Shown piece after piece: positions 1 through 33,106 of a DNA stretch of 33,106 nt. Numbering within the stretch: position 1 is the first letter of the stretch; the number at the start of each line of letters is the position of its first letter. A program made the position numbers and the translations under genes. Location of the stretch: assembly GCA_902779315.1 (NCBI GenBank), contig CACZBC010000030.1:1-33106 (forward strand), given 5' to 3'. Below the pieces are notes generated by a model. It was given only the letters and a program-made list of their open reading frames with translations, had not been told where the DNA came from and made no database searches. Source of the DNA: an uncultured Bacteroidales bacterium (GTDB lineage Bacteria > Bacteroidota > Bacteroidia > Bacteroidales > Bacteroidaceae).

Positions 1-1
1 C

Positions 2-367
2 GAAAACCTCGATCTGGACGACTTCTGCAAGCACATCGCCGACCACAACTCACCTTTCTCGAAGGGCACTGTGAAGGGCATCCTGACTGACGCAGTCGCT
101 TGTCTGCGCGAACAGCTCCTGGCTGGCAACAAGGTCGTTCTGGGCGACCTGGGCAGCTTCCATGTGGAACTTGCCTGCGAAGGTGCCGACACCACCGACG
201 AGTTCAACGCGCAGAAAATCAAGGACGTGAACGTGCGCTGGACGCCCGGACTGGAGTTCAAGAACCTCCGCGCCGAAGCCGAGTTCAACCTCGTACCCAG
301 CCGAAAGGCACAGGCCGACGCCATCGAAGTGATTCGTAACGAAGAGACCATTCAAGGCCTCGAGTAA
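2..367 (+). CDS. HU-like DNA-binding protein, 5' end missing
   Basis: The frame is open from the window edge, so the N-terminus lies outside. The visible part is about 121 residues. It has the HU/IHF shape: a helix followed by a beta segment (KVVLGDLGSFHVEL), then a strand-rich arm, with the C-terminus ending EETIQGLE. Bacteroidales carry many HU-like paralogues in this form, and these often sit near VapE-type primase genes, as here. The role would be DNA bending or packaging in the nucleoid. A GTG at position 71 is internal and should not be taken as the start, because the preceding codons continue the same fold. A strong hairpin terminator follows 29 bp after the stop, so this gene ends its transcript. 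It converges with the VapE gene. The family call is good; the specific partner DNA is unknown. Confidence 0.8.
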   Translation, partial: ENLDLDDFCKHIADHNSPFSKGTVKGILTDAVACLREQLLAGNKVVLGDLGSFHVELACEGADTTDEFNAQKIKDVNVRWTPGLEFKNLRAEAEFNLVPSRKAQADAIEVIRNEETIQGLE

Positions 368-396
368 GCGAGAACGAAGCTCGACACTAACGAGAA

Positions 397-426
397 GCGG
401 CTGCCCGTGTTGGGCGGCCGCTTTTT
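397..426 (+). terminator. Intrinsic terminator of the HU-like gene
   Basis: Arms GCGGCTGCCC (397-406) and GGGCGGCCGC (412-421) form a 10-bp stem with one G-T wobble around a GTGTT loop, followed by TTTTT at 422-426. Confidence 0.85.
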
Positions 427-485
427 GTATTTTCGTGCCTTTCTGCTCTTGTCGCACGAATTACCATGCCATGGGCTTCAAAGGC

Positions 486-606
486 GTGCAGGAGTGTAGG
501 CGGAATCTATAGATTTTCTGTCATAAATAGATAATGGTACTATTCTATATTTACCCATTTTCTATTTTCTGTGGAAAGTTTCACAGACCTGCCTGCACAC
601 CTACAC
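486..606. repeat. Two facing pairs of CCTRCAC boxes around an AT-rich stretch
   Basis: The 186 bp between the HU-like gene and the VapE stop codon hold four 7-mers of the form CCTRCAC. Two are on the minus strand (486-492 and 494-500) and two on the plus strand (592-598 and 600-606). Within each pair the boxes are one base apart, an 8-bp period, and the pairs face each other across about 90 bp of AT-rich DNA. That DNA also contains the perfect palindrome AATCTATAGATT (504-515) and a weak hairpin, CTGTGGAAAG/TTTCACAG (569-586). The arrangement resembles a binding site or iterons. Its function is not known from sequence. Confidence 0.55.
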
Positions 607-613
607 TTTCCTC

Positions 614-2200
614 TTATAGTTCGAGCGGGAGTTCAGGCATAACTTCTTGTTTTGCAAGACGTTTATTCTCCAATTCCAGTTCGACCATTGTCTTGCGGAC
701 TACAATATAGCGCATTCCTTTGTTGGTTCGTCTGGGTTCGAAGCCGAGTTTCTTCATCGCCTTGCCGATTTTGCTGTCCGTGAACTCGCGATTCGGCCCT
801 GCCTTTTGCGTCAGCCAGTTGATGATTTCGCCTGTAGTGACCGCTTGAGCCTCTTCACCGCCTTCCGGTTTGCGCAGAACGGTGGGAATGAGCGTCGTAC
901 AGAGGTCTTGCGAGACGTATTTCTGGTTGATTTCCTTCAGTTTTGCTATCTCATCCTCCGTCACTCCAGCGTCGTAGGCCTTCGGATGTGTAGCCAGGTA
1001 GTAGGCCTGTGCGAAGGCGCGCTCCTGAGGCAGCGTCTTGTAGTCGCGTCCGCGCTCTGCGATGGGCAAGACGACAAAACGTCGGTCGCCAGTGCTTTCG
1101 GGCAGAAAGACCTCGTTGTTAGTAGTGGCTATCCAACTGGCGTGTACCTTCCTGCTCACAGCGAAGTGAGCGTAGTGCGTACGTTCGGTGATAGCACTGG
1201 CTGCGCCGCCACCTACGTAGTTCTTCAGCTTGTTGAGTATCGACGGATTGATTTGTATCTCGTCGATGAAGCAGACGATGTTTCGCGCCAGAGCCAACAG
1301 TTCGTCCTTGTCCTTGTAGCGGGACAGGTCTGCTACATGATGAAGGTAGCGCCTGAGCGTACGGGGCAGGAAACACTCCACGAAGAAGGTCTTGCCCGTC
1401 CCTTCGCGCTCGCCCGAGAGGATGAGCATAATCTGGTTTGTCATCTCCTGGCCTGTAGCCACCTTGACCATCGCCACATACCACTTCTTTGCCATCCTCA
1501 TCAGGAACTCGGCTTCTTCGCACTTGGCCAGTCCGAGGTGGGCGAACAGTTCGTCGATATAGTCCTTCTGCCTCGTGTTCCAAGGCTTCAGGCCTTCGGC
1601 ATACGCCACGACGGGGTTGTAGGCAGGCGAAAAAGTCTCGCTGCCGATGTATGTCTCCAGGTTCGCCTTGGAGACCAGCACCTTGTCAGCGTGAAGCTCT
1701 GTGAGCAGACTGTTGAGCTGGCGGTCGTCCATCTCCTTCCATTCTTCCTCCTCTGGGCTTCTTGCCCGCACCTCATTCTGCTCCGAGATGGTGTTGAAAC
1801 GGAACTCGTAGTGAGCGTTGAGCCACTCGCAGATTTGCTTGAAGCGGTCCTTCGCCTCTTCGGCTTTTTGCTCCTCAGACTTAGGCCGTCGGCCCTTCGG
1901 CAACGAGACATCGATGCCGTGGCGCTTGGCCAGTTCCATCAGCGTGCCGAGCGTGATGTCGCCACGTCCAGTCCGGAGGCAGTTTTCAAACTTCTGGTCG
2001 CACTCCTGCCGCGTGTAGCCCGGGTAGAAGCGGCAGATGTCGTGGTAAGGTTCACGAGCCGCTTCACCCAAGCCGGCACAAGCAAAAGTGATTTTCAACC
2101 AATCTTCATACTCACTGGTGATATCGATACCGCCCTGGGCGATTCGACCTGCCACGAGCTGTAAACGCTCGAGGTCAGTAAAAGCATTAGTACTTTTCAC
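614..2200 (-). CDS. VapE-type primase-helicase (virulence-associated E family)
   Basis: A 528-residue protein. Residues about 10-100 resemble the PriCT_2 primase C-terminal module (YEDWLKITFA, then RQECDQKFENCLRTGRG). Residues about 195-400 form the VapE P-loop ATPase: Walker A GEREGTGKT at 263-271, Walker B IVCFIDE at 308-314 and GDRRF at 371-375 as a likely arginine finger. The C-terminal part looks like the winged region usual in Bacteroidales VapE proteins. Family knowledge places these proteins among phage- and island-type replication helicases that act with a primase-like N-terminal domain. That domain is encoded by the gene 19 bp upstream, which ends in a different frame. No promoter box lies between the two, so they are probably one operon. 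Despite the name, a direct role in virulence is not established. The ATPase call is strong; the biological role is open. Confidence 0.9.
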   Translation of the reverse strand: MKSTNAFTDLERLQLVAGRIAQGGIDITSEYEDWLKITFACAGLGEAAREPYHDICRFYPGYTRQECDQKFENCLRTGRGDITLGTLMELAKRHGIDVSLPKGRRPKSEEQKAEEAKDRFKQICEWLNAHYEFRFNTISEQNEVRARSPEEEEWKEMDDRQLNSLLTELHADKVLVSKANLETYIGSETFSPAYNPVVAYAEGLKPWNTRQKDYIDELFAHLGLAKCEEAEFLMRMAKKWYVAMVKVATGQEMTNQIMLILSGEREGTGKTFFVECFLPRTLRRYLHHVADLSRYKDKDELLALARNIVCFIDEIQINPSILNKLKNYVGGGAASAITERTHYAHFAVSRKVHASWIATTNNEVFLPESTGDRRFVVLPIAERGRDYKTLPQERAFAQAYYLATHPKAYDAGVTEDEIAKLKEINQKYVSQDLCTTLIPTVLRKPEGGEEAQAVTTGEIINWLTQKAGPNREFTDSKIGKAMKKLGFEPRRTNKGMRYIVVRKTMVELELENKRLAKQEVMPELPLEL

Positions 2201-2219
2201 TGTAAAAAAACTTTTAAGA

Positions 2220-2828
2220 TTAAAGATTATTATCCTGATATTTTGGATTTATATAACACTCATTATCGCAAGGCAAGAAGCAGGCTCGGCATACATCCTT
2301 TCCTGATGGATCAGCTTTTAAGCCATATTGAAAGGCAAGATGATTGCGGAGCTTATACCATTGGCTCAGGAAAGGCAATCCCCGTGTCCACTCGGGCAAC
2401 TCTACAATCCACTTCACGCCCTTTCCAGACGGCGAAACAAAGCAAAGGGCCGTTTCGACGTAACGGTCTTGGCAAAGCATGCGTTGTATCCGTCGCGCCT
2501 CTTCTGTCGAACTCAAGTCGTCAATGTCGAGACCGGCGTAAGGAGAGCGCATCTCCAAGCTGTCCGCGTTGCGGTAAGGGAAAACACCAGAGAACGTCAC
2601 CAACTCGAAGTTCGCCTTCTTGTAGTTCGCCTTCTCAGTCTTAGTGGTCGTAGAGGGCATAGCTCGCAGCCCCTCCGTCGCCTCACGCGCACGTTCCGAT
2701 ATTATATAATTATACGCCCAGGCGATGTCAACGCTCTGTGTCGGTCTCTTCCGCAGAACCCACTCACCCGTATCCTGAATAAAGACTCCCTTCCCGAAGA
2801 AGGAAAATGTGTTGTTAACTGTAGTCAT
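2220..2828 (-). CDS. BT4734/BF3469-type VirE N-terminal domain protein
   Basis: About 202 residues from ATG at 2828. The sequence matches the BT4734-like VirE_N pattern: MRSPYAGLDIDDL, ALCFVSPSGKGVKWIVEL and ending CYINPKY. The acidic D-I-D motif and the SPSGxGxK loop are reminiscent of archaeo-eukaryotic primase-type active sites, so a primase or priming role with the downstream VapE helicase is a reasonable inference. A longer frame opens at 2876, but the -7 promoter box at 2863-2870 lies inside that extension, so 2828 is preferred. In many Bacteroidales the VirE_N, PriCT_2 and VapE modules occur in one chain. Here they are split, with a 19-bp gap and a frame change. This could be a natural two-gene form or an old break. 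Confidence 0.8.
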   Translation of the reverse strand: MTTVNNTFSFFGKGVFIQDTGEWVLRKRPTQSVDIAWAYNYIISERAREATEGLRAMPSTTTKTEKANYKKANFELVTFSGVFPYRNADSLEMRSPYAGLDIDDLSSTEEARRIQRMLCQDRYVETALCFVSPSGKGVKWIVELPEWTRGLPFLSQWYKLRNHLAFQYGLKADPSGKDVCRACFLPCDNECYINPKYQDNNL

Positions 2829-2862
2829 ACTTTTATACCATTTAAATTTTGTTTTGTTGGCA

Positions 2863-2870
2863 CAAAGGTA
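2863..2870 (-). promoter_or_regulatory. -7 promoter box of the VirE_N/VapE pair
   Basis: TACCTTTG on the minus strand fits the Bacteroidota -7 consensus TAnnTTTG. Transcription should start about seven bases further on, roughly 30 bp before the chosen ATG. No clear TTTG -33 box is visible at the expected distance. Confidence 0.6.
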
Positions 2871-2966
2871 AGACAATTCTGTAGGGATATCTAATAAATT
2901 ATGAAGAATTACCTATCGTGAAAACAAATGAAAACGAATCGTGAAAAGTGTGAAAAACGTGAAAAC

Positions 2967-2997
2967 AAAAAAGGCAGCAAATTGTTGTTTTGCTGCC
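2967..2997 (-). terminator. Intrinsic terminator of the RhuM operon
   Basis: GGCAGCAAA (2973-2981) pairs perfectly with TTTGCTGCC (2989-2997) around a 7-base loop. On the minus strand the stem is followed by six T (2967-2972), only 9 bp after the stop of the 279-residue gene. The adjacent DNA at about 2917-2965 contains irregular GTGAAAA motifs. Confidence 0.85.
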
Positions 2998-3005
2998 CTT
3001 TGTTA

Positions 3006-3845
3006 TTAGTCGGCTTTTCTCATTTCCCTCGTCCAAGATTGTTCAACTTTGTCATACAACTTAGCTGCATGCAAAATTTCCCAAAGACTTCTTCCTCTTT
3101 TGTCTTTTATTATCTTATTACCTATATAGTATCGACGTGCCACTTCTGCCACGCCATCGCTGTCCATACCATTGTCTATCTCCTTGACAAAACGTCTTGC
3201 ATCGTCTTCAACATAAAACGAAGTCCGCAGGAGTTCAACAAGCATATCCTCACGTTTCTGTTTTTGGCGTTTTATTTCTTCTTTCAGTATGGCCTCCACG
3301 GGCTTTGTTGAATGAAACTCCCCTTGTTCTAACTGCTGCATCAGGGATTCTATCACAGCCTCCTTCTCCTTTACTTCTGTTTGGAGCTGCTTTATTTTTG
3401 TATCCTGTTCTTTGATTAGAGCCTTGTATTTAGAGGTGTCTGGCGTCTCTGTAGTTTTAGTTTCTTCAATGTGCTCTCGCAGAGAAACAGGAAAGACATA
3501 GGACATTGAGAAATCTTCTTTTTGTTCAATAAGAAAATTGTATTTCAGAGAAAGAGATATATCATCAAAGTATTTGGGATAATCAGGAGTAGGTGAACCC
3601 CCAAACATACCCTTATTTATCCCACGTATATTGAAATTAAAGGGGTCTCTCGCTTCGTCCCACTGGATGTATTTTTTCTTTATACTGGAAAAAACACGAC
3701 GTTGAATATCAATATCATCGGACTTGGCAAGTATAGCCCGAATATCTTTTTCAGCGAAGTTATCAGTCAAACTTGCTAAGTCAGAGTATGGCATTTCACT
3801 GATTACTTCTAATGATAGTTGGGTCATCAATTCTTCGTGTGTCAT
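3006..3845 (-). CDS. Unknown coiled-coil protein downstream of RhuM
   Basis: A 279-residue protein whose family I do not recognise. Three parts can be seen. The N-terminal half (1-130) is helical then mixed, with FNFNIRGINKGMFGG. A charged coiled coil at about 140-200 follows (KALIKEQDTKIKQLQTEV, then KEEIKRQKQKREDML). A compact C-terminal region ends with RRYYIGNKIIKDKRGRSLW and a helix. There is no signal peptide or membrane segment, so it is probably cytoplasmic. It is the second gene of the RhuM operon, 25 bp after RhuM. Its start codon and leader are a near copy of the RhuM leader. Base composition is more AT-rich than RhuM, suggesting separate origins. The operon position suggests a partner or regulator of RhuM, but that is inference only. 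Confidence 0.7.
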   Translation of the reverse strand: MTHEELMTQLSLEVISEMPYSDLASLTDNFAEKDIRAILAKSDDIDIQRRVFSSIKKKYIQWDEARDPFNFNIRGINKGMFGGSPTPDYPKYFDDISLSLKYNFLIEQKEDFSMSYVFPVSLREHIEETKTTETPDTSKYKALIKEQDTKIKQLQTEVKEKEAVIESLMQQLEQGEFHSTKPVEAILKEEIKRQKQKREDMLVELLRTSFYVEDDARRFVKEIDNGMDSDGVAEVARRYYIGNKIIKDKRGRSLWEILHAAKLYDKVEQSWTREMRKAD

Positions 3846-3885
3846 AGTGTTTTCCTTATTTCGTCAGTTGTTATTTTTGTTTATC
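3835..3885 (-). repeat. Second copy of the RhuM 5' leader
   Basis: This segment repeats 4889-4940 with few differences. Both contain TTATTTCGTCAGTTGTT (plus-strand reading), both end at TTTATC, and both include the first codons MTH. The copy overlaps the last five codons of RhuM and supplies the leader and start codon of the following gene. Confidence 0.75.
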
Positions 3886-4899
3886 TCCTTTTGCCTTGTG
3901 CTCAATCATTTTGATAGATTCAAGGTATGCCTGCTCCACGGGCGAGAGCGTTTTTACCTGATATTTCCTGTACTCGGCAAGGGCTTTCTCCATCGCTTCC
4001 TCGTGCGAGACCTTGCCTGCGCCAGTCAGCAGCTCTTCACCGTTTGCGGAGAGGATGTTGTCCAGCTGACGCACATAGTCTTCCATATACATCGGGCGAT
4101 GGCGAAGGGCTTGTGCTTCGGCAAAGTCGAAATATCCGGAGACGAGATTGTTCAGGATTTTCAGTTCGTCGGCTTTCAAATAGTTCTTGGCTATCTTAAT
4201 GTCATTGATGCCTGGCAGCTCCCCCTTGAAAGACGTCAGTCCCATGAAGGGCTGGTCCGAATCGGCTCTGTCGTAAATCACCTCGGCTGCAGTGTGTCCG
4301 TGCGCGGCATAGTGCAACTTGTTCTGCACCATCTTGAAGAAGAGCCTCGATGTATCTGTTCTTGGGTCGTAGTCCACACTGGTGGCATAGAGGTCGAGCA
4401 CCTGTCGGTACATTACTTTCTCGGACGAACGTATGTCGCGGATTCTGTCCAGCAACTCCTTCCAGTAGTCACCGCCTCCGAGGTTCTTCAGTCTCTCATC
4501 GTCGAGCACGAAGCCTTTGACAATGTACTCGGCAAGCCTTTCTGTCGCCCACTGACGGAAGCGAGTGCCTTGCTTCGACTTCACTCGATATCCCACACTG
4601 ATGATGACGTCGAGGTTGTAGAGTTGTACTTCTTGTACCTGTGATTTGCCGTCTATAGCGCCATGCGGAGTGGTATGTCGGTATTTCCGACACACCATCT
4701 CCTTGTCCAATTCATTTTCTTTGAAGATGTTATTTATATGCTCAGTAATCGTGCTTCTTCCTTTATTGAACAGTTGGGCAATCTGGTCCTGTGTCAGCCA
4801 CACCGTTTTATTCTCCAGGCGGACATCGAGATTTATCTTCCCATCGTCGGACTGGTAGATGATTATCTCACCGTTGTCAGGTCGTGAGTCGTGTGTCAT
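3871..4899 (-). CDS. RhuM family protein
   Basis: A 342-residue protein with the RhuM-family signature. It has an N-terminal beta segment (IIIYQSDDGKINLDVRLENKT), then a helix-turn-helix-like stretch (WLTQDQIAQLFNKGRSTITEHINNIF). Next come the conserved YNLDVIISVGYRVKSKQG and FRQWATERLAEYIVKGF, and a helical C-terminal half with FAEAQALRHRPMYMEDYVRQL. The family was named from a Salmonella pathogenicity island, is widespread on mobile elements, and has no settled biochemical role. The first part looks able to bind DNA. It leads a two-gene operon with a good promoter and is divergent from the methyltransferase/DUF262 unit, which suggests a shared defence or mobile island. The start is set by the promoter about 48 bp upstream and by the duplicated leader. 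Confidence 0.88.
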   Translation of the reverse strand: MTHDSRPDNGEIIIYQSDDGKINLDVRLENKTVWLTQDQIAQLFNKGRSTITEHINNIFKENELDKEMVCRKYRHTTPHGAIDGKSQVQEVQLYNLDVIISVGYRVKSKQGTRFRQWATERLAEYIVKGFVLDDERLKNLGGGDYWKELLDRIRDIRSSEKVMYRQVLDLYATSVDYDPRTDTSRLFFKMVQNKLHYAAHGHTAAEVIYDRADSDQPFMGLTSFKGELPGINDIKIAKNYLKADELKILNNLVSGYFDFAEAQALRHRPMYMEDYVRQLDNILSANGEELLTGAGKVSHEEAMEKALAEYRKYQVKTLSPVEQAYLESIKMIEHKAKGDKQK

Positions 4900-4940
4900 G
4901 GTGTTTTTCTTTATTTCGTCAGTTGTTGGTATAGTTTATC
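4889..4940 (-). repeat. First copy of the duplicated RhuM leader
   Basis: This spans the whole predicted RhuM 5' untranslated region, from the expected transcription start near 4940 to the first codons. The copy at 3835-3885 is about 40 bp of near-identical leader plus an identical 11-bp start region. Confidence 0.75.
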
Positions 4941-4946
4941 ATGCTA

Positions 4947-4977
4947 CAAAGGTACGAAACTTTTGCCCTTCCACAAA
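4947..4977 (-). promoter_or_regulatory. RhuM operon promoter
   Basis: On the minus strand, -33 TTTG (4974-4977) and -7 TACCTTTG (4947-4954) are separated by 19 bp, a full match to the Bacteroidota vegetative promoter. The start would fall near 4940. Confidence 0.8.
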
Positions 4978-4996
4978 ACATTTCCTTGAAAATACT

Positions 4997-5026
4997 TTTG
5001 TCATTCAAAAATAAACACTAACTTTG
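4997..5026 (+). promoter_or_regulatory. Promoter of the structured leader and methyltransferase unit
   Basis: TTTG (4997-5000) and TAACTTTG (5019-5026) with 18 bp between them match the Bacteroidota promoter. The predicted start is near 5033, about 270 bp before the methyltransferase ATG. It is back to back with the RhuM promoter, with only 19 bp between the two -33 boxes. Confidence 0.75.
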
Positions 5027-5032
5027 CAGAGC

Positions 5033-5247
5033 GAGAGGGCAATAATAGCCTCAGTGGAGGCGCCCTCGGAACTTAATGATATTAATATAGCGTTTGCTAT
5101 TTATTCGGAACATTCTAAAACTTGGCGGTTTAAGATTTCCTAATCCGGATAAGTCAGTAAACGTCTACGCTATGCGTGGACGTGACTTGTCCTTAGGAAT
5201 GGTTCCGCCAAGTACCAGGAATGTGGACAACGATTGTCCACGTTTTT
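5033..5247 (+). ncRNA. Structured leader RNA before the methyltransferase
   Basis: From the promoter to the terminator this roughly 215-nt stretch can be paired by eye into successive hairpins. Helices are 5035-5040/5062-5067 with an inner 5048-5052/5057-5061, then 5073-5085, then 5087-5100. A long interrupted hairpin follows: 5110-5115/5219-5224, 5120-5128/5205-5213 (9 bp), 5137-5143/5193-5199, 5147-5155/5184-5192, and apical 5162-5170/5174-5182. A terminator hairpin closes it. Positions 5252-5284 degenerately repeat 5121-5161 (CTTGGC at the start, then CCGGATA and GTC). I do not recognise a known RNA family. It could be a small RNA, an attenuating leader or a regulator-binding DNA region. 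The pairing is seen; the function is inferred. Confidence 0.55.
5223..5247 (+). terminator. Terminator hairpin inside the methyltransferase leader
   Basis: GTGGACAA (5223-5230) pairs perfectly with TTGTCCAC (5234-5241) around CGA, followed by GTTTTT. It lies 56 bp before the methyltransferase start, so it would either end a small RNA or attenuate the operon. Confidence 0.65.
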
Positions 5248-5302
5248 GGTGCTTGGCAGTTCCATTTCCCGGATAGGTCGCAAATGCTGCAATGCATAGC
5301 GT

Positions 5303-6391
5303 ATGGCTAAGAACAGTAATCTTGGTGCTGCAAAGGCTGCCAAGAACGATGAGTTCTATACTCAGTATGCCGATATCCAGAAGGAAGTGAATGCCTATCT
5401 GGAGTATAATCCCGACACTTTCCGCGACAAGACAGTGTTGCTTCCTTGTGATGACCCAGAGTGGAGCAACTTCACGCGTTTCTTTGCCCAAAACTTCGAG
5501 CGGTTGGGGTTGAAGCGGCTCATCAGTACGAGCTATGCCGTAGAGAGCAAGAAGTACAAAAATTATCAGCCGACACTCTTCGAGACAAGCAGTGCCTGGT
5601 ACGATGTAGATAAGACGCGCATCAAAGGCAAGATATTCGAATTGACTCGTGACACCAATGGCAATGGACGCATCGATTTAGATGACCTCGAGTGGCACTA
5701 CCTTGAAGGTGATGGCGACTTCCGCAGCAAAGAAGTTTGTGAATTACTGAATCAGAGTGATGTTGTTGTAACAAACCCACCATTTAGTCTATTTATTCCA
5801 TTTTTTCAATGGGTAATTGCAAGTGGGAAGAGTTTTCTTATAATTGCCAATAAAAATTGTGTTACTTATAAAGAAGTATTCCCTTACATTAAAAATAACA
5901 AAGTCTGGTCTGGTAGAACAGAATGGGCTGGCGGTATGTGGTTTGAAACGAAAAACAATAACGATGTCGACAAAATAATTAATGGACTTCCCATGAAGAA
6001 TGTTCCATCTATTTGGCTAACCAATATGGAGCATGGAAGACGTCACGAACAGTTAAAACTCATGACAATGTCTGATAATTTAAGGTATTCAAAACATCTT
6101 GATTTGAGGAAGTATGGATATATAAAATATGATAATTATGACGCCATAGATGTCCCATACTTTGATGTCATTCCATCCGATTATGATGGAATCATGGGAA
6201 TTCCTTCAACCTTTTTAGATAAATATTGTCCTGAACAATTTGAAATAATTGGGATAGGAACTGGTAATTCCGCAAAAGAATTGGGAATAAAAAAGAATTA
6301 TAGAGGACGTTCTGACCTTTCTTTTACGCATCCAGAAACAGGGAAACCATCTTGCCCATATTCACGAATCCTTATCCGCAAAAAACAATAA
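5303..6391 (+). CDS. EcoRI-family adenine-specific DNA methyltransferase
   Basis: A 362-residue protein with the EcoRI-methylase family pattern: NDEFYTQYADIQKEV near the N-terminus, VLLPCDDPEWSNF at 45-57 as the cofactor-binding region, and the catalytic motif NPPFSLF at 158-164 (the N/DPPY class). It should transfer a methyl group from S-adenosylmethionine to adenine N6 in its target site. Residues 117-128 (DTNGNGRIDLDD) form an EF-hand-like calcium loop. Base composition changes inside the gene: the first 460 bp are roughly 45-55% GC, while from about 5765 to the end it drops to roughly a third, starting at the catalytic motif. That suggests the second half, with target recognition, came by recombination. 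The stop lies 5 bp before the DUF262-HNH gene, so the two are one operon. Confidence 0.9.
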   Translation: MAKNSNLGAAKAAKNDEFYTQYADIQKEVNAYLEYNPDTFRDKTVLLPCDDPEWSNFTRFFAQNFERLGLKRLISTSYAVESKKYKNYQPTLFETSSAWYDVDKTRIKGKIFELTRDTNGNGRIDLDDLEWHYLEGDGDFRSKEVCELLNQSDVVVTNPPFSLFIPFFQWVIASGKSFLIIANKNCVTYKEVFPYIKNNKVWSGRTEWAGGMWFETKNNNDVDKIINGLPMKNVPSIWLTNMEHGRRHEQLKLMTMSDNLRYSKHLDLRKYGYIKYDNYDAIDVPYFDVIPSDYDGIMGIPSTFLDKYCPEQFEIIGIGTGNSAKELGIKKNYRGRSDLSFTHPETGKPSCPYSRILIRKKQ

Positions 6392-6396
6392 CCTAT

Positions 6397-7569
6397 ATGA
6401 AACCAACATTGATAACAGACTGGACGATTGGCGACATTTGCAAGGGCTTCCAGTATAACGAATATGAAGGAAAGGGACTTTATGGCCTTTCTGGCAAACT
6501 GACTATTCAGCCTGAGTTTCAGCGTCACTACCTCTATGCCGAAAATGGTGGCAAGAAAGAAGTGGACGTCATTCAGTCCGTCAGGAACGGCTATCCTCTT
6601 GGATTGATTTACTTCTCTAAGGTAGGCGAAGACAAGTACGAGGTTCTCGACGGTCAGCAACGCATCACTTCGCTTGGACGCTTCATCACGGAGAAGTTCG
6701 CTTGGATAGATTCCGATGGTAAACCTTGGTACTTTACAGCATTGAATAAGGACGAGCAGGAGAAGTTCTTGAACACAAAGCTCCTCATCTATGTCTGCGA
6801 AGGCACGGAGAAGGAAATAAAAGACTGGTTTCGCACCATCAACATCGTGGGCATTCCTCTCAACACTCAGGAAACACTCAATGCCGTCTATTCAGGTCCC
6901 TTCGTCACCAAAGCAAAAGAAGAGTTCTCAAACTCAAACAACACGAACATCAACAAGTGGAGCTGCTTCATTCCAGGCACAGCCAAACGGCAGGACTACC
7001 TTGCTGCCGCCCTCGATTGGGTGAGCAAAGGGAATGTAGAAGACTATATGGCAGCACATCGTTACGACAATGACATCACAGAAGTCAAAGCCTACTTCAC
7101 TTCGGTTATTGATTGGATAACATCCGTGTTCGATTTTAACCCTGAGAAGGAGATGTGCGGCTTGAAGTGGGGCGAACTCTACGAACGCTTCCACAAGACG
7201 GCCTACAATCCTGCAGAAGTGGCAGAGAAGGTGAAGGAACTCTACGAGAGTTTCTATGTGAAAGACAAGAAAGGCATCTACGAATTCATATTAGATGGCT
7301 GCCAGAACACGAAACTGCTTAATGTAAGAGTCTTTGACGAGCCGACCAAGAAGTCCGTCTATGCCAAGCAAACAGCAGAGGCGAAAGCAAAAGGCGAGTC
7401 GAACTGCCCGCTTTGTGCCATCGGTCATGATGCCAACCACACCAAGATTTGGGACATCAAAGATATGGATGCCGACCATGTAACGGCTTGGAGCAAAGGT
7501 GGAAGCACGGACATAGAGAACTGCCAAATGCTCTGCAAGACTCACAATAGAGCCAAGGGAAACAGATAG
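6397..7569 (+). CDS. DUF262-HNH endonuclease-like protein
   Basis: A 390-residue protein. The N-terminal DUF262 domain carries IQPEFQRHY (38-45) and the DGQQR signature (85-89), the nucleotide-hydrolysis motif of the GmrS/SspE-type family. The C-terminus has an HNH nuclease: CPLC (337-340), DADHVTAW (358-365, His361), ENCQML and LCKTHNRAKG (379-388), with paired cysteines for a zinc. The ATG at 6397 is preferred over an upstream one at 6352 that lies inside the methyltransferase gene. Family knowledge links DUF262 nucleases with restriction of modified DNA (GmrSD) or phosphorothioate-guided defence (SspE). Beside a methyltransferase it more likely cuts unmethylated DNA, or DNA carrying foreign modification. 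The nuclease call is strong; specificity is unknown. Confidence 0.88.
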   Translation: MKPTLITDWTIGDICKGFQYNEYEGKGLYGLSGKLTIQPEFQRHYLYAENGGKKEVDVIQSVRNGYPLGLIYFSKVGEDKYEVLDGQQRITSLGRFITEKFAWIDSDGKPWYFTALNKDEQEKFLNTKLLIYVCEGTEKEIKDWFRTINIVGIPLNTQETLNAVYSGPFVTKAKEEFSNSNNTNINKWSCFIPGTAKRQDYLAAALDWVSKGNVEDYMAAHRYDNDITEVKAYFTSVIDWITSVFDFNPEKEMCGLKWGELYERFHKTAYNPAEVAEKVKELYESFYVKDKKGIYEFILDGCQNTKLLNVRVFDEPTKKSVYAKQTAEAKAKGESNCPLCAIGHDANHTKIWDIKDMDADHVTAWSKGGSTDIENCQMLCKTHNRAKGNR

Positions 7570-7590
7570 TCTTTCCTCTCCAACAAAACC

Positions 7591-7624
7591 AATCCCCGAT
7601 GCAGGTCTTTCTGCAGCGGGGATT
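7591..7624. terminator. Hairpin between convergent DUF262-HNH and DUF3667 genes
   Basis: AATCCCCG (7591-7598) pairs with CGGGGATT (7617-7624), and an inner TGCAG/CTGCA stem encloses GTCTTT. On the minus strand it is followed by GGTTTTG. On the plus side the T-run is poor. It probably serves both genes. Confidence 0.65.
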
Positions 7625-7625
7625 A

Positions 7626-7685
7626 CTTATTCTCCTAATATCTTATTCTCCTAATATCTTATTTTCTTAATTTCTTATTCTCCCA
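7626..7685. repeat. 16-bp tandem repeat at the 3' end of the DUF3667 gene
   Basis: Units starting CTTATTCTCC recur at 7626, 7642, 7658 (changed) and 7674, giving nearly four copies. The last copy overlaps the stop codon of the membrane protein gene. Confidence 0.7.
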
Positions 7686-8484
7686 CTTCCTTCAGCCCTT
7701 CCATCACACCGAAGGGAACGACGACGAGGAACATGATAAGCATGGCGAGCAGGACTGTCAAGCCCCACGCTATGGTGTTCAGGACGGCACTCTTCCACAG
7801 CTTGATGCCCATAAGCTGGCTGTAGAGGATGATGGAGTAGACGAAGCTGATGTAGGGGAAATCATCGGACAGCACATCGTCGGCACCCGGTATGAAGCAA
7901 AGGGGAAGCATCAGGATGGAAAGCGCGAGCGTGACGCACGAGTGGTACAACTGCGTGTAGAACTGCTCGATGTGGTTCAGGGCAATCGCCCTCCCGTCCT
8001 GGCGCACCACATCGCACTTGCGGAACACCCATCTGTAGGGCACTACGGAAATGAGCGCGAGGGCGATGGTGCCGTAGAGTTTGTTGGACGAGAATTTCGT
8101 GATCTGCTCCAGGATAAAGTCGACGGAGGCGTAGTTCGAAGGCTCGACATCGATCTGGAAATCGAGGGTGGTCAGTTCGTCGAAGAAGGAACCCGATACG
8201 CCCAGGACATACGAGAAGACGGCGTAGGCCGTGAGCAGATAGACATACATCTGCAGGGGGTGGTAGTAGCGCATCCGCCTGCCAATCAGATAGTTGCGCG
8301 CTATGACGCCCGGGCGGACGAGGAGGTCGCGGCAGGAACGGACAAACCTGCTGTCGCCGCCCATGAAGGGCGCTACTGCGTTCGTCATCATCTCGCGCAG
8401 CTTCAACCTTCTGGTCTTGGCACTCTGCCCGCAATGTGGGCAGAAATTGCCCTTGAACCTGTTCCCGCAGTTAAGGCAAATCAT
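7675..8484 (-). CDS. DUF3667 zinc-ribbon membrane protein
   Basis: A 269-residue protein. It begins with a zinc ribbon (MICLNCGNRFKGNFCPHCGQ; two CxxC pairs at 3-6 and 15-18). A cytoplasmic stretch with RLKLREMMTNAVAPFMGGDSRF and LLVRPGVIARNYLIGRRMRY follows, then about five hydrophobic segments (around 75-97, 138-155, 185-205, 213-232 and 238-262). This is the usual layout of the DUF3667 family in Bacteroidota, an inner-membrane protein of unknown function. It lies 55 bp downstream of the GH5-GH43 gene on the same strand and may be read through from it. The gap holds a short tandem repeat, and another tandem repeat covers its stop codon. Confidence 0.85.
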   Translation of the reverse strand: MICLNCGNRFKGNFCPHCGQSAKTRRLKLREMMTNAVAPFMGGDSRFVRSCRDLLVRPGVIARNYLIGRRMRYYHPLQMYVYLLTAYAVFSYVLGVSGSFFDELTTLDFQIDVEPSNYASVDFILEQITKFSSNKLYGTIALALISVVPYRWVFRKCDVVRQDGRAIALNHIEQFYTQLYHSCVTLALSILMLPLCFIPGADDVLSDDFPYISFVYSIILYSQLMGIKLWKSAVLNTIAWGLTVLLAMLIMFLVVVPFGVMEGLKEVGE

Positions 8485-8489
8485 CTCCC

Positions 8490-8524
8490 CTTTTCACTTT
8501 TCATTTTTCACTTTTCACTTTTCA
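8490..8524 (-). repeat. Five copies of a 7-bp repeat in the DUF3667 leader
   Basis: On the plus strand the unit is CTTTTCA, five copies with the third as TTTTTCA. On the coding strand it reads TGAAAAG. It lies 6 bp before the DUF3667 start codon and so sits in its ribosome-loading region. Confidence 0.8.
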
Positions 8525-8539
8525 TTCTTTCCTCCCCCT

Positions 8540-11500
8540 CTAATGCACCACTTTCCTACCGTTTATGATGTAGATGCCCTTCTGCAAGGGTCGGTCGGGC
8601 AACTTCCTGCCGCTCAGGTCGTAGATGGCGTCGGGCTCGTTCCTCTCCTCCTCAATCATCTGGATGGCGTCGGGGTCGACGGGCGAGAGGTCGTCGTTGT
8701 CCGTCAGATACATCTGGTCGATGGAGAGCGAGCCGTTGCCGTTACCCCAGAATGCCACGATGTGGATGTTCTTCAGGTCGAGCGGCTGCCCCGCCTTGTC
8801 GCCCGAGGTGTACTTGGCCTCGCGAAGCTTGAGCACGACGCGGCGTTGGGAGCCGAAGCTGCCCGAAGAGGGCGTGGCGCAGCAGTCGCTCCAGATGCTG
8901 TTGGCGGTGAAGATGTTCAGGTGGGCGTCGCAGGTCTGAGCCGCTTTCAGCTTGATAACCAGGTACTTGTACTCGCTCCAGTCGGCGCCGTCCGTGTATT
9001 GCCATCCCATCTGCCCGTATTGGCTCGGCTGGAAGCGATGGTAGAGCTCGTTGTATTTGCCCTCTCCGAAGAACGAGGTGTTGATGAACTCCTTTCCGAA
9101 GGGGAAGAAGGTGGAGTGCACGGTGAAGGACTTCGTCAGGATGTTCCCCAAGGGGTCCTTGTAGGTCGCCTCGACGCTGACATTGCCCTCGTGCAGCCCC
9201 CTCATGCGTCCGTGCTCTATGCGGACTGCATAGTCGTTGCTGAGCGTGTATTTCGCCGTTGCCGCCACATCCTCGGTATGTCCGTCCATGAAGACGGCCT
9301 TCAGGCTGAGGGGCGTGTTTCCGCCTGCCAGGATCTCGATGTTCTCCTTCTCCAGCACGAGCGACTCCGCCGTCAGCATCTCGCGGTTGTAGCCGGCGAA
9401 GGTGTCGGGGAAGAAGGCGCCCTCGGAGAACTCCCTTTCGGTGGAGAACCAGTCGAAGTCGGCATAACCCTCGCTCCCCTCCTCCGTGGCGAAGCAGAAG
9501 AGCCCGAAGCGCGCTCCGACGAAGACAGTCAGGCTGAAGCCGAGCGTCGTCTCGCCTCCGATGGGCTGGTAGTTCTCGTTGTCGAGCGAATAGTAGAACT
9601 TCGTCTTGCTCGTAGCGTAGGAGACGGTGGCGCGCAGATAGACGACGCTGTCTATGTCGACCGTCTCCACCTGTTCGGCAGGCGTGAAGTCGCTATGCAC
9701 GCGGAGTGTGTCCTGACGCCAGACGAGCTGCCTCTGTCCGTCCTGGACGCGAACGGCAAGCATGGCGTAGGGGTCTTGGAAGATGGAGATGCCCGCGTAG
9801 TCGCCCTCCTGCAGGTTCGACGCGTCGAGGCGTATGGTGCCTTGCGAAGCGGCGTTGTCGAAGGCGAAGATGCGCTGGGTAAGCATGTTGCGGGCCTGTG
9901 TCAGACGCGTGACGGGCTCCGAAGCCCTCAGCCTCAACCATCCCTGACGCTCGAAAAGGCTCCACGCCGCATCGTCGGGATTGTGATTCCATTGCCATTG
10001 CATTCCGATGGGGAAGCTGCGGAAATTGTCGTTTGTGGGCAAGGGTTCGCGCTTCGTCGCGCCGTTCGTCGAGGGCTTCTTCGTCGTCTCGTAAGGCACG
10101 CCGTTGTTACCCACAATGGGCCATTCGTTCGACCACTTCACGGGTTGCAGGTTGGGGAAGCGCCCCAAGCAGCCCAGGTCTTGCTGCATGATGGTCCACC
10201 ACTCTCCCGTCGGCGTCTGGACGAGCGCGCCCTGATGAATCGTGTTGGGCTTTCCGCCGATAGTCTTCTCCACGAGCATCCTCTCCTCGTAAGGGCCGAA
10301 GATGTTCTGCGAGCGGAACACGACCTGACCGCTCGGCCAACCTCCGTAGGTGGCGTAGATGTAGTAGTAGTCGCCTATCTTGTAGAGGTGGCAGCCCTCC
10401 AGGCCCGAGTTCTCGCGCGTCAGGACTGTCCTCTCCTGCTTGAAGTTGAACTGCTCGTCGAGTTCGCAAATCTTTATCTCGTTGATGCCGCAAGCCACAT
10501 AGACTTTCCCGCCGTCGAAGAGCATGCCGGGGTCGTAGTAGATGCGCGGGAGCTTCTTCATCTCCCAGACATCTTCGGGGTCGCTTGCGGAGAGCACATA
10601 CCCGCCCGCATCGTTTCCGTTGATGAGGATGTAGAACTTGCCGTCGTGGTACGTCATGGAGCACGCCCACATTCCCGCAGCATAGGCATTCTCGCCATTC
10701 AAGAGGCTATACCGATTGCTGGCGGAAAGCTGCGTCAGGGGTTGGGCGCAATACTGCCAATTCACCAAGTCCTTGGACTTCAATATGGTAGCTCCGGGGA
10801 AGTGATGCATGGTGGTGGATACCATATAGAAGGTATCGCCCACGCGTATGACGTCCGGATCGGGGAAGTCGGCCCTGATGACGGGGTTCTTGAAGCGGCC
10901 GTTCCCCAAGTCGCTCAGGGACACGTTCTTGTAGTCGGGATGCGCCCAGTCCTTCTCGTAATACTCGGCATACCAGTCCATGCAAGCCTTTCCGCAAGCC
11001 TCCTCGAGGCCTCCGAAGGCGGGCACTACCCGTCCCGTCTGCAGCAAAGTGTCGCGGTCGATGAGGCAACCCGTTCCGGAAAGCGTCATCGAGATGTTGC
11101 CGTAATGGTCCAGACAGGCTTTGTAGGCCTTGCCCCACTTCGAGGTGGAGCCTGTCGACCATGTTCCGTAGTTGGGCTCCACCCATTCTCCATGCTCGTT
11201 GTAATGGCCTTCGCCGGGCTTCTTCGGGCTCCAGTCGACTTCCGTGATGATGATGGGGGCGAAGTCCACGACGGGCACCTGCGCGTGGAACTGGTTTATC
11301 TTGTCTTGCGGATTGCAATGACTGTCGCTGCATCCGTACCAACCCGTATAGTCGTGCACGGCATAGCCGATGTCGGCGCCTTCGATGGGATAGGAGGCGT
11401 AGCTGGTATAGTTGGCCTGCCAACCCGTTCCGGGCGCCCAAATGATGCCGGTAAAGCCGTTCTGGCGAATCTTGTCGACGATGGGTTGGAAGAAGTCGTG

Positions 11501-12196
11501 CAGGGCTGCAGGGTCGTCCACGCCGTCAGCGTTCTTCAGCGAGACAGGCTCGTTCGCGAGCTCTATACTGATTTGTCCGGCATACTTCTTCACCGAGTCG
11601 TTGCTCGAGACGATGTCCCACACCGTCATGAGGTACTGGTTGTAGTAGTCGCCCACCTTCAGCTCGCCAGGGCAGACTCCTGGAGGACGCATCACGACGT
11701 ACATGCCGTGATTCATGGCGTCCTTGGCGAGGGGGAAGAAGAGGCTCTTCATGAACGACTTCAGACGGGTGGGATTGAACTTCTTGATGTTGGCTTCGCC
11801 GCCGGTACCTTCAGGCTGATCGGCTGCGACGGAGTAGGTGTAGCTGTCCGAGGGGTCGTTCGTCCAGCAACAATCGAGATGCAGACGGAAGACATCGCAC
11901 TTCGCCTTCTCCAGTCCCGTGAAAAGCGTCCTGAAATAGGCCTTGCACTTGGTAGCGCCGTTCGAGTCGTAAGCGACGGCAGCCTGTCCGTCTTCGGGCC
12001 AAGGCTTGCCCCACCGATAATCGTTGAAGAACATGTTGGGGGTATCCATCACGCCATGCAGAACCACATGGTTTCCGTGCGTGTCGACCAACCAACGCCC
12101 CTCCACATGAAGCGAGGGCAAAGGTTTCTGAAGTTGGGCTTGAGCCGAAAATGCGACGGCCAAACATCCGAGAATAAAAAGTACTGTTTTTTTCAT
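8540..12196 (-). CDS. Secreted GH5-like/GH43 bifunctional glycoside hydrolase
   Basis: About 1218 residues, with signal peptide MKKTVLFILGCLAVAFSAQA. Residues about 30-420 resemble a GH5-type (clan A) barrel: acid/base Glu216 in IELANEP and nucleophile Glu319 in IITEVDW. A GH43 five-bladed propeller follows from about 436, with PDPD (base Asp446) in RADFPDPDVIRVGDTFYMVS and GLEGCHLYK as the likely acid region. After the propeller come a beta-sandwich as in GH43 xylosidases, an Ig-like segment, and a carbohydrate-binding-like region. The C-terminal tail is YDLSGRK then GIYIINGRKVV, resembling a Bacteroidota sorting tail. The likely substrate is xylan or arabinoxylan. A GTG start at 12217 is rejected because the -7 promoter box overlaps it. 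Family calls are firm; exact activity is inferred. Confidence 0.88.
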   Translation of the reverse strand: MKKTVLFILGCLAVAFSAQAQLQKPLPSLHVEGRWLVDTHGNHVVLHGVMDTPNMFFNDYRWGKPWPEDGQAAVAYDSNGATKCKAYFRTLFTGLEKAKCDVFRLHLDCCWTNDPSDSYTYSVAADQPEGTGGEANIKKFNPTRLKSFMKSLFFPLAKDAMNHGMYVVMRPPGVCPGELKVGDYYNQYLMTVWDIVSSNDSVKKYAGQISIELANEPVSLKNADGVDDPAALHDFFQPIVDKIRQNGFTGIIWAPGTGWQANYTSYASYPIEGADIGYAVHDYTGWYGCSDSHCNPQDKINQFHAQVPVVDFAPIIITEVDWSPKKPGEGHYNEHGEWVEPNYGTWSTGSTSKWGKAYKACLDHYGNISMTLSGTGCLIDRDTLLQTGRVVPAFGGLEEACGKACMDWYAEYYEKDWAHPDYKNVSLSDLGNGRFKNPVIRADFPDPDVIRVGDTFYMVSTTMHHFPGATILKSKDLVNWQYCAQPLTQLSASNRYSLLNGENAYAAGMWACSMTYHDGKFYILINGNDAGGYVLSASDPEDVWEMKKLPRIYYDPGMLFDGGKVYVACGINEIKICELDEQFNFKQERTVLTRENSGLEGCHLYKIGDYYYIYATYGGWPSGQVVFRSQNIFGPYEERMLVEKTIGGKPNTIHQGALVQTPTGEWWTIMQQDLGCLGRFPNLQPVKWSNEWPIVGNNGVPYETTKKPSTNGATKREPLPTNDNFRSFPIGMQWQWNHNPDDAAWSLFERQGWLRLRASEPVTRLTQARNMLTQRIFAFDNAASQGTIRLDASNLQEGDYAGISIFQDPYAMLAVRVQDGQRQLVWRQDTLRVHSDFTPAEQVETVDIDSVVYLRATVSYATSKTKFYYSLDNENYQPIGGETTLGFSLTVFVGARFGLFCFATEEGSEGYADFDWFSTEREFSEGAFFPDTFAGYNREMLTAESLVLEKENIEILAGGNTPLSLKAVFMDGHTEDVAATAKYTLSNDYAVRIEHGRMRGLHEGNVSVEATYKDPLGNILTKSFTVHSTFFPFGKEFINTSFFGEGKYNELYHRFQPSQYGQMGWQYTDGADWSEYKYLVIKLKAAQTCDAHLNIFTANSIWSDCCATPSSGSFGSQRRVVLKLREAKYTSGDKAGQPLDLKNIHIVAFWGNGNGSLSIDQMYLTDNDDLSPVDPDAIQMIEEERNEPDAIYDLSGRKLPDRPLQKGIYIINGRKVVH

Positions 12197-12216
12197 GTTA
12201 TAAGACTTTTTCTGCA

Positions 12217-12224
12217 CAAAGTTA
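12217..12224 (-). promoter_or_regulatory. -7 box of the GH5-GH43 gene
   Basis: TAACTTTG on the minus strand fits TAnnTTTG. It places the start of transcription near 12210 and supports ATG at 12196. No clear -33 box is seen. Confidence 0.6.
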
Positions 12225-12314
12225 CTAAAAGATTTCCATTATTCCACCCGTTTGGCGAAAAAACTTCGGAACGGCTCGGCTTTTGTCGCCCGCCCCCAGC
12301 CTCGTCGCCAATCA

Positions 12315-12424
12315 CCGCGTGCGACGTTCGCAAACGTATAGTGTGACGATTGCAATTGTATAGTGTTACGTTTGGGATTTACTAGTGTGACGCTTGGGAT
12401 TTACTAGTGCGACGATTGCAAACG
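12315..12424. repeat. Array A: five 22-bp units after trmO
   Basis: Units start at 12315, 12337, 12359, 12381 and 12403, exactly 22 bp apart. Each contains the core GTG(T/C)(G/T)ACG followed by a TTG or TCG motif. The opening is TATAG or ACTAG except in the first, degenerate unit. It is the same family as 23083-23192 and 30001-30110. It begins 7 bp after the trmO stop codon and is antisense to that operon. The rest of the gap to the GH5-GH43 gene (12225-12314) shows nothing else clear. Confidence 0.85.
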
Positions 12425-12431
12425 CAGGCCG

Positions 12432-13115
12432 TCATTCTGTCCAAGCCTCAATCCGATTGTTTTCGATGCGGAACTTGACCTCCCGTCCCGCAAACTCGAA
12501 GGCATAGACGCGCTCCGCATCGTCGTGATAGTGCGGACGGGGGTCGGAAAGCAGTATCTCGCGCAAGGCTTCGAGATGCTCGGCATCGAAACTCGCGACG
12601 AGAGAATCGCTGAAGCGAACCGTATCGTCCTCCAAAGAGGGGCGCAGAGTCTCCTCCGTGAATCCCCCCTTCGCTTCGGGATGACTGTCGGTAAAGGCCA
12701 GGTAAGGCTTGATGTCGAAGATGGGCGTGCCGCTCATCAAGTCGGCACCCTCCACCTCAATCGTCGGACCGTCTGGCGTGTGCAAATCGATGCTGAGAAT
12801 GCGGACCGAAGAAAGGCCGATGTTGTTGGGACGGAAAGGGCTCCTCGTAGCGAAAACACCCATCCGACGGTTGCCGCCAAGACGGGGAGGACGAACCGTA
12901 GGCTGCCATTTCGCCCCATCACGACGCGCTTCGCTGAAGTCCCAAAGCAACCAGATGTGGCTGAACCCCTCCAACCCCCTCAAAGCCTCGGGGTCGCGAT
13001 ACTCGGGCTCGAAAACAATCCTGCCCCGCAACCCCCTGACAAGGCCGCTCTGACGCGGCACTCCGAACTTGGTGGGGAAATCCGTCTCGATATGGGCGAT
13101 AGGTTTCAGTTCCAT
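12432..13115 (-). CDS. trmO: tRNA t6A37 N6-methyltransferase TrmO (TsaA)
   Basis: A 227-residue protein of the TsaA/TrmO family. Hallmarks are an N-terminal PIAHIETDFPTKFGVPRQ, then LEGFSHIWLLWDF, the signature GVFATRSPFRPNNIGLSSV, and GTPIFDIKPYLAFTDS. The family methylates N6 of threonylcarbamoyladenosine at tRNA position 37 using S-adenosylmethionine, within a small beta-barrel fold. The length and order of motifs match full-length members. Its ATG overlaps the 3' end of the MATE gene by 10 bp, so it is the last gene of the glycogen operon. Array A follows at once. Confidence 0.93.
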   Translation of the reverse strand: MELKPIAHIETDFPTKFGVPRQSGLVRGLRGRIVFEPEYRDPEALRGLEGFSHIWLLWDFSEARRDGAKWQPTVRPPRLGGNRRMGVFATRSPFRPNNIGLSSVRILSIDLHTPDGPTIEVEGADLMSGTPIFDIKPYLAFTDSHPEAKGGFTEETLRPSLEDDTVRFSDSLVASFDAEHLEALREILLSDPRPHYHDDAERVYAFEFAGREVKFRIENNRIEAWTE

Positions 13116-14428
13116 TTCCTGAACTCTCTATAGTACAACAAACCTGCAGTCGTAAGTCCGAACGGAAACGCCATCCAAACCCCAACAAGACCCCATCCGC
13201 AAACGAAACCGAAGATGTAGCCTAAAGGCAACGAGATGACGATGTAGGCCACAAAAGCAATCCACACCATCGCCTTCACTCGGGCCATACCCCGAAGCGC
13301 ATTAGCATACGTGCTCTGCAAGGCATCGCCAAACTGGAAGATGAGGAACGGAATGGTTATCAACGCCACGAGCGCCACAACTTCAGCATTGCCCGTGAAG
13401 AGCAGACCGACTTTGTCGCGCAACAAGAACAACGGAAGGCCTTCGCAGAAAGCAATCAGCCAACACAGATGAAGCCCCGAAGCCGCAACTCTCCGCGTCT
13501 CCTCCAATTCGCCCGCTCCACGATAATAGCTCACCCTCACGGCAACCGCCGCCGAAAGTCCGTAGTAGAGCATAAAGAAGAATTGGCTGATGGTAATCAT
13601 CACTTGATGCGCCGCCAAAGCCGTCGCGCCAATCCATCCCACATAGAGAGCACTGAAGCTGAACGAGGCCGCTTCCATCGCCAACTGCAAAGCGACGGGC
13701 CAACCCATCCGATGCAACTCCACTTGGTCAGCCCTCGTCAGGCTGCTCTCGGGAAAATCCTTTCGATAGAAGTCGTAACGACGGGTAAGATGGAATACGC
13801 CTGCCATCATCGCCAATTGCAAGATTCGGCTCAACAGGGTGGCAATACCGGCTCCGTACAATCCCAACTCGGGAAAGCCAAGATGACCGAAGATGAGCAC
13901 CCAATTTCCGAAGACGTTGAAGAGGTTCGCAATCAGCATTATCCACATCGGCATCGAAGTGTCCTGTATGCCGTCGCTGAACTGCTTGTAAGCATTGAAC
14001 ACCATCAACGGGAAAAGGCTCAACAGCAGCACAAACAGGTAAGGCCGCATATAGGGCAACAGTTCTGTCGGCAAGCCAAGCCAAGGAAGGCCTATCAGGA
14101 GAAGTCCCGCAAGGAACATCATCAGCAAACCCACGGCAGAACAGGCAAAGATGCCATTCTTTAGCTTGCCAGCAATGCTATGCACCCTACCCTCTCCCAG
14201 CAAAGCGCTCACGACAGGAGTAAGCCCGTAGGAGAACCCCATGCCTCCTATGATGAGCAGGCCGAGAATGTTATTCACGAAACCGGATGCAGCCAGTTCG
14301 TTCGTACCATAACGGCCCACCATAAGCGTATCGGCGAATCCCATCACGATGGAGCTCAACTGCCCCAACATGATCGGAACGCCGATGCGCAGAAGGTCGG
14401 TATAGTGTGATGCCTTTACGCGAACCAC
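13106..14428 (-). CDS. MATE family efflux transporter
   Basis: A 440-residue membrane protein with about twelve hydrophobic segments in two homologous halves. MATE signatures are [22 protein letters not shown] near the N-terminus, [15 protein letters not shown], and in the second half [18 protein letters not shown] with [12 protein letters not shown]. It would export cationic drugs or metabolites against Na+ or H+ across the inner membrane. The only supported start is GTG at 14428, 13 bp inside the end of the phosphorylase gene, which implies translational coupling. The substrate cannot be told from sequence. Confidence 0.92.
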
Positions 14429-16980
14429 TTTACATAGCAGAAGTCCTGACGATGCGGCAACTTATCGTTCTTCGGGAAGAGACGATAGCAAACCTTGAAG
14501 CTGCCCGCATTGTCTATGGCGTGGGAACAAACAAAGGTATATTTGTTGCCGTCACGACCCTTGAGTTCGAAAGGAGTAACCTGATAGACATGGTCCTCGC
14601 CCTCCTTATCGGTAACAAGCATCACGAGCTCTACGCCGATTGCATCGTCCAAACCTGCCTCGTCCACAACAACCTCGATGTTGTACTTCGTGCCAGCCTC
14701 GATGTTGCCGCTGTTAAGGTCGTCGCTTCTGTTGATGCTGACCACATTGACGGCATCCCAACGCTCGGCAACAGCTTCCTTCCAAAGAGCAATCTCCTTG
14801 GCAAGCTGACAACCGTTCGCCTGCAACTTCTTCGAGCGTTCGCTCAACTTGTTGTAGAATCTCTCGTAGTAATCGTCGAGCTGACGTTTCATCGTATAGT
14901 GGGGAGCAATCTGTGCAATCGAGTTCTTAATAACCTTGATCCAACCCTTCGAGATGCCATTCTTGCCCTTATCGTAATACAAAGGCAGGATCTCGTTCTC
15001 CAAGAGAGAGTAGATGGTTGCAGCATCAAGGCGGTCCTGATACTCCTGATTCTGATAGGTACGCTGCTCTGTAAGAGCCCATCCTGCGCCCTCGCGATAG
15101 CCCTCGAGCCACCATCCGTCCTTAACGCTGAGATTGACCACGCCATTCATCTCGGCCTTCTCGCCGGAAGTACCACTCGCTTCCATCGGACGAGTCGGGG
15201 TGTTCATCCAGATATCGACACCGCTGACGAGACGACGTGCAAGCAGGAAGTCGTAGTCCTCCACAAAGATAATCTTCGCCTGGAATTCAGGACGTTGACT
15301 TATCTCGTAAATCTTCTTGATGAGACCTTGACCTGCTCCGTCTGCAGGGTGAGCCTTTCCGGCAAACAGGAAGATGACAGGGCGCTCGGGGTTGTTCACA
15401 ATCTTGCTGAGACGCTCCAGGTCGGTAAAGAGCAGATGAGCACGCTTATAAGTAGCAAAGCGGCGGCAGAAGCCGATAACCAAAGCATTGTGGTTGAAAC
15501 TCTCGATGAGTTTGACAACTCGCTGCGGATCGCCCTGATTCTTCAGCCAAGTCTCCTTGTATTGTTCGGCGACATACTTGAAGAGCTTCTTCTTCAAAGT
15601 CTGACGGGTTTCCCAAATCTCTTCGTCCGGACAGTTGTAGATGCCGTGCCAAATCTCTTCGTTCGACTGGTCGCTAAGATGCTTCGCGTCGAAATACTTG
15701 GCATAAACCTGTCGCCATTCCGTAGCACACCAAGTCGGGAAGTGAACACCGTTGGTAACATAGCCGACATGGCTCTCCTCGGGATAATAGCCATTCCAGA
15801 TGTTGTTGAACATCTTCTTGCTGACCTCGCCGTGCAACCAGCTCACGCCGTTAACCTCTTGACAAGTGTTGCAAGCGAAGGTACTCATGCAGAACTTCTC
15901 GTTGTGGTCGTCGGGATTCGTACGACCCATGCCGATGAACTCATCCCAACTGATGCCGAGCATCTGAGGATAGCCGCTCATGTACTTTCCAAAGAGGTCT
16001 TCGGTGAAGTAGTCGTGACCTGCAGGAACAGGAGTGTGTACGGTATAAAGGGAAGAAGCACGGACAATCTCGAGAGCCTGGTTGAATGTCAGGCCTTCGC
16101 GAATGTAGTCGCAAAGACGCTGCAGGTTGCAGAGTGCGGCATGACCCTCGTTGCAATGATAAACGTCCTTCTTGATGCCAAGTTTCTTGAGCAGCAGCAT
16201 ACCGCCGATACCGAGCAGAATCTCCTGCTTCAGACGGTTCTCCCAGTCGCCGCCATAAAGGGCGTGAGTGATGGGCTTGTCAAATTCGGAGTTCATCTCG
16301 TTGTCGGTATCCAACAGATACAGCTTCACACGACCTACATTAACACGCCAAACGTAAGCATGCACATGATAGTTCATATAGGGAACATCGATGACCATTG
16401 GAGTGCCATCCTCGTTCATCTGTTGTTCGATAGGCAGCGAACCGAAGTTCTGAGCCTCGTAGTTGGCAATCTGTTGCCCATCCATCGCAAGGCTTTGGGT
16501 AAAGTAACCATAGCGATAGAGGAAGCCGACAGCGCACATATCAACGTTGGAGTCGGATGCTTCCTTCACATAGTCGCCAGCCAACATACCCAAACCGCCG
16601 CTGTAAATCTTCAGGGCAGAATGGATGCCATACTCCATGCAGAAATATGCGACTGACGGACGCTTGCGATCTGGCTCGACATCCATATATTTACGGAACA
16701 ACGTATAGACGTCGTTGATACGCTTCATCAATTTCTTATCCTTAACAATCTCTTCTTTGCGGCTGAAGCTCAGGCGTTCCAAAAGAGCTACGGGATTGTG
16801 CTTCACATTGCGATAGAGTTCAGGATCGAGGTCGCGGAAAAGGTCGCGAGCTTCGTAGTTCCATACCCACCACATGTTGTGAGCGAGTTCTTCCAGTTTG
16901 CTGAGTTCGGCTGGAACACTGCCTTTTACGATGATTGGCTTCCAGCTGGGCTGATTTGCATTACTTGCTTTAATCTTCAT
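14416..16980 (-). CDS. glgP: Alpha-glucan family phosphorylase (GT35)
   Basis: An 854-residue protein of the alpha-glucan phosphorylase type. It starts with [22 protein letters not shown], typical of this subfamily. [34 protein letters not shown] follows near residue 110, and [15 protein letters not shown] near residue 605 is the site whose lysine holds pyridoxal phosphate. The reaction releases glucose 1-phosphate from glycogen or maltodextrin ends in the cytoplasm. It lies 15 bp after the glycogen synthase gene, so synthesis and breakdown of glycogen are in one operon. The start ATG at 16980 is well supported by the conserved N-terminus. Confidence 0.93.
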
Positions 16981-16995
16981 ACTTATTTATATAGG

Positions 16996-18657
16996 TTATT
17001 TGATTGTTCTTTCTTTTGCTTTTCGCAGAGCGAAGTCGTAAGCTTCGTAGTAATATGTGATAAAGTTCTTCCAAAGTGCTTTCTCGGCGAGTTTGGCTGC
17101 ATTCAAACGCACCTTGTCGACAGTCTTCTTGTCGAAAGCGGAGTATTGGGAAATGGTGGCACTGAGTTGTTCTGCCACATCCTGAGCATTGTAGTCGTTT
17201 CGCGTAATGACTTCCACGCCGTCCTCCAGTTTGCTGTCGTGTCCGACACTTTTGCTGGCCCACACACCAAAGCCGCTAAGAGAGGTGGTGATGCAGGGAA
17301 CATGGAAAGCGATTGCCTCGAGCGGTGTATAGCCCCAAGGTTCATAATAAGAGGGATAGGCTGCGAGGTCATCACCGATGAGGAGGTCGTAGTAAGGCAT
17401 CTGGAAGATGCCGTCGTTGCCGTCAAGATAGCAGGGAACGAAGATGACTTTCACGCGACTTTGCCCGTCGTTCTTCATGCCGTGAGAACGCAAGAAATTG
17501 AGTACAGGGTCGTTCCAAGGTTCATGAAGGTTATGGGTGATGACAGGATCGGGCAACGATTCGGAGTATGTGCCGCCCTGTTTGAGTCGTTCCTGCAGGT
17601 CGATTCGAGGGCTTTCCACCCAAGCCGGAACTTGTATGAGCATCAGAACCGGGCGTTGCAAGTCGTTGTCGTAGAGGCTTCGATAGGCTGCCTCGAGGAA
17701 GACGTCGATGCCTTTGTTGCGATACTCATAGCGGCCGCTTGTTGCGACGATGAGTGTGTCGTCCGTGAACTCGGCTCCCGTCAGGGCATTTGCAACTTGC
17801 AGAATCTTGGCTCTTGCCTCGCGACGACGTTTCGTAAAGGCTGTTCCTGTTGGCACGAAATCTGCTTCGAAACCATTCGGAAGGATGACATCCGGCTGCT
17901 TGTCAAGCAGTTCCGTACATTCGCGACCCGTCACATCGCTGACTGTCGTAAAGCAATCGACATTGTGCGCAGCTTGGCGTTCTATGCTATGCTTGGCTTC
18001 CATATTGAGTTCGGCAGCCATTTGAGTACCATTGTACGCCCAAAGATAGTCGTAGAGAGGTTTGTTGTTGCCTGCAATGCTACGTCCTATACTTGTTGCG
18101 TGAGTAGTGAAAATCGTTGCAATCTCAGGCACATGCTTCTTGATGTAGAGTGCTCCAAGGCAAGTCATCCACTCGTGAGCCTGAAAGACTACCTTCTTCT
18201 TGGCACCAAGATTAAAATGGAAAAAGCTTTCCACAACAAGGGCTGCAGCGATGCTGAACATGCTTGCTTCGTCGTAGTCGCCGTAAGCACGGAGACTGTC
18301 CACGCCGAAGTCCTTCCATACAGAGCCATAGATATCATTCTTGAACTCGAAGTAGGGTTGAAAGTTAACAAGGACAACACAAGGTTTGCCTGGGATGTTC
18401 CAACGACCTGTACGGACATGAAGACCGTTTTCTGCAGCCATCTTCACCCAAGGGCGCCACATCTCCGTATCCTCCAGGAAGAGGGGATTCTCTTTCCCCT
18501 GCCAAACATCAGGACCGATGAACATGAGTCTGTCTGGAAACTTCTCCTGCAGAGTCTTGGCACGAGTGGAGAGCACCGTATAGATGCCGCCCATCTTGTT
18601 GCAAACCTCCCAGCTGCTCTCGAAAATGAAGTCTGGTACCAATCGATTTTCTCTCAT
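16996..18657 (-). CDS. GT3-type glycogen synthase
   Basis: A 553-residue protein from ATG at 18657. The opening PDFIFESSWEVCNKMGGIYTVL matches the N-terminal nucleotide-sugar loop of GT3 (fungal/animal-type) glycogen synthases, not the GT5 GlgA type. Further matches are HEWMTCLGALYIKK, FTTHATSIGRSIAG, LPNGFEADF, SGRYEYRNKGIDVFLEA and EPWGYTPLEAIAF near the C-terminus, the last holding the catalytic glutamate. It adds glucose from a nucleotide sugar to glycogen. It is the first gene of the operon, with a -7 box 30 bp upstream. A TTG extension to 18663 is not needed. GT3 synthases are known in Bacteroidota, so this is not by itself a sign of transfer. Confidence 0.9.
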   Translation of the reverse strand: MRENRLVPDFIFESSWEVCNKMGGIYTVLSTRAKTLQEKFPDRLMFIGPDVWQGKENPLFLEDTEMWRPWVKMAAENGLHVRTGRWNIPGKPCVVLVNFQPYFEFKNDIYGSVWKDFGVDSLRAYGDYDEASMFSIAAALVVESFFHFNLGAKKKVVFQAHEWMTCLGALYIKKHVPEIATIFTTHATSIGRSIAGNNKPLYDYLWAYNGTQMAAELNMEAKHSIERQAAHNVDCFTTVSDVTGRECTELLDKQPDVILPNGFEADFVPTGTAFTKRRREARAKILQVANALTGAEFTDDTLIVATSGRYEYRNKGIDVFLEAAYRSLYDNDLQRPVLMLIQVPAWVESPRIDLQERLKQGGTYSESLPDPVITHNLHEPWNDPVLNFLRSHGMKNDGQSRVKVIFVPCYLDGNDGIFQMPYYDLLIGDDLAAYPSYYEPWGYTPLEAIAFHVPCITTSLSGFGVWASKSVGHDSKLEDGVEVITRNDYNAQDVAEQLSATISQYSAFDKKTVDKVRLNAAKLAEKALWKNFITYYYEAYDFALRKAKERTIK

Positions 18658-18686
18658 TAACAACTAATCTTACCTTATTTCGCGCG

Positions 18687-18694
18687 CAAAGGTA
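18687..18694 (-). promoter_or_regulatory. -7 box of the glycogen operon
   Basis: TACCTTTG on the minus strand, 30 bp before the glycogen synthase ATG. No convincing TTTG is found at the -33 position. Confidence 0.65.
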
Positions 18695-18780
18695 CAACAA
18701 TTTATGTTAAAAAAGAAACGTTTTGTGCATTTTATATATAAATGTATAGGGTTTGCGTTACAACATAATACTTTTTTCAC

Positions 18781-18806
18781 TATCTTTGTAGGAGTTAAGA
18801 ACTCCT
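18781..18806 (+). promoter_or_regulatory. -7 box and 5' hairpin of the cytochrome/Gfo operon
   Basis: TATCTTTG (18781-18788) fits the -7 box; a TTTG at 18752-18755 is rather far away for a -33. Immediately after it, AGGAGTT (18790-18796) pairs perfectly with AACTCCT (18800-18806) around AAG. The hairpin would be at the very 5' end of the mRNA. Confidence 0.6.
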
Positions 18807-18829
18807 AAAGGGTAAATACGAAAGTTCAC

Positions 18830-19243
18830 ATGAGAAGATGGGAAACTACTACAGTGATGTTTGCAATCTTCACTGTAGTTAATGGCGGACAACCCTGGAA
18901 GCTTCAGCTGCATTGTCCGGAAGAGAAAATCGACTTGCATCTCGATCTCTACGAAGAGAGCATCGAAGTGCCTGGAATGGAGACTTTCGGACCGATGAAC
19001 GGCTACATGGATGGCAACATCTACGGCGTATGGTATGTGGTCGCGTTCGACATCAAGGACGACAAACAAGCCAGCATCACCATCGCCAATGACCTGGGAA
19101 GTGAGGATCAGAAGCTGACATTAACGCAGAACTCCGACTCCACCTATCAACTGAAATTCCTCGGTTACAATGCCGTGAAGCGGGCTCAGGGAAAGAAGTT
19201 GGTGAAGATTCCGTCGGAAATGAAAATGATAATTAAGAAATGA
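18830..19243 (+). CDS. Unknown small protein, first gene of the cytochrome operon
   Basis: A 137-residue protein that I do not recognise. The N-terminus (MRRWETTTVMFAIFTVVNG) has a short hydrophobic stretch that could be a weak signal or anchor. The rest is rich in beta strands: WKLQLHCPEEKIDLHLDL, YGVWYVVAFDIKDDKQASITI and STYQLKFLGYNAV, ending in a lysine-rich tail. A single beta-sandwich is likely. Its stop overlaps the next start as ATGA (19240-19243), so it is translated together with the cytochrome-SUMF1 protein. It probably works with it, perhaps in the envelope. The upstream hairpin and promoter support the ATG at 18830; 18857 is a possible internal start. Confidence 0.7.
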   Translation: MRRWETTTVMFAIFTVVNGGQPWKLQLHCPEEKIDLHLDLYEESIEVPGMETFGPMNGYMDGNIYGVWYVVAFDIKDDKQASITIANDLGSEDQKLTLTQNSDSTYQLKFLGYNAVKRAQGKKLVKIPSEMKMIIKK

Positions 19244-20748
19244 CGACTCGCAAGAAATACATTCTCACAGCTTTAGGTGGCGTCCTGTTCGGCATCGTGC
19301 TCGTTCTGGCCGCCTTCTACACAAGCTCTGCCACCTCGACAAACGAGTCGTGCGCAGCTTGTCATGTTCATCCCAGAGCTGAGACAAGTTGGAAGCAAAG
19401 CAAGCACTACATGAACAAAAGCGGTGTGCAGACAGACTGTGCTGAATGCCATCTTCCCCCAAAAGGGACGGCTTCTCATTATTGGGAAAAGGTTAAGTTT
19501 GGCTTGCACGACATTTGGATGTATCTCACTCACGACAAAGAAGACTTCGACTTCGAGTCGAAACGGACAGAAGAATACGCTCCGAACATCGTCTTCAACA
19601 GTTCTTGCAAGAAATGTCATACTAATCTTTTTCCTGAAGACATCACCGACGACGGCGTCGCAGCACATCTCTATTACGAAGAGAACGAGGAGAAGCTGGG
19701 ACTGCAATGTGTCTCGTGCCACCTCGACGCGGGCCATTTCATAGCCGGTTATAAGCATGAAAAAATGACAACGGCTCCCATCGACACGACAGGACCGGTT
19801 TATACAGAACCCGCATCAGTAACGAGTTTCGCAAACTTCATCGAGACCATTCCAGGCACTCGAGCCTCCATCAGCATGATTGCCGTTCCTGGAGGAAAGT
19901 TCATGATGGGCAGCAACAAGGGCGACAAGTTCAGCAGGCCCGATGAATACCCGGCTCACGAAGTCACCATCTCGCCCTTCTTCATGGGAGAAATGGAAGT
20001 GACGTGGAACCAATACTGGGCTTTCTACGTAGAAACAATGTCGGAAGGACGTACCAAGCCTGAGGTCATCTATGCCAACAACAGCCGTCCAGACGTGGAT
20101 GCCGTGTCTGGTCCCACCCCACCCTTCGGAATGCCCGATCAAGGCTGGGGCATGGGGAATCGTCCTGCCATCACTATGACGCACTATGCTGCAGAGACAT
20201 TCTGTCAATGGTTGAGCCTGAAGACTGGCCGACACTATCGCTTGCCGACTGAAGCAGAATGGGAATATGCAGCTAGAGGTGGCACAGAAACGCCCTACTT
20301 CTTCGAAGGCAAACCCTCTTCCTACTCGAGTCAGGGACTCTGGAACAGCATCTTCGGAACAGACACAACAACCATCAATCGCTACGCCATATATGCCCTC
20401 AACAGTAAGAACCGCACTCAGGAGCCATCAAGAGTGGCGGCTAATCCGTTCGGCCTTCGCAACATGCTGGGAAACGTGATGGAGTACTGTCAGGACTGGT
20501 ATGCCGAGGACGCCTACGAAAAGGGAAGCGCGAACACCGTCAACCCGAAAGGACCTGCGACAGGCACAGACTATGTGGTTCGCGGAGGCTGCTACAACGA
20601 CGATGCAAGCGAGTTGCGTTGTGCAGCTCGACGTCACAGCGATTACGAAGCATGGCTCAAGACCGATCCGCAAAACCCGAAAAGCATTTGGTGGTTGAGC
20701 GACATGAAAGGCATCGGCTTCCGTGTCGTATGCGATGCTGAGAATTAG
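19240..20748 (+). CDS. NapC/NirT-like tetraheme cytochrome fused to a SUMF1 domain
   Basis: A 502-residue protein. An N-terminal membrane helix (about 8-27) is followed by four haem sites: CAACH (38-42), CAECH (67-71), CKKCH (123-127) and CVSCH (157-161), as in NapC/NirT quinol-oxidising cytochromes. From about 210 a formylglycine-generating-enzyme-like SUMF1 domain follows: AVPGGKFMMGS, EVTWNQYW, RLPTEAEWEYAARGG, NPFGLRNMLGNVMEYCQDW and GGCYNDDASELRCAARR. The paired catalytic cysteines of true FGE (C-x4-C) are not present, so it is probably structural or binding, as in GldK-type proteins. It would pass electrons from the quinone pool to a periplasmic partner. Tat-exported Gfo/Idh and TIM-barrel proteins follow in the same operon. 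The domain calls are firm; the role is inferred. Confidence 0.88.
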   Translation: MTTRKKYILTALGGVLFGIVLVLAAFYTSSATSTNESCAACHVHPRAETSWKQSKHYMNKSGVQTDCAECHLPPKGTASHYWEKVKFGLHDIWMYLTHDKEDFDFESKRTEEYAPNIVFNSSCKKCHTNLFPEDITDDGVAAHLYYEENEEKLGLQCVSCHLDAGHFIAGYKHEKMTTAPIDTTGPVYTEPASVTSFANFIETIPGTRASISMIAVPGGKFMMGSNKGDKFSRPDEYPAHEVTISPFFMGEMEVTWNQYWAFYVETMSEGRTKPEVIYANNSRPDVDAVSGPTPPFGMPDQGWGMGNRPAITMTHYAAETFCQWLSLKTGRHYRLPTEAEWEYAARGGTETPYFFEGKPSSYSSQGLWNSIFGTDTTTINRYAIYALNSKNRTQEPSRVAANPFGLRNMLGNVMEYCQDWYAEDAYEKGSANTVNPKGPATGTDYVVRGGCYNDDASELRCAARRHSDYEAWLKTDPQNPKSIWWLSDMKGIGFRVVCDAEN

Positions 20749-20786
20749 AAAACTTACAGACCAACATATTAATAAATTAAATCATT

Positions 20787-22130
20787 ATGAAACAAGAAGG
20801 TATGAGCAGACGCCACTTCCTGACTGGCGCTGCTGCTGTCGGAGCCGCTGCTGTTGCTGCTCCAGCATTGCTTGCCAGCTGTTCTGGCAAAGACAAACTC
20901 ACGCCCCTCAAGAAGGAAGGCGAATTCTATGTACCAGAACTTCCCGACAAAGCCATCGAAGGCAAGGAACTGAAGGTAGGTCTCATCGGTTGTGGCGGTC
21001 GCGGAAGCGGTGCCATCATCAACTTGCTTGATGCTGCCGACGGCATCAAGGTTGTGGCTCTTGGCGATGTCTTCGAGGACCGTCTGAATGATGTTCGCAA
21101 TCGCCTTATCAACGAGCGCCAGCAAGAAGTTCCTCAAGAGAACTGCTTCGTTGGTTTCGATGCTTACAAGAAGGTGATTGACTCGGGCGTAGATATGGTT
21201 ATCCTCACCACGCCTCCCGTCTTCCGTCCCGAAATGTTCAAGTACGCCACGGAGAAGGGCGTTCACTCTTTCCTCGAGAAACCCATCGCAGTTGATGCCA
21301 AGGGTTACCGTTCCGTTATGGCAACCGCCAAGCAGGCTCAGGCAAAGGGTTTGAGCGTTGTGGTTGGCACTCAGCGTCACCACGAACGTCGCTATGTTGA
21401 AGCTAACAAACAGATTCAAGCTGGCATGATTGGCGAGATTACTGGCGGCAATGTTTATTGGAATCAGGGAATGTTGTGGTACCGTCAGCGCGAAGCTGGA
21501 TGGACAGATATGGAGTGGAACATCCGCGACTGGGTGAACTGGAAGTGGCTCTCCGGCGACCATATCATCGAGCAACACGTTCACAACATCGACGTATTCC
21601 TTTGGATGAGTGGCTTGAAACCCGTTTCCGCAACAGGTTTCGGTTCTCGTCAGCGTCGCGTCACAGGCGACCAGTACGACTTCTTCAGCACTGACTTCAC
21701 AATGGAGAACGGCATCCACATGCACTCGATGTGCCGCCAGATTGACGGTTGCAGCAGCAAGGTGAGCGAGTTCATCCAAGGCAGCAAAGGCAGCTGGAAC
21801 AGCGAAACGAACGAGATTAAAGACCTCGAGGGCAATGTCATTTGGAAGTACGACGAGGAGAAAGCAAAGCAAGAGTTCCAGCAACACGACCCCTATACAT
21901 TGGAGCACGTTGATTGGGTGAACCACATCCGCAAGGGAACTGCCCACGAAGAAGCAACAGACAACGCCATCTCCTGCATGGCTGGCATCATGGGACGCGA
22001 AGCTGCCTACACAGGTCAAACCGTCACTTGGGACGAGATGACACAGTCTCAGCAGGACTTCCTGCCTGAGAAACTCGAACTTGGTCCGCTCGACTTGGCT
22101 TCGATGACTGTGCCCGTGCCCGGACAATAA
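20787..22130 (+). CDS. Tat-exported lipoprotein Gfo/Idh/MocA oxidoreductase
   Basis: A 447-residue protein. Its leader has the twin-arginine motif SRRHFL (7-12), an alanine-rich core and a lipobox LLAS-C32, so it should be exported folded with its cofactor and lipid-anchored. The Rossmann domain begins at about 62 (KVGLIGCGGRGSGA, with GxGxxG near 68-73) and is followed by VVALGDVF and the family's EKP motif (EKPIAVDAKGYRSV). The C-terminal half is the usual Gfo/Idh alpha/beta domain. The family oxidises or epimerises sugars and their derivatives with bound NAD(P); some Tat-exported relatives are GH109 glycosidases. The start at 20787 could instead be the Met six residues on. It stands 38 bp after the cytochrome gene without its own promoter box. 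Confidence 0.9.
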   Translation: MKQEGMSRRHFLTGAAAVGAAAVAAPALLASCSGKDKLTPLKKEGEFYVPELPDKAIEGKELKVGLIGCGGRGSGAIINLLDAADGIKVVALGDVFEDRLNDVRNRLINERQQEVPQENCFVGFDAYKKVIDSGVDMVILTTPPVFRPEMFKYATEKGVHSFLEKPIAVDAKGYRSVMATAKQAQAKGLSVVVGTQRHHERRYVEANKQIQAGMIGEITGGNVYWNQGMLWYRQREAGWTDMEWNIRDWVNWKWLSGDHIIEQHVHNIDVFLWMSGLKPVSATGFGSRQRRVTGDQYDFFSTDFTMENGIHMHSMCRQIDGCSSKVSEFIQGSKGSWNSETNEIKDLEGNVIWKYDEEKAKQEFQQHDPYTLEHVDWVNHIRKGTAHEEATDNAISCMAGIMGREAAYTGQTVTWDEMTQSQQDFLPEKLELGPLDLASMTVPVPGQ

Positions 22131-22142
22131 ATACCATACACT

Positions 22143-23051
22143 ATGAAACGACGCAATTTCCTTTTAACATCAATGGCTGGTGCAGCAACTGCTGCACTGG
22201 CTCCCTCAACGGTTTTGGCTTCTTGCGCTCCTAAGAAGGACGGGAAGAAAGCCAATGCTACCCCACTCAACCTGTGTTTCCAGGAAGGCATCGCCCTTGG
22301 CGCAAACCTTCAGGAGAAGCTCGACTACTGCGAAAGTCTGGGCGTAACAGGTTTCGAAGTAGGTGGAAGAGGCTTAGCCGGTCGTGTGGACGAGATAAAT
22401 AATGCCCTCAAGGGCCGTAACGTTCGGATGGCTGCAATATGCGCAGGTTTCGACGGTTTCATTCTTGCTGAGGACGGACAGAAAGACGAGTTCGACCGCA
22501 CAATGCGTGAAATCATCGAGGCTGCAGGCAAGATCAACTCTTGTGGCGTCATTATGGTGCCTGCCTTCAACGGGCAGAAGCCTTGCCGCCCCCACACAAT
22601 GGATACGAGAAACTATCTTTGCGAACAACTTCACGAACTTGGCGAGTTTGCAGTTCAATGTGGAACAACCGTCATCTTGGAGCCCCTAAACAGAGGCGAA
22701 TGCTTCTATATGCGCTTGGTTGCCGATGCTGCGGCCATTGCTCGCGATGCTGACAGCAAGGGCGTGAAGTGCATGGGCGACTTCTGGCACATGCAAGAAG
22801 AGACTTCCGACTATGCCGCATTCATGGCTGCAGGAACGGAATACCTGCAACATGTTCATATTGCAAGTCGCGGTCGACGCAAGACTCCAGGCGAAGACGG
22901 CGAGAAGGACAACTATCGCGAAGGTTTCCGTGCTCTGAAGGAACTGGGTTATCCTGGTTTTGTCAGCTTCGAGTGTGGTTGCGAAGGCGATCCGAAGATT
23001 GTTCTCCCTGCAGCTGTAGAACTGCTTCGCAAACAGTGGGAAGAAGCATAA
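22143..23051 (+). CDS. Tat-exported lipoprotein TIM-barrel protein (xylose isomerase-like)
   Basis: A 302-residue protein with a Tat leader KRRNFLL (2-8) and lipobox VLAS-C28. The barrel of the AP-endonuclease-2/hydroxypyruvate-isomerase superfamily follows. Probable metal ligands are Glu180 (VILEPLNR), Asp213 and His216 (MGDFWHM), His239 (HVHIA) and Glu277 (VSFECG). Such proteins isomerise or epimerise sugars or keto acids. It starts 12 bp after the Gfo/Idh gene, and both carry the same kind of export signal. They probably act in sequence on one sugar-like compound outside the cytoplasm. A hairpin without a T-run and repeat array B follow the stop. Confidence 0.9.
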   Translation: MKRRNFLLTSMAGAATAALAPSTVLASCAPKKDGKKANATPLNLCFQEGIALGANLQEKLDYCESLGVTGFEVGGRGLAGRVDEINNALKGRNVRMAAICAGFDGFILAEDGQKDEFDRTMREIIEAAGKINSCGVIMVPAFNGQKPCRPHTMDTRNYLCEQLHELGEFAVQCGTTVILEPLNRGECFYMRLVADAAAIARDADSKGVKCMGDFWHMQEETSDYAAFMAAGTEYLQHVHIASRGRRKTPGEDGEKDNYREGFRALKELGYPGFVSFECGCEGDPKIVLPAAVELLRKQWEEA

Positions 23052-23057
23052 AGGCAA

Positions 23058-23082
23058 GCCTTAGCTGAAAGACGGCTAAGGT
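23058..23082 (+). other. Hairpin without T-run after the TIM-barrel gene
   Basis: CCTTAGC (23059-23065) pairs with GCTAAGG (23075-23081), extended by a G-T wobble, loop of 9. No T-tract follows; array B starts at the next base. Confidence 0.6.
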
Positions 23083-23192
23083 CGTTGCCAAATGACACAC
23101 GTGATGTTGCCCAACGTCACGTGTGTTGTTTGTAAACGACACACGTGACGATTGCAATCATAACGTTATACGTTTCCCATCATCACACTATA
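23083..23192 (-). repeat. Array B: five 22-bp units after the cytochrome/Gfo operon
   Basis: Read on the minus strand, units start at 23192, 23170, 23148, 23126 and 23104. The first unit opens TATAGTGTGA; the second ends GATTGCAATCG. Later units show the same GTGTG/CG-TTT layout but are more diverged. Length and period equal arrays A and C, and it is again antisense to the gene it follows. Confidence 0.75.
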
Positions 23193-23198
23193 GGATAC

Positions 23199-23227
23199 AA
23201 AAAAGCCTCCGAGAGAATCGGAGGCTT
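23199..23227 (-). terminator. Terminator of the secreted-protein operon
   Basis: AAGCCTCCGA (23203-23212) pairs perfectly with TCGGAGGCTT (23218-23227), loop GAGAA. On the minus strand it runs into six T. It lies 23 bp after the stop of the 213-residue gene. Confidence 0.88.
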
Positions 23228-23250
23228 ATTGTTTTGAATTGCTTTGTCAA

Positions 23251-23892
23251 TTACTTAACAGCAACCTTCTTACCGTTCTGGATGAATACGCCCTGCTGAG
23301 CCTTGCTTACGCGCTGGCCAGAGAGGTTGTAAACGGGAGCCTTGCTGTCCTCAGCGTTGATGCTGTTGATGCCATCACCACCAACCTCGAGCTGTACAGT
23401 AATCTCACCTTCCTGATAAGAAGCAACATTAGCTGCATCAGAGAAGTTAATCTTTGAAACCTTCACGGGATACTTGCCCTTAGCAGTACCTTCGGGAACT
23501 GCAATACCAATCTTAAACATTACGTCAGTTGCAGCCTTGAAAGTGTCTTCGTTGCTGGCTGCAGAGAACTGATAAGTGTTGTTATTACCAGCTTCTTCTT
23601 CCGTAACCTTAATCATGCGCTTATCATGACCACTCTTTGCTGCAGGATATGTAACGTCTGCTACATATTTCTCGTCATCATCATTCCATTCCTGTGCGAT
23701 TGTAAAACCTTCAGGAAGTGTTACCCAGCAAGCAGCAGCGGTAATAACACGAGGAGCATCCTCAGCAAATTTAATCTCAAGATAAGCGGTTTGACCAGCC
23801 TCTGCGACCACGTTGTCAGCAGAAAGAGTCATTTGTGCCATTGCTGCAGCGCTGCACAGCAAAGCAACCATTGTCATGTAAATCTTTTTCAT
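23251..23892 (-). CDS. Secreted cohesin-like beta-sandwich protein with sorting-like tail
   Basis: A 213-residue protein with signal peptide MKKIYMTMVALLCSAAAMA. The mature part resembles a cohesin-type sandwich: LSADNVVAEAGQTAYLEIKF at the start, VTLPEGFTI in the middle, and GKYPVKVSKINFSDA toward the end. The C-terminus has VYNLSGQRV then GVFIQNGKKVAV, the same kind of tail seen on the GH5-GH43 and SGNH proteins here. It follows the dockerin-like protein gene by 51 bp and shares its terminator, so the two are one operon. The cohesin resemblance is by pattern only and needs a profile search. No catalytic residues are seen. Confidence 0.75.
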   Translation of the reverse strand: MKKIYMTMVALLCSAAAMAQMTLSADNVVAEAGQTAYLEIKFAEDAPRVITAAACWVTLPEGFTIAQEWNDDDEKYVADVTYPAAKSGHDKRMIKVTEEEAGNNNTYQFSAASNEDTFKAATDVMFKIGIAVPEGTAKGKYPVKVSKINFSDAANVASYQEGEITVQLEVGGDGINSINAEDSKAPVYNLSGQRVSKAQQGVFIQNGKKVAVK

Positions 23893-23943
23893 TGTTGCTT
23901 GAATTTATTAATTGGTTTATACTTTGTTATTTCCTTATTAGTT

Positions 23944-24675
23944 TTATTCGCCACCAGCCATGATGTTCAGGACTGCTACTGCGTCAGCAATAGACACATC
24001 ACCATCACCATTCACATCAGGATCGCCAGGAACTTCAGCACCAGCCATTGCGTTCAGAACTGCAACGAAGTCAGCAACAGAAACATCGCCATCGTTGTTC
24101 ACGTCACCCTTCTTACCAGGAGCTGTGCCTTCTTCGATGGTCCACTTGCCTTCCCAAGAAGCTCTCTCGCGAATAGTAGTACCGTCAATTTCAGTAAGTT
24201 TGGTGTTGGTAACCTTCACTTCGTTTTCGCCAACAACTGCGCCACCTTCGCCACCAGCAATTGCAACCTGGATGGTAGCAACTGCGCCAGCAGTACCTGT
24301 CAGGGCAAAGAGGGGCTTACCTGTCTCTTCATCAACAGGACCAGCACATGTGATGGTAACAGAAGAACCGTCTTCACTTACAACAACTGTGAGAGGGTTG
24401 AAGGGAGCTTCTTCAGTTCCGCAATATCCCTCGGGATAGCGACCGTCTACGATAGCAGCAGAACCGTCTACATAAGTAACGCCCTGAGGAAGAACAACTG
24501 TGCAAGACCAAATAGAAATGGCGTTGCGGTTGTCCATGTTCAATGTCAGAGTCGCATTCTCGTAAGTTTTGCCGTTTTCTGCAGACACTGTAATCTTGTA
24601 AGCTTCAGTCAAAGAAGCCCAAGTGGCTGTCATCATAAAGAATGACACCAGAGAGAGTAGAATTCTCTTTTTCAT
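23944..24675 (-). CDS. Secreted protein with cohesin-like domain and type I dockerin-like repeats
   Basis: A 243-residue protein. Its signal peptide is MKKRILLSLVSFFMMTATWA. A beta-sandwich (about 22-185) follows, with YKITVSAENGKTYENATL, VVLPQGVTYVDGS and FALTGTAGAVATIQVAI. The C-terminus (188-243) has two EF-hand-type repeats, DVNNDGDVSVADF and DVNGDGDVSIADA, each followed by VAVLN and a methionine-glycine end, as in type I dockerins. The protein therefore has a likely cohesin-like domain and a dockerin-like module in one chain. It could bind calcium and either fold on itself or pair with the next gene's product. It has a full promoter. The dockerin repeats are clear; a cellulosome role is not shown. 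Confidence 0.85.
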   Translation of the reverse strand: MKKRILLSLVSFFMMTATWASLTEAYKITVSAENGKTYENATLTLNMDNRNAISIWSCTVVLPQGVTYVDGSAAIVDGRYPEGYCGTEEAPFNPLTVVVSEDGSSVTITCAGPVDEETGKPLFALTGTAGAVATIQVAIAGGEGGAVVGENEVKVTNTKLTEIDGTTIRERASWEGKWTIEEGTAPGKKGDVNNDGDVSVADFVAVLNAMAGAEVPGDPDVNGDGDVSIADAVAVLNIMAGGE

Positions 24676-24723
24676 AAAAACTTAGTTTTAGTATTATTAA
24701 TGTTGTTTTATACTTTTCTGCTG

Positions 24724-24754
24724 CAAATTTAGTGCTTTTTTCATAACCACCAAA
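24724..24754 (-). promoter_or_regulatory. Promoter of the dockerin-like operon
   Basis: -33 TTTG (24751-24754) and -7 TAAATTTG (24724-24731), 19 bp apart on the minus strand, about 49 bp before the start codon. Confidence 0.8.
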
Positions 24755-24842
24755 ACTTTTTCACTTTTTTTTTCTCCTTTTTATGAAAAAAGTTGGTCAA
24801 AACGAAACGATGCACGTAAAAAGCAGGCGTATTCCATATATA

Positions 24843-25256
24843 TTATAGTCCTCGAGCCCTCATAATGATGTCGCGAGCCTCTGTTATCTCACGAAACTTC
24901 TTCTCTGCTTGCTCTCTTGCAGCCTCACCTTGTGACTCGACTCGATCAGGATGATAGCGAAGTGCCAACTCACGATAGGCTTGCCGCACCTCGTCGTCTG
25001 TCGCCGTCTCACTAATGCCAAGTGTCCGATAGGCTTCCTGCAAGGTGACATCAACGTATGGCTGCCAGCCACGCTCCTGTTTGTCGTAGTTCGAGAAGTC
25101 GTCTGAATCGTGTTGGAAGGTGAAATGTATGGTGGGACGCCGATACATGGAGTCGAGAAGCCAACCCAAGAGGAAGCCGAAGATGAGTCCCCGACCTCCA
25201 CCTATTCGCCAACCTATGATGGCAAAAATGATTCTGAAACTAAGCAGGCATGACAT
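24843..25256 (-). CDS. Small membrane-anchored J-domain protein
   Basis: A 137-residue protein. A glycine-rich hydrophobic N-terminus (about 8-33, IIFAIIGWRIGGGRGLIFGFLL) is a likely membrane anchor, and a linker follows. A C-terminal J domain from about 72 has EAYRTLGISETATDDEVRQAY and the diagnostic HPD in LRYHPDRVE, ending with KKFREITEARDII. It should recruit and stimulate a DnaK-type Hsp70 at the inner membrane, as DjlA-like proteins do. It starts 25 bp after the PD-(D/E)XK gene, the last gene of that operon. Confidence 0.88.
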   Translation of the reverse strand: MSCLLSFRIIFAIIGWRIGGGRGLIFGFLLGWLLDSMYRRPTIHFTFQHDSDDFSNYDKQERGWQPYVDVTLQEAYRTLGISETATDDEVRQAYRELALRYHPDRVESQGEAAREQAEKKFREITEARDIIMRARGL

Positions 25257-25281
25257 GATTCATTATGGGTTCAAGGTTCTT

Positions 25282-26133
25282 TCAAAGCGTCTTTCGAAGT
25301 TCCTCAGTAACACTTTTGACAGGCACCACCTGATAATCTCCGTCTTTGAGCCAAATGAGGCAACGCGAGATGATGGGAATGCCAATGTCTTCGAGCATAA
25401 GAGCATAGAGGGAAAGTTGTATGGTGTAGAGCGAGAAGTCTTCTTCTGTCATATAATCGAAGGGAAACTGCAGCATCTTTCCATACCTCCTATTGTACTC
25501 GTTTGCAAGATTGGCGTTAGTCTTATAGTCGAGGATGATGAAGCCTTCCCGTTTGCCATTGCTTCCGTCGTTGTAGTAAAGCATGTCGAAGGTTCCCGCA
25601 ATCTGCTCTTTGAGGTTTCGCTCCTGACAGGGATTCTTTCCACTATACACTCTTCCTTCGTTGAGGACAAGGTGCATACTTTTGGGCAATTCATTCATGA
25701 ACTTGAACACAGCCTCTTCCTTTGGATGAATTGGAGCGAGGAAACCATATTCGGGCATGTATTGACTCTCCACAATAGGGCAAATGCGTTCAGGCATTCC
25801 TGCTCGCAAATAGCCGAGACTCTCGCCATAAGCGTGAGTCTTGGTGCCAAGTGTGGTGGCACGGAATTGAATCTGTCGCCATTGCTGAATCCAGTATTCT
25901 GGAGTCTTGCCATTCTTCTCTGCATAACACTTTGCCTGCAGTTGTTCGTTGAAAGGTTCACGAATGAATTGATGAGCAACATTCGTAGCAGAGGTCAACT
26001 CCTTTCCGTTCAGGACATAGCGATGCCCTTCGTTATAGAATTCAAGGTCCTCAAACTCGCTAAGGACCTTTCTGCGCACTTCCGTCACCACTTCAGGCTC
26101 GCCAGCCACAGTGAACATCTTGTCTTCCCTCAT
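25282..26133 (-). CDS. PD-(D/E)XK nuclease-like protein
   Basis: A 283-residue protein. The core resembles RecB/Cas4-type exonucleases: GTKTHAYGESL near 96-106 (GTxxHxxxE), AGTFDML with Asp183, ILDYKTN with Asp202 and Lys204, and the QLSLYALML motif with Gln239 and Tyr243. These make a full catalytic set, so it is probably active on DNA ends or single strands in the cytoplasm. The ATG at 26133 overlaps the stop codon of the large secreted SGNH gene (ATGA), an odd coupling between an envelope enzyme and a nuclease. Met6 (26118) is an alternative start. Its role in the cell is not known. Confidence 0.8.
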   Translation of the reverse strand: MREDKMFTVAGEPEVVTEVRRKVLSEFEDLEFYNEGHRYVLNGKELTSATNVAHQFIREPFNEQLQAKCYAEKNGKTPEYWIQQWRQIQFRATTLGTKTHAYGESLGYLRAGMPERICPIVESQYMPEYGFLAPIHPKEEAVFKFMNELPKSMHLVLNEGRVYSGKNPCQERNLKEQIAGTFDMLYYNDGSNGKREGFIILDYKTNANLANEYNRRYGKMLQFPFDYMTEEDFSLYTIQLSLYALMLEDIGIPIISRCLIWLKDGDYQVVPVKSVTEELRKTL

Positions 26134-29100
26134 TTGCTGCTCAGAATTTTCTTGCCTTGACTGATGTTTATACCCCTTACCGGACGACTGAGGCGTTGGC
26201 CTGCAAGGTTGTAAAGCTCGCCTCTATTCGGAAAAGGGACAGAAACAGAACCTATGCCAGTATCGTCATCGGGAAGAGGAACTTCAACCAGCGCATCAGT
26301 AAACGTAGGACGGAACTCCGACACTTGTATCACGCCATTCCCGCCACCTTTCCTAGCTGTGATGACCCACTTGAAACTTTGGTATGCCTTCGTCGTTTCA
26401 GATGGTAATGTATAAGTATAGGTCTTGAAGTTCTGGTCCTGAAGTTTTGTGTCGTTCGTGACAGAAGCTATCAGTTCCCACGAAGCATCGTCCTTGCCTG
26501 GATTGCTGTCGGCAGTAGAGCCGTAGAGCTGCCAAGACTTGGGGTTGCGACCTGGATAAGTGGCATTATCGTTGGCTGTCGTAATCGTATATCCTGTCAC
26601 GAAGATGGGCAGAGACGAGTGGAAGATGTTGTACACGGCATTCCCTTCGCCACCATTTAGGCACCATTTCGAGGAAGTGTTGCCGTCGACAATCTTATCG
26701 TAGTCTTCGCCTGAGCCGAAACCTGCCGAGCCTTCATCTGGAATGAAGAAGACGTCGGCACTTGTCTTCTCGTATTCTTTCGTCTTTGCAGAGCCGTAAT
26801 AGAGCCTGTTTGTGCTTTGAGCAAGGTTCTCCATATCGTTTTCTCCGCCAAGAGGAGCGTACATTTCGAGGCTGGATTTCAGCATACGTCCGTTGCAAAC
26901 TGCTGTGATCTCTTCGGGTGTCATACCTGAACGCCAGAAAGACAACTCGCTAACTTCGCGACTATTGTTGTCGTCGCCAACACTGACAAATTCAATCTTC
27001 GACAAACGCTCCCCTATTTCGCCAGCCTTTACCTTGTCGACATACAGGATGGTGCGACGCTGTGCATAGTAACTTGTCAGGGAGATGTTGTGCCAATTCC
27101 CGTCGTTGATTGTTGTGGTGGAAGTGATTGTCGAGCCTGTTGGAGCTGTGTATGTGACGGTTCCATCAGCATTGACTCGGACGACAGCCTCTTCCAAAGA
27201 AACTGCTTGAACGAGAGAGACAACCTGACCTTCTGTGCCTTTGAGGCGAACTGTTACTGTGAAAGGATGAACTGTCTCTTCTGGTTCAAAGTAGACCCGT
27301 TTTCCTGCAGCGATAGTCATGCTCTTTGTCTGGTTGCGAACCGGCTGAGGTTTGCCTGCCTTGAGAGCGTCAAAGAGCGAAGGCACCATTGCATACATGA
27401 ATTCTGCATGGCCAGCCGTGTTCTGATGGTAAGTGTCGGCAACATATCCGTCAGCCCATTGTCCGTTACCCTTATCGATAGAACCGAGAACGTTGGTCGA
27501 GGGGACATCCCATTCGTGAATGAGCAGATTGAGTTGCTTCACATAATAGTAGTCGTCGTTGTTGTAGTCGCTACGAGTATAGTTGTTCATCACCATCGGT
27601 ATCTTCCCGTCTGCGCGAACCTTTCTTATTAACGAGAGCATGTTGTCGCGCCATTGATTGAAGACAGATTGCTGGTTGCTCGCTCCATGAATGCCTTCGT
27701 TGCCAAGCGATAGACCGAAGATGACATAACGGCCAAAGTCGCGAGTCAGGTCATCGTAACGATTCAGGAGGTTGGTTGTGGTGTTGCCTCCGATGGAGAC
27801 ATTCGTTGTGTAGAAGGGATTCTCGCTTCTGCCTTCATTATGGCGGGCGATGAGTTGCTGACCATAAAGGTAGCGATAACCCTTCCAATCGGTAGCGCCT
27901 TGACCGTTTGCAACAGAAGAGCCGAAGACGGATATGCGGTACTCGTCGATTGGGGCCGATATGTCGTACACCATATCCTTCATATTGACGGTGATGGTAT
28001 AAGTGCCAGAGTTCTGATAGATGTTCTCCACGCTTTGTCCCTTCTCGACTTCTCCGAGCACATATCTTGTTGCAGCACCTTGAAGACGCTTAATGGCGTA
28101 GGCGTCGTTGTTGTTGAGAGCGAAGTACATTGTCTTGTCAACCCATTGCTGAGAGGCGGTTTCCAGGAGTGTCACCTCACCCTCGAAGATGCCATTCCCT
28201 TTGTAAGGGATGGTGGGATTGCCTGCTCCGATGTTGCCTCGAACGTTCATCGTGACAGGAAGAACCGTGACTGTCTTGTTTCCCGTATTGACTGTGATGC
28301 GAGCCACACAGTTTTGTGCGACAGAGAACGGCGTTTCACCTTCGACATCGAAACTGCCGCCACCTTTATCCGAAAGCGTCACCGTCTCGCCATCAACTTT
28401 GCCAGAAAGTGTGAAAGTGCCTGCTTCGAGACGGGCAAAGGTTTCATAGAGGTTGCTTCCAAGCGATTTGAAAGTCACATCCTCTGCATTTCCGCTGAGA
28501 GAAAGGCTTGCGAATTCGAGCGGTTCTTCAGGCCGAGTTCCGCCTTCGTACTCTTCCACCCTCATCGCGCTGATGTGTGCCATTCCGAAGACTCGCTGGT
28601 AGGTGATGAAGATGTTGCCGCTCTTGTCCGGATAGATATAGTCGGTCTGCAGAATGTTTCGCAGGTTGCCGTGATAGCCCTCGCCACCTATGTCCGAACC
28701 CGAAGTGGTTTGTCCGCCAGTCCAAGTCTTTTGTCCCTTGAAGGTGTAGAGTGTGGCGCGATTGTCCGTATGATTGCGAGAGCCGTAAATGTAGAAGCGA
28801 TAGCAATGTTCGGGATTGAGTTTGGTCATCTTGAAGGAACGCACTTCTGCGTTATCTGTGAAGACATAATCCTCCGTAGCCGTCTTTATGGCGAGGTCTC
28901 CCAAGTCGTCCGAGGTTGGATTGTTGTTGCCTCCAGCATCAATGCCATTCGTGTAGGTCTTCTCCACGACAGTGAATCTGGCCCCAGTCGTAGTGCCTCC
29001 ACTGTTTTTGACGATAATCGTCTTGTTTGCCGAGATGACGTTGCTTGTGCTTGTTGTCGAGGTGATATTGTTCCAGCGATTGCCGTTCGCGTCTGTTCCA

Positions 29101-29894
29101 GTAGTCTGATGTCCGCGAGTATTATTGCCTGTCTCGCCGAAATCGAAGTACATCTTTTGCGTCAAGATCAACTCTTGGTTAGGCCGTTCCACGCCAGACA
29201 CCTCCTCCATCTTCATGCAATTGAGATAGACCATGATGCCTGAGGTCTTCTTTATAATGGTGAGGTCAATGTTGCCGCTCTTGTCAGGGAAAATCACGTC
29301 AGAGGTCAGGACCTTATTATTGTTGCCGTTATAACCTCCGTTGCCTATTCCAGAGCCTGACATCACCATTTCCTCGCGCCAACAGTTCTCGCCTGTCAAG
29401 TCGAAGTCGGCAGCTCTGGTATCCGTCGCAGTTCTCGAGCCGAAGAAATAGAAGCGGTAACCTTTGCTCAGGTCGAGTCCTTTGAAGTGGATGACGCCAT
29501 AGTCCTGACTGCCTTCCAGGAAGATGTAGTCCTGAGTCGCGCTCTCGATGGCGAGGTCGCCAAGCAAGGTTCTGGAGGGACTCTGCAAGCCGCCATTGGT
29601 ATAGCCATTCGTCGAGAAGCGGGATGAGAGCTGCAAAGTGCAGTCAGTCGTCGTGTTGCTCGAGGTGACAAGACTGATTGTTTGCGGATAGGCTTTGTCT
29701 GGCGCTCCTGTTCCTTTGCCGAAGATATTGTTCCAATAGTGTCCGTTCGCATCGGCTCCGACAGTCTTGTAGCCCTGATTCGACACATTGTTCTGACCGA
29801 AGTCAACATAGAAAGTGCGCTCCACCGTTTGTGACTCGGCATTCATTATGCTTGCGAAGAGTGCAAGCAGAAGCAACGTCTGTTTCGCTTTCAT
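26130..29894 (-). CDS. Secreted multidomain SGNH-hydrolase protein
   Basis: About 1254 residues from ATG at 29894, with signal peptide MKAKQTLLLLALFASIMNA. Two homologous beta-rich domains of about 200 residues follow (about 26-230 and 245-450). Each contains DFG, DANG-x-x-WNNI, GDLAI, a YRFY-x-x-GSR motif and PDKSGNI. An Ig-like/starch-binding-like segment comes next. The SGNH/GDSL esterase domain spans about 652-845: ISVFGSSVANG (Ser near 658-660), SIGGN, GLSLGNEG and the DTYH end motif. After that are a LamG-like region and an F5/8-type discoidin-like domain (VDGNTSSKWCLN). The C-terminal tail has YNLAGQRL, then GINISQGKKI. It probably removes acetyl or similar esters from plant or host glycans. 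A longer start at 29933 overlaps the promoter and is rejected. Confidence 0.85.
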   Translation of the reverse strand: MKAKQTLLLLALFASIMNAESQTVERTFYVDFGQNNVSNQGYKTVGADANGHYWNNIFGKGTGAPDKAYPQTISLVTSSNTTTDCTLQLSSRFSTNGYTNGGLQSPSRTLLGDLAIESATQDYIFLEGSQDYGVIHFKGLDLSKGYRFYFFGSRTATDTRAADFDLTGENCWREEMVMSGSGIGNGGYNGNNNKVLTSDVIFPDKSGNIDLTIIKKTSGIMVYLNCMKMEEVSGVERPNQELILTQKMYFDFGETGNNTRGHQTTGTDANGNRWNNITSTTSTSNVISANKTIIVKNSGGTTTGARFTVVEKTYTNGIDAGGNNNPTSDDLGDLAIKTATEDYVFTDNAEVRSFKMTKLNPEHCYRFYIYGSRNHTDNRATLYTFKGQKTWTGGQTTSGSDIGGEGYHGNLRNILQTDYIYPDKSGNIFITYQRVFGMAHISAMRVEEYEGGTRPEEPLEFASLSLSGNAEDVTFKSLGSNLYETFARLEAGTFTLSGKVDGETVTLSDKGGGSFDVEGETPFSVAQNCVARITVNTGNKTVTVLPVTMNVRGNIGAGNPTIPYKGNGIFEGEVTLLETASQQWVDKTMYFALNNNDAYAIKRLQGAATRYVLGEVEKGQSVENIYQNSGTYTITVNMKDMVYDISAPIDEYRISVFGSSVANGQGATDWKGYRYLYGQQLIARHNEGRSENPFYTTNVSIGGNTTTNLLNRYDDLTRDFGRYVIFGLSLGNEGIHGASNQQSVFNQWRDNMLSLIRKVRADGKIPMVMNNYTRSDYNNDDYYYVKQLNLLIHEWDVPSTNVLGSIDKGNGQWADGYVADTYHQNTAGHAEFMYAMVPSLFDALKAGKPQPVRNQTKSMTIAAGKRVYFEPEETVHPFTVTVRLKGTEGQVVSLVQAVSLEEAVVRVNADGTVTYTAPTGSTITSTTTINDGNWHNISLTSYYAQRRTILYVDKVKAGEIGERLSKIEFVSVGDDNNSREVSELSFWRSGMTPEEITAVCNGRMLKSSLEMYAPLGGENDMENLAQSTNRLYYGSAKTKEYEKTSADVFFIPDEGSAGFGSGEDYDKIVDGNTSSKWCLNGGEGNAVYNIFHSSLPIFVTGYTITTANDNATYPGRNPKSWQLYGSTADSNPGKDDASWELIASVTNDTKLQDQNFKTYTYTLPSETTKAYQSFKWVITARKGGGNGVIQVSEFRPTFTDALVEVPLPDDDTGIGSVSVPFPNRGELYNLAGQRLSRPVRGINISQGKKILSSK

Positions 29895-29930
29895 TGATTT
29901 GTATGGGTTGTATCCTGTTATTATTCGCTG

Positions 29931-29938
29931 CAAAGATA
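29931..29938 (-). promoter_or_regulatory. -7 box of the SGNH operon
   Basis: TATCTTTG on the minus strand, about 37 bp before the chosen ATG. The -33 region has only CTTG at about the right spacing. Confidence 0.6.
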
Positions 29939-29993
29939 ATGCAAAAAAAGATAACTTGCAAGCATTTCCGCAGAATAATGACTGGAGACGTTT

Positions 29994-30126
29994 CCAAACG
30001 AAGGCAGCGACGAAGGCAATCGTATAGTGTTACGTTTGCCATCGTATAGTGCGACGTTCGCAATTAACTAGTGTGACGTTCGCGATTTACTAGTGTGACG
30101 TTTGCCATCGTCACTGCCTTCGTTGG
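29994..30126. repeat. Array C: five 22-bp units flanked by inverted repeats
   Basis: Units begin at 30001 (degenerate), 30023, 30045, 30067 and 30089. They open TATAGTG or ACTAGTG and continue with (G/T)ACGTT(T/C)GC. The array is bracketed by an inverted repeat: ACGAAGGCAG (29998-30007) and CTGCCTTCGT (30114-30123), nearly extending to CCAAACG / CGTTGG. It lies just after the alpha-2-macroglobulin stop and is antisense to that gene. Confidence 0.85.
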
Positions 30127-30131
30127 AGAGA

Positions 30132-30293
30132 CTACTTGACCTTGAACTTCTCGCCAGCAGTATTCGACTGGAATTCAGGCGCATAAAGGCAGGTCAGACG
30201 GGCTGGAGGCAAGAGGAAGTTGCCGTCTCGACTCACAATCCAATCCTCTTCAATAACATAGGTTCCTCTTGGCAGTCTGTCCATGAAGTACCC
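30132..30293 (-). pseudogene. Displaced C-terminal end of the alpha-2-macroglobulin gene
   Basis: In the frame next to the main one this stretch encodes YFMDRLPRGTYVIEED, then ending LTCLYAPEFQSNTAG. That is the usual terminal motif of bacterial alpha-2-macroglobulins (F-x-D-x-LP-x-GTY, ..., YAPEF). It continues exactly where the main frame runs out of homology, so it is the true C-terminus cut off by a frameshift near 30293. It is not a separate gene. Confidence 0.8.
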
Positions 30294-33106
30294 TGATAAT
30301 AGCCGATTCCGCTTTGCCAATGATAGCCCGAAAGCTGCTGGGCTGGCTCTGTTGCAGAAGGACGAGGGGCCTTCAGGCAGATATATTCATAGTCTTTGTC
30401 TGCAGTAATCGTGTAACGGATATGGACTCTGTCGCCAGTCTTCAACGTATTGTTCTTGGTCTGAACCTCTCTGCGAATGGTCATACCTTCGCGATGGTTC
30501 TCCACTTCATCTGCAGGCAATTGGTATTGAGCATAGACTGCACCCCAAGCAAGGCCTTTCCCTTCAGTCTTTTGCTCAATAGAAAGTTCCTTTGCTTTGC
30601 TGACAGATTCAATCTGTTCGCGAACATAACCTGTGAAAGGCTTAGGCGGCTCGAGCTTTTTCACTTGATTGTTGTAAGAGACTCGACCTTTCCAATTGCC
30701 TCCCTCACTATGGAATCCGCTTTGCATCAAAGCATAGATGGCATCTGCAGACTGTTTCGGCTGCTCCCATTCCTGGGTTCGTTTCTGCTGGATAAGCCAT
30801 TCTGCCATCTTGGCGAGCAAGTCCGTTTCCTTCGGTTCGACAGTTCGAACGGCTTCCATCAGGTTGACATGAGTCTCGACTTTGCGGTCAATACTGGTAA
30901 AGCTACCTCCTGGATAAGCCAGATACATGCCGTCTGAATGACGAAGCAACTCGTGGATGCGAGGCATCAAAGCCTGTGCCTTCTTCTCCTCTCCTGCTCT
31001 CTTCAGCACGATTGCAGCAAGGGCTCGAGGTTCTCTGTCGAGGTCTTCGGCCTGTTTCTTCAAGAGAGAAAGGAGATATTGGGCATCGTCGTTCAGTTTG
31101 TTCCTATACATTATATATATATATAGGTAACGAAGTTCGGAAAGGGACAGAGTCGGATTCTTCTCTTTACGCAAGGTTTCGACCTCTTTATGCATGTCTT
31201 TTTCGAGGAAAGACATCGCTTTGTCGAGAATTTGACTTTCAGGAATCGACCATTCACCCTTGATGGCTCCAAGTCTTACCAACAGCGAAGCGACCTGCGA
31301 AGTCATCCAAACGCTACCACTCATACCAGGGAACCAACCGAAAGAGCCGTCCTGGTTTTGTCTTGCAGAAAGGGCTGAAAGCATTGTCATCCGTCTTTGT
31401 TCCTGATCCATCTCAGCGAAGAGCGAAGCCAGACGCTTTCTGCTTGCCTTTTGTTGCTGTGCTTCGAGCATCCAAGGCGTTTCGTTGAGGAGGATGTCAG
31501 CCAGTTGTTGGTTCTTGACAAGCGGGCTTTCCAAAGCTTTGGAATTCTCCTCGTTTGCCCAAACATCGATTGCCTCGCGAACATTCGGGTACTTGTGAGC
31601 GATATGATAGGCAATGCTACCACCATAATAAGCCGTTGCAACCGAGAGGACATCGCTGTGGACGGGAGCCGTCAACGATGGCAAAGCCTGCAAAGCAAGG
31701 TAGATTGGTTCTGCAACATGCTCAATGGTCAAGGTCTTGTTCATTGCTTTCGGATTGCCATTTGCAAAGAGACCATCGAGGTTGAGCGTCATTGTCGTAT
31801 CACCTCGAAGCAGATAAGTTCGCGTCTCTGTCACGTTTTGCATGTCGGACAAGACTGGCAAGTAACGCACTTCGCCATCGCTGCTGCCCTTGCCTTTCGC
31901 TATCCATTGAACGGCGAGAACAGGATGGTCGAGGGTTGCTTTGAGTGGCATATGATAGACAGCCTCCTTGCCTGGTTCGAGGTCGAACTTCACCTTCATT
32001 CGCTTGACGCCCCAATTGTCCTCAGCACAATAGACGTCGAGGATGGCTTCGCCTTTCTGATGCTTATCCGAGGCATTGCGAATGCTTGCAGTCAAGGTGG
32101 CTTCATCGCCATTACGCAAGAATCTTGGCAACGTCAACTCTGCCATCAATTCCTTCTTCGCCACAACAGTCTCTTGCCATTCTGCAGTCATCATGTCCTT
32201 TGTATGAGCCAAACCATGCAAATGCCACGAAGTGAGACCTTCTGGAAGGGTAAACTCAATCGAGGTCTGACCCTTACTGTCAGTCCTTAATTGCGGATAG
32301 AAGAAGGCAAGTTCTGACAGATTGGAACGGACATAAGCCGCCTCAACAACTTCTTCTTCCGCAGAAGTGCCACGAAGACGCATCGTTGTCTTGCCCAAAG
32401 CCGCTGAGTTCTGGACAATATCCAGCCCGGCAATCTGACCGTTGAGGGCTTCATCGACGAACTCAAACTCGAGCCCCTCCACATCTTTCATATTGAATTT
32501 CTGGACAGCTCCAGCATACTCGCGAGCAGGCACAGCAGCCATTTCGAAGACTCTATCTGCTTTGCCCAAGCCTTTCAACCGCATAGTCTTGCCGCCTCTC
32601 GTCATTTGAGTATCTTGGAAGAACGCTTCGTTCCACCTTGCAAAGTCATAATCTTCGTAAGGTAAAAGGTACAAAGGCAAGTTGAGTGCGACATAACGCT
32701 GCCTTACATACCAGTCGTAAGCCCTCACTTGAAGCAACACATTACGGTTGCAGCCACGATAAATGCCCAAATACATATTGTAAGGATACAGCGCGTCGAG
32801 CGAAGCATCATACATGCCAACCATGACATTTGCCGAAGCGGGGCTGCCGTCAGGTCGCGTCAAAGTCAGTTTCCAACGCTCTTTCTGACCTGGTTGCAAC
32901 TGGTCTCGGAAAGTGTCCCAACGCATCGTAAGCTTCGTATCGGGCTGTTCTAGGCTGAAATCGATTGTTTCCTGATGCATCTCGCCTTCGTTCATGAGCA
33001 TCAACGAGACTGAAAGATGATGGCGGAATCGCTCTTCGTAAGGTACTTCGAACATCGTTGCCTCATCGGAAAGATGGAGAATTGTGTCGCGAACTATGCC
33101 GTTCTC
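30233..33106 (-). CDS. Alpha-2-macroglobulin family protein, partial and frameshifted
   Basis: The frame is open through the window edge, so the N-terminal half is missing; about 957 residues are visible. Seen in order are MG-type beta domains (ERWKLTLTRPDGSPASANVMV) and a segment like a TonB-receptor plug (ALNGQIAGLDIVQNSAA, then LRGTS). The A2M central signature follows (LPEGLTSWHLHGLAHT, LTLPRFLRNGDEATL), then a helical thioester-domain fold with the terpenoid-cyclase-like NQDGSFGWFPG. No CxEQ thioester motif is seen; the expected position reads HSDVLSVATAYYGG. It is probably a periplasmic or surface lipoprotein trapping or inhibiting proteases. At about 30293 the frame shifts, and the protein ends wrongly as EEPMLLKRIGL. 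This could be a real mutation or a sequencing error. Confidence 0.85.
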   Translation of the reverse strand, partial: ENGIVRDTILHLSDEATMFEVPYEERFRHHLSVSLMLMNEGEMHQETIDFSLEQPDTKLTMRWDTFRDQLQPGQKERWKLTLTRPDGSPASANVMVGMYDASLDALYPYNMYLGIYRGCNRNVLLQVRAYDWYVRQRYVALNLPLYLLPYEDYDFARWNEAFFQDTQMTRGGKTMRLKGLGKADRVFEMAAVPAREYAGAVQKFNMKDVEGLEFEFVDEALNGQIAGLDIVQNSAALGKTTMRLRGTSAEEEVVEAAYVRSNLSELAFFYPQLRTDSKGQTSIEFTLPEGLTSWHLHGLAHTKDMMTAEWQETVVAKKELMAELTLPRFLRNGDEATLTASIRNASDKHQKGEAILDVYCAEDNWGVKRMKVKFDLEPGKEAVYHMPLKATLDHPVLAVQWIAKGKGSSDGEVRYLPVLSDMQNVTETRTYLLRGDTTMTLNLDGLFANGNPKAMNKTLTIEHVAEPIYLALQALPSLTAPVHSDVLSVATAYYGGSIAYHIAHKYPNVREAIDVWANEENSKALESPLVKNQQLADILLNETPWMLEAQQQKASRKRLASLFAEMDQEQRRMTMLSALSARQNQDGSFGWFPGMSGSVWMTSQVASLLVRLGAIKGEWSIPESQILDKAMSFLEKDMHKEVETLRKEKNPTLSLSELRYLYIYIMYRNKLNDDAQYLLSLLKKQAEDLDREPRALAAIVLKRAGEEKKAQALMPRIHELLRHSDGMYLAYPGGSFTSIDRKVETHVNLMEAVRTVEPKETDLLAKMAEWLIQQKRTQEWEQPKQSADAIYALMQSGFHSEGGNWKGRVSYNNQVKKLEPPKPFTGYVREQIESVSKAKELSIEQKTEGKGLAWGAVYAQYQLPADEVENHREGMTIRREVQTKNNTLKTGDRVHIRYTITADKDYEYICLKAPRPSATEPAQQLSGYHWQSGIGYYQGTSWTDCQEEPMLLKRIGL

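Follow-up and report, generated by a model that had tools for sequence, protein, structure and literature searches.

Plasmid iterons, which sit at replication origins, are directly repeated units of roughly 22 bp whose protein sites line up along one face of the helix, and BOX elements of Streptococcus pneumoniae are dispersed intergenic elements in which a tandemly repeated middle part is accompanied by fixed outer modules. As these elements are generally described, the 22-bp arrays reported here resemble BOX in being dispersed and intergenic with a tandem middle part but differ in respect of the fixed outer modules, and they differ from iterons in lying at many gene ends rather than at replication origins. 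The nearest kind is the REP/BIME group, whose short extragenic palindromes occur in many copies, lie close to stop codons with several together at a site, and take the form of single elements and head-to-head dimers. CGTC repeats of this kind have been reported from Bacteroidetes, and the section of the report cited here describes them as having no dedicated transposase (PMC3733652). The nearest array known to us in the same order is the BrickBuilt MITE of Porphyromonas gingivalis, which is likewise an intergenic tandem array of near-equal unit length; the cited part of its description gives a 23-nt unit, 19 copies in one strain, and a leader and tail with IS5-like terminal repeats (PMC4596501). 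In the open-licence literature, we found no paper on 22-bp gene-end arrays in Bacteroidales. An earlier note on this DNA knew of no named element with this layout, and none was found in that literature, although the general kind, REP/BIME-like palindromes, is known.

The window analysed here is a stretch of 33,106 nucleotides from an uncultured Bacteroidales bacterium of the rumen, contig 30 of a genome of 2.83 Mb in 107 contigs (84% complete). Three arrays had been noted in it, each supposedly made of exactly five units of one type and placed in unrelated positions. A unit profile finds 22-bp arrays at or near all three places, with five consecutive units in array A, five on the minus strand in array B and five to six in array C. 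Array A (merged profile interval 12301-12432, plus strand) has its five contiguous units from position 12317 and adjoins the stop of the minus-strand ORF 12432-13115, directly behind it. Array B (23081-23190, minus strand) lies 29 nt behind the stop of a plus-strand gene ending at 23051 and has mixed cores: in its minus-strand reading it is mostly composed of other cores together with one TAGTG unit, so a single unit type does not hold for all three. Array C (29981-30118, plus strand) carries the complementary ends GAAGGCAG...CTGCCTTC and sits between the minus-strand genes 26130-29894 and 30233-33106. With A and B close behind a stop codon and C 114 nt from one, the idea of unrelated places is not confirmed. 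There is also a fourth, degenerate member (18812-18877, no strand assigned), an inverted repeat ACTACAGTGA...TCACTGTAGT around a TTTGCAAT linker, and the corresponding site of locus L059 holds a 22-bp array of different sequence. A terminator-like hairpin with a T run (23203-23235, no strand assigned) is found between array B and the next gene, outside the array. Elsewhere in the window, 7626-7683 and 8490-8531 contain tandem units of 16 bp (CTTATTCTCCTAATAT) and 7 bp (CTTTTCA), unrelated to the 22-bp family.

The core TAGTGTGACG has 379 matches in the genome, compared with 2 for a reversed control. In a 409 kb sample, made up of the window plus 20 stretches (L009-L028) and biased upward in density because these stretches were picked around listed matches, the unit profile detects 110 strand-level arrays with at least three units in direct succession, against none in the reversed sequence, and of the 436 spacings between units, 428 measure exactly 22 bp. 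The same period emerges when no unit sequence is presupposed: lag 22 is found in 48 non-coding regions and every other lag in at most 3, except the harmonic 44. The arrays are real and belong to a large family. The number of units ranges from 3 to 8 with a mode of 5 (16, 23, 36, 23, 7 and 5 strand-level arrays with 3, 4, 5, 6, 7 and 8 units, respectively), and orthologous arrays differ as well (6 versus 5), therefore "exactly five" is a trait of the window and not of the family. The earlier note had allowed that its reading would fall if no other copies existed, or if period or copy number varied freely; copies abound and the period is rigid, whereas the copy number does vary. What stands is thus a dispersed family with a rigid 22-bp period and covarying unit ends, and what does not is the fixed number, the single unit type and the unrelated places. 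The argument against slippage drawn from a fixed copy number goes with them, since the number is not fixed and one array differs by exactly one unit between sister genomes.

Each unit consists of a 14-bp core, in which two half-sites flank a central AC or GT (205 of 232 cores), and an 8-bp linker near TTTGCAAA. The half-sites form a small vocabulary of CGTCAC, TTACTA, CTTCAC, CGTATA, CGTAAC and CATCAC, with CGTCAC being the commonest in this genome (89/464). A dyad core of 14 bp followed by a linker of 8 bp places a dyad centre every 11 bp, or about one helical turn, and makes the array read similarly on both strands. The covariation between a unit's end and the next unit, pointed out earlier, is borne out at one dyad pair, namely the last base of a unit and position 6 of the next: with orientation fixed, we counted C-G 82, A-T 19, A-G 26 and C-T 2 (Fisher p=1.2e-8, for units that are not independent), and C-G 60, A-T 23, A-G 15 and C-T 0 in the sister sample. 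In five orthologous array pairs (a further pair, B58, was excluded because it repeats site B), we counted 6 double changes at dyad pairs, every one of them compensatory; around any of 24 shifted centres the number is 0 to 2. Because units recur within an array, the changes cannot be treated as independent. In a first pairing and mutual-information scan with orientations mixed, most dyad columns of this genome showed no pairing above chance. Overall, unit symmetry is in slight excess here (6.02 pairs versus 5.57 when shuffled, 48 arrays) and in clear excess in relatives (7.03 versus 5.63, 62 arrays). A gyrase-type wrapping site has an A+T/G+C pattern phased at about 11 bp. The A+T content shows no excess 11-bp phasing (z -1.0 in the 62 related arrays and -4.4 in the 48 from this genome), which argues against a gyrase-type wrapping or bendability site.

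According to gene calls made with a simple custom caller, only one of 57 merged arrays lies inside a gene. Gaps of at least 80 bp hold an array in 15 of 25 cases when the flanking genes converge, in 33 of 84 when they are co-directional and in 5 of 34 when they diverge; with this total of 53 in 143, an upper view since the stretches were chosen near matches, the arrays would be a leading non-coding feature of this uncultured rumen bacterium. In 27 of 33 co-directional cases the array starts at -29 to +52 nt of the stop, and in the 26 gaps with room to spare the median relative position is 0.07 (KS p=5e-9). The pull is weaker in an unbiased but small genus sample, in which the distance from the stop to the array is -13 to 389 nt in nine co-directional cases, every array being nearer to the preceding stop than to the next start.

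Such a placement is what one would expect of an RNA-level 3'-end element, transcribed as a string of hairpins that stops 3' exonucleases, stalls ribosomes near the stop codon or aids termination. The arrays do fold better than shuffled sequence as RNA, on both strands (mean z about -2), and the portion of a 2025 REP paper cited here reports that REPs at most 15 nt from a stop codon stall ribosomes (PMC12306157). However, folding does not differ between sense and antisense (lower in sense in 19 of 35 cases, p=0.56), and wobble pairs are not favoured on the sense strand (577 G-T versus 605 A-C mismatches), which argues against selection on RNA structure as the main driver. Terminator-like sites are equally common at gene ends with arrays (21/63) and without (22/71, p=0.85), so the arrays do not seem to be replacement terminators; at the 21 ends that have both, the site precedes the array 8 times, follows it 5 times and overlaps with it 8 times. 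At the gathering score, Rfam gives no match in the window, and a known structured RNA family was dropped as a candidate. Equal folding of the strands, the lack of a wobble excess and the mixed order of terminators favour a DNA-level element over an RNA-level one, and we regard the 3'-end reading as rather unlikely.

The closest named relatives compared, among them RGIG9745, RGIG10220, RUG606 and RUG11599, are genomes of uncultured rumen bacteria that carry the label Bacteroidaceae, Prevotellaceae or Bacteroidales. The array vocabulary of our genome is nearly private: a 27-mer of it, with up to 2 mismatches, occurs in 2 of 61 genomes including its own, and TAGTGTGACGTTTGC in its own genome only among the 61. 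Two sister genomes, reached through L083 and L058, contain 177 and 151 core matches. Vocabulary differs between species, and another word, AAAGATGGCACG, has 19 matches in genome G005 and none in G000. The period, on the other hand, is shared. Lag 22 is the commonest non-coding lag in 364 kb of genus genomes (18 regions; next lag 5), in 606 kb of named relatives (33; next 8) and in 712 kb of more distant relatives (9; next 3). Beyond the genus it is rare: other genera in the same family give 2 such regions in 561 kb, other families give 1 in 271 kb and have another lag at the top, and 50 kb of E. coli give none. Since L058 and L081 are both titled RGIG10220 and yet are 94.5% and 87% identical to the window, that bin may mix two strains or species.

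Place is shared as well. Behind the gene ending at 23051 we scanned 81 loci, of which 68 could be scored (in 10 the gap was too small, and 3 yielded no usable region). Lag 22 had to be strictly the best, with 28 or more matches out of 44; this holds for 16 of the 24 loci at 83% protein identity or above and for 2 of the 44 that are more distant. Of the 33 arrays in the congeneric loci L058-L095, a flank can be placed on the window for 31, and 28 of those 31 fall in its four array-bearing gaps; when site B, on which the loci are centred, is left out, the count is 11 of 14. The letters at these places have been largely exchanged, as units from 15 loci at the orthologous site behind 23051 resemble one another no better than shuffled units do (best circular identity 10.35/22 on average versus 10.30, 105 pairs). 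A motif CACG/CGTG, present in 27 of 60 units of relatives against 8.9 expected by shuffling, and in 277 of 3122 non-coding 25-mers, is a remaining trace of common descent (the set of 60 related arrays excludes L081 and L083 as near-copies). Place, period and symmetry are kept while sequence is replaced, so layout seems to outweigh sequence in congeners. At the same orthologous site, AAAGGCCTTT palindrome arrays are found in L064 (11054-11145), with lag 22 tied with another lag, and in L061 (11055-11139), where lag 23 beats 22; these two may represent a change of period.

Taken together with the comparison to known systems, these features lead us to a reading of the arrays as REP/BIME-like dispersed extragenic palindromic DNA that copies itself between loci, is maintained at the DNA level and has been reshaped by slippage and hairpin templating; we give this reading an even chance. 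The arrays work like a REP family, and we claim likeness and not membership. They are extragenic and of high copy, as the match counts and gene calls above show, and their unit is palindromic, clearly so in relatives, weakly in their own genome, and with compensatory changes. They differ from REP/BIME in consisting of head-to-tail, spacerless units at a rigid 22 bp and in having their sequence replaced between species at conserved sites, and neither of the REP/BIME tags, GTAG and CGTC, is among the 25 most enriched 4-mers of the 60 related arrays. In favour of the REP/BIME-like reading are family size, rigid period, stop-codon placement, dyad covariation, species vocabulary, the keeping of place with replacement of sequence, and an array in a phage (below); against it stand the weak symmetry in the own genome, the lack of 11-bp A+T phasing, RNA folding above shuffled, and the lack of a RAYT. 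A RAYT (Y1) transposase in the genome is a trait of the GTAG group of REPs. No such transposase was found in this genome, which is 84% complete, and a RAYT appears less likely as the actor on this ground. Y1 transposases above cut-off occur in 10 of 41 genus genomes, but not in the present one, which is the richest in arrays.

An insertion-sequence transposase moving the arrays by fixed terminal inverted repeats, as in a MITE with an internal minisatellite, might be suggested by the complementary ends of array C and some others, and by BrickBuilt itself, a 23-nt intergenic array in the same order in the passage cited (PMC4596501). Unlike BrickBuilt, our arrays have a 22-bp unit in hundreds of copies and show no common ends by eye; ends compared in this way share no single terminal sequence, and end pairs vary from array to array. 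We consider such a MITE highly improbable.

Comparison of sister genomes gives some view of how the arrays change. When array B is set against its counterpart in sisters with about 94% identity, one of its cores turns out to have been swapped as a block: what the sister has there is nearly an inverted copy of the core next to it. Of 10 orthologous arrays tried, 4 could be aligned. One orthologous array differs by exactly one unit (6 versus 5), and another has been replaced by sequence of a different vocabulary between conserved flanks. In L081, array A extends further than it does in the window. Slippage and conversion could make and homogenise such arrays as a neutral minisatellite, found behind genes for no other reason than that an insertion costs little at such a place. 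The one-unit difference, the variable unit number and the rapid sequence change all suit this explanation. Chance slippage, however, is not expected to hold one period genus-wide while the sequence is lost or to keep dyad pairs compensated, nor would it place arrays near the stop in long gaps, as the median of 0.07 indicates. Neutral slippage and conversion alone leave period, symmetry and stop-codon placement unexplained, and we find this account unlikely.

Under the REP/BIME-like reading, arrays would spread by array-to-array copying, occasionally to new sites, and slippage would change the number of units. Template switching in hairpins is described, in the part of the source cited, as producing inverted copies and compensatory double changes (PMC8794818), and we infer that it acts in these arrays, where it would copy a core, inverted, onto its neighbour. 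The 22-bp step would be held by a constraint at the DNA level. Its rigid two turns suggest, as the simplest constraint, a putative dimeric protein, binding or processing DNA, that would require the dyads to lie on one face of the helix and might change its preferred sequence from species to species. More tentatively, and with less confidence than in the likeness to REP/BIME, we propose that the element is possibly defined by its geometry rather than its sequence: tandem dyads, a 22-bp step and fixed gene ends would have been kept through the radiation of the genus, with the letters replaced wholesale and each species' vocabulary drifting with its putative dimeric DNA-binding or DNA-copying protein. 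Conserved place and period with replaced sequence is the reverse of the usual pattern, and because similarity searches miss it, comparable elements may have gone unnoticed in other genomes. The copying mechanism can be put to the test in sister genomes whose arrays have been exchanged in part.

The array in a phage comes from two IMG/VR viral contigs, apparently of one phage, which hold a short array in the host vocabulary (L242:7659-7768 and L241:12839-12948). The array is flanked by a methyltransferase-like ORF, which precedes it and matches a phage DNA methyltransferase family, and by a radical-SAM ORF; a terminase gene is present on one of the two contigs. Eleven other related viral loci have no such array at the corresponding spot. 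This suggests spread in trans, with one phage as evidence, and the case for dispersal is built on the shared vocabulary and this phage. A 15-base viral scan gave at least 120 stretches, mostly single matches, and among the viral loci examined lag-22 scores of at least 31 are reached only in L241-L244, which represent the same two contigs. On a related viral contig, L256, a weak lag-22 stretch (30/44) with GTTAACTTTAAC palindromes is seen near position 2168.
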